From: an uncultured Modestobacter sp.
GTDB taxonomy: Bacteria > Actinomycetota > Actinomycetes > Mycobacteriales > Geodermatophilaceae
Assembly: GCF_947486615.1 (NCBI RefSeq)
Contig: NZ_CANKUD010000002.1
Coordinates: forward strand, 1 to 64,000
DNA length: 64,000 nucleotides
Reading direction: 5' to 3'
Position 1 is the first letter of the stretch. Every line of letters begins with the position of its first letter. Positions 1-64,000 of the stretch are shown here, in pieces. A program made the position numbers and the translations under genes. A model generated the notes under the pieces. That model was given only the letters and a program-made list of their open reading frames with translations. It did not search any database and was not told the origin of the DNA.

Positions 1-413
1 GCCCACACCTGATCGAAGGCACCCAGGTCCACGTCCTGCTCGGCCGCCCGCGCCCGCTCCGGCTCCCCCACCGCAACAGCCACCACGTCCATCTGCGCCG
101 CGGTCACCGCGCCCTCGGCGAACCCGGCCGCCAACGCCGGGAAGTGCTCCACCACCCGACCCGACCGCACGATCCGCGACGCCTCGGCCGCCGACAACCG
201 CACGTGCCCGATCAGCCACGAACGCATCGACTTCAACCCGTCGTGCTCCGGCGCCTGGGTCAGCTCCCCGTGCCGCACCGTGCGGGTCAACTCCGCCGCC
301 ACCCGGTTCTGCACCGCCACCAACAACGCCGTCCGGTCCAGCACCGCGCCATCGGACAAGCCGTGCAGGTCATCGGTGGCCAGGGCGTCCAGAGCCGACA
401 TCAGTTCGCTCAC
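1..413 (-). CDS. DUF222/13E12-type HNH endonuclease family protein, N-terminal part (runs off the window)
   Basis: Reading leftward from a GTG at 413, an open frame runs to the window edge for about 137 codons without a stop. The Arg/Glu/Ala-rich helical sequence, with RSWLIGHVRLSAAEASRIV near residue 65, resembles the DUF222 domain that precedes an HNH nuclease domain in the actinobacterial 13E12 family. The HNH part would lie outside the window. GGGAGG lies 4 nt before the GTG at 413; an in-frame ATG at 401 is the alternative start. Such genes are often multicopy in actinobacteria, and their role is unsettled. Codon choice is slightly less GC3-biased (several TTG and GTT codons) than in the neighbours. 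Family call fairly sure, function unknown. Confidence 0.75.
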   Translation of the reverse strand, partial: MSELMSALDALATDDLHGLSDGAVLDRTALLVAVQNRVAAELTRTVRHGELTQAPEHDGLKSMRSWLIGHVRLSAAEASRIVRSGRVVEHFPALAAGFAEGAVTAAQMDVVAVAVGEPERARAAEQDVDLGAFDQVW

Positions 414-446
414 GACACCTCCCGACCGGTTCGAACGTGTGTACGA

Positions 447-475
447 AGAATACCGGTCGCGCAACCTCCGGACAA
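447..475 (-). promoter_or_regulatory. Candidate sigma70-type promoter for the DUF222 gene
   Basis: On the minus strand TTGTCC (475-470) is followed after exactly 17 nt by TATTCT (452-447), about 34 nt before the GTG at 413. Each hexamer matches the consensus at 4 of 6 positions. This is a sequence match only. Confidence 0.4.
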
Positions 476-617
476 CCCGAATCCGCACGTCAGAACCTTG
501 TCCGCAGACCTGCGAGGGCCGTTGACACGAGCCGATCAGCGCTCGAGGCGGGCACCGTGATCCGGTACAGGTGCGCCGCCACCGCGTGGCGGGGGGGGGG
601 CAGTCGAGCCACGACGT

Positions 618-657
618 CCCGGCCGGCGAGGTCAGCACCTCGGCTGAGCCGGCCGGG
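618..657 (-). terminator. Branched hairpin directly after the MetE-like gene
   Basis: A perfect 10-bp stem (648-657 pairs with 618-627, CCCGGCCGGC type) begins right after the TGA at 658-660. It encloses a second small stem (GAGGT/ACCTC). There is no U-tract. A G10 homopolymer lies just beyond it at 591-600. Confidence 0.5.
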
Positions 658-1713
658 TCACTCGGGCAGGAGGTACTTCGCAGCTTCGCGGACGTGCGTC
701 ATCGCCGTCCTGGCGTAGCCGGGGCTCGCACCGGCCAGGCCGCAGGCCGGGGTGAGCGTCACGGCCGAGTGCAGCTCCTCGGCCGGGAAGCCCAGCTCAC
801 GCCACCAGGCCTGCACCCGGGTTGCGGTGGTCTTCGGCGACGGCAGGGTGGCGTCGGTGCCCGGCACGACCCCGATCAGGAGGTGGGTGCCGGCCTCGAC
901 GGCGGTGCCGACCGAGTCCAGGTCCTGCACCATCCCGAGGTCGAAGGACAGCCCCTGCGCACCGGCCGCCCGGAACAGGTCCAGCGGCGCCCGGTTCGCG
1001 CAGCAGTGCAGCACCACGGGCGCCGGCAGCCGGCCGACCAGGGCGGTCAGCTCCTCCTCGACGACGGTGCCCTCGACCGCGGCGAGCTTGCCGTACCCGC
1101 TCACGGTGGGCAGCCCGCCCTGCAGCACGGCCGGCACCGACGGCTCGTCCAGCTGGACGACGACCGTGGCCCCCGGCACGCGTGCGGAGACGGCCGCCAC
1201 GTGGGCGGCGACCCCCTCGGCGAGTGACTGGGCCAGGTCACGGCGGGCCCCGGGGTCGACGACCGCCCGGTCGCCGCGCGAGCGTTCCAGCCCGGCGGCC
1301 AGCGTCCACGGTCCGGTCACCTGCACCTTGAACGCGCCGGTGTAGCGCTCGGCCACCTCGTGCAGGGCGTCCAGGTCGCGGGCCAGCATCTCCTTGGCCC
1401 GCCGCAGGTCGGCCCCCGGGCGCGGGACCAGTCGCCAGCCGGCCGGGGTGAGGTCGACGGCCAGGTCGACCAGCAGCGCCGCCGCGCGGCCGATCATGTC
1501 CGCGCCCGCGCCGCGGGCGGGCAGCTCGGGCAGGTGCGGGAGCTCGGGCAGCTCCCCGACGACCAGGCGCATCGCCTCCAGCGGGTCGGTGCCCGGCAGC
1601 GACCCGACGCCAGAGGCCGGCCCCCACGGTGTGGGGACCGGCCTCTGGTCGGTGCCGGCGGGGTCGCCGGCCGGGGTGGTGCCGTCGTCGGGGAGGTCGT
1701 TCGGCGTGGCCAC
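658..1713 (-). CDS. MetE-like (cobalamin-independent methionine synthase C-terminal family) protein
   Basis: This is a 351-residue protein with the fold-family signatures of the zinc-dependent C-terminal half of MetE. It has GVGSLPGTDP near the N-terminus, VTGPWTLA, VVVQLDEPS, a zinc-ligand-like LHCC motif and a late LTPACGLAG cysteine. It is about half the length of full MetE and lacks the N-terminal domain, like M. tuberculosis Rv3015c, which sits in the same neighbourhood next to trmU/mnmA. The start is taken as GTG at 1713 because TACGGT lies exactly 7 nt before it (leaderless layout); a GTG at 1746 is possible. Whether these short homologues transfer methyl groups to homocysteine is unproven. 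Confidence 0.8.
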   Translation of the reverse strand: MATPNDLPDDGTTPAGDPAGTDQRPVPTPWGPASGVGSLPGTDPLEAMRLVVGELPELPHLPELPARGAGADMIGRAAALLVDLAVDLTPAGWRLVPRPGADLRRAKEMLARDLDALHEVAERYTGAFKVQVTGPWTLAAGLERSRGDRAVVDPGARRDLAQSLAEGVAAHVAAVSARVPGATVVVQLDEPSVPAVLQGGLPTVSGYGKLAAVEGTVVEEELTALVGRLPAPVVLHCCANRAPLDLFRAAGAQGLSFDLGMVQDLDSVGTAVEAGTHLLIGVVPGTDATLPSPKTTATRVQAWWRELGFPAEELHSAVTLTPACGLAGASPGYARTAMTHVREAAKYLLPE

Positions 1714-1720
1714 GGTGTCG

Positions 1721-1726
1721 ACCGTA
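1721..1726 (-). promoter_or_regulatory. -10 element of leaderless MetE-like gene
   Basis: TACGGT on the minus strand lies 7 nt before the GTG at 1713. This is the TANNNT spacing typical of leaderless actinobacterial transcripts. No clear -35. Confidence 0.45.
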
Positions 1727-1772
1727 GCCCGCCGTCCCGACCTCACCGGTGTCGGTCAGGCCCCGTCAGGGC

Positions 1773-4058
1773 TCACCGGCCGAAGAGCAGCTTCAGCCGC
1801 TTGACCAGCTCAAGCCAGTACGGGTCGAGGGTGAACGTGTCGCTCGCCGTCTCCCCCGATGCCCCGGTCAGGGTCACCGTGTGCTCGCCGGCCGGCAGCA
1901 GCAGCGGCACCCGCCCGGTGGCGGTGACGTTGCCGTTGCGGTCGGCCTTGACCGTGCCCAGCTTCGCGCCGTTGGACAGCGTGACCGTGACCTTCTCCCC
2001 CGGCGTGAACGCGGTGCCGGTGACGGTCACCCGGTCGCCGCGGAAGGGGGTGTCGTCGTTGATCGCCGCGGTGGCGTCGCAGCCCGGACCCACCTGCCCC
2101 GGCCCGTTGAGGCCGGAGGTGCCGTCGACGGTGGTCGCCGGGGTCGGCTCGACCGCGCTGCCGCCGAGGCCGGTGGCCGGCTCCGGCGTCGGGAAGGTGG
2201 CCGCCTGGCCGTGGTCGGCCGCCGGCGGGACCACCGGGGAGTTCGCCTCGAAGTAGGCGACCGCGGTGTCGACGTCGACCGGGCCGGTGGCCGGGTCGGT
2301 GCCGTTGGTGAACGCGGTGAAGGCGTCACCCCCACCGATCAGGAAGGAGTTGGCCACCACGCGGTAGGACGCCGCCGGGTCGACGACCGCGCCGTCCAGG
2401 GTGATCGACGCCGGGTCGACCCGCTGCCCGTAGGGCTGGCTCAGGTCGTACCGGTAGGAGAAGCCCTCCGAGGTGCCCAGCCGCAGGTTGTTGCCGCGCG
2501 GCCCGCCGTTGGCCTGGAACTGCTGCTCCAGCACCGCCCGGATGTCGGCGCCGGTGAGCGTCACGACGTTCACCGTGTTGCCGAACGGCTGCACGTTGAA
2601 CAGCTCGGCGTAGGTGGTCTCGCCGGCCAGGATGTCGGTGCGCAGGCCGCCCGGGTTCATGAAGGCCACCACCGGGTCCCCGAAGGAGGGGTCGGCCTGG
2701 ATCGCGGCCAGCTGCATCTCCGCGACCAGGTTGCCCAGGCTCGACTCGCCGTCCCGGACCGGGACGAAGACACCGTCGGGGCCGACGGTGCCGGCCCGGC
2801 GGATGTCGGCCGCGGCCTCGCCGACCACCCGGTCGCCGGCCTCGGCGGCCTGGGCGGTCCAGTAGTCGACGATCCGGTCGATCTCCGGGTCCTCGGCGTC
2901 GCGCACGTTCAGCACGTTGCCGGCCCGGTAGTCGGCGCAGAGCCGGTCGATGTCACCGGTCGTCCCGTCCAGGACCAGGCGGATGTCGGTGAACATCCGG
3001 CCGTAGTACTCGGCCTGGGTGACCAGCCGCGGCTGACCGTCGGGGTCGGTGAGCATGCAGCTGTAGCCCTGGTGGCTGTGTGCGCTGACGATCAGGTCGA
3101 CGGCCGAGACGGTCTCGGCGTTGATGTCGACGATCGGGCCGGTGAGCTGGGCGCAGCCGTTGGGGTCGGTGGCGTCCGTGCCCGGGTTCTCCCCGCCCTC
3201 GTGCACCAGCGCGACGATGGCCTCGACGCCCTGGGCCTGCAGCTCGGGCACGTAGCGGTTGATCGCCTCCGCCTCGTCGACGAACTCCACGTCGGCGATG
3301 CCGGACGGCGAGACGATGGTCGGGGTGGTGTCGGTGACCACGCCGATGAAGCCCAGCTTCTTGCCGCCGCCGACCTCGACCACGGAGTACGCCGGCAGCA
3401 TGGGCTCACCGGTCTCGCGGGAGACCACGTTCGCCGCCAGGTAGGGGAAGTCGGCGCCGGCGAACGGCTCACCGGTGCTGTCGGTGAAGCAGCCGGTCAC
3501 CCCGGGCTCCACGCCCTCACAGGCGGTCACGTCGTCGGTCGCGGTGCCGTCGGTGGCGCCGGAGACCCGGCGCAGCTCGTCGGTCCCACGGTCGAACTCG
3601 TGGTTGCCGACGACGGAGACGGCCATGTCCAGGGCGTTGGCGACCTCGATGGTCGACTCGTCCCGGAAGACGCTCGACTCGAACGGCGAGGCACCGATGA
3701 CGTCACCGAGGCCGATCAGCAGGGAGTCGTCCGCGGCGCCGCCGTCGGCCACGAAGTCCGCGGTGGCCTGGTCGATGGTCGCCGCCAGGCTGGCAGCGCC
3801 GCCGACCTCGACGACGACGTCGTCCGCGGTGCCGTAGAGGCCGTCGGCGCCGGGCGCGGTGCCCTCGCCGTCGTCGCCGGTCGGCTGGTTGATCCGGCCG
3901 TGGAAGTCGTTGACGGTGAGCAGCTGGACCGGGACGTCGGCCGCCGGGGCGGCCGGCTTCGACGGACCGTGCGGGGTGGCGGAGGCCACCGCGGGCAGGC
4001 CGACCACGGCGGCGGTCGCCACCGTGAGGGCCGCAACGGAGAGGCGCGTTCGGCGCAA
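1773..4058 (-). CDS. Secreted 5'-nucleotidase / calcineurin-like metallophosphatase
   Basis: The 761-residue product starts with a Sec signal peptide (RRTRLS, then a hydrophobic stretch ending ASA). A two-metal phosphoesterase domain follows, with LLTVNDFHGR, GLGDVIGASPF, VVGNHEFDRG and SAHSHQGY. The 5'-nucleotidase C-terminal substrate domain has NPGGLRTDI, GNTVNVVTLTG and RLGTSEGFSYRYD. The last 90 residues look like an Ig-like or carbohydrate-binding beta domain (VTVTGTAFTPGEKVTV). Expected role is extracellular release of phosphate and nucleosides from nucleotides or UDP-sugars. The start is a TTG at 4058: AGGAGG sits 7 nt upstream and the signal peptide follows immediately. The gene is monocistronic, behind a 174-nt gap from mnmA in which I see nothing else. 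Confidence 0.88.
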   Translation of the reverse strand: MRRTRLSVAALTVATAAVVGLPAVASATPHGPSKPAAPAADVPVQLLTVNDFHGRINQPTGDDGEGTAPGADGLYGTADDVVVEVGGAASLAATIDQATADFVADGGAADDSLLIGLGDVIGASPFESSVFRDESTIEVANALDMAVSVVGNHEFDRGTDELRRVSGATDGTATDDVTACEGVEPGVTGCFTDSTGEPFAGADFPYLAANVVSRETGEPMLPAYSVVEVGGGKKLGFIGVVTDTTPTIVSPSGIADVEFVDEAEAINRYVPELQAQGVEAIVALVHEGGENPGTDATDPNGCAQLTGPIVDINAETVSAVDLIVSAHSHQGYSCMLTDPDGQPRLVTQAEYYGRMFTDIRLVLDGTTGDIDRLCADYRAGNVLNVRDAEDPEIDRIVDYWTAQAAEAGDRVVGEAAADIRRAGTVGPDGVFVPVRDGESSLGNLVAEMQLAAIQADPSFGDPVVAFMNPGGLRTDILAGETTYAELFNVQPFGNTVNVVTLTGADIRAVLEQQFQANGGPRGNNLRLGTSEGFSYRYDLSQPYGQRVDPASITLDGAVVDPAASYRVVANSFLIGGGDAFTAFTNGTDPATGPVDVDTAVAYFEANSPVVPPAADHGQAATFPTPEPATGLGGSAVEPTPATTVDGTSGLNGPGQVGPGCDATAAINDDTPFRGDRVTVTGTAFTPGEKVTVTLSNGAKLGTVKADRNGNVTATGRVPLLLPAGEHTVTLTGASGETASDTFTLDPYWLELVKRLKLLFGR

Positions 4059-4232
4059 GGAGGGTCCTCCTGGACAGGCGTCACCCGGCCGTCCGCAGAG
4101 GAGGCCACCGGCGACACGATCGATCCCGCCCGGGTGGGCGGGGGACGCGGACCGATGGGAACCGATCCGTCACGGCACGCTAGCTCCCCCGTTCGGGTGA
4201 GCCAAGAGGCAGCTGTGAAACGTCGGGTGCGG

Positions 4233-5306
4233 TTAACCCGCGCGACAGACAGCCGCCTGGCCGAGCACCCGGTCACCGCGGACGGCGTCGGGTGCGTACA
4301 GCACCGCGGACTGCCCCGGCGCGACCCCGCGCTGCCGCTCGAGCAGCTCGATGCGCAGGCCGCCGTCCTCGGTCGACGAGACCGCGCACGGCACCGGTGA
4401 GCCGTGCGCCCGCAGCTGCACCTGGGCGGTGCAGGGCAGGTCGGGCACCGGCCCGGTCCAGCTGGGGATGCCGGTGAGCACCTCGCCGACCTCGGCCTGC
4501 TCGGCGGTACCGATGGTCACCGTGCGGCTGACCGGCTCGATGCCCAGCACGTAGCGGGGCCGCTGGTCGCCGGCGCTGACCCCGAGACCGCGCCGCTGGC
4601 CGACGGTGAAGCCGTAGGCGCCGGCGTGCGTGCCGACGGTCGCCCCGGTGGCCGCGTCGACGACCGGGCCGGGCTGCTCGCCCAGCCGACGGGTCAGGAA
4701 GCCGCGGGTGTCGCCGTCGGAGATGAAGCAGATGTCGTGCGAGTCGGGCTTGGTCGCCACCGCGTAGCCCCGCTCGGCGGCGAGCTCGCGCACCCGCTCC
4801 TTGGTCATCGACCCGAGCGGGAAGAGCGCGCCGGCGAGCTGGTCGGCGCGGAGCACCCCCAGCACGTAGGACTGGTCCTTGGCCGCGTCCACCGACCGGC
4901 GCAGCTCGCCGTCGGCCAGCCGGGCGTGGTGGCCGGTGACCACGGCGTCGAAGCCCAGCGCCCGGGCCCGGTCCAGCACCGCGGAGAACTTGATCTTCTC
5001 GTTGCAGCGCAGGCAGGGGTTCGGCGTCCGGCCGGCGGCGTACTCGGCGACGAAGTCGTCGACGACGTCCTCCCGGAACCGGTCGGCGAGGTCCCAGACG
5101 TAGAACGGGATGCCCAGGGAGTCCGCGACCCGGCGGGCATCATGGGCGTCCTCGACGCTGCAGCAGCCCCGGGCGCCGCTGCGCAGCGTCTGCCGGTCGG
5201 GCGAGAGCGCCAGGTGCACGCCGGTGACGTCGTGGCCGGCCTCGACGGCCAGCGCGGCGGCGACCGCGGAGTCCACTCCCCCGCTCATCGCGGCGATGAC
5301 CCTCAT
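4233..5306 (-). CDS. mnmA: tRNA-specific 2-thiouridylase MnmA
   Basis: This 357-residue PP-loop enzyme adds sulfur to U34 of tRNAs for Lys, Glu and Gln. The ATP-binding SGGVDSA motif is at residues 8-14. The catalytic cysteines are in TPNPCLRC (C98, with C101 nearby) and SHDICFI (C193). The C-terminal beta-barrel with [15 protein letters not shown] follows. The ATG at 5306 puts the PP-loop at the usual distance from the N-terminus. It overlaps the iscS stop in an ATGA (5303-5306), so the sulfur donor and the thiolase are translationally coupled. The iscS-mnmA pair is the normal actinobacterial arrangement. Confidence 0.96.
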
Positions 5307-6487
5307 CGGGCACCCGCCCGGCGGGCCCGCTCGACGACCGGGCCGATCACCTCGAGCAGGGCGTCGACGTCGGCGTCGGTGGAGGTGTGCCCGAGGCTGA
5401 ACCGCAGCGAGCTGCGGGCCCGGGCGGCGTCGGCCCCCGCGGCGAGCAGCACGTGGCTCGGCCGCGCCACCCCGGCGCTGCAGGCCGACCCGGTCGAGCA
5501 CTCGATGCCGCGGGCGTCCAGCAGCATCAGCAGGGCGTCGCCCTCGGCGCCGGGGAAGGACAGGTGCGCGTTGCCCGGTAGTCGGCCGGGGCCACCGGCG
5601 ACGACGTCATCCAGGGCCGGGCCGTTGAGCTGGGCGTCGGGCACCTGCGCGACCACCCCGGCGACCAGCCGGTCGCGCAGCACGGTCAGCCGGTCGGTGC
5701 GCTCGACGCGGTCGGCGACCGCGGTCTGCGCGGCGGTGGCCAGCCCGACGATCGCGGCGACGTCCAGCGTCCCCGAGCGCACGTCGCGCTCCTGACCGCC
5801 GCCGTGCAGCAAGGGGGTGCACTCGGCGTCCCGGCGCAGCAGCAGGGCGCCCGCGCCCATCGGCCCGCCCAGCTTGTGGCCGGTCATGGTGAGCGCGTCG
5901 ACCCCGCTGACGGCGAAGTCCAGCGGCAGCTGACCGACCGCCTGCACCGCGTCGGTGTGCAGCGGCACCCCGACCCGGTGGGCGACCTCGGCCAGCGCGG
6001 CGAGGTCGCTGACCGCGCCGATCTCGTTGTTGGCCCACATCACGCTGGCCACGGCGACGTCCCGCCCGTCGCCCAGGGCGTCGGCCAGCGACTCCGGCGT
6101 CACCCGGCCGGTCGGCTCGACCCGCAGCCAGGTGACCTCGGCACCGTCGTGCTTCTCCAGCCACTCCACGCTGTCCAGGACGGCGTGGTGCTCGGCGGGG
6201 CTGGCCACGATCCGGCGGCGGCGCTGGTCGGAGGTGCGCCGGGCCCAGTAGAGGCCCTTGACCGCGAGGTTGTCGCCCTCGGTGCCACCGGCGGTGAACA
6301 GCACCTCCGACGGTCGGGCGCCCAGCGCCGCGGCCAGCTGCTCGCGGGACTGCTCGGCGACCCGGCGGGCCTCCCGGCCGCTGGCGTGCAGCGAGGACGC
6401 GTTGCCCACCCGGCCCAGCTGCTCGGCCATCGCCGCCAGCGCGGCCGGGAGCATCGGCGTGGTGGCCGCGTGGTCGAGGTAGGTCAT
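5303..6487 (-). CDS. iscS: Cysteine desulfurase (IscS/NifS class)
   Basis: This PLP enzyme of about 394 residues releases persulfide sulfur from cysteine. It begins [11 protein letters not shown], carries GGTEGDN near residue 68, the PLP lysine in [11 protein letters not shown] (K205) and the mobile cysteine loop STGSACSAG. Its partner is MnmA immediately downstream, so tRNA thiolation is the likely main role, though Fe-S supply cannot be excluded. The start at ATG 6487 is preferred over an upstream GTG at 6514 because family members begin at this YLDHAATTP segment. TACGCT lies 9 nt before it, suggesting a nearly leaderless mRNA. Confidence 0.95.
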
Positions 6488-6496
6488 GGCACGGCC

Positions 6497-6502
6497 AGCG
6501 TA
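6497..6502 (-). promoter_or_regulatory. -10 element of the iscS-mnmA operon
   Basis: TACGCT on the minus strand, 9 nt before the ATG at 6487. There is no Shine-Dalgarno in the intervening bases. Confidence 0.35.
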
Positions 6503-6586
6503 GGCGTCGCCCACCGGGGCGTGCCCGGCTGCGTCCGGCTGGTGGAAGTGCGCACGGCCTGTCGTCTCCTCGACCCGGTCGGACGT

Positions 6587-6622
6587 GCGTCGGGCGCCGA
6601 CCCGGAGGCCGGCGCCCGACGC
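6587..6622 (-). terminator. Terminator of the etfBA operon
   Basis: A perfect 13-bp GC-rich stem (6587-6599 with 6610-6622) with a 10-nt loop lies about 40 nt downstream of the etfA stop. A smaller hairpin (CCCTCC/GGAGGG, 6638-6653) lies between. No U-tract. Confidence 0.6.
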
Positions 6623-6660
6623 GACGTGCTGGGACCACCCTCCCGGGGGAGGGCCTGCTG

Positions 6661-7623
6661 CTACTTGCGGGCGGTGATCTGCTCGGTGGCCGCCGGGACG
6701 ACGGTGTTCAGGTCACCGACGACGCCGAAGTCGGCCAGCTCGAAGATCGGCGCCTCGGGGTCCTTGTTGACCGCGACGATCGTCTTCGAGGTCTGCATGC
6801 CGGCCCGGTGCTGGATAGCGCCGGAGATGCCGACGGCGATGTAGAGCTGCGGCGACACCGTCTTGCCGGTCTGCCCGACCTGGAAGGAGTGCGGGTAGAA
6901 GCCGGAGTCGACCGCGGCCCGGGAGGCGCCGACGGCGGCCCCCAGGGAGTCGGCGAGGCCCTCGATCACGGAGAAGTTCTCCGCGCTGGCCACACCGCGA
7001 CCACCGGAGACGACGATCGAGGCCTCGGTCAGCTCGGGCCGGTTGGACTTCTGCTCCACCACCCGGTCGAGCACCCGGGTCTGCTTGGCGGCCTCGGAGA
7101 TCACGACCGGCACGGCCTCCTCGGCCCCGGCGGCCGGCGCCGGCTCCGGGGTGACCGAGTTGCCGCGCAGGGTGTAGATCGGGGTGCCGACGGTGACCTG
7201 CGAGTGCACGATCGTCGCCCCGGCGAACGCCACCTGGGTGGCGGTGCCGTCGGCGGCGATCTCGGTGACGTCGGTCAGGAAGCCGCTGCCGGTCTTGATC
7301 GCCAGCCGGCCGGCGACCTCCTTGCCCTCCGGGGAGGACGGGATGACCACGGCGGCGGGCTGCTTGTCGGTGACCAGCTGGGCCAGCACCTCGGCCTTGG
7401 GCGCGACCAGGTAGGCGTCGACGTCCTCGGACTCGGCGACGTAGACCTTCGCCGCGCCGTACTCGGCCAGCACGTCCTTGATGCCGGCGGCGGTGCCGGG
7501 GGCACCGATGACGACGGCTGCGGGCTCACCGAGGGCACGGGCAGCGGTCAGCGCCTCCAGGGTGGTCTTGCGGGGCCCGCCGGCGGCGGGGTTGAGCTCG
7601 GCCAGGACCAGGACCTCTGCCAT
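6661..7623 (-). CDS. etfA: Electron transfer flavoprotein alpha subunit
   Basis: The 320-residue subunit has the N-terminal alpha/beta domain ([11 protein letters not shown]) and the C-terminal FAD-binding domain with [30 protein letters not shown] and GAIQHRAGM. It pairs with EtfB to carry electrons from acyl-CoA dehydrogenases to the respiratory chain. It follows etfB after 32 nt with a GAGGAG Shine-Dalgarno 7-9 nt before the ATG, so the two are one transcript. The same gene pair sits beside iscS and mnmA in M. tuberculosis (fixB/fixA). Confidence 0.96.
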
Positions 7624-7655
7624 GTCTGTTCTCTCCTCAGCTCTGAGTCGGCCGG

Positions 7656-8435
7656 TCAGACGATCTTCTGGGCGGCCAGGTAGCCCACCAGCTTCTCGGC
7701 GCCGTCGCCCTCGTCGGCCACCTTCACGCCCTCGCCCTTGGGCGGGCGGCCGGCGAACTCCAGGACCTTGCTGGTCGCGGTGGCCAGGCCGACGGTGCCC
7801 GGGTCGATGCCCAGGTCGGCCAGCGTCTTGGTCTCCACCGGCTTCTTCTTGGCGGCCATGATCCCCTTGAAGGAGGGGTAGCGCGGCTCGTTGATCGTGT
7901 CCCAGGTGGAGACGATCGCCGGCAGCGGCGCCTCGACCTCCCAGTACCCGCCGTCGGTCTGCCGCTCGATCTTTGCCATCGAGCCCTCGATGGTGAGCTT
8001 GCGGGCACCGGACAGCTGCGGGATGCCCAGCCGCTCGGACAGCAGCGCCGGCATCACCGACACCTGCCCGTCGGTGGACTCGGCGCCGCAGAGCACCAGG
8101 TCGTAGTCCAGCTGCGACAGTGCAGCGGCGATGATCGCGCTGGTCTGCGGCGCGCAGGCGCCGTGGATCGCCGGGTCGGAGACGTGCACGGCCTTGTCCG
8201 CGCCCATCGACAGGGCCTTGCGGATGGCGTCGGTGGCGGTGTCGGGGCCGACGGTCAGCACGGTGACCTCACCGCCCTGCGCCTCCTTGACCGTCAGCGC
8301 CTCCTCGATGGCGTACTCGTCCATCTCGTTGATCACGTTGTCGGCGGTGGCCCGCGCGACGGTGTTGTCCGACGGGTCCAGCTTCCGCTCGCTGCCGGAG
8401 TCGGGGACCTGCTTGACCAGAACGACGATGTTCAT
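7656..8435 (-). CDS. etfB: Electron transfer flavoprotein beta subunit
   Basis: The 259-residue EtfB begins MNIVVLVKQVPD and has NEMDEYAIEEAL, GADKAVHV and the CGAESTDGQ nucleotide-binding loop, all characteristic of the AMP-binding beta subunit. The ATG at 8435 was chosen because the conserved NIVVLVKQVPD strand starts there and GGAGG lies upstream. It leads the etfBA operon. A TACYNNNNRGTA inverted repeat at 8503-8514 overlaps the probable -10 box and is shared with ccr, the 3-hydroxybutyryl-CoA dehydrogenase gene and ecm, which ties this flavoprotein to short-chain acyl-CoA metabolism here. Confidence 0.96.
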   Translation of the reverse strand: MNIVVLVKQVPDSGSERKLDPSDNTVARATADNVINEMDEYAIEEALTVKEAQGGEVTVLTVGPDTATDAIRKALSMGADKAVHVSDPAIHGACAPQTSAIIAAALSQLDYDLVLCGAESTDGQVSVMPALLSERLGIPQLSGARKLTIEGSMAKIERQTDGGYWEVEAPLPAIVSTWDTINEPRYPSFKGIMAAKKKPVETKTLADLGIDPGTVGLATATSKVLEFAGRPPKGEGVKVADEGDGAEKLVGYLAAQKIV

Positions 8436-8498
8436 CGTCAGACCATCCTCCGTGTCGTCTCGTGGCACGGGCGGTGCCCGCCTCGCTGCCGATCATCG

Positions 8499-8514
8499 AG
8501 GCTACTTGCGGGTA
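8499..8514 (-). promoter_or_regulatory. etfBA promoter with shared TACYNNNNRGTA operator
   Basis: Read on the coding strand, TACCCGCAAGTAGCCTC contains the inverted repeat TACC-N4-AGTA (8514-8503). Its last TA opens a TAGCCT -10 hexamer (8504-8499). The ccr promoter has the same 17-mer with a single change. Operator role is inferred from this recurrence. Confidence 0.6.
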
Positions 8515-8550
8515 ACACCCGGCGGGCAGGGAGGGGGCCGGTGACCCGGG

Positions 8551-9660
8551 TCACGCGGCGGGCGGCCACTCCCCCGTCCGGGCGAAGTGCTCCAGGACGG
8601 CGGTGTGCGGCGCCAGGTCCAGGCCCTGGCTGCGCACCCACTGGTCGTCGTAGTAGGTGCAGGCGTACCGCTCGCCGCCGTCGCACAGCAGGGTGACCAC
8701 GCTGCCGGTGCGCCCGGCGGCGACCATCTCGGCCACCAGGGAGAACGCCCCCCACAGGTTGGTGCCGGTCGACGCCCCGGCCCGGCGGCCGGTCACCCGC
8801 TCCAGGTGCCGCATCGCGGCCAGCGAGGCGGCGTCGGGCACGCAGACCATCCGGTCGACGATGGTCGGCACGAACGACGGCTCCACCCGCGGCCGCCCGA
8901 TGCCCTCGATCCGCGACCCGCGCCCGGTGGTGGCCGGGTCGGCGTCGCGCCAGCCGGGGAAGAACGCCGAGCCCTCCGGGTCGACGACGGCCAGCCGGGT
9001 GGGCAGCCGGCGGTAGCGCACGTAGCGGCCGATGGTGGCGCTGGTGCCGCCGGTGCCGGCGCCGACGACGACCCACTCCGGCACCGGGTGCCGCTCCCGG
9101 CCCATCTGCTCGAACACCGACTCGGCGATGTTGTTGTTCCCGCGCCAGTCGGTGGCCCGCTCGGCGTTGGTGAACTGGTCGAGGTAGTGCCCACCGGTCT
9201 CGGCGGCGATCCGGCGGGCCTCGTCGTAGACGCTGCCGGCGTCGGCCACCAGGTGGCAGCGGCCGCCGTGGAACTCGATCAGCGCGATCTTCTCCGCGCT
9301 CGTCGTCGCCGGCATCACCGCGACGAACGGCAGGCCCAGCATCCGGGCGAAGTAGGCCTCGCTGACCGCCGTCGAACCGCTGGAGGCCTCCACCACGGTG
9401 CTGCCCGCGTGCAGCTGCCCCGAGCACAGCGCGTAGAGGAACAGCGAGCGGGCCAGCCGGTGCTTCAGGCTGCCGGTCGGGTGGGTCGACTCGTCCTTGA
9501 GGTAGAGGTCGACGCCCCACTCCGGAGGCAGCGGGTAGACCAGCAGGTGGGTGTCGGCGCTGCGGTGCGCGTCGGCCTCGACCAGCGCCACCGCCCGCTC
9601 GACCCAGGCGCGGTCGGTCGGGTCGGAGCGGTCGACGTCGGCGGGGCCCGGAGCGGTCAC
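8551..9660 (-). CDS. CysK2-like PLP-dependent cysteine/S-sulfocysteine synthase
   Basis: This 369-residue fold-type II PLP protein has the PLP lysine in HPTGSLKHR (K66), the [15 protein letters not shown] substrate loop, [21 protein letters not shown] for cofactor phosphate binding, and a C-terminal [11 protein letters not shown] segment. Length and layout fit the CysK2 branch (M. tuberculosis Rv0848, 372 residues), reported to make S-sulfocysteine from O-phosphoserine and thiosulfate, rather than canonical CysK (about 310). The start is GTG 9660, giving the family N-terminus; an in-frame GTG lies at 9678. It follows the VOC gene after 32 nt. Exact substrates are inferred. Confidence 0.82.
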
Positions 9661-9692
9661 CCCGGCATGATCCCGCACCACCGCCCTCTGGC

Positions 9693-10106
9693 TCAGTCCC
9701 CCAGCAGGCCCGGCAGCCAGGCGAGCTCCCACCGGGTGCCCTCGGGGTCGGCGACGTAGCCGCTGTAGCCGCCCCACTCGCGGGCCACCGGCGGCGACAC
9801 CGGCGTGGCCCCGGCGGCGAGCGCCGCGGTGAACGCCGCGTCGACCTCGGCGCGGGCGGCCACGTTCACCGCCAGCGTCACCCCGCTCCAGGTGCCCGGC
9901 TCCGGCGGGGCTGCGTCGGGGGCTGCCTCGGCGTGCAGTTGGGCCAGCGGGAACAACGCCAGCCGCACCCCACCGACGTCGAACTGGGCGAAGGCGTCGC
10001 TGCCGCCGTCCCGCTCGCACCAGCCCCAGGCGGCGTAGAAGGCGCGCAGCCGGCCCACGTCCCGGGCGCCGATCGTGACGAACGACAGCCGCTGCGGAAC
10101 GGTCAC
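9693..10106 (-). CDS. VOC (glyoxalase/bleomycin-resistance fold) family protein
   Basis: The 137-residue product has two beta-alpha-beta-beta-beta modules. [18 protein letters not shown] opens the first, and [17 protein letters not shown] closes the second with the usual final glutamate. The first-strand metal His is absent (FVTIGARD), so it may bind a ligand rather than act as a metalloenzyme. Its GTG start overlaps the TGA of the enoyl-CoA hydratase (GTGA, 10103-10106), indicating translational coupling. Substrate unknown. Confidence 0.78.
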
Positions 10107-10888
10107 CGGCCGGTGAAGGTGGCCTTGCCGGGGCCCTGCTCCAGGAACGAGCGCATGCCGGTCGCCTGGTCCTCGGTGTCGAACAGCTCGGCGAACAGCC
10201 GGCTCTCCAGCGCCAGGCCGGTGTCCAGGTCGCCGTCCAGCCCCTCGTCGATGGCGCGCTTGGCCGCGGCCAGCGCCAGCGGCGGTCCGGCGGCGAACTT
10301 GCGGGCCATCGCCACGGCGGTCGGGTAGACCTCCTCGTCCGGGACGACGGCGTCGGCCAGCCCCATCTCCAGTGCCTCCGCAGCCCCCACGTGCCGGCCG
10401 GTGAACACCAGGTCCTTGGCCTTGGCCGGGCCGACCAGCCGGGCCAGCCGCTGGGTGCCGCCCGCGCCGGGGATGACGCCCAGCTGGATCTCCGGCTGGC
10501 CCACCTTGGCGCTGGACCCGAGCACCCGGAAGTCCGCGCACAGCGCCAGCTCGTAGCCACCGCCCAGCGCATAGCCGGTGACCGCGGCGATCACCGGCTT
10601 GGGAATCCGGGCCACCGCGGTGAACGACGCGGTGAGCTCCCGGCCCCAGGCGACCATGCTCGCGCCGGTCAGCTGGGACATCGCCTTGATGTCGGCCCCG
10701 GCGGCGAACACCCGCTCGCCCCCGTAGAGGACGACGGCCCGGACGTCGGCCCGCTCACCGGCCTCCAGCGCCGCCCCCCGGACCTCGCGGTGCAACTGCT
10801 CGTCGATCGCGTTCATCTTCGGCCGGTCCAGCCGGATCGTGCCGACGCCGTCCTCGACCTGCAGGGTGACGAACTCGGGCGCTGCCAT
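10103..10888 (-). CDS. Enoyl-CoA hydratase/isomerase (crotonase) family protein
   Basis: A 261-residue crotonase with the oxyanion-hole segment [10 protein letters not shown] (61-70), [15 protein letters not shown] carrying Glu113, and [18 protein letters not shown] carrying Glu133. Both catalytic glutamates of hydratases are therefore present. It could hydrate crotonyl-CoA or longer enoyl-CoAs and so supply the step between 3-hydroxybutyryl-CoA and crotonyl-CoA for the pathway genes further right. GGAGG 6 nt before the ATG fixes the start. Coupled to the downstream VOC gene. Confidence 0.9.
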
Positions 10889-10970
10889 GGGATGCCTCCG
10901 GATACGGCGGGACGGCGATGTCCCCCGCACCGTAGTCAGCGCCGCCCAGGCCGCGGTGTGGACCTCGGCG

Positions 10971-11771
10971 CTAGGCCGCGCGGCGGGCGGAGAAGCGGCC
11001 GCCCTCGCGCTTGACGTCCAGGGACAGCCCGAACGCATCCGACAGCAGCGGCGCGGTGAGCACCTCGTCGACCGGGCCGGCCGAGACGACCTCACCGCCG
11101 CGCAGCAGCAGCGCGTGGGTGTAGCCGGGCGGGATCTCCTCGACGTGGTGGGTGACCAGCACCTGCGCCGGGGCGTTCGGGTCCTCCGCCAGCGCGGACA
11201 GCCGGGCCACCAGGTCCTCCCGGCCGCCCAGGTCCAGCCCCGCGCCGGGCTCGTCGAGCAGCAGCAGCTCCGGGTCGGTCATCAGGGCACGGGCGATCTG
11301 GGTGCGCTTGCGCTCCCCCTCCGACAGCGTGCCGAAGGGCCGGTGCGCCATCCGGGCCACGCCCCACTGCTGCATCAGCACCGCGGCGCGGGTCAGGTCG
11401 GCGACGTCGTAGCGCTCCCGCCACCGCCCGACGACGGCGTACCCGGCGCTGACCACGATGTCGCCGACCCGCTCGCTCGGGTTGATCCGCTGCGCCAGCG
11501 CGGCGCTGGTCAGCCCGATGCGGGGGCGCAGCTCGAAGACGTCGACCGCGCCGAGGATCTCCCCGAGGATGCCGACCTCCCCGCGGGTGGGGTGCAGCTG
11601 GGCACCGACCAGCTGCAGCAGCGTGGTCTTCCCCGCCCCGTTGGGGCCCAGCAGGACCCAGCGTTCCTCGGGCCGGACCGTCCAGTCGACCCCGCGCAAC
11701 AGGTGCGCCTGGCCTCGGACGACGTCCACACCCCGGATCTCGACGACCGGCTCAGTCCACACGCGGCCCAT
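10971..11771 (-). CDS. ABC transporter ATP-binding protein
   Basis: A lone 266-residue ATPase domain with Walker A LGPNGAGKTT (41-50), signature LSEGERKR, Walker B ELLLLDEPGAG and a switch histidine in VLVTHHVEEIP. No permease or binding protein is adjacent. The sequence resembles the stand-alone ATPases annotated as iron-type or YlmA-like, whose partners are unknown. It ends 82 nt before the enoyl-CoA hydratase gene, in the same direction, and is divergent from glgX with 53 nt between starts. A GTG at 11762 is an alternative start. Confidence 0.85.
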   Translation of the reverse strand: MGRVWTEPVVEIRGVDVVRGQAHLLRGVDWTVRPEERWVLLGPNGAGKTTLLQLVGAQLHPTRGEVGILGEILGAVDVFELRPRIGLTSAALAQRINPSERVGDIVVSAGYAVVGRWRERYDVADLTRAAVLMQQWGVARMAHRPFGTLSEGERKRTQIARALMTDPELLLLDEPGAGLDLGGREDLVARLSALAEDPNAPAQVLVTHHVEEIPPGYTHALLLRGGEVVSAGPVDEVLTAPLLSDAFGLSLDVKREGGRFSARRAA

Positions 11772-11824
11772 CAGACCATCCCGCCCCGCGTCGCGGGCAC
11801 CGGGCTCGGGGCGAGTCGGGCACG

Positions 11825-13987
<2,163 letters not shown>

Positions 13988-13993
13988 CGCACG

Positions 13994-14025
13994 ACGGCCC
14001 CGTTCCCGGGAGGGAACGGGGCCGT
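13994..14025. terminator. Bidirectional terminator between glgX and the FHA gene
   Basis: A perfect 14-bp stem (13994-14007 with 14012-14025, ACGGCCCCGTTCCC arm) with a 4-nt loop sits between convergent stop codons at 13987 and 14042. No U-tract on either side. Confidence 0.75.
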
Positions 14026-14041
14026 CTCTGCGTGGGACCGG

Positions 14042-15007
14042 CTACTCGGCGGCCTGCTCGAAGGTGATGACGGTCCAGCCGAGCAGCAGCCGGTCGCCGT
14101 CGGCGAGGGGGTGCGGCACACCCGGCTCGAGCTGGGTCCACTCGGTGGCCTCCGGGCCGGCGACGTGGGTGCCGTTCAGCGAGCCGAGGTCGGTCAGCGA
14201 GACCTCCCGGCCGGACCGCTGGATCGCGGCGTGGGCCGAGGACAGCACGTTCTGGGTGTCGGCGATCGGGACCGGGCGGGCGGTGCCGCCGGTCACCAGG
14301 TCGTGCCCGTCGGGACGGCGACCGAGCACCAGGTCCTCGTCGACGGTGACGACCAGGCCGTCGTCGAAGCGCAGCACCGGCGCGGCCGGCGGCTCGGGCC
14401 GCCAGAACGCCGTCTGCTCCCCGCCCTGACCGGTGGGCTGGCTGGGGATCCGGCCGGAGCTGCCGAAGCCGGCGTCGGAGCCGGCGGTGAAGGACTCCCC
14501 GCTGGGCAGCGAGGTGGCCGGCGGGACGACGGAGGACGACGCCGCGGCGGCCAGCTGCAGCAGCGCACCGGAGCCGGGGACGGTGCCCTCGACCAGGTCG
14601 AGGGCGACGCCCGGCGGCATGGCGGCGGCCGGCTGACCGGGGCCGACGTAGAGGGTCTGGCCGAGGGAGAAGCCGGCGGCAAGGGTGCAGCCGTCGACCG
14701 CGGAGCCGGACACCGGGACGCCGTCCACGGCCGGCTGGCCCTTGCCCGACCACAGCGCGACACCGGTGCCGCTGCCGCCGGTGCTGTCGGCGAGCACCAG
14801 GGCGAAGGAGGCCGGGCCGTCGGCCAGCCGGGTCACCTGCCCGGCCACCGCCGCCAGCACCCGGTCGGCGCCGGGACCGGCGACCCCCAGGCAGGCGTGC
14901 AGCGCCGCTACCAGTGCCGGCGACCCGGGGGCGTCGACCCACAGCAGGCCACCGCCACGTCGGGCGACGACAGAGTCTCCGGGGAGCACCTCACAGCGGT
15001 CGGGCAT
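14042..15007 (-). CDS. FHA domain-containing protein
   Basis: This is a 321-residue protein. The C-terminal 90 residues form a phosphothreonine-binding FHA domain (LVLGRRPDG, VLSSAHAAI, SLTDLGSLNGTHV, PLADGDRLLLG). The N-terminal 190 residues (GGGLLWVDAPGS, then a beta-rich ALVLADSTGG region) match nothing I recognise and are linked by a Pro/Ser/Gly-rich stretch. It presumably docks onto Ser/Thr-kinase-phosphorylated partners. The ATG at 15007 is preferred because TAGGCT lies exactly 7 nt upstream. No kinase or phosphatase gene is nearby. Confidence 0.82.
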   Translation of the reverse strand: MPDRCEVLPGDSVVARRGGGLLWVDAPGSPALVAALHACLGVAGPGADRVLAAVAGQVTRLADGPASFALVLADSTGGSGTGVALWSGKGQPAVDGVPVSGSAVDGCTLAAGFSLGQTLYVGPGQPAAAMPPGVALDLVEGTVPGSGALLQLAAAASSSVVPPATSLPSGESFTAGSDAGFGSSGRIPSQPTGQGGEQTAFWRPEPPAAPVLRFDDGLVVTVDEDLVLGRRPDGHDLVTGGTARPVPIADTQNVLSSAHAAIQRSGREVSLTDLGSLNGTHVAGPEATEWTQLEPGVPHPLADGDRLLLGWTVITFEQAAE

Positions 15008-15014
15008 GACGGCC

Positions 15015-15020
15015 AGCCTA
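15015..15020 (-). promoter_or_regulatory. -10 element of leaderless FHA gene
   Basis: TAGGCT on the minus strand, 7 nt before the ATG at 15007. The 202-nt gap up to the glgP stop holds nothing else I can identify. Confidence 0.45.
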
Positions 15021-15209
15021 ATGACCGGGTGGGGATCCGGTGACCGCACGGCGGCGTGGCACGCCGTGTCATCTGCCCGTTGTGCACGACCAGTACCAGC
15101 GGTCACACCCGTCCCAGCACGGTGGACACCGACCGGGGTCAGGTGACCACCCAACGTGTCCTCCGCGTGCCCGTGGGACGACGCCCCGGTGACGTCCAGA
15201 GTCCCTGCC

Positions 15210-17759
15210 TCAGGCGTTGACCACGAGCCCCAGCTCGGCCGGCACCACGAGCGCGGCCGAGTGCGGCAGCACCCGCACCGTGTAGCCGAAGGCGCCGGTC
15301 CGGGTCAGCGGCACCGTGCCGGTGAACCAGTGCCGCGACCCGTCGGTGTGCTCGTGGCGCAGCGGCACCGTGGTCACCGAGTGCAGCCGGTCGGCGTCGT
15401 CCACCCGGCCGTAGGCCGCCTCGACCAGGACGTCGGAGGGGGCGAGCCCGGGCAGCTCGACCTCGGCCCGCAGGTCGATGCCGCCGCCGATCTCCGGGGT
15501 CTCCCCCACCCCGGTGGCCTCCACGTGCGCCACCCGGACGCCGGGCCAGTTCTCCAGCAGGTGTGCCCGCCAGACCGCCTCGGCGCGGGCCGGCTCGTAC
15601 CCGTCCTGGGCCATCGCCCGGGCGGACCCGGCCGCGGGCACGTACAGCCGCTGCACGTAGTCCCGCACCATCCGGGTGGCCAGCACCTTCGGGCCGGTCT
15701 CCCGGAGGGTGTCGCGCACCATCTCCACCCAGCGGGTCGGCACACCGTCGCCGTCCACCTCGTAGAAGCGCGGCAGCACCTGCCGGTCCAGCAGCTCGTA
15801 GATGGCCTGGGCCTCCACCTCGTCCCGCCGGTCGGGGTCCTCGACGCCGTCGGCGGTCGGGATCGCCCAGCCGTTCTGGCCGTCGAACCACTCGTCCCAC
15901 CACCCGTCGCGGATGGAGAGGTTGAGGCCGCCGTTGAGCGCGGACTTCATCCCCGAGGTGCCGCAGGCCTCCAGCGGCCGCAGCGGGTTGTTCAGCCAGA
16001 CGTCGCAGCCCCAGTACAGGTAGCGGGCCATGCCGATGTCGTAGTTGGGCAGGAAGGCGATCCGGTGCCGGATCTCCGGGTCGTCGGCGAACTTCACCAT
16101 CTGCTGGATCAGCTGCTTGCCGCCGTCGTCGGCCGGGTGGCTCTTGCCGGCGATGACCAGCTGGATAGGCCGCTCGTCGTCCAGCAGCAGGGCCTTGAGC
16201 CGCGCCGGGTCGCGGAGCATCAGCGTCAGCCGCTTGTACGAGGGCACCCGCCGGGCGAAGCCGACGGTGAGCACGTCGGGGTCGAAGGCGGTCTCGGTCC
16301 AGCCCAGCTCGGCCTCCGCCGCGCCGCGGGACAGCGCGGTCGCCCGGACCCGGCGCCGCACCTCCGCCACCAGCCGGCCGCGCAGCAGCCGCCGGGTGGC
16401 CCACAGCTCCCCGGAGGAGATCCGGTCGACCCCGTCGAAGTGCACGTCGCCGTCGACGTCCAGCGGGTCGCCCTGGCTGGTGGTCTGGGTGCCCAGCTCC
16501 ACCAGCTCCCGCGCCGTCCAGGTCGGGGCGTGCACGCCGTTGGTGATCGACCCGATCGGGACGTCGTCGGGATCGAAGCCCGGCCACAGCGCACCGAACA
16601 TGTCCCGGCTGACGTGCCCGTGCAGCTGGCTGACGCCGTTGGCCCGCTGCCCCAGCCGCAGGCCCATGTGCGCCATGTTGAACTTGCTGGGGTCCTCCTC
16701 GGCGCCCAGCGGCAGCAGCTGGTCGACCGGGACGCCGAACCCGGCGAAGTACCGCTCGATCAACGCCCGCGGGAAGCGGTCGATGCCGGCGGGGACCGGC
16801 GTGTGCGTGGTGAACACCGTGCCCCCGCGCACCGCCTGCAGCGCCTCGGCGAAGGACAGCCCGTGGGACTCGGTGAGCTCGCGGATCCGCTCGACGCCCT
16901 GGAAGCCGGCGTGGCCCTCGTTGGCGTGGAACACCTCCGGCTGCGGGGTGCCGGTCAGCGAGCAGAAGGCGCGCAGCGCCCGGACGCCGCCGATGCCCAG
17001 CAGCATCTCCTGGCGGAGCCGGTGGTCCTCACCGCCGCCGTAGAGCCGGTCGGTGACCCCGCGCTCGGCCGGGGCGTTGTCCTCGATGTCGCTGTCCAGC
17101 AGCAGCAGCGAGACCCGGCCGACCTGCGCCCGGTACACGTGGGCGTGCAGCACCCGCCCCTCCGGCAGCGGGACGGTGATCAGCACCGCGTTGCGGTCGG
17201 CGTCGCGCAGCAGCTTCAGCGGCAGGCCGTGCGGGTCGAGCGCCGGGTAGTGCTCCAGCTGCCAGCCGTCGGCGGACAGCCCCTGGGAGAAGTAGCCCGA
17301 CCGGTAGAGCAGCCCCACCCCGATCAGCGGGACGCCGAGGTCGGAGGCGGCCTTGAGGTGGTCACCGGCGAGGATGCCCAGCCCGCCGGAGTACTGCGGG
17401 AGCACCTCGGTGATGCCGAACTCCGCGGAGAAGTAGGCGATCGAGGCGGGGGCCTCGGGGCCGATGGACTGGTACCAGTGCGGCGCCTGCAGGTAGTCGC
17501 GCAGGTCGTCGGCGACGGTCTGCAACCGGCCGAGGAACTCGCGGTCGTCGGCCAGCGCCGCCAGCCGCTCGGCGGACACCTCGCCGAGCACCCGGACCGG
17601 GTCGCCGCCGCAGCTGCCCCACAGCTCGGGGTCCAGCGCCTCGAACAGGTCCCGGGTCTCCGGGTGCCACGACCAGCGCAGGTTCGTGACCAGCTGGGAC
17701 AGCGGCAGGAGCGCCTCGGGGAGAGAGGCGCGGACGGTCAGTCTGCGGAGGGCTCGCAC
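15210..17759 (-). CDS. glgP: Alpha-glucan (glycogen) phosphorylase
   Basis: The 849-residue enzyme phosphorolyses alpha-1,4-glucans to glucose-1-phosphate. It belongs to the short actinobacterial/archaeal branch (M. tuberculosis GlgP, 863 residues), recognised by [14 protein letters not shown] at the start and [33 protein letters not shown] and AGKSHPAD. The PLP lysine is in [16 protein letters not shown] near residue 600. It is divergent from glgE, as in M. tuberculosis. The GTG at 17759 has TAGGGT 7 nt upstream and no Shine-Dalgarno. Confidence 0.95.
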
Positions 17760-17766
17760 CCGGCCG

Positions 17767-17772
17767 ACCCTA
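17767..17772 (-). promoter_or_regulatory. -10 element of leaderless glgP
   Basis: TAGGGT on the minus strand, exactly 7 nt before the GTG at 17759. Confidence 0.5.
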
Positions 17773-17835
17773 GCCGCCGGAGACGTCCGCCACCGGCTCG
17801 GGAGCGACCTGGGTCACATCTGCCGGCGCCGGTGG

Positions 17836-17874
17836 TGTCAGCGCCGTCCTCCCGTCTCCCCCTCCCGGCTGACA
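17836..17874. promoter_or_regulatory. Candidate operator between divergent glgP and glgE
   Basis: TGTCAGC (17836-17842) and GCTGACA (17868-17874) are perfect inverted copies whose centres are 32 bp apart, about three helical turns. They lie between the two leaderless promoters. This could be a site for a dimer pair or a loop controlling both genes. Inferred from symmetry and position only. Confidence 0.35.
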
Positions 17875-17912
17875 GCGCAGGCCGCCGAGGTGCCCACTGG
17901 CTTCGATCTAGA

Positions 17913-17918
17913 TAGCGT
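17913..17918 (+). promoter_or_regulatory. -10 element of leaderless glgE
   Basis: TAGCGT 7 nt before the ATG at 17926. It is part of a 166-bp divergent promoter region shared with glgP. Confidence 0.5.
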
Positions 17919-17925
17919 GGCGGCG

Positions 17926-19932
<2,007 letters not shown>

Positions 19933-19961
19933 CCTCCTGACCCGTCCTCACCTGCCGTCGT

Positions 19962-19989
19962 GGCGCCGGCCGAGCCGCCGGCCGGCGCC
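19962..19989 (+). terminator. Hairpin between glgE and treS
   Basis: A perfect 10-bp stem GGCGCCGGCC/GGCCGGCGCC with an 8-nt loop, 29 nt after the glgE stop and 48 nt before treS. It could attenuate or process the operon transcript rather than end it, since treS has only a short upstream gap. Confidence 0.4.
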
Positions 19990-20036
19990 CTCGTCGCCCA
20001 GATCCACCTCCCCAGCAACGAACGAGGACCGAGTTC

Positions 20037-21907
<1,871 letters not shown>

Positions 21908-21908
<1 letters not shown>

Positions 21909-23275
21909 TGAGCGCTCTGACCGACATGCTCGCGGACTGGATGCCCGGGCAGCGCTGGTTCGGCGGCAAGGGCCGGGAGTGGGCCGGGGTGGCCGAGGAG
22001 GGGTTCTTCCTCGACCAGTCCGACCCGGCGCTGTCGGTGCACCGGGTCCGGGTCACCTACACCGACGGCGCGGCGGAGACCTACCTGGTCCCGCTGTCCT
22101 GGCGGAACGCCCCCGCCGAGGAGCTGGCAGGAGCGTTCGTCGGCGCGGTGCCCGGCTCGCAGGGTGAGAACTACGCCTACGACGCGATGCGCGACCGGGA
22201 CGCCACCGTCCCGTGGCTGACCCACCTGGTGGCCGCCTCGACCGTCGGCCCGATGCGCTTCCACCCGGCCGGGGTGTCCTACATCCCCGAGGGCGTGCCC
22301 GGCGACGTCATCTCCACCGAGCAGAGCAACACCTCGCTGGTCTACGGCGAGAGCGCGATCCTCAAGCTGTTCCGCCGACTGGAGCCGGGGCTGAACCCGG
22401 ACGTGGAGATCCACGACGCGCTCCGCCAGGCCGACAACGAGCACATCGCTCCCCTGCTCGGGTACATCGAGGTCGACGACCCCAACGGCCTGGAGCCGGC
22501 GACGGTCGCGATGCTGCAGACCTTCGTGCCCAACGCCAGCGACGGCTGGCGGCTGGCCACCTCCAGCGTGCGCGACCTCTACGCCGAGGCCGACCTGCAC
22601 GCCGACGAGGTGGGCGGGGACTTCGCCGGGGAGAGCGAGCGGCTGGGTGAGGCCACCGCCTCCGTGCACGCCGACCTCGCCCGGGTGCTGCCCTCCGAGC
22701 CCGCCGACCGCGCCTGGTACGCCACCGTCGCCGAGCAGATGACCGCCCGGCTGGAGGCGGCGCTGGCCGTCGTCCCCGACCTGGCCGAGCACGGGGACGC
22801 CCTGCGCGCGCTGTACGCGGCCGTGGCCGGGACCGACGAGCCGGTGGTCCGCCAGCGGGTGCACGGCGACCTGCACCTGGGCCAGGTCCTCCGGACGACG
22901 ACCGGCTGGATCGTGCTGGACTTCGAGGGTGAGCCGGCGCGGCCACTGGCCTCCCGCCGCGAGCTGGACACCCCGCTGCGTGACGTCGCCGGGATGCTCC
23001 GCTCCTTCGACTACGCCGCCCGGCACATGCTCGTCGAGCAGCCGGATGACCCGCAGCGGGCCTACCGCGCGCAGGAGTGGGCCGAGCGCAACCGCGCGGC
23101 CTTCTGCGCCGGCTACTCCGCCGGTGGCGGTGTCCCCCTTTCCGACGACTCGGCGCTGCTGCGTGCTTTCGAGGCCGACAAGGCGGTGTACGAGTGCGTC
23201 TACGAGGCGCGCAACCGCCCGCACTGGTTGATGATCCCGCTCAGCTCGCTGTCCCGGTTGACCTCCGGCGACTGA
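21908..23275 (+). CDS. pep2: Maltokinase (maltose 1-phosphate-forming) Pep2/Mak
   Basis: The 455-residue ATP-dependent kinase makes maltose-1-phosphate, the GlgE donor. It has the N-cap domain (DWMPGQRWFGGKGR), a kinase-like lobe with STEQSNTSLVYGE, the catalytic HGDLHLGQV loop (His319 on) and the metal-binding DFEGEP (Asp338). Length equals that of mycobacterial Pep2. It overlaps treS by one base and is followed 4 nt after its stop by a 56-nt covarying stem-loop that separates it from glgB. Confidence 0.95.
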
Positions 23276-23279
23276 TGGA

Positions 23280-23335
23280 GGACCCCTCTGCCCCCCACCA
23301 CTCGCAAGCTCGCGGCGGGCCCCTGCAGAGGGGCC
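23280..23335 (+). repeat. Covarying intergenic stem-loop element, copy A
   Basis: This is one of five copies of a 56-57 nt element. Outer arms GGACCCCTCTGC and GCAGAGGGGCC pair with a bulged A, around an inner CCCACC/GGCGGG stem and a TCGCAAGCTC loop. It starts 4 nt after the pep2 stop. The invariant blocks GGACC, CCCCCCA, GGGNCCCTG and GGCC are shared with copies at 44006, 46238, 57351 and 58038. Confidence 0.85.
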
Positions 23336-23371
23336 TGACCGCCCGGACGACCCAGAAGACGTGAGGACCCC

Positions 23372-26300
23372 ATGACGATCGACGACACGCAGCCTCCCGG
23401 GCGCGACACCCCCGAGCAGCCCGCCGACAAGGCCGAGCTCACGCGCCGGGTCGAGGAGAAGACCGCGGCCCTGCAGGCCGCGGCGGACGGCGAGCCGGCC
23501 CCGGCCAAGAAGGCCACCCGCAAGGCCGCCGCCAAGAAGGCGCCGGCCAAGAAGGCCGCCCCGGCCGACGGCGGGGACACCCCTGCGGCGCCGGCCAAGC
23601 GCACCCGCAAGGCCGCCGCGCCGACCACGTCCGCCGCCGAGCAGGCCGCGACGACCGCGGACACCGTGCCGGTCGGCGACGACGCGCCTGCCGCACCGGC
23701 CAAGCGCACCCGCAAGGCCACCGCCAAGAAGGCCGCCCCGGCCGCCGCCGGGTCCGACACGGCCGAGTCCGGTGCCGAGGCCCCGGCTGCACCGGCGAAG
23801 CGGACCCGCAAGACCGCGGCGAAGAAGGTCACCGCCGCCCCGGTCATCGCCCCCGCACCGATCGCCGAGCCGGGCAACCCGTCGGCGCCCTCCGCGCCGC
23901 AGCCGGAAGCGCCGAGCCCCGACCCGGCCGAGCCGAGCACCCCGCAGGCGCCGGAGTCCGGTGAGGACGCCGGCACCGGCGGCAGCTCGCCGGCCGAGAC
24001 GGCGTCCGAGCCCGGCGACGAGCTCGCCCCCGACACGGTGCCGGCGGAGTCCGGGACGGACTCACCGGCGACGGCGGGCGCCGACGGGCCCACCCCCGCC
24101 GAGCCCCCCGTCGACGGCGGTGGCGCGGACCTGACCACCGCCGACCTGACCACCAGCGAGGTCACCGACCTCCCGCCGGCGCCGGACGAGGCCCCCGAGC
24201 CCGCCGCCGCGCAGCTGGTCGAGGCTCTCCCCGAGGGCGAGGCCCCGGTCAGCACCTCGGTGCCGGCCGACGCCGTCCCCGCCGGGCGCGAGGTGAGCCA
24301 GGAGCAGCTGGCCGCGATCGTCGACGGCTGGTCCTTCGACCCGCACGGCGTGCTCGGCGCCCACCGGGTCACCGACGGCTGGGCCGTGCGCACCCTGCGC
24401 CCGGACGCCGTGGCCGTCGCCGTGGTCGACCAGGACGGCACCCGCTACGAGGCCCGCCAGGTGTTCCGCGGCGGGGTCTTCGAGGCGCAGCTCCCCCAGC
24501 AGCCCGGTGACTACCGGATCGAGGTCGTCTACCCGAACGGGCAGGGCGGCACCGACACCTTCACCGTCGACGACCCCTACCGCTGGCTGCCCACCCTCGG
24601 CCAGCTGGACCAGCACCTGCTCCGCGAGGGTCGGCACGAGGAGCTGTGGACCGTCCTGGGCGCGCACGTGCGCAGCTACGAGACCCCCGGCGGGGTCGTC
24701 GAGGGCGTGTCGTTCGCCGTCTGGGCACCCAACGCGCGCGGCGTGAAGGTCACCGGCGACTTCGACTACTGGGAGGCCCGCGCCTACCCGATGCGGTCGC
24801 TGGGCTCCTCCGGCGTCTGGGAGATCTTCGTCCCCGGCGCCCAGGTGGGCACCCGCTACCGCTACCACGTGCTCGGCGCGGACGGTCAGTGGCGGGTGAA
24901 GAGCGACCCGATGGCCTTCGCCACCGAGGTGCCGCCGGCCAATGCCTCGGTGGTCACCGCCACCGCCCACGAGTGGGGCGACGGCGAGTGGCTCGCCAGC
25001 CGCGCCGAGGGCAAGTGGCACGAGCGGCCGATGAGCGTCTACGAGGTGCACGCCGCCTCGTGGCGGCAGGGACTGTCCTACCGCGAGATGGCCGACGAGC
25101 TGGTCGCCTACGTCAAGGACGCCGGGTTCACCCACCTGGAGTTCATGCCGCTGGCCGAGCACCCCTTCGGCGGCTCGTGGGGCTACCAGGTCACCTCCTA
25201 CTACGCGCCGACCTCACGGTTCGGCAGCCCGGACGACCTGCGCTACCTGATCGACGCCGCGCACCAGGCCGGCATCGGCGTCATCGTCGACTGGGTGCCC
25301 GCGCACTTCCCCAAGGACGAGTGGGCGCTGGCCCGCTTCGACGGCACCCCCCTCTACGAGCACGCCGACCCGCGCCGCGGCGAGCAGCCGGACTGGGGCA
25401 CCTACGTCTTCGACTTCGGCCGGCCCGAGGTGCGCAACTTCCTGGTCGCCAACGCGCTGTTCTGGGCCAAGGAGTTCCACGTCGACGGCATCCGGGTCGA
25501 CGCGGTCGCCTCGATGCTCTACCTGGACTACTCGCGCAACGACGGTGAGTGGACGCCGAACCAGTACGGCGGCCGGGAGAACCTGGACGCGGTGGCGTTC
25601 CTGCAGGAGATGAACGCGACGGTGTACCGCGAGGTGCCGGGCGTGGTCACGATCGCCGAGGAGTCGACCGCCTGGCCGGGCGTCACCCGCCCGACCCACC
25701 TGGGCGGCCTGGGCTTCGGCTTCAAGTGGAACATGGGCTGGATGCACGACTCGCTGGGCTACATGGCCAACGCGCCGGTGTACCGCAGCTACCACCACGG
25801 CCAGCTCACGTTCTCCCTGGTCTACGCGTTCTCGGAGAACTACACCCTGCCGATCAGCCACGACGAGGTCGTCTACGGCAAGGGCTCGCTGATCCGGAAG
25901 ATGCCGGGTGACCGGTGGCAGCAGCTGGCCAACCTGCGCGCCTACCTCGGCTACATGTGGGCCCACCCGGGCAAGCAGCTGCTGTTCATGGGCTCGGAGT
26001 TCGGCCAGCTGTCGGAGTGGGCGGAGAGCCGCTCGCTGGACTGGTGGCACCTCGACGACCCGGCGCACCGTGGCGTGCTCGACCTGGTCCGCGACCTCAA
26101 CACCGTCTACAAGCACACCGAGGCGCTGTGGTCGCAGGACGTCGACCCGGCCGGCTTCCAGTGGATCGACGCCAACGACGCCGGTGGCAACACCCTGACC
26201 TTCCTGCGCTACGGCAAGGACGGCCAGGTGCTCGCCTGCGTCGCCAACTTCTCCGGGTCGCCGCACCACGACTACCGGGTCGGGCTGCCGCGCGGCGGTC

Positions 26301-26596
26301 GCTGGCGTGAGCTGATCAACACCGACTCGGAGGGCTACGGCGGCTCCGGGGTCGGCAACCTGGGCGGCGTCGACGCCGTGGCCGAGGCGTGGCACGGGCA
26401 GCCCTGGTCGGCGACGCTGACCGTGCCCCCGCTGGGCACCGTCTGGTTCGTGCACGAGGGCCCCGAGCCCGAGCTGCCCGACGACGGCTCGCCGGCCGAC
26501 CCCGCCCAGATCGCCGCCGCCGAGGCGTCGGGCGTGGCCGAGGCCGCCGGTGAGGTCGCCGCCCCGGACAGCGAGCCGGTCCCCGACCGCAGCTGA
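23372..26596 (+). CDS. glgB: 1,4-alpha-glucan branching enzyme GlgB with long N-terminal extension
   Basis: The 1074-residue product places alpha-1,6 branches. The branching-enzyme core starts near residue 307 with two beta domains ([26 protein letters not shown]). The GH13 barrel follows, with [16 protein letters not shown] (nucleophile), [11 protein letters not shown] (acid/base) and [14 protein letters not shown]. Family members are about 730 residues. The extra 306 residues at the N-terminus are low-complexity: residues 44-152 are Lys/Ala/Pro-rich, with three APAKRTRK repeats and [12 protein letters not shown] as in histone-like tails, and residues 153-305 are acidic Pro/Glu/Ala-rich. The ATG has a GAGG Shine-Dalgarno 5 nt upstream, so the extension is probably translated. 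There is also a 35-residue Ala/Glu/Pro tail. Confidence 0.94.
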
Positions 26597-26682
26597 GCCA
26601 CCGGCGCGTGTCCGGGTACGGCCGCTGCAGCACGACGACCACCTGACTGCCGGCTCCGGCAGCACCGATCGATCGGGAGCCC

Positions 26683-28098
26683 ATGTCCTCCTCGCCCCGC
26701 CGGGTGCGCACCGGGGTCGTGCTGGGTGCCCTGCTGGCCTGCACCGCGCTCACCGGCTGCTCGGTGACGCTGATCGAGGGCACCGGGACGCCGCTGTCCG
26801 GGGCAGCCGGGGACGCCACCCCCGAGGAGTTCCCGATCATCGGGGCGACCGACGGTGAGATCGACCGGATCGCCCGCAACGCGCTCAGCGACCTCAACCT
26901 CTACTGGTCCGAGGAGTTCCCGCCCACGTTCGGCCAGGACCTCACCCCGCTGACCGGCGGCTACTACTCGGTCGACCCGGGTGCCGTCGACCCCGCGGCG
27001 TACCCCGGCGGCCAGATCGGCTGCGGCGAGCCACCGGATGCGGTCGAGGACAACGCCTTCTACTGCGGCCCGGGCGGTGAGTACCCCAACGGCGATGCCA
27101 TCCAGTACGACCGGGCCTTCCTCGAGGAGCTCGCCGGCGGGTACGGCCGGTTCATCCCCGCGCTGGTCATGGCGCACGAGTTCGGGCACGCCGTCCAGGG
27201 CCGGGTCGGGTACCCGTTCCAGGCGTCCATCGCGATCGAGACCCAGGCCGACTGCTTCGCCGGCGCCTGGACGGCGTGGGTCGCCGAGGGCAGCGCCCCG
27301 CACAGCTCGATCCGGCCCGCCGAGCTGGACGACGTGCTGCGCGGCTACCTGCTGCTCCGCGACCCGGTGGGCACCGGCCTGGACGAGAGCGCGGCGCACG
27401 GCTCCTACTTCGACCGGGTGTCGGCCTTCCAGGAGGGCTTCGACGACGGCCCGACGGCCTGCCGCGACGACTTCGGCGCCGAGCGGCAGTACACCCAGGG
27501 CGAGTTCCAGACCGACCAGGACCTCGCGACCGGCGGCGACGCCCCCTTCGAGACGACGGTGGAGACGTTCGCGCCCGAGGGGCTCGCCGAGTTCTGGGAG
27601 GCGGCGTTCGCCGACCGCGGTGCCGACTTCAGCCCACCGGCCATCGAGCCGTTCACCCGCCGCACCGACTGCGACGGGGCCGACGCCGACGTCGACCTGC
27701 TGTACTGCCCCGACGACGAGACCGTGCGGTACGACCGGGTCGACCTGGCCGAGCCGCTCTACACCGCCGAGCAGGGCGGGGACTACGCGGTGCTGACCGC
27801 GCTGGCGATCCCCTACTCACTCGCCGCCCTCGACCAGCTGGGCGAACCGGCCGAGGGGCAGGACGCGCTGCGCACCGCCGTCTGCTCGGCCGGCGCGTTC
27901 ACCGCCTCGGTGCTGAGCGGGGAGAGCACGGTGCTGAGCATCTCCCCCGGCGACGCCGACGAGAGCGTGTCGTTCCTGCTGGAGTACGCCACCGACCCCA
28001 CCGTGCTGCCGGATGCGGAGCTCACCGGCTTCCAGCTGGTCGACGTCTTCCGCGGCGGGGTGCTCGAGGGCCTGGACGCCTGCGACCTCGGCTCCTGA
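26683..28098 (+). CDS. Lipoprotein neutral zinc metallopeptidase
   Basis: The 471-residue protein has a lipoprotein signal ending in LTGC (cysteine about residue 26). Residue 165 starts the zinc motif HEFGH in MAHEFGHAVQGR, with a downstream IETQADCFAGAW glutamate/cysteine segment, as in the YpfJ-type putative neutral zinc metallopeptidases. It should act on the outer face of the membrane; substrate unknown. The C-terminal 200 residues hold several cysteines (CRDDFG, RTDCDG, LYCPDD, CDLGS) that could form disulfides. GGGAG lies 3 nt before the ATG. Confidence 0.85.
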   Translation: MSSSPRRVRTGVVLGALLACTALTGCSVTLIEGTGTPLSGAAGDATPEEFPIIGATDGEIDRIARNALSDLNLYWSEEFPPTFGQDLTPLTGGYYSVDPGAVDPAAYPGGQIGCGEPPDAVEDNAFYCGPGGEYPNGDAIQYDRAFLEELAGGYGRFIPALVMAHEFGHAVQGRVGYPFQASIAIETQADCFAGAWTAWVAEGSAPHSSIRPAELDDVLRGYLLLRDPVGTGLDESAAHGSYFDRVSAFQEGFDDGPTACRDDFGAERQYTQGEFQTDQDLATGGDAPFETTVETFAPEGLAEFWEAAFADRGADFSPPAIEPFTRRTDCDGADADVDLLYCPDDETVRYDRVDLAEPLYTAEQGGDYAVLTALAIPYSLAALDQLGEPAEGQDALRTAVCSAGAFTASVLSGESTVLSISPGDADESVSFLLEYATDPTVLPDAELTGFQLVDVFRGGVLEGLDACDLGS

Positions 28099-28149
28099 CG
28101 GAGGCACCTCGTCCCCCTTGCACGCCTGGTGAGGCCTCCGCACGGTGCC

Positions 28150-28170
28150 CGGCCCCCTGTGCGGGGGCCG
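28150..28170. terminator. Bidirectional hairpin between metallopeptidase and thioredoxin-like genes
   Basis: CGGCCCCC and GGGGGCCG form a perfect 8-bp stem with a TGTGC loop. The 22-mer ending in A differs from the hairpin at 56016-56037 by a single loop base. A weaker GGAGGCACC/GGTG-agg-CCTCC stem lies just upstream at 28100-28140. Confidence 0.65.
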
Positions 28171-28237
28171 AGCAGCGTGCGAGCGGTGGTCGGCCCCCGC
28201 CCCTCGCCCGCCCGGAGCGAGGCTCCGGTCGGGGCCG

Positions 28238-29212
28238 TCAGAAGAGGGCGGTCATGAGGGCGCGGCGGGCGGGGCCGACCCGCGGGTCCTCGTCGCCGAC
28301 GATGCCGAACAGCTCGACCAGGTGGGTGCGCGCCAGGTCGCGGTCCTCCCCGGTGGTGCGCCGAACGACGTCCAGCAGCCGGGCGAAGGCGCCGTCCACG
28401 TCGCCGGTGCCCAGCAGGAGGTCCGCGGCCCGGGTCTGTGCGGCGACGTCGTCGGGGGCGGCGTCGGCGGCCGCGACCGCGTCGGGGCCGGCCTCCTCCG
28501 CGCGGCGGAAGAGCGTGACCTGGCGCAATGCAAGCCCGGCGACCGGGTGGTCGGGCTCGGCGTCCAGGATCGCCCGGTAGGCCGCCTCGGCACCGGCCAG
28601 GTCACCGGCGTCCAGCGCCGCCTCGGCCTGGTCGAGGCGCGGGTCCTCCACCTCGGCGGGCTCCTCGCCCTCCGCGGCGCCCGGCACGGCCCCGCCGCTG
28701 GTGGCGGCGACCAGCTCGGTGACGAACTGCCGGGCCTGCTCCTCGGGGATGGCGCCGGTGAACTCGGCGACCAGCTGCCCCTGCCAGACGGCCTTGACCG
28801 CCGGGATGCCCTGCACGCGCAGCCCCTGGGCCAGCGCCGGGTTGGCGTCGACGTCGACCTTGGCCAGTACCCACGAGCCCGCGCCCTCGGCGGCCAGCCG
28901 CTCCAGCACCGGGGAGAGCTGCTTGCACGGGCCGCACCACTCGGCCCACAGGTCCAGCACGACGGGGACCTGGAAGGACCGGTCGAGCACCTCGGACTGG
29001 AACGTCGCCTCGGTGACGTCGACGACGGCGCTGCCCGGTGCGCCGGCCGGCGCCGCGGCACTCGGCGGCGGGGCGGCGGCGGCACGGGCGGCCGCCTCGT
29101 TGCGCGCCTGGACGGCGGCCAGGTCGACCGCACCGGCCAGGGAGGCGGCCATCTGCGCCTGCTGGGCGGCGGCGCGGGGATCGCGCGGGGCGGCGGGGCG
29201 GTTCGGCTGCAT
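28238..29212 (-). CDS. Thioredoxin-domain, TPR-tailed protein (CnoX/YbbN-like)
   Basis: The 324-residue protein has an Ala-rich N-terminus, a thioredoxin fold with WAEWCGPCKQLSP (C93/C96) and GIPAVKAV, and a C-terminal TPR-like helical half (AEAALDAGDLAGAEAAYRAIL). This is the architecture of the CnoX/YbbN co-chaperone-redoxins. M. tuberculosis has a comparable gene (Rv1324) next to its glgB/glgE genes. Likely role is protection or thiol control of client proteins in the cytoplasm. Confidence 0.87.
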   Translation of the reverse strand: MQPNRPAAPRDPRAAAQQAQMAASLAGAVDLAAVQARNEAAARAAAAPPPSAAAPAGAPGSAVVDVTEATFQSEVLDRSFQVPVVLDLWAEWCGPCKQLSPVLERLAAEGAGSWVLAKVDVDANPALAQGLRVQGIPAVKAVWQGQLVAEFTGAIPEEQARQFVTELVAATSGGAVPGAAEGEEPAEVEDPRLDQAEAALDAGDLAGAEAAYRAILDAEPDHPVAGLALRQVTLFRRAEEAGPDAVAAADAAPDDVAAQTRAADLLLGTGDVDGAFARLLDVVRRTTGEDRDLARTHLVELFGIVGDEDPRVGPARRALMTALF

Positions 29213-29356
29213 GCCCCGATCATCCCACCGCCCCGTCCGGCGTGTCGCGGCCCCCGTGCCGCTCCGCCACCGGCGAACGCCGTCGGCGGGGCGCCACCGC
29301 CCGACCGTCGCGTGGACCGGCTCGTCGCAGGAGCCGTCGGGCGCCCGGCCTGGGCC

Positions 29357-29575
29357 TCACTCGCCCGAACGGTCGTCCCGCCACCCCTGGATCAGCAGGC
29401 CCACGCCGATGACGGCGAAGGCGTAGCCGGCCAGCGGGATGAGCCCACCCCCGATGTCGGCAGGAGCTCCGATCTTCCCGATCTCGGCTGTGCGCAGGAC
29501 GAGGTACAGGACGTGCAGGCCGATGCCCAGCACGAGGAGCCCGATCCCCCGCCGCACCCGTGGTCCAGCCGGCAC
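29357..29575 (-). CDS. Small two-helix membrane protein
   Basis: A 72-residue hypothetical protein with two predicted transmembrane stretches (IGLLVLGIGLHVLYLVL and PLAGYAFAVIGVGLLIQGW) joined by a short polar loop, and a charged tail. The GTG at 29575 is chosen because GGAG lies 6 nt upstream. Codon bias is coding-like. Function not recognised. It follows icmA in the same direction after 104 nt. Confidence 0.6.
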   Translation of the reverse strand: MPAGPRVRRGIGLLVLGIGLHVLYLVLRTAEIGKIGAPADIGGGLIPLAGYAFAVIGVGLLIQGWRDDRSGE

Positions 29576-29679
29576 GACGGACTCCGTTCCCGAAGGCGTC
29601 CGGGAGGCCTGTCCTCCTCGGACCGTCACGCGCGCCGGCGCCCGGCCGCGGTGGCGCACGGTAGCGCCACCGGGGTGAC

Positions 29680-31371
29680 TCAGAACCTGGCGGGCTCGGT
29701 GTAGGTGCCCCACTCGGCGCGCAGCGCGTCACAGATCTCGCCCAGCGTCGCCTCGGCCCGGGCGGCGTCCAGCATGGCCGGCACCATGTTGGCGTCGGTA
29801 CGGGAGACCTCGACCATCCGGGCCACCGCGGCCCGGGCGGCCTCGTCGTCCCGGGCCTGGCGGCGGGCGGACAGCTCGGCGCGCTGGTCGGTCTCCACCT
29901 GGTGGCTCACCCGGAGGATCTCCAGCTGGTCGTCCCCGGCCACCGACCCGGTCAGCGTGTTCACCCCGACGACCTTCTTCTCCCCCTTCTCCAGCGCCCG
30001 CTGGTAGGTGAACGCCGCCTCGGCGATCTCGCCGGTGAACCAGCCGTCCTCGATGCCGCGCAGGATGCCGGCGGTCATCGTGCCGTCGCTGCCCATCTCC
30101 CGGATCCGGGTGAAGACCTCTTCCGCCTGTCGTTCCAGCTCGTCGGTCAGCGCCTCCACGTACCAGGAGCCACCGAGCGGGTCGGCCACGTTGAGCACCC
30201 CGGTCTCCTCGGCGATCACCTGCTGGGTGCGCAGCGCGATCTGCGCGGCCTTGGCACTGGGCAGGGCGAGCACCTCGTCCAGGGCGTTGGTGTGCAGCGA
30301 GTTGGTGCCGCCGAGCACCGCGGCCAGCGCCTCCACCGCCGTCCGGACGACGTTGTTGTCCGGCTGCTGGGCGGTCAGCGACACCCCGGCGGTCTGGGTG
30401 TGGAAGCGCAGCTGCTGGGCCTTCTCGGTGTGCGCCCCGTAGACGTCGCGCAGCCAGCGGGCCCAGATCCGGCGGGCGGCGCGGAACTTGGCGATCTCCT
30501 CGAAGAAGTCGATGTGCGCGTCGAAGAAGAAGCTCAGGCCCGGGGCGAACACGTCGACGTCCAGGCCCCGGGACAGACCCAGCTCGACGTAGGCGAAGCC
30601 GTCGGCCAGCGTGTAGGCGAGCTCCTGCGCGGCGGTCGAGCCGGCCTCGCGGATGTGGTAGCCGGAGACCGAGATCGGTTTGTAGGCCGGGATCTCGGCG
30701 GCACAGTGCTCCATCAGGTCGCCGATCAGCCGCAGGTGCGGCTCGGGGGCGAACAGCCACTCCTTCTGCGCGATGTACTCCTTGAAGATGTCGGTCTGCA
30801 GGGTGCCGTTGAGCTTCGAGGTGTCCGCACCCTGCCGCTCGGCGGCCACCAGGTACATGCAGAACACCGGGACGGCGGGGCCGCTGATCGTCATCGACGT
30901 CGTCGTCTGCTCCAGCGGGATGCCGTCGAAGAGCACGTCCATGTCAGCGGCGGAGTCGATCGCCACCCCGCAGTGCCCGACCTCGCCGAGCGCCCGGCCG
31001 TCGTCGGAGTCCCGACCCATCAGCGTCGGCATGTCGAAGGCGACCGACAGGCCTCCCCCGCCCTCGGCCAGCAGCGACCGGAACCGCTCGTTGGTCTGCC
31101 GGGCATTGCCGAAGCCGGCGAACTGGCGGATGGTCCAGGCCCGGCCGCGGTAGCCGGTGGCGTGCAGCCCGCGGGTGAACGGGAACTCCCCCGGCCAGCC
31201 GATCCGCTCGAAGCCGGGCACCGCGGATTCGTCGGCCGGCCCGTAGGCGGGGTCGACCTCCAGCCCGGACAGGGTGGTGAAGTCCGCGTCCCGCACCCGC
31301 CCGGCGGCCAGCGCCGCGTCGTAGCGCTGCTGCCACCGGCTGCGGGCCTCGTTGCCCGGCTGCTCCGTCAT
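29680..31371 (-). CDS. icmA: Isobutyryl-CoA mutase-type acyl-CoA mutase large subunit
   Basis: The 563-residue TIM-barrel half of a B12-dependent acyl-CoA mutase, without the cobalamin-binding domain. Blocks such as WTIRQFAGFGNA, VAFDMPTLMGRDSDD and TLQTDIFKEYIAQKEW follow Streptomyces IcmA closely. The substrate-reading residues are Phe84 and Gln202, where methylmalonyl-CoA mutase has Tyr and Arg. This pair is the published discriminator for isobutyryl-/n-butyryl-CoA mutase. The small B12-binding subunit IcmB is not in the window. It lies 47 nt downstream of a MarR gene and has its own leaderless promoter (TAGCAT, 6 nt from ATG) covered by an inverted repeat. Confidence 0.88.
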   Translation of the reverse strand: MTEQPGNEARSRWQQRYDAALAAGRVRDADFTTLSGLEVDPAYGPADESAVPGFERIGWPGEFPFTRGLHATGYRGRAWTIRQFAGFGNARQTNERFRSLLAEGGGGLSVAFDMPTLMGRDSDDGRALGEVGHCGVAIDSAADMDVLFDGIPLEQTTTSMTISGPAVPVFCMYLVAAERQGADTSKLNGTLQTDIFKEYIAQKEWLFAPEPHLRLIGDLMEHCAAEIPAYKPISVSGYHIREAGSTAAQELAYTLADGFAYVELGLSRGLDVDVFAPGLSFFFDAHIDFFEEIAKFRAARRIWARWLRDVYGAHTEKAQQLRFHTQTAGVSLTAQQPDNNVVRTAVEALAAVLGGTNSLHTNALDEVLALPSAKAAQIALRTQQVIAEETGVLNVADPLGGSWYVEALTDELERQAEEVFTRIREMGSDGTMTAGILRGIEDGWFTGEIAEAAFTYQRALEKGEKKVVGVNTLTGSVAGDDQLEILRVSHQVETDQRAELSARRQARDDEAARAAVARMVEVSRTDANMVPAMLDAARAEATLGEICDALRAEWGTYTEPARF

Positions 31372-31377
31372 GCCCAG

Positions 31378-31396
31378 ATGCTAGGACGTCCAACTA
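31378..31396 (-). promoter_or_regulatory. icmA promoter with overlapping MarR-type inverted repeat
   Basis: On the minus strand TAGTTGGAC-GTCCTAGCA (31396-31379) is an imperfect 18-bp inverted repeat around GGACGTCC. It overlaps the -10 box TAGCAT (31383-31378), which is 6 nt from the ATG. The adjacent MarR gene makes this a natural operator candidate. Confidence 0.5.
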
Positions 31397-31418
31397 GTTT
31401 GCGGCCACCCCACGCGGG

Positions 31419-31928
31419 TCAGTCGCCGGCGACGTCCCCCGCCCCCAGCCGGACCTTCTTCAGCACGTCGAACAGCACGTCCAGCTCCGCCTCGGGCAGG
31501 TCGGCCAGCCCGAAGTCCTGGCCGGTCAGCGCCTGCGTCGCCGCCGGGACGACGTCCCGGCCGGCGTCGGTGATCGCGGCGAGCACCCCGCGGCCGTCGG
31601 CCGGGTTGGGCCGCCGCTCGACGTAGCCGGCCGCCACCAGCCGCTCGATCGCGTTGGTGACGCTGGTCGGGTGCACCATCAGCCGGCTGCCGATCACCTT
31701 CAGCGGCAGCTGGCCGGTGCGGGAGAAGGTGAGCAGCACCAGCACCTCGTACCGGGCGAAGGTGAGCCGGTGCGGTTTCAGCGCCTCGTCGAAGCGGGCC
31801 AGCAGGATCTGCTGCACCCGGAACACGCTGGTCGCCGCCCGCATCGAGGCGGCCGGGCCGAAGCGCTGCTCCCAGCTCTGCGCGGCGCGCTCGATCGGGT
31901 CGAACGGCAGGCCCAGCGGTCGCACCAT
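31419..31928 (-). CDS. MarR family transcriptional regulator
   Basis: A 169-residue winged-helix regulator: SVFRVQQILLARFDEAL, then LTFARYEVLVLLTFSRTGQLPL, recognition helix VHPTSVTNAIERL and wing VERRPNPADGRG. The ATG at 31928 has TAGCCT 8 nt upstream. Located directly upstream of icmA in the same direction, it probably controls that gene; the ligand may be an acyl-CoA or aromatic acid (inference). Confidence 0.9.
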   Translation of the reverse strand: MVRPLGLPFDPIERAAQSWEQRFGPAASMRAATSVFRVQQILLARFDEALKPHRLTFARYEVLVLLTFSRTGQLPLKVIGSRLMVHPTSVTNAIERLVAAGYVERRPNPADGRGVLAAITDAGRDVVPAATQALTGQDFGLADLPEAELDVLFDVLKKVRLGAGDVAGD

Positions 31929-31936
31929 GGCCCCAG

Positions 31937-31942
31937 AGGCTA
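31937..31942 (-). promoter_or_regulatory. -10 element of leaderless marR
   Basis: TAGCCT on the minus strand, 8 nt before the ATG at 31928. Confidence 0.4.
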
Positions 31943-31987
31943 GTTCTCCCGCCGCGCGGGCCCGCGCCTGCCGCCGGGTGCGGAGCT

Positions 31988-32155
31988 GTCGACGCCGTCG
32001 GTGCGGTGACATGTCGACAACTCGACACTCGACGCCGTCCAGCCCGGGCCTGGGGACGACGAGAGCGGCCCGATCAGCTGATCGCCCGGATCAGCGCCGA
32101 GTTCGCTCGCTGGGTGTCGACGTGTCGACCCCTCCGGCCGGGGCGGCACGTCGAC
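31988..32155. promoter_or_regulatory. Cluster of GTCGAC palindromes upstream of marR
   Basis: In this gene-free stretch GTCGAC occurs at 31988, 32013, 32116, 32124 and 32150. Two 24-nt near copies (32011-32034 and about 32147-32170) share GTCGAC-A/G-ACTCG-A/G-CACTCG. A perfect 14-bp palindrome CGATCAGCTGATCG lies at 32071-32084. The density suggests repressor binding, but no protein can be assigned. Confidence 0.35.
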
Positions 32156-32177
32156 GACTCGGCACTCGGTGAGCGGC

Positions 32178-33650
32178 TCAGACCGGTGGCGCGGGGCGCA
32201 GCGCCGGCGCCTGCCGGATGCCGAACACGTCGCGCAGCGCCACCCGGGCGGCGTTGTCGCCGCACATGCCGTGCACCGCGGGACCGGGCGGCGTCGCGGC
32301 CGAGGCGAGGTACCGGCCGGTCACCGGGGTCCGGTAGGTGTTCCACCGGGGCACGGGCCGGGCCAGCATCTGCCACAGCGAGGGGTCACCGTTGGCGATG
32401 TTGCCGCCGACGTTGTTGAGGTCGTGCGCCTCCACCTCGGCGGAGTTCATCGTGTGCCGGGCGATGATCGTGTCCCGGAAGCCCGGGGCGAAGCGCTCGA
32501 TCTGCCGTTCGACCACCTCAGTCATGTCGACCGTGGAGCCGTGCGGCACGTGCACGTAGGCCCAGAACACGTGCCCGCCCGCCGGCGCGCGCGTCGGGTC
32601 GACGACGGTGGGCTGGACGGCGAGCACGTAGGGCTTGTCGGGCACCCGCCCGGCGCCGGCGGCCGCCTCACCCTCGACCGTCTCGGCGAACGACCCGGCC
32701 ACGTGCACCGTGCCGGCCCGGCGGACGTCCGGGTTGGTCCACGGGACCGGCTCGGACAGCGCCCAGTCGATCTTGAAGATCCCCGCTCCGTGCCGGTACC
32801 GCTGCACCCACCGCCGGTAGCCGGCCGGCACCGCGTTGCCGGCCATCGCCACGAAGGCCCCCGGCGTGGTGTCCAGCAGGACGGCGGGGACCCCGTCGAA
32901 CTCGCGCAGGTCGGTGACCAGGTGGTCGGTGACCACCTCGCCCCCCTGCTGCTCCAGCGCGGTGACCATGGCGTCGGCCAGCGCCTGCGAACCACCCTCG
33001 ATCAGCGGCCAGCCCCGGTCGTGCACGGCCATGCCGAGGATCAGCCCGAGCCCCGCGGTCACGGGCCGGGTCAGCTCCAGCATCCCGTGCGCGGCGGCAC
33101 CGGCCAGCAGCGCCCGGGCCTCGTCGGACTCGAAGTAGCGGCGGGTCAACCAGCCGACGCTCGGCAGCGCCTGCAGCCCGAACGCGGCCACGCTGGGCAC
33201 CGCCCGGGTGGGGAGCCGGCGGAACGCGGAGCGGAAGAAGTAGTCGATGATCTCGTCCGACCGCTTCAGCAGCGGACCGAACAGCCGCCGGTACCCGGCG
33301 CCGTCGGGGCCCAGCCGGTCGGCGGTCTCGGTCAGCGAGGGCAGCGCCAGCGCTGCCCGGCCGCCGTCGAAGGGGTGCGCGTAGGCGACCTCCGGGTGCA
33401 GCAACCGCACGCCGCGGGTGGCCAGGTCGAACTCACGGAAGAACGGCGACGCCGCTCCCATCGGGTGCACCGTCGAGCAGACGTCGTGCCGGTACCCCGG
33501 GAGCGTGAGCTCCTCGGTGCGCATGCCGCCGCCGACGCGGGACGCCGCCTCCACCACCCGCACGGACAGGCCGGCCGCGGCCAGGCGCAGGGCGGCGGCC
33601 AGACCGTTCGGGCCGGCTCCGACGACGACGGCATCCGGGGTCCCGTTCAC
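32178..33650 (-). CDS. CrtI-like FAD-dependent oxidoreductase (phytoene desaturase/PNDRD family)
   Basis: The 490-residue flavoprotein has the dinucleotide motif VVVGAGPNGLAAALRLA at the very start, EAASRVGGGMRT, a large central substrate domain and the C-terminal FAD block. It resembles the CrtI-like NAD(P)/FAD oxidoreductases rather than a true carotenoid enzyme, as no other crt gene is nearby. The GTG at 33650 leaves four residues before the nucleotide-binding strand. It follows meaB after 23 nt, so it may be the distal gene of a thiolase-meaB operon. Substrate unknown. Confidence 0.82.
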   Translation of the reverse strand: MNGTPDAVVVGAGPNGLAAALRLAAAGLSVRVVEAASRVGGGMRTEELTLPGYRHDVCSTVHPMGAASPFFREFDLATRGVRLLHPEVAYAHPFDGGRAALALPSLTETADRLGPDGAGYRRLFGPLLKRSDEIIDYFFRSAFRRLPTRAVPSVAAFGLQALPSVGWLTRRYFESDEARALLAGAAAHGMLELTRPVTAGLGLILGMAVHDRGWPLIEGGSQALADAMVTALEQQGGEVVTDHLVTDLREFDGVPAVLLDTTPGAFVAMAGNAVPAGYRRWVQRYRHGAGIFKIDWALSEPVPWTNPDVRRAGTVHVAGSFAETVEGEAAAGAGRVPDKPYVLAVQPTVVDPTRAPAGGHVFWAYVHVPHGSTVDMTEVVERQIERFAPGFRDTIIARHTMNSAEVEAHDLNNVGGNIANGDPSLWQMLARPVPRWNTYRTPVTGRYLASAATPPGPAVHGMCGDNAARVALRDVFGIRQAPALRPAPPV

Positions 33651-33673
33651 GCCGCCATCCTGCCCGCCGGGTC

Positions 33674-34678
33674 CTAGAGCTGCGCGATCAGCTGGTCCGC
33701 GGCCCGGTACGGGTCGGTCTCCCCTGCCACCACCCGCTCCGCCAGCGCCGGCAGCGCGGCCGATCCGCCGATGTCGCCCATCCTCTCCCGGAGCCCGGCC
33801 AGCGCGATCGCCTCGACCTCCCGGGCGGCCCGCTCGACCCGGCGGCGGCGCCCCTCTCCGGAAGAGGCCAGCCACTCACCGTGCTCGGCGATCCGGGCGA
33901 CGACGTCGTCGACCCCGTTGTCGGTGTCGCGGGAGGCGACGGTCTTCACGATCGGTGGCCGCCAGGCGCCGGCGTCGGTGTGCCGGCCGCCCAGGGAGAG
34001 CATCGCCCGCAGGTCGCGCACGGTCTGGTCGGCGCCGTCCCGGTCGGCCTTGTTGACCACGAACACGTCGGCGACCTCGAGGATGCCGGCCTTGGCGGCC
34101 TGGATGCCGTCGCCCATGCCCGGGGCGAGCAGCACCAGCGTGGTGTCGGCCAGCGAGGCGACCTCCAGCTCGGACTGCCCCACCCCGACCGTCTCGACCA
34201 GGACGACGTCGCAGCCGGCCGCGTCGAGCACCCGCAGCGCCTGCGGGGTGGCCCAGGCCAGCCCACCCAGGTGGCCGCGGGAGGCCATCGAGCGGATGTA
34301 GACGCCGCCGTCCCCGGCGTGGTCCTGCATCCGCACCCGGTCACCGAGCAGCGCACCACCGGAGAACGGCGACGAGGGGTCGACCGCGAGCACGCCGACC
34401 CGCTGCCCGGCCTGCCGGAACGCGCGCACCAGCGCGGTGGTGGTCGTGGACTTCCCGACCCCGGGCGGGCCGGTCAGGCCCAGCACCCGGGCCCGCCCGG
34501 TGTGCGGGGCCAGCGCGGCGGCGACGTCGCGCAGCAGCGGGCTGGCGTCCTCGACCAGCGAGATCAGCCGGGCGACCGCGCGGGCCTCCCCCGCGCGGGC
34601 GCCCGCGACCAGCGCGGGGACGTCGGCCGTCCGCCGGCCCCGTCGTCCGGGGGGCGACGACGGGACCGCGGACGTCAC
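33674..34678 (-). CDS. meaB: MeaB-type G-protein chaperone of acyl-CoA mutases
   Basis: The 334-residue GTPase loads and protects adenosylcobalamin in mutases. It has Walker [14 protein letters not shown] (68-80), [41 protein letters not shown] and the NKAD specificity motif. The N-terminal MEALI-type helix (ARLISLVED) and C-terminal dimerisation helix are present. The GTG start overlaps the thiolase TGA (GTGA at 34675-34678), so translation is coupled to the thiolase. Clients in this window are ethylmalonyl-CoA mutase and IcmA. Confidence 0.93.
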
Positions 34679-35895
34679 GCCTGGGCGGACAGCGGCCGGG
34701 CGGGCACGTGCAGGAGCAGCGCGTCGCCCTGCCCACCGCCACCGCACAGCGCCGCGGCACCCACGCCGCCGCCGCGGCGGCCCAGCTCGAGCACCAGGTC
34801 CAGCACGATCCGGGCGCCGCTCATCCCGACCGGGTGGCCCAGCGCGATGGCCCCGCCGTTGGGGTTGACCTTCGCCGGGTCGATGCCCAGCTCACGGGTG
34901 GAGACGATGGCCACGGCGGCGAAGGCCTCGTTGAGCTCGACCAGGTCCAGGTCCTTCGGGTCGATCCCCTCCCGCTCGCACGCCTTCTGGACCGCGCGGG
35001 ACGGCTGGGTCTGCAGGGTGGCGTCCGGGCCGGCGACGACGCCGTGCGCACCGATCTCGGCGAGCACGGTCAGCCCCAGCTCCTCGGCCTTCGCCGCGGA
35101 CATCACCACGACCGCGCAGGCGCCGTCGGAGATCTGCGAGGCCGACGCCGCGGTGATCGTGCCGTCCGTCGCGAAGGCGGGCTTGAGCCTGGCCAGGCTC
35201 TCCGCGGTGGTGTCGGGGCGGATGCCCTCGTCCTCGCGGAACTCAATCGGGTCGCCCTTGCGCTGCGGGATGAGCACCGGGGTGATCTCGGTGTCGAAGA
35301 TGCCGTCCTTGGCCGCCCGCGCTGCCCGCTGGTGACTCTCCGCGGCGTAGGCGTCCTGCTCCTCGCGGGTCAGCCCGTAGCGGCTGTTCGACTCCTCGGT
35401 CAGCTTGCCCATCGCGACCTGGTCGAAGGTGTCGGTGAGGCCGTCGTGGGCCATGGCGTCGACCAGCGTCGCGTCGCCGAACTTGGTGCCGGTGCGTGAG
35501 CCCTTCAGCAGGTGCGGGGCCTGGGTCATCGACTCCATGCCGCCGGCGACGACGACGTCGAACTCGCCCGCGCGGATGAGCTGGTCGGCCAGCGCGATGG
35601 CGTCCAGGCCGGAGAGGCAGACCTTGTTCAGGGTGAACGAGGGCACCGACATCGGGATGCCGCCGGCGACGGCGGCCGGGCGGGCGGGGTTCTGCCCGGC
35701 GCCGGCCTGGATGACGTGGCCCATGATCACGTAGTCGACCTGGTCGCCGGTGATCCCGGCGCGCTCGAGGGCCGCCTTGATCGCGATGCCGCCGAGGTCG
35801 GCCGCGGAGAAGTCCTTCAGCGAGCCGAGCAGGCGGCCCATCGGCGTCCGGGCGCCGCCGACGATGACGGAACGGGTGGGTGCGGGCTTGCTCAT
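34675..35895 (-). CDS. Acetyl-CoA C-acetyltransferase (thiolase)
   Basis: The 406-residue thiolase condenses two acetyl-CoA to acetoacetyl-CoA, or runs in reverse in beta-oxidation. The acylated cysteine is C93 in KVCLSGLDA. The catalytic histidine is in [13 protein letters not shown] (H354) and the second cysteine in [11 protein letters not shown] (C384). NEAFA, expected for this family, is present. GGAG lies 5 nt before the ATG. It leads a thiolase-meaB-(CrtI-like) run and is divergent from the epimerase gene. M. tuberculosis has fadA4 beside the epimerase gene in the same way. Confidence 0.93.
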
Positions 35896-36085
35896 CGAGG
35901 CTCCAGTGGCTCCCGGTCACCGCCGTTGGCGACCGTCTCGGCAGGGCAGCGCGCAGGCCTCTCGGGGCACCACGGGCTGCCGTCAGGATAGGGCGCGGGC
36001 CGAACCCGGGAGCCCGGGCGGTGACCGACGTCACCATCCGGTCACCGCCGGCCGGGGCTCCCCGTCGCGCGCGGGCGGCGGCAGG

Positions 36086-36547
36086 ATGCGGGAGGTGACC
36101 GACGACGCGCACCCCGGCCTGACCGGCGACCTGTTCACCACCATCGACCACGTCGGCATCGCCGTCCCGGACCTGGACGAGGCGATCGCCTTCTACGCGG
36201 CGACCTTCGGCATCTCCTCGGTGCACGAGGAGACCAACGAGGAGCAGGGCGTCCGCGAGGCGATGCTCACCGTGGGGTCGGGCGAGACGCGGGTGCAGCT
36301 GCTCGCGCCACTGACGCCGGAGTCGACGATCGCCAAGTTCATCGGCCGCTCCGGCCCGGGGCTGCAGCAGCTGGCCTTCCGGGTCACCGACGTGGAGGCG
36401 GTCAGCGCCACGTTGCGCGAGCGCGGGATGCGACTGCTCTACGACGCCCCCCGCCGCGGCACGTCGGGCAGTCGGGTCAACTTCGTGCACCCCAAGGACG
36501 CCGGTGGCGTGCTCGTGGAGCTGGTGGAGCCCGCCGCGCAGGGTTGA
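36086..36547 (+). CDS. mce: Methylmalonyl-/ethylmalonyl-CoA epimerase
   Basis: The 153-residue VOC-fold protein has the first metal ligand in TTIDHVGIAVPDL, NEEQGVREAML, the VQLLAP glutamine region, SRVNFVHPKDAGG and the final glutamate in VLVELVEP. Where several homologues have HH the sequence reads LQQLAFRV, so one usual His ligand is Gln; as I recall the mycobacterial gene has the same. It interconverts the 2R/2S forms of the C4/C5 acyl-CoAs between Ccr and the mutases. ATG at 36086 or GTG at 36095 could be the start. 99 nt separate it from ccr. Confidence 0.9.
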   Translation: MREVTDDAHPGLTGDLFTTIDHVGIAVPDLDEAIAFYAATFGISSVHEETNEEQGVREAMLTVGSGETRVQLLAPLTPESTIAKFIGRSGPGLQQLAFRVTDVEAVSATLRERGMRLLYDAPRRGTSGSRVNFVHPKDAGGVLVELVEPAAQG

Positions 36548-36581
36548 GTTGCCTGCGTCACACGACCTGGCCAGCCGGAGC

Positions 36582-36597
36582 TACCCGCCAGTAGCCT
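36582..36597 (+). promoter_or_regulatory. ccr promoter with shared TACYNNNNRGTA operator
   Basis: TACCCGCCAGTA (36582-36593) is an inverted repeat of TACC/T and A/GGTA. Its last TA begins a TAGCCT -10 box (36592-36597), 49 nt before the ATG. The same layout occurs at etfBA and the 3-hydroxybutyryl-CoA dehydrogenase gene, and the same 12-mer precedes ecm. Confidence 0.65.
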
Positions 36598-36646
36598 CCG
36601 CGCACCGCACTGCCCCTCGAGCCAACGACGACCCGGGAGCGCACGC

Positions 36647-37978
36647 ATGGACCAGATCAGGGACGCCATCCTCGCCGACGACCTCGACGCGATCGGAGGG
36701 CTCCCGACACCGGGGTCCTACCGCGCGGTGCTGGTCCGCAAGGACGAGCAGGAGGTGTTCGAGGGCCTGGAGACGAAGGACAAGGACCCCCGCCGCTCCC
36801 TGCACGTGGAGGAGGTGCCGACACCCGAGCTCGGCCCGGGCGAGGCGCTGGTGGCGGTGATGGCCTCCTCGGTCAACTACAACACCGTCTGGACGTCGAT
36901 CTTCGAGCCGGTGTCGACCTTCGGCTTCCTCGCCCGCTACGGCCGGCTCAACGACCTGACGAAGAAGCACGACCTGCCCTACCACGTGGTCGGCTCCGAC
37001 CTGGCCGGCGTCGTCGTCCGGGTCGGCCCCGGGGTGAACCGGTGGGCGCCAGGTGACGAGGTGGTCGCGCACTGCCTGTCGGTCGAGCTGGAGGACCCGG
37101 CCGGCCACGACGACACGATGATGGACCCGCAGCAGCGGATCTGGGGCTTCGAGACCAACTTCGGCGGCCTGGCCGAGCTGTCCCTGGTCAAGAGCAACCA
37201 GCTGATGCCCAAGCCGGCCCACCTCACCTGGGAGGAGGCCGCCTGCCCCGGGCTGGTCAACTCCACCGCCTACCGGCAGCTGGTCAGCCGCAACGGCGCG
37301 GCGATGAAGCAGGGCGACGTCGTGCTGATCTGGGGTGCCTCCGGTGGGCTGGGCTCCTACGCCACCCAGATGGCGCTGGGCGGCGGCGCGATCCCGGTGT
37401 GCGTGGTCGGCAGCCCGGAGAAGGCCGAGATCGTGCGCTCGATGGGCGCCGAGCTGGTGATCGACCGGTCGGCCGAGCAGTACCGGTTCTGGTCCGACGA
37501 GGAGACCCAGGACCCCGACGAGTGGAAGCGGCTGGGCGCCCGGATCCGCGAGCTGACCGGCGGGGACGACGCCGACATCGTCTTCGAGCACCCCGGCCGG
37601 GAGACCTTCGGCGCCAGCGTCTACGTCGCCCGCCGGGGCGGCACGATCGTCACCTGCGCCTCGACCAGCGGCTTCCTGCACTCCTACGACAACCGGTACC
37701 TCTGGATGAACCTCAAGCGGATCGTCGGCTCGCACTTCGCCAACTACCGCGAGGCCTGGGAGGCCAACCGGCTGATCCAGCGGGGGCTCATCCACCCGAC
37801 GCTGTCCAAGACCTACGCCATGGCGGACGTCGGCCAGGCCACCTACGACGTCCACCGCAACCTGCACCAGGGCAAGGTCGGGGTGCTCACCCTCGCCCCC
37901 GAGGAGGGCCTCGGCGTGCGGGACACCGCCCTGCGCGAGCAGCACCTCACCGCGATCAACCGGTTCCGGGACCAGTAG
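36647..37978 (+). CDS. ccr: Crotonyl-CoA carboxylase/reductase
   Basis: The 443-residue MDR-superfamily enzyme reductively carboxylates crotonyl-CoA to (2S)-ethylmalonyl-CoA with NADPH and CO2, the defining step of the ethylmalonyl-CoA pathway. The four CO2-pocket residues known from the Kitasatospora enzyme (N81, F170, E171, H365) are all present with a constant offset of two: N79 in SVNYNTVW, F168-E169 in IWGFETNFGG, H363 in GSHFANY. It is therefore a true carboxylase, not a simple enoyl reductase. NADPH site: WGASGGLGSYATQ. GGGAG lies 7 nt before the ATG. Ends in a strong terminator. Confidence 0.96.
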   Translation: MDQIRDAILADDLDAIGGLPTPGSYRAVLVRKDEQEVFEGLETKDKDPRRSLHVEEVPTPELGPGEALVAVMASSVNYNTVWTSIFEPVSTFGFLARYGRLNDLTKKHDLPYHVVGSDLAGVVVRVGPGVNRWAPGDEVVAHCLSVELEDPAGHDDTMMDPQQRIWGFETNFGGLAELSLVKSNQLMPKPAHLTWEEAACPGLVNSTAYRQLVSRNGAAMKQGDVVLIWGASGGLGSYATQMALGGGAIPVCVVGSPEKAEIVRSMGAELVIDRSAEQYRFWSDEETQDPDEWKRLGARIRELTGGDDADIVFEHPGRETFGASVYVARRGGTIVTCASTSGFLHSYDNRYLWMNLKRIVGSHFANYREAWEANRLIQRGLIHPTLSKTYAMADVGQATYDVHRNLHQGKVGVLTLAPEEGLGVRDTALREQHLTAINRFRDQ

Positions 37979-38030
37979 CCCAGGTGTGCCCGGCCGACCG
38001 CGCACGGCCCCGCGGCGGGCCCGTGCACAG

Positions 38031-38064
38031 CGCCCTGCCGGTCCTCGCGAGGACCGGCAGGGCG
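38031..38064 (+). terminator. Terminator after ccr
   Basis: A perfect 34-bp palindrome (17-nt arms, CGCCCTGCCGGTCCTCG) lies 53 nt after the ccr stop. It would fold as a 15-bp stem with a CGCG tetraloop. Followed by GGGGTCT, no U-tract. Confidence 0.75.
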
Positions 38065-38135
38065 GGGTCTGGCAGTTCGCTGGGAGCGGTCCACGACACG
38101 CTGACCGCACCCGCGATCAATGCGAGGATGACCGC

Positions 38136-39752
38136 ATGAGCGACCCCCGCGACGAACTGATCGACTACCGCGACGGCGGGCCGACCTTCGACGTCGTCCG
38201 CAAGGGGTACGACCGGGAACAGGTCGCCGAGACCCTCGCCGGCCTGGACGCCGACATGCGTGTTGCGCTCGCCGACCGCGACGCCGCCGTCGCCCGCTCC
38301 GCCGACCTGGCCCGCCAGCTGCAGGCGCTGCACGGCGAGGTCGAGTCGCTGCGCCGCCGCGCGGCGACCGCCAGCGCCCCCACGTTCGAGAACATGGGCG
38401 AGCGCATCTCCAACATGCTGCGGCTGGCCGAGGAGGAGGCGGCGGAGATCCGCCGCGCGGCCGAGGAGCAGGCCGCCCAGCTGCAGGGCGCGGTGGCCGC
38501 CGAGGCGGAGGCGATCCGCGAGCGGGTGGCCGGCGAGGAGCGCGCGCTGGGCGAGCGGTCCGCGGCCAGCCGGGCCGAGGCCGAGCGTCTGGTCGTCGAG
38601 GCCCGCCAGCACGCCGAGCAGATCGCCGCCGTCGCGCAGGCCCGCGCCGACGACCTGGTCACCAAGGCCCAGGAGCGGGTGGCCCGGCTCGACGCCGACT
38701 CGCAGGCCCGCCGCGCCAAGGCCGAGCAGGACTTCGAGATCGCCCAGCGCGCCCGCCGCACCGAGGCGGCCCGGCTGGAGGAGGAGCGCGAGCGCACCTC
38801 GATCGCCACCGCGCAGCAGCGGGTCGCCGAGGCCGACGAGCGCGCCCGCCGCACCGTCGCCGAGGCGGAGGCGGCCGCCGCCGCGATCCGCGCTGTCCGC
38901 GACGAGCTGGTCGGCCGGCTGACCGACGTCCGCTCGCTGCTCGGCCAGCTGCCGGACCTCTCGGACCGCCCGCAGCAGGGCAGCGACGCCCCGGCCCAGG
39001 GGGCCGCCCCGCAGCAGCCTGCCCCGTCCGAGGCTCCGCAGGGCCGCGGCCAGCAAGCGACCGAGGCACCCACCGCCCAGGCACCGCAGCGCGAGCAGGC
39101 GGCCCAGCGCGAGCAGGCAGCACAGCGCGAGCAGGCAGCAGAGCGCGAGCAGACAGCACAGCGCGAGCAGACAGCACAGCGCGAGCAGACAGCACAGCGC
39201 GAGCAGGCGCCCCGGGGCGAGCAGGCACCGGCAGCGCAGGCTGCAAGCCGACCGGCTCCGGTCCAGCAGGCTCCGGCTCAGCAGGCACCGGCCCAGCAGG
39301 CACCCGCGCAGCCGGTACCGGCCCAGCAGGCCCCGTCCGGCAGCTCGGCTGCGGGGACCCGGCCGGCTGCGGCCGTACCGGCGCGGGCGGCAGAGACCCA
39401 GGAGGTGCGGCTGCCCGCACCGGCCGGGTCGGGCGCGGCAGCGGCACCCGAGCCGGCCGGGGGCCAGCGCCAGGGCGTCCGGACGCCGCCCCCCGCCCAC
39501 CCGACGCAGCAGGTGGCGGCCCAGCGGCCCGAGGCGGCAGCGGCGCAGCCCACCGGTGACGCGGACGACGCGACGCAGCCCGGCACCGCCGAGCAGCCGG
39601 CCGTGGAGCGCCCGGCGGCCCAGCAGCGGCCCCAGCCGACGCCGCGGCAGACGCCGCCGGTCCCGGCCCGTGGCCCGGCCACCCGGGTGCAGCCGAACCC
39701 CGCGGTGACCGCCGGTCAGGGGGGCGGTCCGGCCACTCCCGGCCGGAGCTGA
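38136..39752 (+). CDS. DivIVA-like coiled-coil protein with Gln/Pro/Ala repeat tail
   Basis: The 538-residue protein begins with a DivIVA-type segment (PTFDVVRKGYDREQVAETL, residues 16-34). About 230 residues of Ala/Glu/Arg-rich coiled coil follow (to about residue 270). The rest is a disordered tail containing seven hexapeptide repeats of the QREQAA/QREQTA type (nt 39088-39215) and then QQAPA pentapeptides. By architecture it belongs to the cytoskeletal or polar-growth scaffold proteins of actinobacteria (Wag31/Scy/FilP-like), but the membrane-binding N-terminus is degenerate. GAGGA lies 7 nt before the ATG. Tandem repeats make length variation between strains likely. Confidence 0.78.
   Translation: MSDPRDELIDYRDGGPTFDVVRKGYDREQVAETLAGLDADMRVALADRDAAVARSADLARQLQALHGEVESLRRRAATASAPTFENMGERISNMLRLAEEEAAEIRRAAEEQAAQLQGAVAAEAEAIRERVAGEERALGERSAASRAEAERLVVEARQHAEQIAAVAQARADDLVTKAQERVARLDADSQARRAKAEQDFEIAQRARRTEAARLEEERERTSIATAQQRVAEADERARRTVAEAEAAAAAIRAVRDELVGRLTDVRSLLGQLPDLSDRPQQGSDAPAQGAAPQQPAPSEAPQGRGQQATEAPTAQAPQREQAAQREQAAQREQAAEREQTAQREQTAQREQTAQREQAPRGEQAPAAQAASRPAPVQQAPAQQAPAQQAPAQPVPAQQAPSGSSAAGTRPAAAVPARAAETQEVRLPAPAGSGAAAAPEPAGGQRQGVRTPPPAHPTQQVAAQRPEAAAAQPTGDADDATQPGTAEQPAVERPAAQQRPQPTPRQTPPVPARGPATRVQPNPAVTAGQGGGPATPGRS
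39088..39215 (+). repeat. 18-bp tandem repeats encoding QREQAA
   Basis: About seven in-frame copies of an 18-bp unit of the CAGCGCGAGCAGGCAGCA type, within the DivIVA-like gene. Point variants change A to T or E. Repeat number could vary by slippage. Confidence 0.85.
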
Positions 39753-39768
39753 CCTCCGCACCTCCCCC

Positions 39769-39807
39769 GACGGACCCGCCGGCGCTGCGCGCGCCGGCGG
39801 GTCCGTC
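39769..39807 (+). terminator. Terminator after the DivIVA-like gene
   Basis: A perfect 17-bp stem (39769-39785 with 39791-39807) with loop TGCGC begins 16 nt after the stop. Then come TCGTCTCCCC and a gene-free stretch to 40020 with two near-identical GGCGGTGCGGCAC repeats (about 39893-39933). Confidence 0.8.
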
Positions 39808-40020
39808 GTCGTCTCCCCCGCTGGCCGCCCGGCGGGGGCCGTGTCAGGGTCGGGCACGGTCGGCTGCTGAGCCGGCGGTCCCGAGCGTCCACCGGCGGTG
39901 CGGCACGGGCGGGCGGCGGTGCGGCACAGGCGGGGCACTGCCCGCGAGGGCACGATGAGACCTGGACCGGTCCTCGACCACCCCGGGGACCGGAGCGAGC
40001 GCGGGGGGAGGACGACGGCC

Positions 40021-42360
40021 GTGGCCGAGTCGACGACACGGCCGGACGGCACCCCGACGTCCGGCACCGGCGGCGCACCCCGACTGCACGCGACGGGCCG
40101 CCACCACCCGCACGACCGGTCGGTGGGACGGACCGAGCCGGCCGGTGAGCCGGGAGCCGGCACCCCGGCTGCCCCTCCGGCGGAGCAGGCGGCGGCCGCC
40201 GGCGAGACGCCCGACACCGGCCCGGTCCGTGACGCCCAGCCCGACACCGGCCCGGCGCACGCCGCCCGGCCCGACCCGGCCCACCCAGCACAGCCCGACA
40301 CCGGGCCCGCCGACCCCGCACAGCCCGGCACCGCCCACGCCGCCCATCCCTCCCACGCCGCCCATCCCTCCCACGCCGCGCAGCCCTCCCACGCCGCGCA
40401 GCCCGACCTCGGCCGCATCGCGCAGGCCGCCACCGCCCACGCCGCGCAGCCCGACATCGGTCGGGCCCCCACGACCGGTACCGGCACCGGTCGTGGTCCC
40501 GACGGGGGCGCCCCTGCCGGCCGGGGCACCAGCGGCGTGCCGCGTCGGGCCCAGCACCGGGCCGCCCGACCGCCACTGCTGGCCCGTGCCCGGGCCGGCC
40601 TGCTCTGGCCCCTGGCGGCGCTGGTCGTGGTGGGCCTGGTCGCCGGGCGCACGCTGCGCGGCGGGCCGCTGCCCGGCGACAGCGCCCTCATGGGGCCGGC
40701 CTTCCTGCTCGGTCGCGGCGAGGGCTCGCTGGCCCCGCTCTCCCCCGAGGGGCTGGGCGCCGCGCACGCGGCCGTCTACGCGACGGTGACCCGGGCCGTG
40801 GAACGGCACGCCACCCTCGCCGGTGCCGAGCGGGAGCTGCTGCTGGTCGTGCTCCTGGTCAGCGCCGTGCTGCTCTGGCGCACCGCCCGGCGGATCGGGG
40901 TCCCGGACGCCGCCTGCGCGCTGAGCGTGCTGGCGCTGGGTGCCGTGCCCGCGCTGGCGCCGCTGCACGCCGTCGCCACCCCGGCCGCGTTCGCCGGCGC
41001 CTGGTCGCTGCTGGCGGCGTGGCTGCTCGCCGGGCTGCTCACCGGCGACCGCGCCCCCGGCAGCCGCCCGCCGGTCGCCGCCGCGGTGCTCGCCGGGGTC
41101 GCGGTCGTGCTGGCCGTGCTGCTGGCGCCGGACCTGCTGCTGCTGATCGTCGCCGGAGCCGCCGCCGCGGGTGCGCTGACCGGCGCGGTGCGGCGGCGCG
41201 CACTGGCCGCCGGGGTGGGCTTGCTGCTGCTCGCCGGCACCCGGGTGCTGGTCGCCCGCTGGGACCCCGACTCCGGTGACCCGGCCCGCTGGGGCGGTGA
41301 CCGGGTCGACCTCTGGCTGATCGGCGCGGCGCTCGTGGTCATCGGCCTGCTCGCCGCCTGGTCGCTCCCCGGCCTGCGCGCCCTCGGCACCGCCCTGGTC
41401 GCCGTCACCGTGGTCGCCGTCGCCCCGCCGGTGGCCCGGCTGCCCGCGCTGGTGCTCGCCCTGCCGCCGGCCGCGCTGCTGCTGGGTGCGGTGGCCACCG
41501 TGGCGGCGTCCCTGGCCGCCCGCCCGGTGCTCGCCCGGCGGCCGAGGGCCCTGCTGGCTGCCGGGCTGGTCGCCGCCGTCGTCCTGGCCGGGACCGGCGT
41601 CGCCGCCGCCGCGGGACTGGCCGGCACGCCGCGGCGGGACCTCGGTGCGGACGCCTACGACCAGCTGGCCGACTGGGCAGCCGACCAGCTGCGGGACGAC
41701 GCCGTGCTGGTCGCCGGACCGCGGACGACGGCCGAGCTCCTGCACGCCGGCGTCGCCGAGGCGCGTCTGGTCCGTGGCGCGGACGTGCCGGTGCCGGCGT
41801 CGGCACCCGCGGCGGGCGACCTGGCCCTGCGGGTGACCACCGGCCGGCCGGCCGAGGACAGCGAGACCCTCGCCCGCTTCGGGAACGCGACCGACGGCCC
41901 GGTGCTCACCGTGGCCGACCCCCGAGCGGTCGCGCCGACCGAGGAGCAGCTGGCCGCCCGGCGCGACCTGGCCGCCGCCCTGCTGGCGAACCCGACGACC
42001 GACGTGCCGCCCGACGACGCCGCGGTGCTGGCCGCCGGCCGGGTCGACCCGCGGCTGCTGTCCCTGCTGGCCGGCCTGGGCGCGCGGTACGGGGTGGGGG
42101 TCGGCGCGCTGCTCCCGGTCGCCGGCGAGCCGGCGGAGGCGCCGGTCCGCCAGGCGGTGATCAGCAGCCTGGGCGGCACCCCGCTCGCCGGGGACGACGC
42201 CGCGGCCCGGGCCGCGGCCGACCGGCTGCGCACCCTGCTGGACGCCCAGCGCCAGCCGTACGCGCCGGGCCTGGTCACCGAGGTCGAGGGCGGGCTGCTG
42301 GTCGGTTACCCGCTGGTGCGGGACCCCGACGCGCTGGTCACCATCAGCGGGGGACGATGA
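40021..42360 (+). CDS. Large polytopic membrane protein with disordered N-terminus
   Basis: A 779-residue protein of unknown function. Residues 1 to about 190 are a Pro/Ala/His-rich disordered region with PSHAAHP-type repeats. About ten hydrophobic helices follow (first: WPLAALVVVGLVAG). The last 230 residues form a soluble domain, probably outside the membrane (DAYDQLADWAADQLRDDAVLVAGP). The helix count plus a C-terminal W..D.LR.DAVLV strand resembles polytopic GT-C-type glycosyltransferases, but no catalytic Asp/Glu pair is obvious. The GTG at 40021 has GGGGGGAGGA 8 nt upstream and is preferred to ATG 39955. Its TGA is 62 nt before the DUF4397 gene. Confidence 0.65.
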   Translation: MAESTTRPDGTPTSGTGGAPRLHATGRHHPHDRSVGRTEPAGEPGAGTPAAPPAEQAAAAGETPDTGPVRDAQPDTGPAHAARPDPAHPAQPDTGPADPAQPGTAHAAHPSHAAHPSHAAQPSHAAQPDLGRIAQAATAHAAQPDIGRAPTTGTGTGRGPDGGAPAGRGTSGVPRRAQHRAARPPLLARARAGLLWPLAALVVVGLVAGRTLRGGPLPGDSALMGPAFLLGRGEGSLAPLSPEGLGAAHAAVYATVTRAVERHATLAGAERELLLVVLLVSAVLLWRTARRIGVPDAACALSVLALGAVPALAPLHAVATPAAFAGAWSLLAAWLLAGLLTGDRAPGSRPPVAAAVLAGVAVVLAVLLAPDLLLLIVAGAAAAGALTGAVRRRALAAGVGLLLLAGTRVLVARWDPDSGDPARWGGDRVDLWLIGAALVVIGLLAAWSLPGLRALGTALVAVTVVAVAPPVARLPALVLALPPAALLLGAVATVAASLAARPVLARRPRALLAAGLVAAVVLAGTGVAAAAGLAGTPRRDLGADAYDQLADWAADQLRDDAVLVAGPRTTAELLHAGVAEARLVRGADVPVPASAPAAGDLALRVTTGRPAEDSETLARFGNATDGPVLTVADPRAVAPTEEQLAARRDLAAALLANPTTDVPPDDAAVLAAGRVDPRLLSLLAGLGARYGVGVGALLPVAGEPAEAPVRQAVISSLGGTPLAGDDAAARAAADRLRTLLDAQRQPYAPGLVTEVEGGLLVGYPLVRDPDALVTISGGR
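40338..40409 (+). repeat. 18-bp tandem repeats encoding AAHPSH
   Basis: Four in-frame copies of CCCACGCCGCCCATCCCT-like units in the N-terminal disordered region of the membrane protein. The last two carry CAG for CAT. Confidence 0.75.
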
Positions 42361-42422
42361 GCGTGCACGGCGGCACCGTGGGTAGTGACGCACCGGACCA
42401 CCACCGACGACGAGGAGACTCC

Positions 42423-43301
42423 ATGCCCCGGCCGACCCGCGCACCACTGCTCGCCCTGCTCTGCGCCGGGCTGCTCGCCCTGGGCGTGCCCGTCGCCACA
42501 GGGGCCGCGGCAGCGCCGGCCGTGTCCGGCACGGAGGGGCTGGTGCGGATGATGCACCTGTCCCCCGACACCCCGTCGGTGGACGCCTACATCGACTCGG
42601 TGTCCGATCCCGACGTCGGCGTGGTCCTCCCCGCGGTGACCTACGGGGACGTCTCCCCCTACCAGGTCGTGCCGGCCGGCACCTACACGGTGAGCGCCCG
42701 CGCCGCCGGCGCCGACCCGGCCAGCCCGCCGGTGCTGGCCAGCACCGTCACGGTGGCCCCCGGGACCGCCACCACGATCGCCGGTGTCGGCTACTTCGCC
42801 GACCTGGGCTTCGCCGTGCTGTCCGACGACCTGACCCTGCCGCCCGCCGGGCAGGCACGCGCCCGGGTGGTCAACGCCGCCAGCACCGGCGCCCCGCTGG
42901 ACCTGACGCTGGCCGGCGGCACGTCGCTCGCCACCGACCTCCCCTTCGCCGAGAGCACCGACTACGTCGACGTGCCCGGCGGCGCCGGCACCCTGACGCT
43001 CACCGGCAGCACCGGTGAGCCGACCGAGCTGCCCGTCGACCTGGCCGCCGGGTCGGTCTACACCGTGCTGGTGCTCGACCGCGACGGTGGCGGGCTGACC
43101 GTGACCAGCGTGCTGGACGCCGCCAGCCCGGGCGTCGTCCCGGTCGGCGGGGTCGAGGCCGGTGCCGGTGGCACCGCGGTGGACGAGGGCCTGCCGGTCG
43201 GCCGGTCCGCTCTCGCCGTCCTCGCGCTGACCGCGCTGGCGCTGGCCGTGGGCGTGCGCCTGCCCCGCCGCGGGCGCACGCCGCGGCACCTGGCCTCCTG
43301 A
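42423..43301 (+). CDS. Secreted DUF4397 domain protein with C-terminal anchor
   Basis: The 292-residue protein has a Sec signal peptide (PRPTRAPLLALLCAGLLA... ATGAAAA), a DUF4397 repeat region (RMMHLSPDTPSVDAYID; ARARVVNAASTGAPLDL) and a C-terminal transmembrane helix followed by RRGR. LPVGRS immediately precedes that helix and could be a variant sorting signal. GAGGAG lies 5 nt before ATG 42423, making it a better start than ATG 42357, which overlaps the previous stop. The sortase gene follows after 14 nt, so the two are likely enzyme and substrate. Confidence 0.83.
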   Translation: MPRPTRAPLLALLCAGLLALGVPVATGAAAAPAVSGTEGLVRMMHLSPDTPSVDAYIDSVSDPDVGVVLPAVTYGDVSPYQVVPAGTYTVSARAAGADPASPPVLASTVTVAPGTATTIAGVGYFADLGFAVLSDDLTLPPAGQARARVVNAASTGAPLDLTLAGGTSLATDLPFAESTDYVDVPGGAGTLTLTGSTGEPTELPVDLAAGSVYTVLVLDRDGGGLTVTSVLDAASPGVVPVGGVEAGAGGTAVDEGLPVGRSALAVLALTALALAVGVRLPRRGRTPRHLAS

Positions 43302-43315
43302 CCAGTCCGGCGGAG

Positions 43316-43978
43316 GTGGTGACCCGGACGAGCAGCCAGGCGCGGTCCGGCCGGCACCGCCGGCCGGACCGCCACCGGCTCACCGCGGTGCGCGCCGGGT
43401 TGCTCGCCGTGGCCGTCGTGGCCGGCACCATCGCGCTGGTCGACCGCCCGGACGACGCCGCGCGGGCCGTGCCGGTGGCCACCCCGCCCGCGCCGGTGGT
43501 GCTCGGCTCCCCCACTGCGGTGCCCGCCGCCCGCACCGTCGCCACTCCGGCCGGGCTGCGGATCGAGGCCATCGGCCTGGACACCGATCTCACCCGGATC
43601 GGCGTGGACGCCGCCGGTGCCCTCGTGCCCCCGGCGGACTTCGAGCAGGCCGGCTGGTTCGCGGCGGGCCCGGCACCGGGCGAGGTCGGGCCTGCGGTGC
43701 TGGCCGGCCACGTCGACGACCGGCGCGGCCCCGGGGTGTTCTTCCGGCTGGAGGAGCTCGCACCCGGTGACCGGGTGGAGGTCACCCGCGGCGACGGCGA
43801 GGTCCTCGACTTCGCGGTCACCCGGGTGGCCGCCTACCTCAAGGACGACTTCGCCACCGAGGAGGTCTACGGGCCGACGACCGGTGCGGAGCTCCGGCTG
43901 ATCACCTGCGGCGGCACCTTCGACCGCACCCGCCGCAGCTACACCGACAACGTCGTCGTCTACGCCCAGCTCACCTGA
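43316..43978 (+). CDS. Class F sortase
   Basis: The 220-residue membrane-anchored transpeptidase has one N-terminal transmembrane helix (AGLLAVAVVAGTIALV), then the sortase barrel with catalytic His in VLAGHVDD, Cys in RLITCGG and Arg in FDRTRRSYTDNVVV. The short TLXTC-to-LITCGG form is class F. The start codon is ambiguous: two consecutive GTGs (43316, 43319) overlap a GGAGG. Adjacent DUF4397 protein is the likely substrate. Confidence 0.88.
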   Translation: MVTRTSSQARSGRHRRPDRHRLTAVRAGLLAVAVVAGTIALVDRPDDAARAVPVATPPAPVVLGSPTAVPAARTVATPAGLRIEAIGLDTDLTRIGVDAAGALVPPADFEQAGWFAAGPAPGEVGPAVLAGHVDDRRGPGVFFRLEELAPGDRVEVTRGDGEVLDFAVTRVAAYLKDDFATEEVYGPTTGAELRLITCGGTFDRTRRSYTDNVVVYAQLT

Positions 43979-43985
43979 CGGCCGC

Positions 43986-44009
43986 CCGGCCCCGGCCCCG
44001 GCCCCGGCC
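43986..44009. repeat. CGGCCC short tandem repeat
   Basis: About four copies of CGGCCC between the class F sortase gene and stem-loop copy C. Simple low-complexity tract. Confidence 0.6.
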
Positions 44010-44061
44010 ACCCTTCAGGGTCCCGCCCTGAGCTTGCGAAGGGTGGGGGGAAGGGTGGTCC
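44006..44061 (-). repeat. Covarying intergenic stem-loop element, copy C
   Basis: Reading from the stop of the zinc-ribbon gene, arms GGACCACCCTTC and GAAGGGTGGCC pair with the same bulged A as the other copies. The inner stem CCCACCCT/AGGGCGGG and loop TCGCAAGCTC are present. This copy differs most in arm sequence yet stays fully paired. It begins 4 nt after the stop and separates convergent genes. Confidence 0.85.
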
Positions 44062-44065
44062 TTTC

Positions 44066-44371
44066 TCAGCGACGACGGTCGCGGGCCCGCCAGCAGGCGG
44101 TGTGCCAGTGCCGGCGCCAGTCCGCGGCGGACTCGGTGTCCCAGGGCTCCAGGTCGGAGTCGCGGGCGTAGGCCGGCCAGGTGACCACGTGCGGGGTGCG
44201 CGGCCGGATCTCCTGGTCGCACCCCGGGCAGCGGTAGGTCTTGTCGCTGCCCGCCCCGGTCAGCGGGCGGACCACCCAGTCCCCGTCGCCGGCCTCCTCG
44301 ATCGGCTGGGCCGGCCGGCGGTCCGGGGGCGGTCCGGTCCGCCCCCGCCGGTTGCCGCCGTGGCGCCCCAC
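44066..44371 (-). CDS. Small zinc-ribbon protein
   Basis: A 101-residue actinobacterial hypothetical protein (often labelled ATP/GTP-binding protein without evidence). YRCPGCDQEI and RRHWHTACW supply a CxxC...HxxxC metal site. The Arg/Pro-rich N-terminus is probably disordered. The GTG at 44371 lies 5 nt after the dehydrogenase stop, so the pair is likely co-translated. Function unknown. Confidence 0.72.
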   Translation of the reverse strand: MGRHGGNRRGRTGPPPDRRPAQPIEEAGDGDWVVRPLTGAGSDKTYRCPGCDQEIRPRTPHVVTWPAYARDSDLEPWDTESAADWRRHWHTACWRARDRRR

Positions 44372-44376
44372 GGCGG

Positions 44377-46161
44377 CTACCGGTCCGAGTGGTCGCGGAA
44401 ACCGCGGCCGGCCTTGCGGCCCAGGTAGCCGGCGGTGACCAGGTGCTCGAGCAGCGGCGCCGGGGCGAAGCCGGGCTCGCGGAACTCGGTGTACAGCTCG
44501 CGCTCGATGGCCAGGGCGACGTCCAGGCCGACGACGTCCAGCAGCTCGAAGGGGCCCATCGGGTAGCCGCACCCCACCTTCATGGCGGCGTCGATGTCGT
44601 CGGCGGTGGCGTAGTGCGCCTCCAGCATCCGGACCGCGTCGTTGAGGTAGGGGAACAGCAGCGCGTTGACGATGAACCCGGCCCGGTCGGTGCAGGAGAC
44701 GGCGTGCTTGCCCAGCTGCGCGCAGAGGGCCCGCGCGGTCGCCGCCACGTCGGGGTCGGTGGCGATCGTGGAGACCACCTCGACCAGCTTCATCGCCGCG
44801 GCCGGGTTGAAGAAGTGCAGGCCGACCACGTCGCCGGGGCGCTCGCTGGCCTTCGCGCACTCGATCACCGGCAGGCTGGAGGTCGTCGTGGCCAGCACCG
44901 CGCCGGGCTTGACGATCTCGCCCAGTGCGGCGAACAGCGCCTGCTTGGTGGCCAGGTGCTCGACGACGGCCTCGATGACCAGGTCGGCGTCGGCGAGGTC
45001 GTTCAGCTGGGCGCTGCCGGTGACCCGGGCCAGGGCGGCGTCCCGGTCGGCCTGCTCCAGCCGGCCGCGCACGACCTGCTTGTCCAGCGCCCGGGTCAGC
45101 CCGGCCTGCACCGCCTCGACCTTGTCCGGCGTCCGGGCGACGAAGGTGACGTCGTAGCCGGCCGCAGCCACCACCTCGACGATCCCGGTGGCCATCGTCC
45201 CGGACCCCACGACCCCGATCCGGCGCAGCGGGCGGGCCTCGGCGGCGGCCGCGTCGTCGGCGGGCGGGGTCTGGGCGTCCGGCACGACCTCGGCGGAGTC
45301 GCGGCCGGCGTAGGTGTAGAAGCCGCGGCCGGTCTTCCGGCCGAGCAGGCCGGCGGTCATCATCTGCTTGATCACCGGGGACGGGGCGTGCAGCCGGTTG
45401 CGCGACTGCTGGTACATCGTCACGAGGATCTCGTAGGCGGTGTCGATGCCGATCAGGTCCATCAGCGCGAGCGGGCCCATCGGCAGGCCGCAGCCCAGCC
45501 GCATGGCGGCGTCGATGTCCTCCCGGCTGGCGTAGCGGTTCTCGAACATCTCGACGGCGTGGTTGAGGTAGCCGAACAGCAGCGCGTTGGCGATGAAGCC
45601 GGCCTTGTCGCCGATGGTGACGTCGATCTTCCCGAGCCGGGCGGCGAGCGCCTCGACGTCCTCGACCACCGAGGGCTCGGTGACGACGGTGCGCACCACC
45701 TCGACCAGCTTCATCACCGGTGCCGGGTTGAAGAAGTGCATCCCGATGACCTTGCCCGGGCGGCCGGTGGTCACCGACAGCTCGGTGACCGAGAGGCTGG
45801 AGGTGTTCGTCGCCAGGATCGTGTCCGGCGGGCAGATGCCGTCCAGCCGGGCGAACAGCTGGGCCTTGAGCTCCATCCGCTCCGGGATCGCCTCGACCAC
45901 CAGCTCGGCGACGGCGAGGTCCTCCATCACGGTGGTGAACCGGATCCGGGACAGGATCGCGTCGCGCGCCTCGGGCTCGAGCTTCCCGCGGGCGACGGCC
46001 TTGCCGGTGGACTGCTCGACGTGCGTGCGGCCGCGCGCCAGCGCCTCGTCGGTCACCTCGACCGCCGTCACCGACAGCCCGGCCCGGGCCAGCACCTCGG
46101 CGATGCCGGCGCCCATGGTGCCCAGCCCCACCACGCCGACCTCGGTCAGTTCTCTGGCCAC
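44377..46161 (-). CDS. 3-hydroxybutyryl-CoA dehydrogenase, tandem-fused double module
   Basis: The 594-residue protein contains two complete 3-hydroxyacyl-CoA dehydrogenase units. Module 1 (about 5-285) has GVVGLGTMGAGIAEVLA, NTSSLSVTEL, catalytic His in GMHFFNPAPVMKLVEVV and the helical domain ending LLGRKTGRGFYTY. Module 2 (about 315-594) repeats them as GVVGSGTMATGIVEVVA, TTSSLPVIE, GLHFFNPAAAMKLVEVV and YLGRKAGRGF. Streptomyces have similar 590-residue forms. It converts acetoacetyl-CoA to 3-hydroxybutyryl-CoA, linking thiolase to Ccr. GTG start with GGAGGGG about 7 nt upstream. Promoter carries the shared TACYNNNNRGTA site. Confidence 0.93.
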   Translation of the reverse strand: MARELTEVGVVGLGTMGAGIAEVLARAGLSVTAVEVTDEALARGRTHVEQSTGKAVARGKLEPEARDAILSRIRFTTVMEDLAVAELVVEAIPERMELKAQLFARLDGICPPDTILATNTSSLSVTELSVTTGRPGKVIGMHFFNPAPVMKLVEVVRTVVTEPSVVEDVEALAARLGKIDVTIGDKAGFIANALLFGYLNHAVEMFENRYASREDIDAAMRLGCGLPMGPLALMDLIGIDTAYEILVTMYQQSRNRLHAPSPVIKQMMTAGLLGRKTGRGFYTYAGRDSAEVVPDAQTPPADDAAAAEARPLRRIGVVGSGTMATGIVEVVAAAGYDVTFVARTPDKVEAVQAGLTRALDKQVVRGRLEQADRDAALARVTGSAQLNDLADADLVIEAVVEHLATKQALFAALGEIVKPGAVLATTTSSLPVIECAKASERPGDVVGLHFFNPAAAMKLVEVVSTIATDPDVAATARALCAQLGKHAVSCTDRAGFIVNALLFPYLNDAVRMLEAHYATADDIDAAMKVGCGYPMGPFELLDVVGLDVALAIERELYTEFREPGFAPAPLLEHLVTAGYLGRKAGRGFRDHSDR

Positions 46162-46220
46162 GCTGCCGCCCCTCCGCCGTCCGGTGATCGTCGGCAGTCT
46201 CCCACCTCCGACCGTGGAGC

Positions 46221-46232
46221 TACCCGCCGGTA
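46221..46232 (-). promoter_or_regulatory. Shared TACYNNNNRGTA operator upstream of 3-hydroxybutyryl-CoA dehydrogenase
   Basis: On the coding strand TACCGGCGGGTA is followed by GCTCC. The site is 59 nt before the GTG and directly precedes a TAGCTC hexamer in the same register as at ccr and etfBA. Inverted repeat with 4-nt spacer. Confidence 0.55.
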
Positions 46233-46237
46233 GTTCC

Positions 46238-46294
46238 GGCCCCGTCGCAGGGGCCCACCGCGCGCGGAGCGTGTGGTGGGGGGCGACGGGGTCC
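46238..46294 (-). repeat. Covarying intergenic stem-loop element, copy B
   Basis: 57 nt, starting 2 nt after the nucS stop. Outer arms GGACCCCGTCGC and GCGACGGGGCC; inner CCCACC/GGTGGG. Loop sequence (ACACGCTCCGCGCGC) diverges from the other copies. Confidence 0.85.
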
Positions 46295-46296
46295 TT

Positions 46297-46968
46297 TCAG
46301 AACAGTCGCTGGGACGGGTCGTCCGTGCCCTTGAGGACGGCGTAGTCGACGGTCAGGCAGTCGATGCCGCGGTCGGCGGCGAGCACCCGGGCCTGCGGCT
46401 TGATCTCCTGGGCGGCGAAGACGCCCTTCACCGGGGCCAGCCGCGGGTCGCGGTTGAGCAGCTCCAGGTAGCGGGTCAGCTGCTCCACGCCGTCGATCTC
46501 CCCGCGGCGCTTGATCTCCACCGCCACGGTCGTGCCACCGGCGTCCCGGCAGAGCAGGTCGACCGGGCCGATCGCGGTCGGGTACTCCCGGCGGACCAGC
46601 GACCAGCCCGCGCCGAAGGTCTCCACGTGCAGCGCCAGCAGCCGCTGCAGGTCGGCCTCGACGCCGTCCTTCTGCAGGCCGGGGTCGACGCCCAGCTCGT
46701 GCCGGGAGTCGTGCTCGACCGACTCGATGGTGATGATCAGCTGCTCGCCGGCCTTGTTGGTGACCGTCCAGGTGCCGGTGCCGTCGGTGAGCTCCTCCCG
46801 CAGCGAGCACGGCGGGCTCATCCAGTTCAGCGGCTTGTAGGCCCGGTCGTCGGCGTGGATGGACACCGAGCCGTCGGCCTTGACCAGCAGCAGCCGGGTC
46901 GCGGGCGGGAGGTGGGCGGTGAGCCGCCCGATGTAGTCCACGGAGCAGCGGGCAATGACCAGGCGCAC
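46297..46968 (-). CDS. nucS: Mismatch-specific endonuclease NucS
   Basis: The 223-residue nuclease carries out non-canonical mismatch repair in actinobacteria, which lack MutS/MutL. The N-terminal DNA-binding half and RecB-like C-terminal half are clear. Active-site residues are D137 in GPVDLLC, E151 and K153 in VAVEIKRRG. The C-terminus SQRLF is the beta-clamp-binding tail seen in mycobacterial NucS. Length matches M. tuberculosis NucS (226). GTG start with TAGCGT 8 nt upstream. Divergent from a lipoprotein gene. Confidence 0.95.
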
Positions 46969-46976
46969 GGACGGCG

Positions 46977-46982
46977 ACGCTA
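46977..46982 (-). promoter_or_regulatory. -10 element of leaderless nucS
   Basis: TAGCGT on the minus strand, 8 nt before the GTG at 46968. Confidence 0.4.
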
Positions 46983-47095
46983 CCGGCTGCCGGCAGGTCC
47001 CCCGCCACCGGCGCGACGCCAGTGACGGGTGGGACCCCGCCGGCGCGCCCGCCGCGACCGCGGAACCCCAGGACGGCGGCGGCCGTGTACTCCCT

Positions 47096-48001
47096 GTGCG
47101 CCCTGTCACCGTTCTGCGTCCCGCCGGCCTCACGCTGGCCCTGCTGCTGCTGACCGCCTGCGCCGAGAGCGGGGGCACCGGTACGGCACCGGCACCCGTG
47201 CCCGAGGCCGAGTCCGGGTCCGGGTCCGGGGCCGGGGCCGTCGTGCTGCCCGAGGCCGAGGACGCGCTGGTGCTGCAGGTGGAGCAGACCGGCGGGTTCG
47301 TGACCCCGGAGATGCTGGCCGGCCGGCTGCCGATCGTGAGCGTCTACGGCGACGGCCGGGTGATCACCCAGGGGCCGGTCATCGCGATCTACCCGGCCCC
47401 CGCGTGGCCGAACGTGCAGGTGCAGCAGGCCGACCGGTCGACCGTGCAGGAGCTCGCCGAGCGGGCGCTGGCCGCGGGCATCGACCAGACCGCCGACCTC
47501 GGCTCGCCGCCGCTCGCCGACGCCCCCTCCACCCGGTTCACGCTCGTGACCGACGACGGCCCGATCACCCGGGAGGTCTACGCGCTGCAGGAGGCCGAGG
47601 GTGCCGGCGGGCTCACCGCGGAGCAGGAGGCCGCCCGGGCGCAGCTGCGCGACCTCCTCGCCGACCTGACCGACCTGACCGCCACCCTCGGCGACGACGA
47701 CGCCGCGCCGGCGCCGTACGAGCCCGCCGCGGTGGCCGCCCTGGCCCGCCCGTGGTCCGCCCCGGCCGACGATACGGAACAGCCGGAGCTGACCTGGCCC
47801 GGGCCGGAGCTGCCCGGTGAGCCGATCGCGCCCGGGGTGACCTGCGTGACCGCCACCGGCGAGGAGGCCCGGGCCCTGGCCGAGGCCGCCCGTGGCGCGA
47901 CGACGCTCACCCCGTGGGTGGGCGCCGACGGGGCCCGGTGGTCGATCACCTTCCGCCCGCTGCTGCCGGAGGAGTCCGGCTGCGCCGACCTGACCGGCTG
48001 A
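47096..48001 (+). CDS. Putative lipoprotein of unknown function
   Basis: The 301-residue protein begins with a short lipoprotein signal ([17 protein letters not shown], cysteine about residue 22). A Gly/Ser/Glu/Pro linker with a GSGSG run and a soluble domain ([33 protein letters not shown]) follow. The domain recurs in actinobacterial lipoproteins, but I do not recognise a named family. Two cysteines near the end may pair. The GTG start is chosen for the signal peptide; no clear Shine-Dalgarno. Confidence 0.7.
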
Positions 48002-48006
48002 CCGCC

Positions 48007-48037
48007 GTGCTCCCCGGGTCCACGACCCGGGGAGCAC
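48007..48037. terminator. Bidirectional terminator between lipoprotein and symporter genes
   Basis: A perfect 14-bp stem (GTGCTCCCCGGGTC with 48024-48037) and 3-nt loop, between convergent stops at 48001 and 48045. Confidence 0.75.
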
Positions 48038-48044
48038 CAGCACG

Positions 48045-49433
48045 TCAGGCCTGTGCGGCCACCGGCGGCTGCGGGCTGCGCAGGTCGCCGTCCACGCCGC
48101 CCTCCTGCTCCACCGGCGCGAGCGGGTCGGCGGTGCGGGTGGCGTTGTACCGGGCCAGGTCCAGCAGGCCCTCCCGCTTGGCGACGATCGTGGGCACCAG
48201 CGCCTGGCCGGTGACGTTCGTGGCGGTGCGCCCCATGTCCAGGATCGGGTCGACCGCCAGCAGCAGGCCGACGCCCGCCAGCGGCAGACCCAGGGTGGAC
48301 AGCGTCAGCGTGAGCATCACGACCGCGCCGGTGACCCCGGCGGTCGCCGCCGAGCCGACCACCGACACCAGCGCGATGAGCAGGTAGTCGGTGATCGAGA
48401 GCGGGACGTCGAAGAACTCGGCGACGAAGATCGCCGCCAGCGCCGGGTAGATCGCGGCGCAGCCGTCCATCTTGGTGGTGGCGCCCAGCGGCACGGCGAA
48501 CGAGGCGTAACTGCGCGGGACGCCGAGGTCGGCCTCGGTCACCCGCTGGGTCACCGGCAGGGTGCCGATCGAGCTGCGCGAGACGAACGCCAGCTGGATC
48601 GCCGGCCACGCACCGGCGTAGAAGCGCAGCGGCGAGAGGCCGTGCAGCTTGAGCAGCACCGGGTAGACGACCACCAGCACGATCGCCAGGCCCGCGTAGA
48701 CCGCGCCGACGAAGACGCCGAGCGAGCCGAGGGACTCCCAGCCGTAGCTGGCCACCGCCTTGCCGATCAGGCCGACGGTGCCGATCGGGGCGAGCAGGAT
48801 GACCCACCACAGCACCTTCTGCACGATCGCCAGCACCGAGCGGGTGACCGACAGGAACGGGTCGGCGGCCGAGCCCACCTTGAGTGCGGCGATGCCGATG
48901 GCCACCGAGACCACGATCAGCTGCAGGATGTTGAAGCTGACGCCGTCCGCGTCGCCCTCCAGGCCGAGGAAGTTGGCCGGGACGAGACCGGTGAGGAAGT
49001 CCCACCACCCGCCGGACGTGCCCTCGTAGGTGGCCAGGCCGGCGTCCACCGAGCTGCGGTCGCCGGGCCGGGTCAGCAGGCCCAGTCCGATGCCGATCGA
49101 GACGGCGATCAGCGAGGTGATGGCGAACCACAGCAGCGTCTGGCCGGCCAGCCGTGCAGCGTTGGAGACCTGCTTGAGGTTGGCGATGCTGACGATGATC
49201 GCGGTGACGATCAGCGGGACGACGATCGCCCGCAGCAGCCCGACGAAGGTGTTGCCGATCGTGGTCAGGGTGCTGGTCAGCCAGTTGGCGTCGGTGCCGG
49301 GCACCAGGGCGCCGTCGACGAAGGAGCCGGAGACCGGGCCCATCGCGCGGGCCAGCAGGCCCAGGGCCACGCCGACGACCAGGCCGAGCAGGACCTGGAC
49401 GGCGAAGGGGACGGAACGGAGACGAGCGAGCAC
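48045..49433 (-). CDS. DAACS-family dicarboxylate/amino acid:cation symporter (possibly cystine)
   Basis: The 462-residue transporter has about eight transmembrane helices and two re-entrant loops. Family signatures are SRSSIGTLPVTQ (HP1), PLGATTKMDG and PILDMGRTATNVTGQAL (substrate and sodium/proton site). Homologues carry glutamate, C4-dicarboxylates or cystine (TcyP branch). A probable cysteine-type leader peptide 13 nt upstream favours a sulfur amino-acid substrate (inference). GTG start, AGAGG 9 nt upstream. The C-terminal 30 residues are a polar tail. Confidence 0.88.
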   Translation of the reverse strand: MLARLRSVPFAVQVLLGLVVGVALGLLARAMGPVSGSFVDGALVPGTDANWLTSTLTTIGNTFVGLLRAIVVPLIVTAIIVSIANLKQVSNAARLAGQTLLWFAITSLIAVSIGIGLGLLTRPGDRSSVDAGLATYEGTSGGWWDFLTGLVPANFLGLEGDADGVSFNILQLIVVSVAIGIAALKVGSAADPFLSVTRSVLAIVQKVLWWVILLAPIGTVGLIGKAVASYGWESLGSLGVFVGAVYAGLAIVLVVVYPVLLKLHGLSPLRFYAGAWPAIQLAFVSRSSIGTLPVTQRVTEADLGVPRSYASFAVPLGATTKMDGCAAIYPALAAIFVAEFFDVPLSITDYLLIALVSVVGSAATAGVTGAVVMLTLTLSTLGLPLAGVGLLLAVDPILDMGRTATNVTGQALVPTIVAKREGLLDLARYNATRTADPLAPVEQEGGVDGDLRSPQPPVAAQA

Positions 49434-49446
49434 GGGGTGGTGCCTC

Positions 49447-49560
49447 TCAGAGCAGGGTGAGGGTGGGGGTGGGCCGGGAGCGGGAGCCCGGACAGCGCTC
49501 GGTCGTCACCCGTCCGTGGTCGACGACGCGGCGGCGCGTCAGCCCCCAGAGATCACTCAC
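49447..49560 (-). CDS. Putative actinobacterial leader peptide upstream of the symporter
   Basis: A 37-codon frame from GTG 49560 encodes a peptide with LTRRRVVDHGRVTTERC. This fits the RR-x-VD-x-x-RV-x4-C pattern I recall from short leader peptides placed before sulfur and amino-acid transport genes in actinobacteria. It ends 13 nt before the symporter GTG. Cysteine-responsive translation would be the mechanism. The start codon is uncertain: there is no Shine-Dalgarno and no TANNNT at the right distance. The remaining 238 nt up to the DedA gene hold nothing else I recognise. Confidence 0.45.
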   Translation of the reverse strand: MSDLWGLTRRRVVDHGRVTTERCPGSRSRPTPTLTLL

Positions 49561-49798
49561 GCCGAGCAGGAAGGCACCGGTGGCGGCCGGGCATTCCCGC
49601 GGGTGACCGGGATCATGATCGCCGACCGTCGGCGGGCACCGGGACCGTCGGCGGGCACCGGGCCGGAGGACGCGCCGACGTCGTCCGGGAGTCGCAGCCG
49701 GGTGGTCCTCCCGGTGGAGGGCGACCCCGACCTGAGGTGGATGTGCCCGCAGTCCGGGCCGAGCAGGCTCGGGGCATGCCGTGCCCGGGGAGCCGATC

Positions 49799-50455
49799 GT
49801 GACCGACGCCGTGCTCAGCTGGGTGCAGGACCTGATGGCCTCGCCGTGGGTGCTGGTCGTCCTCTTCGCGCTGTCCGCCGTCGACGGCTTCCTGCCGGTG
49901 GTGCCCAGCGAGAGCGTGGTGATCACCGCGGGGGTGTTCGCCGCGACCGGGCAGCCGGACCTGCCCGCGGTGATCGCGGTGGCCGCGCTGGGCGCTTTCG
50001 CCGGTGACCACGTCTCCTACCTGCTCGGCTCGCTGGTGGGTCTGCGGCTGCGGGCCCGGGCGCGGCCGGGCAGCCGCCGGCACGCCGCGTTCACCCGGGC
50101 CGAGCGGCTGCTCGCCCGGCGCGGCGGCATGCTGCTGGTGACCGCACGCTACGTGCCCGGCCTGCGGACGACGGTGACGCTCACCGCCGGCGCCGTCGGC
50201 TGGCCGCTGCGCCGGTTCACCCCGTTCGCCACGCTGGCCGCGCTCACCTGGGCCGGCTGGTCGGCCGGGATCGGCTACGTCGGCGGGCTGGCCTTCGAGC
50301 GGGACCCGCTGCGCGGCCTGCTGCTGGGGCTGGGCCTGGCGCTGGGCCTGGCCGCGCTGGGTGAGCTGGTGCGGGCCCTGCTGCACCGTCGTCGCCGCGC
50401 CGTCCTCGGCCGGGAGACCCCGGCCGACGTCCCGGTGGAGGTGCGGGCAGGCTGA
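49799..50455 (+). CDS. DedA family (SNARE-associated/VTT) membrane protein
   Basis: A 218-residue polytopic protein with FLPVVPSESVVITAG, the GDHVSYLLGSLVG segment and the conserved ARYVPGLRTTVTLTAGAVGWPLRRF re-entrant motif. DedA proteins act in lipid-carrier or phospholipid flipping and membrane homeostasis. GTG 49799 is chosen because GGGGAG lies 6 nt upstream; GTG 49781 is an alternative. The DUF2071 gene starts 4 nt after its stop. Confidence 0.9.
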   Translation: MTDAVLSWVQDLMASPWVLVVLFALSAVDGFLPVVPSESVVITAGVFAATGQPDLPAVIAVAALGAFAGDHVSYLLGSLVGLRLRARARPGSRRHAAFTRAERLLARRGGMLLVTARYVPGLRTTVTLTAGAVGWPLRRFTPFATLAALTWAGWSAGIGYVGGLAFERDPLRGLLLGLGLALGLAALGELVRALLHRRRRAVLGRETPADVPVEVRAG

Positions 50456-50459
50456 GGCG

Positions 50460-51191
50460 GTGAGCTCCCCGGAACCCGTGAGCCGGACGGCCCCGCGGCC
50501 GGTGCGCACGACCGTCTTCACCCAGGGCTGGCGCGACGTCACCTTCCTGCACTGGGCGGTCGACCCGGGCCTGGTCGCCCCGCTGCTGCCGGCCGGCACC
50601 GTGCCCGACGAGCTGGACGGCGTCACCCACGTCGGGCTCATCCCGTTCCGGATGCGGCGGATCGGCCTGCTCCGCGCACCCGGCCTGCCGTACCTCGGGT
50701 CCTTCGCGGAGACCAACGTGCGGCTGTACTCGGTCGACGCCCGGGGACGCCGCGGCGTCGTCTTCCGCTCGCTGGAGGCCGACCGGCTGCTGCCGGTGCT
50801 CGCGGCCCGGTGGGTGGCCCGGCTGCCCTACCAGTGGTCCCGGATGCGCATCGAGCGCGACGGCGACCGGTTCACCTACCGCTGTGCCCGCCGCTGGCCG
50901 GGGCCCCGCGGTGCGGGCGGCACGATCGCCGTCCGGGTGGGTGCGGAGCTGCCCGAGCCGAGCCCACTGGCGGAGTTCCTCACCGGCCGCTGGGGGCTGC
51001 ACCAGGTCACCGCCGGGCGGCTGGCGTACTGGCCCAACGAGCACCCGGCCTGGCCGCTGCACGCCGCGGAGCTGCTCTCCCTGGACGACGACCTGGTCGC
51101 CACCGCCGGCCTGCCCGGGGTCGGCGGCGCCCCGGACAGCGTGCTGTTCTCCCCCGGCGTCGACGTCCGGTTCGGCCCGCGGCTGCGCTGA
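50460..51191 (+). CDS. DUF2071 (YqjF-like) family protein
   Basis: A 243-residue protein starting with FTQGWRDVTFLHWAVDP and continuing with HVGLIPFRMRRIGLL and FAETNVRLYSVDARGRRGVVFRSLEAD, the hallmarks of DUF2071, an acetoacetate-decarboxylase-like fold of unknown role. GTG start 4 nt after the DedA stop, so co-transcribed. Confidence 0.87.
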   Translation: MSSPEPVSRTAPRPVRTTVFTQGWRDVTFLHWAVDPGLVAPLLPAGTVPDELDGVTHVGLIPFRMRRIGLLRAPGLPYLGSFAETNVRLYSVDARGRRGVVFRSLEADRLLPVLAARWVARLPYQWSRMRIERDGDRFTYRCARRWPGPRGAGGTIAVRVGAELPEPSPLAEFLTGRWGLHQVTAGRLAYWPNEHPAWPLHAAELLSLDDDLVATAGLPGVGGAPDSVLFSPGVDVRFGPRLR

Positions 51192-51260
51192 CGCGACCGT
51201 CCCGCCGACGAATCGAGACGAGGCGTTCCGTCGAGGCGGGAGCTGGGTCACACTGCGGGG

Positions 51261-52442
51261 GTGAACGGGAGCCCACCGTCGCCGTCCTCGCCGGCCGTCG
51301 CCCTGTCCCCCGCCTGGCTGCACCGGGTCCTGGACTCGGCCCGCACCCGGCTGGGGATGGAGGTCGCCTGGATGTCGACGTTCACCGAGAGCGCCCAGCA
51401 GATCCGCGCCGCCACCGGCGCCCTGGACGAGATGCACGTCCACGAGGGCATGGAGCCCTCGCTGGAGGGCTCGTTCTGCGTGCGGGTGCTGAGCGGGCAG
51501 CTGCCCCCGGTGGTCACCGGGGCCCGCCGCCACCCCGGCACCCGCGACCTGGCGGTCACCGCCGACCTCGGCATCGGGTCCTACGTCGGCGCCCCGGTGC
51601 GCAGCCCGGACGGCCGCCCGGTCGGGATGCTCTGCTGCGTGAGCCGGGACGACGGAGCGCACCTGGACGGGGCGGCGGTCCGCACCCTGGAGCTGCTGGC
51701 CGACGTCATCGCCGACCGGCTGGCCGAACCGCTGCCCGTTCCGCCGGCCGACCCCGCCGGCCAGGTCCGCGAGGTCCTCGCCGAGGGCGCGGTGGTCACC
51801 CACGTCCAGCCGATCGTCGATCTGGAGACCTGCGGGACGGTCGCCTACGAGGCGCTGGCCAGGTTCCCCGACGTGGACGGCGGCCCCGCGCGGCTGTTCA
51901 GCGCCGCGGCGGCCGCCGGGCTCGGGGTCGAGCTGGAGGAGCTGGCCGCCCGCGCCGCGCTGGCCGTCGCCCCGCGGCTGCCGGCCGGACGTCCGCTGGG
52001 CGTCAACCTCTCCCCGCAGGCACTGCTGTCCCCCTCGGTGACCGGCCTGCTGCTGGACCACCGGCACCTCGACGTCTCGGTCGAGGTCACCGAGCACCGG
52101 CCGGTGGACGACTACGACGCGCTGGAGAGGTCCCTGCGCTGCCTGCGGGAGGCGGGCATCGGGCTGACCGTCGACGACGCCGGCGCCGGGTACGCCAGCC
52201 TGCGGCACGTGCTGCGGCTGCGCCCGGACGTGATCAAGCTCGACATCGCACTGGTCACCGGACTGCACGCCGACCCGGCCAAGCGCGCGATGGTCACCGC
52301 GATGGTCAGCTTCGCCACCGCGACCGGCGCCCGGCTGGTGGCGGAGGGGGTCGAGGAGGACCTCGAGGCGGCGACGCTGCGGTCGCTGGGCGTCGAGCAG
52401 GGCCAGGGCCACCTGTTCGGCCGCCCGGCTCCCCTGCTCTGA
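51261..52442 (+). CDS. GAF-EAL domain protein (c-di-GMP phosphodiesterase-like)
   Basis: The 393-residue protein has a GAF sensor (about 20-155) and a C-terminal EAL domain. Metal and substrate residues are largely kept: E197 in AYEALARF, N249 in VNLSPQ, E275 in VEVTE, D305-D306, the lysine in VIKLD, the glutamate of VAEGVEE and the QGHLFGRP glutamine. The loop-6 motif usually DDFGTGYSS reads DDAGAGYAS, which could weaken activity or dimerisation. No GGDEF domain. Probably a c-di-GMP hydrolase or sensor controlled by a small ligand or redox state. GTG start without clear Shine-Dalgarno. Confidence 0.88.
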   Translation: MNGSPPSPSSPAVALSPAWLHRVLDSARTRLGMEVAWMSTFTESAQQIRAATGALDEMHVHEGMEPSLEGSFCVRVLSGQLPPVVTGARRHPGTRDLAVTADLGIGSYVGAPVRSPDGRPVGMLCCVSRDDGAHLDGAAVRTLELLADVIADRLAEPLPVPPADPAGQVREVLAEGAVVTHVQPIVDLETCGTVAYEALARFPDVDGGPARLFSAAAAAGLGVELEELAARAALAVAPRLPAGRPLGVNLSPQALLSPSVTGLLLDHRHLDVSVEVTEHRPVDDYDALERSLRCLREAGIGLTVDDAGAGYASLRHVLRLRPDVIKLDIALVTGLHADPAKRAMVTAMVSFATATGARLVAEGVEEDLEAATLRSLGVEQGQGHLFGRPAPLL

Positions 52443-52513
52443 GGCGCCCGGCGGCCCCGCCGACCGGCAGGGGATGATCCGCAGCACGCGTCGTCGAGGT
52501 GGGGAGCACCGTG

Positions 52514-53539
52514 GTGGAGCCCGTTCGGTTCGGACTGGTGGGGTACGGCTTCGGCGGGCGGTGGTTCCACGCCCCGCTGCTGGCCGCCGCGGCGGAGTGC
52601 GACCTGGTGGCGGTGGTGACCTCCTCGACCGAGCGCCGCGAGCTGATCGGCCAGGAGCACCCCGGCGTGGCCGCGGTCGGCTCGCTGGCCGAGCTGGCCG
52701 CGGCCGGCGTCGAGGCGGTGGCCGTCTCCACCCCGGCCGGCACCCACTCCGCGCTCACCGACGAGGCGCTCGACCTCGGGCTGGCGGTGGTCTGCGACAA
52801 GCCGTTCGCCCTCGACGCCGCCGCCGCACGGTCCAGCGTCGAGCGGGCCGAGCGGCTCGGCCTGCCGCTGGCGCCCTACCAGAACCGCCGCTGGGACTCC
52901 GACTTCCGCACCGTCCGGGCGCTGGCCGAGGCCGGCACGCTCGGCACGATCACCCGGTTCGAGTCCCGGTTCGAGCGGTTCACCCCCGACCCCGGGCCGG
53001 CGCCCTCCGGCGGCGGCACGCTGCTGGACTTCGGCAGCCACCTGGTCGACCAGGCGCTGGTGCTGCTCGGCCCGGTCACCTCGGTGTACGCCGAGTGGCG
53101 GGTGCGGGAGAGCGGCCTGGACGACGACGTCTTCGTCGCCCTCACCCACGCCTCCGGCGCCCGCTCGCACCTGGCCGGCAGCTGGAGCGAGGGCGCCCCG
53201 GGCAACCGGTTCCGGGTCACCGGCACCGCCGGCAGCTACGTCGTCGGCGGCCCGATGGACGGCCAGGAGGACGCCCTGATCGCCGGGGAGACACCGGCGA
53301 CGCTGGGCGCGGACTGGGGCGCCGAGCCGGAGTCCCGCTGGGGCCGGGTGCGCCGCGGCGAGCACGAGGACCGGGTGCCCACGCTGCCCGGCGCCTGGGA
53401 CACCTTCTACCCCGCGTTCGCCGCCGCGGTGCGCGGCCAGGGCCTGGTGCCGGTCGACCCCCGGGACGCCGTCGCCTCGCTGACCGTGCTCGACGCCGCC
53501 CGCCGCAGCGCCACCGAGGGCGTCGTCGTCCGGCTCTAG
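52514..53539 (+). CDS. Gfo/Idh/MocA family oxidoreductase
   Basis: A 341-residue NAD(P)-dependent dehydrogenase with the nucleotide motif VGYGFGGRWFHAPLL, VSTPAGTHSAL, the catalytic lysine in VVCDKPFALD (usual EKP read as DKP) and the C-terminal beta-sheet domain (GTLLDFGSHLVDQAL). Likely acts on a sugar or inositol derivative. GGGGAG lies 7 nt before GTG 52514; GTGs at 52511 and 52499 are alternatives. Its stop overlaps the ecm stop region (53536-53539) on the opposite strand. Confidence 0.88.
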   Translation: MEPVRFGLVGYGFGGRWFHAPLLAAAAECDLVAVVTSSTERRELIGQEHPGVAAVGSLAELAAAGVEAVAVSTPAGTHSALTDEALDLGLAVVCDKPFALDAAAARSSVERAERLGLPLAPYQNRRWDSDFRTVRALAEAGTLGTITRFESRFERFTPDPGPAPSGGGTLLDFGSHLVDQALVLLGPVTSVYAEWRVRESGLDDDVFVALTHASGARSHLAGSWSEGAPGNRFRVTGTAGSYVVGGPMDGQEDALIAGETPATLGADWGAEPESRWGRVRRGEHEDRVPTLPGAWDTFYPAFAAAVRGQGLVPVDPRDAVASLTVLDAARRSATEGVVVRL

Positions 53540-55560
53540 CCCGGCAGGACGGCCGCCCGGCGGTCCGGGTCGAGGTGGTTGGCCGCGCGGACGACGGCCA
53601 CCACCTCGGCCATGATGTCGGTGATCCCGAAGTCCTTGGGGGTGAACACCCGGGCCACCCCCAGCTCGCGCAGCCGGCGGGCGTCGCCGTCGGGGACGAT
53701 CCCGCCGACCACCACCGGGACGTCGTCCAGCCCGGCCGCCCGCAGGCCGTCGAGCACCGCCGGGACGACCTGCAGGTGCGACCCGGAGAGCACCGACAGG
53801 CCGACGACGTGCACGTCCTCCTCGACCGCGGCGGAGACGATCTGCGCCGGGGTCAGCCGGATGCCCTGGTAGACGACCTCGAAGCCCGCGTCCCGGGCCC
53901 GGACGGCGATCTGCTCGGCACCGTTGCTGTGCCCGTCCAGGCCCGGCTTGCCGACCAGGAAGCGCAGCCGGCCCCCCAGCTCCTCCCCCGTCGTGCACAC
54001 CCGCTCGCGCACCTCGGCCAGCGTGGTGTCGCCCTCGCCGGCGCCCGCGGCACCGATCCCGGTCGGCGCCCGGTACTCACCGAACACCTCGCGCAGCACG
54101 CCGGCCCACTCCCCCGTGGTCACGCCGGCCCGGGCGCAGCGCAGGGTCGCCGGCATCAGGTTCCCGGTGCCTGCGGCCGCGGCGCGCAGCGCGGCCAGGG
54201 CCTCGGCCACCGGGCCGGGCTCCCGAGCGGCCCGCCACTGCCGCACCGCACGCTGGGCGGCCGCCTCCACCGCCGGGTCGACGGTCTGCACCGCCGTCTC
54301 CAGGTCGGCCAGCAGCGGGTTGGGCTCGGTCGTCTCGAACCGGTTGACCCCGACGACGACGTCGGCGCCGCTCTCCATCCGGCGGCGGCGCTCCGACAGC
54401 GAGGCGACCAGCTGGCCCTTCATGTAGCCCGACTCGACGGCGGCCACCGCCCCGCCCAGCTCCTGCACCCGCGCCATCTCGGCCCGGGCACCCTCGACCA
54501 GCTCGGCGACCTTGGTCTCCACGACCACCGACCCGGTGAACAGGTCGTCGTACTCCAGCAGGTCGGTCTCGAGGGCGAGAACCTGCTGCAGCCGCAGCGA
54601 CCACTGCTGGTCCCACGGCCGCGGCAGGCCCAGCGCCTCGTTCCAGGCGGGCAGCTGGACGGCGCGGGCCCGGGCGTCCCGGGAGAGGGTCACCCCGAGC
54701 ATCTCCAGCACGATCCGCTGCACGTTGTTCTCCGGCTGCGCCTCGGTGAGACCCAGCGAGTTGACCTGCACCCCGTACCGGAATCTCCGCTGCCCGGCGT
54801 CCTGCACCCCGTAGCGCTCCCGGGTCAGCTCGTCCCACAGCTGCCCGAAGGCGCGCATCTTGCACATCTCCTCGACGAACCGGACCCCGGCGTTGACGAA
54901 GAAGGAGATCCGGGCGACGACGTCCCCGAACCGCTCGGCCGGCACCTGGCCGGAGTCGCGGACCGAGTCGAGCACGGCGATCGCGGTGCTCATCGCGTAG
55001 GCGATCTCCTGCACCGGCGTCGCCCCGGCCTCCTGCAGGTGGTAGCTGCAGATGTTGACCGGGTTCCAGCGCGGCATCGCCGTCACCGTGTAGGCGACCA
55101 CGTCGGTGATCAGCCGCATGCTCTGCGCCGGCGGGAAGACGTACGTCCCCCGGGACAGGTACTCCTTGATGATGTCGTTCTGCGTCGTGCCGGCGAGCCG
55201 GGCGACGTCGTGCCCGTGCTCCTCGGCGACCGCCTGGTAGAGCGCCAGCAGCCACATCGCCGGGGCGTTGATCGTCATCGACGTGTTCATCTCGTCCAGC
55301 GGGATGCCGTCGAAGAGCGCCCGCATGTCACCCAGGTGGCTCACCGGGACGCCGACCTTGCCCACCTCCCCCACGGCCAGCTCGTGGTCGGGGTCGTAGC
55401 CGGTCTGGGTGGGCAGGTCGAAGGCCACCGACAGCCCGGTCTGCCCCTTGGCCAGGTTGCGGCGGTACAAGGCGTTGGACTCGGCGGGTGAGGAGTGGCC
55501 GGCGTAGGTGCGCATCACCCAGGGGCGGTCGCGGTCCTTCGGCGCTGAAGGAAACGGCAT
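53536..55560 (-). CDS. ecm: Ethylmalonyl-CoA mutase (MeaA)
   Basis: The 674-residue single-chain adenosylcobalamin mutase converts ethylmalonyl-CoA to methylsuccinyl-CoA. The catalytic barrel opens with RPWVMRTYAGHSS and VAFDLPTQTGYDPDH, which is the MeaA form and not the usual methylmalonyl-CoA mutase wording. Tyr19 and Arg137 (LSRGTY) keep a carboxylate-binding pair. The B12 domain has LDGHSNGAEQIA (DxHxxG, about residue 541) and LSVLSGSH. Ccr, the epimerase and MeaB are elsewhere in the window. TACACT 8 nt before the ATG indicates a leaderless mRNA, and the shared TACYNNNNRGTA site overlaps the promoter spacer. Confidence 0.94.
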   Translation of the reverse strand: MPFPSAPKDRDRPWVMRTYAGHSSPAESNALYRRNLAKGQTGLSVAFDLPTQTGYDPDHELAVGEVGKVGVPVSHLGDMRALFDGIPLDEMNTSMTINAPAMWLLALYQAVAEEHGHDVARLAGTTQNDIIKEYLSRGTYVFPPAQSMRLITDVVAYTVTAMPRWNPVNICSYHLQEAGATPVQEIAYAMSTAIAVLDSVRDSGQVPAERFGDVVARISFFVNAGVRFVEEMCKMRAFGQLWDELTRERYGVQDAGQRRFRYGVQVNSLGLTEAQPENNVQRIVLEMLGVTLSRDARARAVQLPAWNEALGLPRPWDQQWSLRLQQVLALETDLLEYDDLFTGSVVVETKVAELVEGARAEMARVQELGGAVAAVESGYMKGQLVASLSERRRRMESGADVVVGVNRFETTEPNPLLADLETAVQTVDPAVEAAAQRAVRQWRAAREPGPVAEALAALRAAAAGTGNLMPATLRCARAGVTTGEWAGVLREVFGEYRAPTGIGAAGAGEGDTTLAEVRERVCTTGEELGGRLRFLVGKPGLDGHSNGAEQIAVRARDAGFEVVYQGIRLTPAQIVSAAVEEDVHVVGLSVLSGSHLQVVPAVLDGLRAAGLDDVPVVVGGIVPDGDARRLRELGVARVFTPKDFGITDIMAEVVAVVRAANHLDPDRRAAVLPG

Positions 55561-55568
55561 GCCCGCGG

Positions 55569-55593
55569 AGTGTAGGGCGGTTACCCGCCAGTA
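55569..55593 (-). promoter_or_regulatory. ecm promoter with shared TACYNNNNRGTA operator
   Basis: On the coding strand TACTGGCGGGTA (55593-55582) is followed 7 nt later by the -10 box TACACT (55574-55569) and, 8 nt after that, the ATG. The site lies where the promoter spacer and -35 would be, a typical repressor position. Confidence 0.6.
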
Positions 55594-55674
55594 GCCACGG
55601 GTCGCCCACACCGGTGGCACACTCGGCGGCGGGCCTGTGACCGACCGGTCGCACCCGCTCCCCGGGGGGTCAGC

Positions 55675-55989
55675 GTGCCGATCGACGCGGGCAGTCTGCA
55701 CTTCCTGGTCGGCCCGGGCATCGCGCTGGTGATCGGCCTGCTGGTGCTGTTCCTCCGGTGGGCCTTCGCGTCCGAGGGCTCGGGGAAGCCGGTGCGGCGC
55801 GAGGAGCTGCTCACGCCGGTGGCCACGCTCACCCGCCGGGAGTCCGCGCTGGCGCTGCGCGCGGTGCTCTCCGACGCCGGCATCCGGTCGACGATCCGCG
55901 AGCCGGCCGCCCACCGCGCCGACGTCCTGGTCTTCCCCGAGGACCTCGACCGGGCCCGGGCGCTGGCCCTCTCCTTCGGCGGCCGCTGA
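55675..55989 (+). CDS. Small membrane protein with DUF2007-like signal-transducing domain
   Basis: The 104-residue product has one N-terminal transmembrane helix (FLVGPGIALVIGLLVLFL) and a C-terminal alpha/beta unit (ALALRAVLSDAGIRSTIRE; VLVFPEDLDRARALA) as in the putative signal-transducing DUF2007 family. GTG start with a GGGGGG stretch 5 nt upstream. Role unknown. Confidence 0.75.
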   Translation: MPIDAGSLHFLVGPGIALVIGLLVLFLRWAFASEGSGKPVRREELLTPVATLTRRESALALRAVLSDAGIRSTIREPAAHRADVLVFPEDLDRARALALSFGGR

Positions 55990-56015
55990 CGGAGGACCCC
56001 CCGCTCGGCTCGGCC

Positions 56016-56036
56016 CGGCCCCCGGTGCGGGGGCCG
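56016..56036. terminator. Bidirectional hairpin between DUF2007-like gene and murA
   Basis: CGGCCCCCG and CGGGGGCCG form a perfect 9-bp stem with loop GTG. An outer TGACGGA/TCCGTCA stem (55987-55993 with 56038-56044) includes both convergent stop codons. The core is nearly identical to the hairpin at 28150-28170. Confidence 0.75.
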
Positions 56037-56041
56037 ATCCG

Positions 56042-57337
56042 TCAGCTGGGGCGCTGGGTCCGCTCGATCTGCACGCCGACGGCGCGCAACTGCTCGGTGA
56101 AGTCGGGGTAGCCGCGGTCGACGTGGTGCACGTCCTGCACCTCGGTGACCCCGTCGGTGAGCAGCCCGGCCAGCACCAGACCGGCGCCGGCCCGGATGTC
56201 GGTCGCCAGCACCGGGGCGCTGGACAGCCGCTCCCGACCGCGGACGACGGCGTGGTGGCCGTCGATGCGCACGTCGGCACCGAGCCGGACCAGCTCGTTG
56301 ACGAACATGAAGCGGCCCTCGAACACGTTCTCGGTGATCAGCGCGGTACCCGTCGACACGGCGGCCAGCGCCACCGCCATCGGCTGCAGGTCGGTCGGGA
56401 ACCCGGGGAAGGGCAGCGTGACGACGTCCACACCCTTCGGCCGGTCGTCCATCGCCACCCGGACGCCGTCCGGCCGGGGCTCCACGGTGGCCCCGGCGCT
56501 CACCAGCTTGTCCAGCGGCACGGTGAGGTGCTCGGCGACCGCCCGCTCGATCACCAGGTCGCCGCGGGTCATCACCGCACCGATGGCCCAGGTGCCGGCG
56601 ACGATCCGGTCCGGCACCACCGAGCAGGACACCGGCGCCAGCCCGTCCACGCCCTCCACGGTGATCGTGGAGGTGCCCGCGCCCTCGATCCGGGCGCCCA
56701 TCGCGACCAGCATCGAGCACAGGTCGACGATCTCCGGCTCGCGCGCGGCGTTGTCGACGATGGTCGTGCCCTCGGCGAGGACGGCGGCCATCACCAGGTT
56801 CTCCGTCGCACCGACCGAAGGGAAGTCCAGCCAGATCGAGGTGCCCACCAGCTTGGGTGCGGTGGCGATGAGGAAGCCGTGCTCGCTCACGATGCTGGCG
56901 CCCAGCCGCTCCAGACCGGCGATGTGCATGTCCAGCCCGCGGGAGCCGATCGCGTCACCGCCGGGCAGGGCGACCTTGGCGGTGCCCAGCCGGGCGACCA
57001 GCGGCCCGAGCACGCTGATCGAGGCGCGCATCCGCCGGACCAGGTCGTAGTCGGTCTCGCTGGAGGGCCGCTCCGGGACGTCGATCAGCACCCGGCCCCC
57101 GCCGCTCGGGCTGCCACCGGGCTCCAGCGGGTAGCGCTCGAAGACCACGCCGCAGCCCAGGCGCCGCAGCACCTCGCTCATGATCGTGACGTCGAGGATG
57201 TCGGGCACCTCCTCCAGCGTCGTCCGCCCCGGGGCCAGCAACGCGGCCGCCATCAGCTTCAGGGCGCTGTTCTTGGCACCGGTGACACGGACCCGGCCGC
57301 GCAGCGACGCCCCGCCCGCCACCTCGAAGCACTCCAC
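56042..57337 (-). CDS. murA: UDP-N-acetylglucosamine 1-carboxyvinyltransferase MurA, fosfomycin-insensitive type
   Basis: The 431-residue EPSP-synthase-fold enzyme makes the first committed step to peptidoglycan. It has [17 protein letters not shown] at the N-terminus, [12 protein letters not shown] and [13 protein letters not shown]. The loop that carries Cys115 in E. coli reads [15 protein letters not shown], with Asp128 at the cysteine position. M. tuberculosis MurA has the same change, known to give fosfomycin resistance. GTG start with TAGGGT 6 nt upstream. Divergent from the adenosyltransferase gene, with a covarying stem-loop filling the space between the two -10 boxes. Confidence 0.96.
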
Positions 57338-57343
57338 GCGGTC

Positions 57344-57349
57344 ACCCTA
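57344..57349 (-). promoter_or_regulatory. -10 element of leaderless murA
   Basis: TAGGGT on the minus strand, 6 nt before the GTG at 57337 and 1 nt from stem-loop copy D. Confidence 0.45.
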
Positions 57350-57350
57350 C

Positions 57351-57406
57351 GGCCCTGCTGCAGGGGCCCGTCCCGAGCTCGCGAGGGATGGGGGGCAGCA
57401 GGGTCC
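57351..57406. repeat. Covarying intergenic stem-loop element, copy D (divergent promoter region)
   Basis: 56 nt with arms GGACCCTGCTGC and GCAGCAGGGCC, inner CCCATCCC/GGGACGGG and loop TCGCGAGCTC. Unlike the other copies it does not follow a stop codon. It fills the space between the divergent -10 boxes of murA and the adenosyltransferase gene. Confidence 0.85.
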
Positions 57407-57412
57407 TTTAAC

Positions 57413-57418
57413 TAGGCT
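57413..57418 (+). promoter_or_regulatory. -10 element of leaderless adenosyltransferase gene
   Basis: TAGGCT exactly 7 nt before the ATG at 57426. Confidence 0.5.
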
Positions 57419-57425
57419 CGGCGGC

Positions 57426-58025
57426 ATGACCGTCCGGCTGACCCGCATCTACACCCGCACCGGCGACGCCGGGCAGACCCACCTGGGCGACATGTCCCGG
57501 GTCAGCAAGACCGACCCGCGGCTGGTCGCCTACGCCGACGTCGACGAGGCCAACAGCTCCATCGGCGTCGCGATCGCACTGGGCGCCCCCTCGACGGAGC
57601 TGACCGAGCTGCTGCGCAGCATCCAGAACGACCTGTTCGACGTCGGCGCGGACCTGTCCACCCCGGTGCACCCCGACCCCGAGCACCCACCGCTGCGGGT
57701 CACCCCGGCCTACACCGAGCGGCTGGAGGCGGCGTGCGACGTCGCCAACGAGGAGCTGCCGGCGCTGACCTCGTTCGTGCTCCCCGGTGGCACCCCGCTG
57801 GCTGCCCTCCTGCACACGGCGCGGACGGTCGCCCGCCGGGCCGAGCGCAGCGTGTGGGGGCTGCTGGAGGCCGACGGGGAGCGCACCAACCCCGAGACGG
57901 CGAAGTACCTCAACCGCCTGTCGGACCTGCTCTTCATCCTGGCCCGGGCGGCCAACCCCGAGGGCGACGTCCTGTGGGAGCCCGGCGCGCACAGCGGGGT
58001 GCACGCCCAACGCGCCGCCCGCTGA
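57426..58025 (+). CDS. PduO-type ATP:cob(I)alamin adenosyltransferase
   Basis: The 199-residue helical-bundle enzyme makes adenosylcobalamin, the cofactor needed by ethylmalonyl-CoA mutase and IcmA in this window. Family motifs are YTRTGDAGQTHLGD (ATP loop), DVDEANSSIGVA, VLPGGTPLAALLHTARTVARRAER and NRLSDLLFILAR. M. tuberculosis has the same gene (Rv1314c) divergent from murA. Confidence 0.94.
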   Translation: MTVRLTRIYTRTGDAGQTHLGDMSRVSKTDPRLVAYADVDEANSSIGVAIALGAPSTELTELLRSIQNDLFDVGADLSTPVHPDPEHPPLRVTPAYTERLEAACDVANEELPALTSFVLPGGTPLAALLHTARTVARRAERSVWGLLEADGERTNPETAKYLNRLSDLLFILARAANPEGDVLWEPGAHSGVHAQRAAR

Positions 58026-58037
58026 CCCGGCCGGCCC

Positions 58038-58093
58038 GGCCCCGCTGCAGGGGCCCGCGCTGAGCCTGCGGAGCGTGGGGGGCAGCGGGGTCC
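58038..58093 (-). repeat. Covarying intergenic stem-loop element, copy E
   Basis: 56 nt, starting 4 nt after the DUF2550 stop. Arms GGACCCCGCTGC and GCAGCGGGGCC, inner CCCACGCT/AGCGCGGG, loop CCGCAGGCTC. Lies between convergent genes. Confidence 0.85.
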
Positions 58094-58097
58094 TTCG

Positions 58098-58502
58098 TCA
58101 GCGGTCGACGGGCGGGGCCGACTCGATCCAGGACAGGAAGCCGGTCACCGTCGAGCTGTCCATCGCCAGCTCCTGCGGTCCGGCACCGGTGCGGCAGGTC
58201 AGGATCACGCTCTCGTCGGGCAGCGACAGGTCGTCCGCGGTGGGCCGCCGACGGGCGTCGACCTGGAACTGGGCGCGGCACAGCCGCCGGTTGGGGCGTA
58301 CCGACAGCGACAGCGCCCGGTACCAGAGCAGCGTCTCCCCGGAGTACCAGGCGACGCCGACCGACCAGCGCGGTGCCCCCGGGGCCCGCAGCCACATCGT
58401 GACCGCCCCCAGGCCGGAGAGCAGGAACCGGCGGCGCAGCAGGAAGGCCGCGACCAGGCCGACGAGCAACACCCCGGCGAGGACCAGGACGACAGTGGTC
58501 AC
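58098..58502 (-). CDS. DUF2550 membrane-anchored protein
   Basis: A 134-residue protein with an N-terminal transmembrane helix (VLVLAGVLLVGLVAAFLL), then a beta-rich domain (WSVGVAWYSGETLLWYRALSL; VILTCRTG). This is the DUF2550 protein that follows atpC in actinobacteria (M. tuberculosis Rv1312). GTG start, 54 nt after the atpC stop. Function unknown. Confidence 0.88.
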   Translation of the reverse strand: MTTVVLVLAGVLLVGLVAAFLLRRRFLLSGLGAVTMWLRAPGAPRWSVGVAWYSGETLLWYRALSLSVRPNRRLCRAQFQVDARRRPTADDLSLPDESVILTCRTGAGPQELAMDSSTVTGFLSWIESAPPVDR

Positions 58503-58556
58503 CGGGCGGGGGCTGGGGGCCGCGGGGGGATCGGGAGGAGGCTCAGCCGGCTGCGG

Positions 58557-58946
58557 TCAGGCGTCCTGGCCGGCGGCGCGGAGCCGGGACTGGGCTCGGC
58601 GGGCGGCGGCGAGCGCCTCCGGGTCGTCGCCGGCTTGCTCGGCCCGGCGCAGCGCCTCACGGGCCCGCTCGACGTCGATGTCGGTGGAGATCTCCGCGGT
58701 CTCCGCGAGGATCGACACGCCCCGCTCGGTCACCGAGAGGAAGCCGCCGTGCGCCGCGACGACGAGGTCCTCGCCGGACTCCGGTCGGATGCGGACCACG
58801 CCACCGGGGGCCAGCTCGCCCAGCAGCGGCGCGTGGCCGGGCAGGACACCGAGCTCACCCTCGGTCGTGCGGGCGATGACCATGCTGGCCTCCCCGGACC
58901 AGATCATCTTCTCCACGGCCACGAGCTCGACCTGCAGGGTCGCCAC
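58557..58946 (-). CDS. atpC: F1F0 ATP synthase epsilon subunit
   Basis: The 129-residue subunit has the beta-sandwich domain (LQVELVAVEKMIWSGEASMV, GELGVLPGHAPLLGEL) and a C-terminal helical part (VERAREALRRAEQAG). GTG start with GGAGG 6 nt upstream. Unusually, atpC is separated from atpD by 795 nt that contain a terminator-like hairpin and a small ORF; normally the two are adjacent. Confidence 0.95.
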   Translation of the reverse strand: MATLQVELVAVEKMIWSGEASMVIARTTEGELGVLPGHAPLLGELAPGGVVRIRPESGEDLVVAAHGGFLSVTERGVSILAETAEISTDIDVERAREALRRAEQAGDDPEALAAARRAQSRLRAAGQDA

Positions 58947-59203
58947 GTCAGTCCTCCAGGGTCATCGACCGGCCGTTCGGGCCTGTGATGCGGGCCGCCG
59001 GTCCGGTCGGACGCGGCAGCGGGTCCCGGCCACTGTACCGGCGCACCGGGACCCGTTCCGCCACAGCCCGCCGGCGACGCCCGCCAGGGGACGGGAGGTG
59101 CGGTCCTGCGGCCCGCTCGAGCACGGCCGCCCCGGGCCGGCGGACGCGGTGGGATGCCCTGCGCCCGGGCCGGACGACCAGCGGCGACCGAGGTGAGGCA
59201 GCG

Positions 59204-59470
59204 TCAGGCGGCGCGGCGGTAGACCACGGTCCACCGGCCGACCCGGACCTGCGGGTGCCAGACCACCGAGCGGGGTGCCCACTCGGCGACGTCGAACGGC
59301 TCCGCGGCGGCCTCGACCGGCGCGTAGGGCGGCCAGCTCCAGTCCAGCGCGTCCTCGGGCAGCGGGCCGGGAGCGCCCTGGTCGTGCCGGCCCGGCTCGA
59401 GGGTCGCCGTCCCACCGCGCCGCAGCACCGCTGCGAGACCTGTCCTGTGCACCGTCGTACTCCTGGGCAT
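59204..59470 (-). CDS. Small hypothetical protein inserted between atpD and atpC
   Basis: An 88-residue frame from ATG 59470 (PRSTTVHRTGLAAVLRRGG ... ALDWSWPPYAPVEAAAEPF) with strongly coding-like third positions and six tryptophans. No family recognised and no clear Shine-Dalgarno. The flanks (58947-59203 and 59471-59741) contain no other gene. It may be a lineage-specific insertion in the atp operon, or a real accessory gene with its own promoter. Confidence 0.5.
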   Translation of the reverse strand: MPRSTTVHRTGLAAVLRRGGTATLEPGRHDQGAPGPLPEDALDWSWPPYAPVEAAAEPFDVAEWAPRSVVWHPQVRVGRWTVVYRRAA

Positions 59471-59663
59471 GGCGCCCGCCGACCGGACGCACCGGTCCCC
59501 ATGATCGACAGGCGCGCGGAGGTCCTTGAACCCCGGCCGGCACGACCACCCGATCGGGTGCTGCCCGGGCCGCCGCGCCACCACGCCCGGTCACCCCCCG
59601 GCGCCGCAGCGCGCCTCTCCTGGGCCTCCCGGACCAGGTCCGCGACGGTGCCCGGAGACGCCG

Positions 59664-59694
59664 ACGGCCGGGCCCCCGTGGGGAACCCGGCCGT
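59664..59694 (-). terminator. Terminator-like hairpin after atpD
   Basis: ACGGCCGGG pairs with CCCGGCCGT (9 bp), extended by CCCC/GGGG across a 2-nt AA bulge. It starts 47 nt downstream of the atpD stop, in front of the small ORF and atpC. Confidence 0.6.
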
Positions 59695-59741
59695 TGACAG
59701 GTGCAGCGACGCCCGCAGGGGGCCGCCGACAGGACCTGCGA

Positions 59742-62256
<2,515 letters not shown>

Positions 62257-62257
62257 C

Positions 62258-63895
<1,638 letters not shown>

Positions 63896-63950
63896 GGCTC
63901 TCGCGTCCTCTTCTGCTGGTGTCTGTGGTGGTGCGGTGGAGCGGTCGGGG

Positions 63951-63998
63951 GGCGTTCCCGCCTGCCGGCCGGTCGGCGTTGCCGCCTGCCGGCCGAGC
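63951..63998. repeat. 24-bp tandem duplication upstream of atpA
   Basis: Two head-to-tail units (63951-63974 and 63975-63998) share GGCGTT, CGCCTGCCGGCCG and differ at about four positions. They lie in the atpH-atpA gap about 55 nt before atpA. Confidence 0.75.
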
Positions 63999-64000
63999 GG

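What the first reader, a model, noticed from the sequence alone, without database searches (positions are those of the whole stretch)
36582..36597. Shared 12-bp operator defines an ethylmalonyl-CoA/EtfBA regulon
Seen: the inverted repeat TACYNNNNRGTA occurs before four genes of one metabolic theme: etfBA (8503-8514), ccr (36582-36593), the fused 3-hydroxybutyryl-CoA dehydrogenase (46221-46232) and ecm (55582-55593). On the coding strands the cores are TACCCGCAAGTA, TACCCGCCAGTA, TACCGGCGGGTA and TACTGGCGGGTA. At etfBA and ccr the motif's last TA is also the first TA of a TAGCCT -10 box, and the dehydrogenase site has the same register. I found no further site by reading the window. Inference: one regulator, probably of TetR or similar dimeric type and encoded elsewhere, controls crotonyl-CoA/ethylmalonyl-CoA flux together with its electron acceptor. 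It could respond to an acyl-CoA.
Basis: partly seen in the sequence, partly recalled or inferred. Interest (0 to 1): 0.8.

Follow-up and report, generated by a model that had tools for sequence, protein, structure and literature searches.

The report
FasR-type switch for fat burning
The same short DNA landing site stands before genes that burn fatty acids in this bacterium and in many other actinobacteria, and it matches the site used by FasR, a protein that senses activated fatty acids, so it is probably one shared on/off switch for fat breakdown.

Summary
The four sites are exactly where stated and far beyond chance (4 found, 0.12 expected). The genome scan changes the reading. The bare 12-mer is at chance level genome-wide (22 versus 21 in a control). 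But a matrix trained on other genera puts seven sites before acyl-CoA genes clearly on top: etfBA, ccr and ecm here, plus EtfD, a thiolase, an acyl-CoA dehydrogenase and a CitE-like lyase elsewhere. So this is a general beta-oxidation/acyl-CoA operator, not an ethylmalonyl-CoA one. It recurs before orthologs: thiolase 27 of 27, etfD 26 of 28, ecm 9 of 9, ccr 18 of 22, etfB 31 of 38 and 60 of 95 class-wide. The likely regulator is the FasR-type TetR protein at G000:C2:171517: the best conserved TetR compared, often with the site at its own promoter. The DNA crystallised with M. tuberculosis FasR holds two near-copies that the matrix finds unaided (0 of 20000 shuffles). Against it: five genomes have the site but no detected FasR, and FasR presence does not significantly predict the site (p 0.16). 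Binding, effector and sign of regulation are inferred. A class-wide FasR catabolic regulon was not found in the papers searched.

The parts
8503..8514 (-). operator before etfBA, coding strand TACCCGCAAGTA
8499..8504 (-). TAGCCT, possible -10 box sharing the operator's last TA
   Evidence: read; promoter role inferred
7656..8435 (-). etfB, electron transfer flavoprotein beta subunit
   Evidence: family hits below curated cut-offs
6661..7623 (-). etfA, electron transfer flavoprotein alpha subunit
   Evidence: family hits below curated cut-offs
36582..36593 (+). operator before ccr, TACCCGCCAGTA
36592..36597 (+). TAGCCT, possible -10 box sharing the operator's last TA
   Evidence: read; promoter role inferred
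36647..37978 (+). ccr, crotonyl-CoA carboxylase/reductase
   Evidence: TIGR01751 above cut-off
46221..46232 (-). operator before hbd, coding strand TACCGGCGGGTA; moderate matrix score (12.4 in this orientation)
44377..46161 (-). fused 3-hydroxybutyryl-CoA dehydrogenase (two copies of the domain)
55582..55593 (-). operator before ecm, coding strand TACTGGCGGGTA, 33 to 22 bp before the ATG
53536..55560 (-). ecm, methylmalonyl-CoA-mutase-family (ethylmalonyl-CoA mutase type)
   Evidence: ethylmalonyl-CoA specificity inferred from context

Best explanation
The 12-mer is the core of a 16-bp operator, majority consensus GYTACYSRYSRGTARC, bound by a dimer of a FasR-type TetR regulator (in this genome G000:C2:171517-172164, about 107 kb beyond the window on the same contig). 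The regulator sits on or beside the -10 region of genes for beta-oxidation and acyl-CoA use (EtfBA, EtfD, thiolase, acyl-CoA dehydrogenase) and of ethylmalonyl-CoA genes (ccr, hbd, ecm), and most probably represses them. When long-chain acyl-CoA fills its pocket it leaves the DNA and the genes switch on. Shown here: the sites, their conservation, the ortholog, and the match to FasR's crystallised DNA. Inferred: binding, effector, repression, and use of the overlapping hexamer as the -10.
For: Sites upstream of orthologs, with the reversed pattern found in 0 of each set: ccr 18 of 22, etfB 31 of 38, hbd 7 of 9, ecm 9 of 9, etfD 26 of 28, thiolase 27 of 27. Class-wide etfB 60 of 95 versus 3 of 95 reversed; 80 of 80 mycobacterial records kept, reversed 0. 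A matrix trained without fas promoters or this genus finds both ends of the 25-mer crystallised with M. tuberculosis FasR (0 of 20000 shuffles give both), and the paper reports FasR dimers bound consecutively to one fragment. The ortholog's best PDB hits are FasR (E 1e-56 and 2e-53). It is in 38 of 39 relatives and 93 of 108 class genomes by my reading; SKPVLYQHF of the recognition region is unchanged in 76 of 76. The site lies at fasR's own promoter in 23 of 65 loci, 12 of 42 outside this genus, reversed 0. In six single-contig 1.3-1.4 Mb genomes with 2 to 5 TetR_N genes, all six etfB promoters have the site and all six keep FasR. FasR and etfB tend to be kept or lost together (p 0.004).
Against: Five genomes have the etfB site without a detected FasR: G032, G090, G105, G106, G120; all are multi-contig drafts, but G090 and G105 are rated 100 and 99% complete. 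FasR presence and the etfB site are not significantly associated (56 of 85 versus 4 of 10, p 0.16). Several families keep FasR but show no etfB site, e.g. f32, f39 and f25. This genome's own fasR promoter has no exact site, nor has fasR in the small f40 genomes. Each sub-site of the FasR oligo has one mismatch to TACYNNNNRGTA. Variable positions of the two half-sites do not covary. M. tuberculosis FasR is known as an activator, not a repressor. No binding or expression data.
Confidence: 0.78

Rival explanations
1. The operator is real but is read by another TetR-type protein, not FasR.
For: Five genomes have the etfB site without a detected FasR; site and FasR presence are not significantly associated. 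A second TetR (L095, G000:C7) is conserved at 63-75% in several families.
Against: L095 has no reciprocal match in the six small f40 genomes, which all have the site; the other TetR shared there is only about 30% alike to this genome's nearest. The TetR beside an acyl-CoA dehydrogenase (L013) is missing from G001, G009 and G018, which have the ccr site. FasR's crystallised DNA is recognised by the matrix; the published BkaR and MadR motifs differ. Limit: 31 TetR proteins of this genome were compared, of 41 TetR_N matches.
Confidence: 0.13
2. A narrow ethylmalonyl-CoA/EtfBA regulon.
For: Four of 22 genomic sites lie in this window before genes of that theme.
Against: EtfD, thiolase, an acyl-CoA dehydrogenase and a CitE-like gene have comparable or higher matrix scores; etfB and thiolase sites persist in relatives with no ccr hit.
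Confidence: 0.05
3. The regulator is an activator at these promoters, as reported for FasR at fas-acpS, or works in both senses by position.
For: Mycobacterial FasR activates fas-acpS (passages). In mycobacteria another conserved TATGGT-like element lies upstream of the etfB site, so the overlapping TAACAT need not be the -10.
Against: In most class-wide etfB sites the 3' half continues into a TANNNT hexamer (T at position 16 in 39 of the 47 sites examined), a position usual for repression; acyl-CoA release from an activator would switch catabolism off when substrate is present (inference).
Confidence: 0.15
4. Chance palindromes: the 12-mer is no more common than its control genome-wide.
For: 22 versus 21; about half of the 22 lie in or near other genes.
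Against: Ortholog footprints far above the reversed-pattern and wrong-spacing controls.
Confidence: 0.01

Closest known systems
Mycobacterial FasR (Rv3208), long-chain acyl-CoA-responsive activator of fas-acpS (PMC7382501; passages and section 10 seen)
   Same: Orthologous TetR protein, same recognition-helix residues, same half-sites in its DNA
   Different: Known target is fatty-acid synthesis and it activates; here the sites stand before beta-oxidation and ethylmalonyl-CoA genes, and repression is inferred
E. coli FadR, represses fad genes and activates unsaturated fatty-acid synthesis (PMC3460868, abstract lines in the listing; GntR family and release by acyl-CoA are recalled)
   Same: Proposed logic: acyl-CoA lifts repression of beta-oxidation; FasR would also activate synthesis
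   Different: Unrelated protein family (TetR versus GntR) and operator
BkaR (Rv2506), TetR repressor of branched-chain keto-acid genes (PMC3920632; passages seen)
   Same: TetR, 16-bp palindrome, acyl-CoA-related genes
   Different: Operator GTTA(N)T(N4)A(N)TAAC lacks the TAC...GTA of these sites
MadR, TetR regulator of desA1/desA2 (PMC8872791; passages seen)
   Same: Regulator that answers to long-chain acyl-CoA
   Different: Consensus TCTGTGxxxxxxxGT, different targets

Membership tests
FasR-type TetR regulon | FasR ortholog encoded in the genome | tested here: met
   PDB hits 6o6p and 6o6n, E 1e-56 and 2e-53, which are the FasR entries; reciprocal best match in 13 of 15 TetR sets compared, some of them partial
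FasR-type TetR regulon | DNA site like the one FasR was crystallised with | tested here: met
   matrix from other genera finds both sub-sites of the 25-mer; each has one mismatch to the 12-mer
FasR-type TetR regulon | same DNA-reading residues | tested here: met
   SKPVLYQHF in 76 of 76 orthologs with E <= 1e-40, of 96 loci given, and in 6o6p
FasR-type TetR regulon | regulator present wherever the site is conserved | tested here: inconclusive
   four FasR-lacking class genomes and G032 keep the etfB site
FasR-type TetR regulon | binding released by long-chain acyl-CoA | not testable with these tools
   reported for M. tuberculosis FasR
FasR-type TetR regulon | activates fas-acpS through three inverted repeats | not tested
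   no fas promoter was examined in this genome
E. coli-type FadR | GntR-family protein | tested here: not met
   the candidate's closest solved structures are TetR-family and it was found by its TetR_N domain
BkaR regulon | operator GTTA(N)T(N4)A(N)TAAC | tested here: not met
   sites read YTAC...GTAR; published motif, compared by eye
MadR regulon | TCTGTGxxxxxxxGT consensus | tested here: not met
   sites compared by eye with the consensus

The most novel reading that the evidence does not exclude
FasR is the ancestral, class-wide acyl-CoA switch of the Actinomycetes for fatty-acid catabolism: one TetR protein controls the electron exit of the acyl-CoA dehydrogenases (EtfBA and the membrane oxidoreductase EtfD) together with thiolase and, where present, the ethylmalonyl-CoA pathway, often autoregulates, and works like E. 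coli FadR by non-homologous means. Its known role as fas activator in mycobacteria would be one branch of this regulon, and etfBA of the genus Mycobacterium would be a FasR target.
Probability: 0.6. Interest if true: 0.75.

Novelty: new variant of a known kind. Interest (0 to 1): 0.62.

Why it matters
Actinobacteria include major lipid degraders, polyketide producers and mycobacteria. A 2017 paper stated that regulatory signals and genes for the catabolism of stored lipids and fatty acids in these bacteria had not been described so far (PMC5539140, passage). A conserved operator and a named, structurally characterised regulator would make that directly testable. It would also tie ethylmalonyl-CoA supply (a polyketide extender and anaplerotic route; recalled) and the EtfBA/EtfD electron exit, required for beta-oxidation in M. 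tuberculosis (PMC8593149, abstract lines and passages), to one acyl-CoA sensor.

Tried and rejected
TetR beside an acyl-CoA dehydrogenase (L013, G000:C3:256298) as regulator: rejected, because G001, G009 and G018 lack it but have the ccr site. The loose pattern KTACYNGCNRGTAR with one mismatch gave 68/62 matches versus 58/67 in controls: uninformative; three stretches fetched around such matches (L257-L259) were not analysed. Reciprocal matching used unreoriented minus-strand loci; redone. The etfB upstream table had the same fault; redone. My first ecm start was in the wrong frame; corrected. I expected pairwise covariation of the half-sites (my notes say 'covarying'); one search found none. 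The matrix score is the better of two orientations: read only towards the named gene, hbd scores 12.4 and the C1 acyl-CoA dehydrogenase 10.8, below two other sites (14.6, 13.7). TetR comparison covered 31 proteins of this genome against 41 TetR_N matches, and only 5 each from G018, G028 and G038. Paper searches for motif strings found nothing except the FasR oligo itself. The 2013 FasR paper (PMC3752660) is not held, and the main text of the M. tuberculosis DNA-binding network paper does not name FasR (its supplements were not seen), so priority of the idea cannot be excluded.

Full report
What is there. The window (G000:C2:1-64000 of a 4.70 Mb, 36-contig genome) holds exactly four TACYNNNNRGTA sites, at 8503, 36582, 46221 and 55582. 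One hundred shuffles gave a mean of 0.12 and none reached four. They lie upstream of etfBA, ccr, a double-domain 3-hydroxybutyryl-CoA dehydrogenase and a methylmalonyl-CoA-mutase-family gene at 53536-55560.

Genome scan. The bare 12-mer occurs 22 times in the genome against 21 for the reversed pattern, so many copies are chance. By neighbourhood, 11 of the 22 stand before acyl-CoA-type genes: the window's four, an EtfD-like iron-sulphur oxidoreductase, a thiolase, acyl-CoA dehydrogenases at C1:486447 and C2:266878 (the latter site overlaps the start of the longest frame), a CitE-like lyase, an AMP-forming CoA ligase, and a TetR/acyl-CoA dehydrogenase pair. The other 11 do not, as far as I annotated them; the neighbours of five (L008, L014, L018, L020, L022) were not searched against families.

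Matrix. I trained a matrix on 101 distinct sites from genomes outside this genus (etfB, etfD, thiolase and ccr promoters) and scored the 22. Training sites were picked by the exact 12-mer, so its fixed positions are certain by construction; the flanks and the middle are not. Seven sites score 18.9 or more towards the named gene: thiolase, etfD, CitE-like, etfBA, ccr, the C2 acyl-CoA dehydrogenase and ecm. The best other site has 14.6 and is part of a different long palindrome beside another TetR gene; the next has 13.7. The C1 dehydrogenase (15.1) and hbd (15.0) come eighth and ninth only when the better of two orientations is taken; towards their genes they score 10.8 and 12.4. The CoA ligase (12.4) and the TetR pair (10.6) are no better than some unrelated sites. 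In the whole window only the four sites reach a core score of 9.

Footprints. Counts are of loci with usable upstream sequence, own genome included except for hbd and ecm; the reversed pattern was found in 0 of each of these sets of relatives. ccr: 18 of 22; a 23rd locus had 14 bp upstream and was set aside; misses L057, L061, L062, L071. etfB in relatives: 31 of 38; the seven misses are the second etfB copy of this genome, divergent etfB genes in G010, G013 and G020, and G024, G031 and G033. hbd: 7 of 9; etfD: 26 of 28, two of 30 loci had no upstream; thiolase: 27 of 27 (one wrong-spacing hit). ecm: 9 of 9.

Class-wide etfB: 54 of 88 genomes, in 22 of 36 families, plus 6 of the 7 genomes first left out, gives 60 of 95; the other three of the 98 etfB-bearing class genomes (G000, G029, G037) are counted in the relatives' set. 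Reversed pattern: 3 of 88 and none of the 7; five wrong spacings together gave one hit in the 88. One search kept the best 80 of 542 named records, nearly all Mycobacterium, Mycolicibacterium or Mycolicibacter (a few are unclassified actinobacterial MAGs): 80 of 80 have the site before etfB, reversed 0, wrong spacings 1. There parts of the flanks are conserved too, so this set is less independent than its size. Half-sites are conserved as columns, but their variable positions do not covary. Relatedness makes all these counts less independent than they look, and gene starts were taken from homology.

The regulator. The TetR gene at G000:C2:171517-172164 is the best conserved of 31 TetR proteins of this genome compared: a reciprocal match in 13 of 15 sets (in G038 its locus was not among the five fetched, and in G069 it is present but was not reciprocal). 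It is present in 38 of 39 relatives and, at 47% identity or more by my reading of the list, in 93 of 108 class genomes; eight more have only a paralog near 30%. Its closest solved structures are 6o6p and 6o6n, the M. tuberculosis FasR entries. The 25-mer used for the FasR-DNA crystal (PMC7382501, passages) reads as two adjacent near-copies of this operator, one mismatch each. The matrix scores exactly its two ends (9.2 and 11.4) and nothing between; 0 of 20000 shuffles give two such sub-sites and 28 give one as good as the better. The paper reports neighbouring dimers bound consecutively to one fragment, at limited resolution (section 10). SKPVLYQHF of the recognition region is invariant in 76 of 76 orthologs.

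fasR's own upstream region has an exact site in 23 of 65 loci, 12 of 42 outside this genus, reversed 0; this includes all three f25 genomes, which lack an etfB site. It is absent at fasR in this genome and in the small f40 genomes. In six single-contig genomes of 1.3-1.4 Mb with two to five TetR_N genes, all six etfB promoters have the site and all six keep FasR; the other TetR with reciprocal matches there (five of the six) is only 30-33% alike to its nearest counterpart here.

Against. G032, G090, G105, G106 and G120 have the etfB site but no detected FasR; all are multi-contig drafts, yet G090 and G105 are rated 100 and 99% complete. FasR presence does not significantly predict the site (56 of 85 versus 4 of 10, p 0.16), although FasR and etfB are kept or lost together more often than expected (p 0.004). 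Families f32 and f39 have FasR without an etfB site. Other regulators of these genes are known or possible: in M. tuberculosis etfD transcripts answer to iron through IdeR, etfBA not (PMC8593149, passage). Nothing here measures binding or expression.

How it probably works. FasR of mycobacteria leaves DNA when it binds acyl-CoA of C16 or longer (passages). In the class-wide etfB set the operator's 3' half runs into a TANNNT hexamer (T at position 16 in 39 of the 47 sites with enough flank, of 54), which suggests that a bound dimer blocks the promoter. Acyl-CoA would then lift repression of EtfBA, EtfD, thiolase and dehydrogenase genes and, in this genus, of ccr, hbd and ecm, which take the crotonyl-CoA branch. 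With FasR's reported activation of fatty-acid synthesis this would be the logic of E. coli FadR made with an unrelated protein. The sign of regulation is the weakest step, since mycobacterial FasR is an activator and mycobacterial etfB promoters have another conserved TATGGT-like element upstream.

Novelty. In what the paper searches showed me (listings, abstracts and the passages cited), mycobacterial FasR appears as activator of fas-acpS, and I saw no text linking it to etfBA, etfD or ethylmalonyl-CoA genes; other proteins also named FasR occur in other bacteria. The library is open-access only and lacks the 2013 FasR paper. I file this as a new variant of a known kind: a known regulator family and site, with a proposed broader, catabolic regulon.

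Noticed in passing
L241, G000:C20:17302-18078: A second etfB, 96% identical to the window's, on a 20 kb contig and without the operator; a TetR_N match ends about 1.2 kb upstream.
   Followed up: partly
L002, C1:610701: A different long palindrome (GATGACTTGCGCTAC...GTAGCGTAAGTCATC) between a short-chain dehydrogenase and a TetR gene; it contains the 12-mer by overlap and looks like another regulator's operator.
   Followed up: no
L010, C3:76733-76761: Two 12-mers 17 bp apart between an ABC-2 permease gene and a TetR gene; matrix scores -1.6 and 9.3, probably that TetR's own operator.
   Followed up: partly
L433 (G029, same genus as G086, whose EtfB is 97% identical to a Mycobacterium record), upstream of etfD: Two exact sites 25 bp apart before etfD.
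   Followed up: no
G010, G013, G020 (same genus): Genomes with no ccr or etfD hit and a divergent etfB without the site, but with FasR and a thiolase with the site: the pathway seems lost or replaced in this sub-lineage.
   Followed up: no
L505, L543, L560 and other mycobacterial etfB loci, about 20-28 bp before the operator: A conserved CTATGGTGT-like element upstream of the operator, possibly the true -10 or another factor's site.
   Followed up: no
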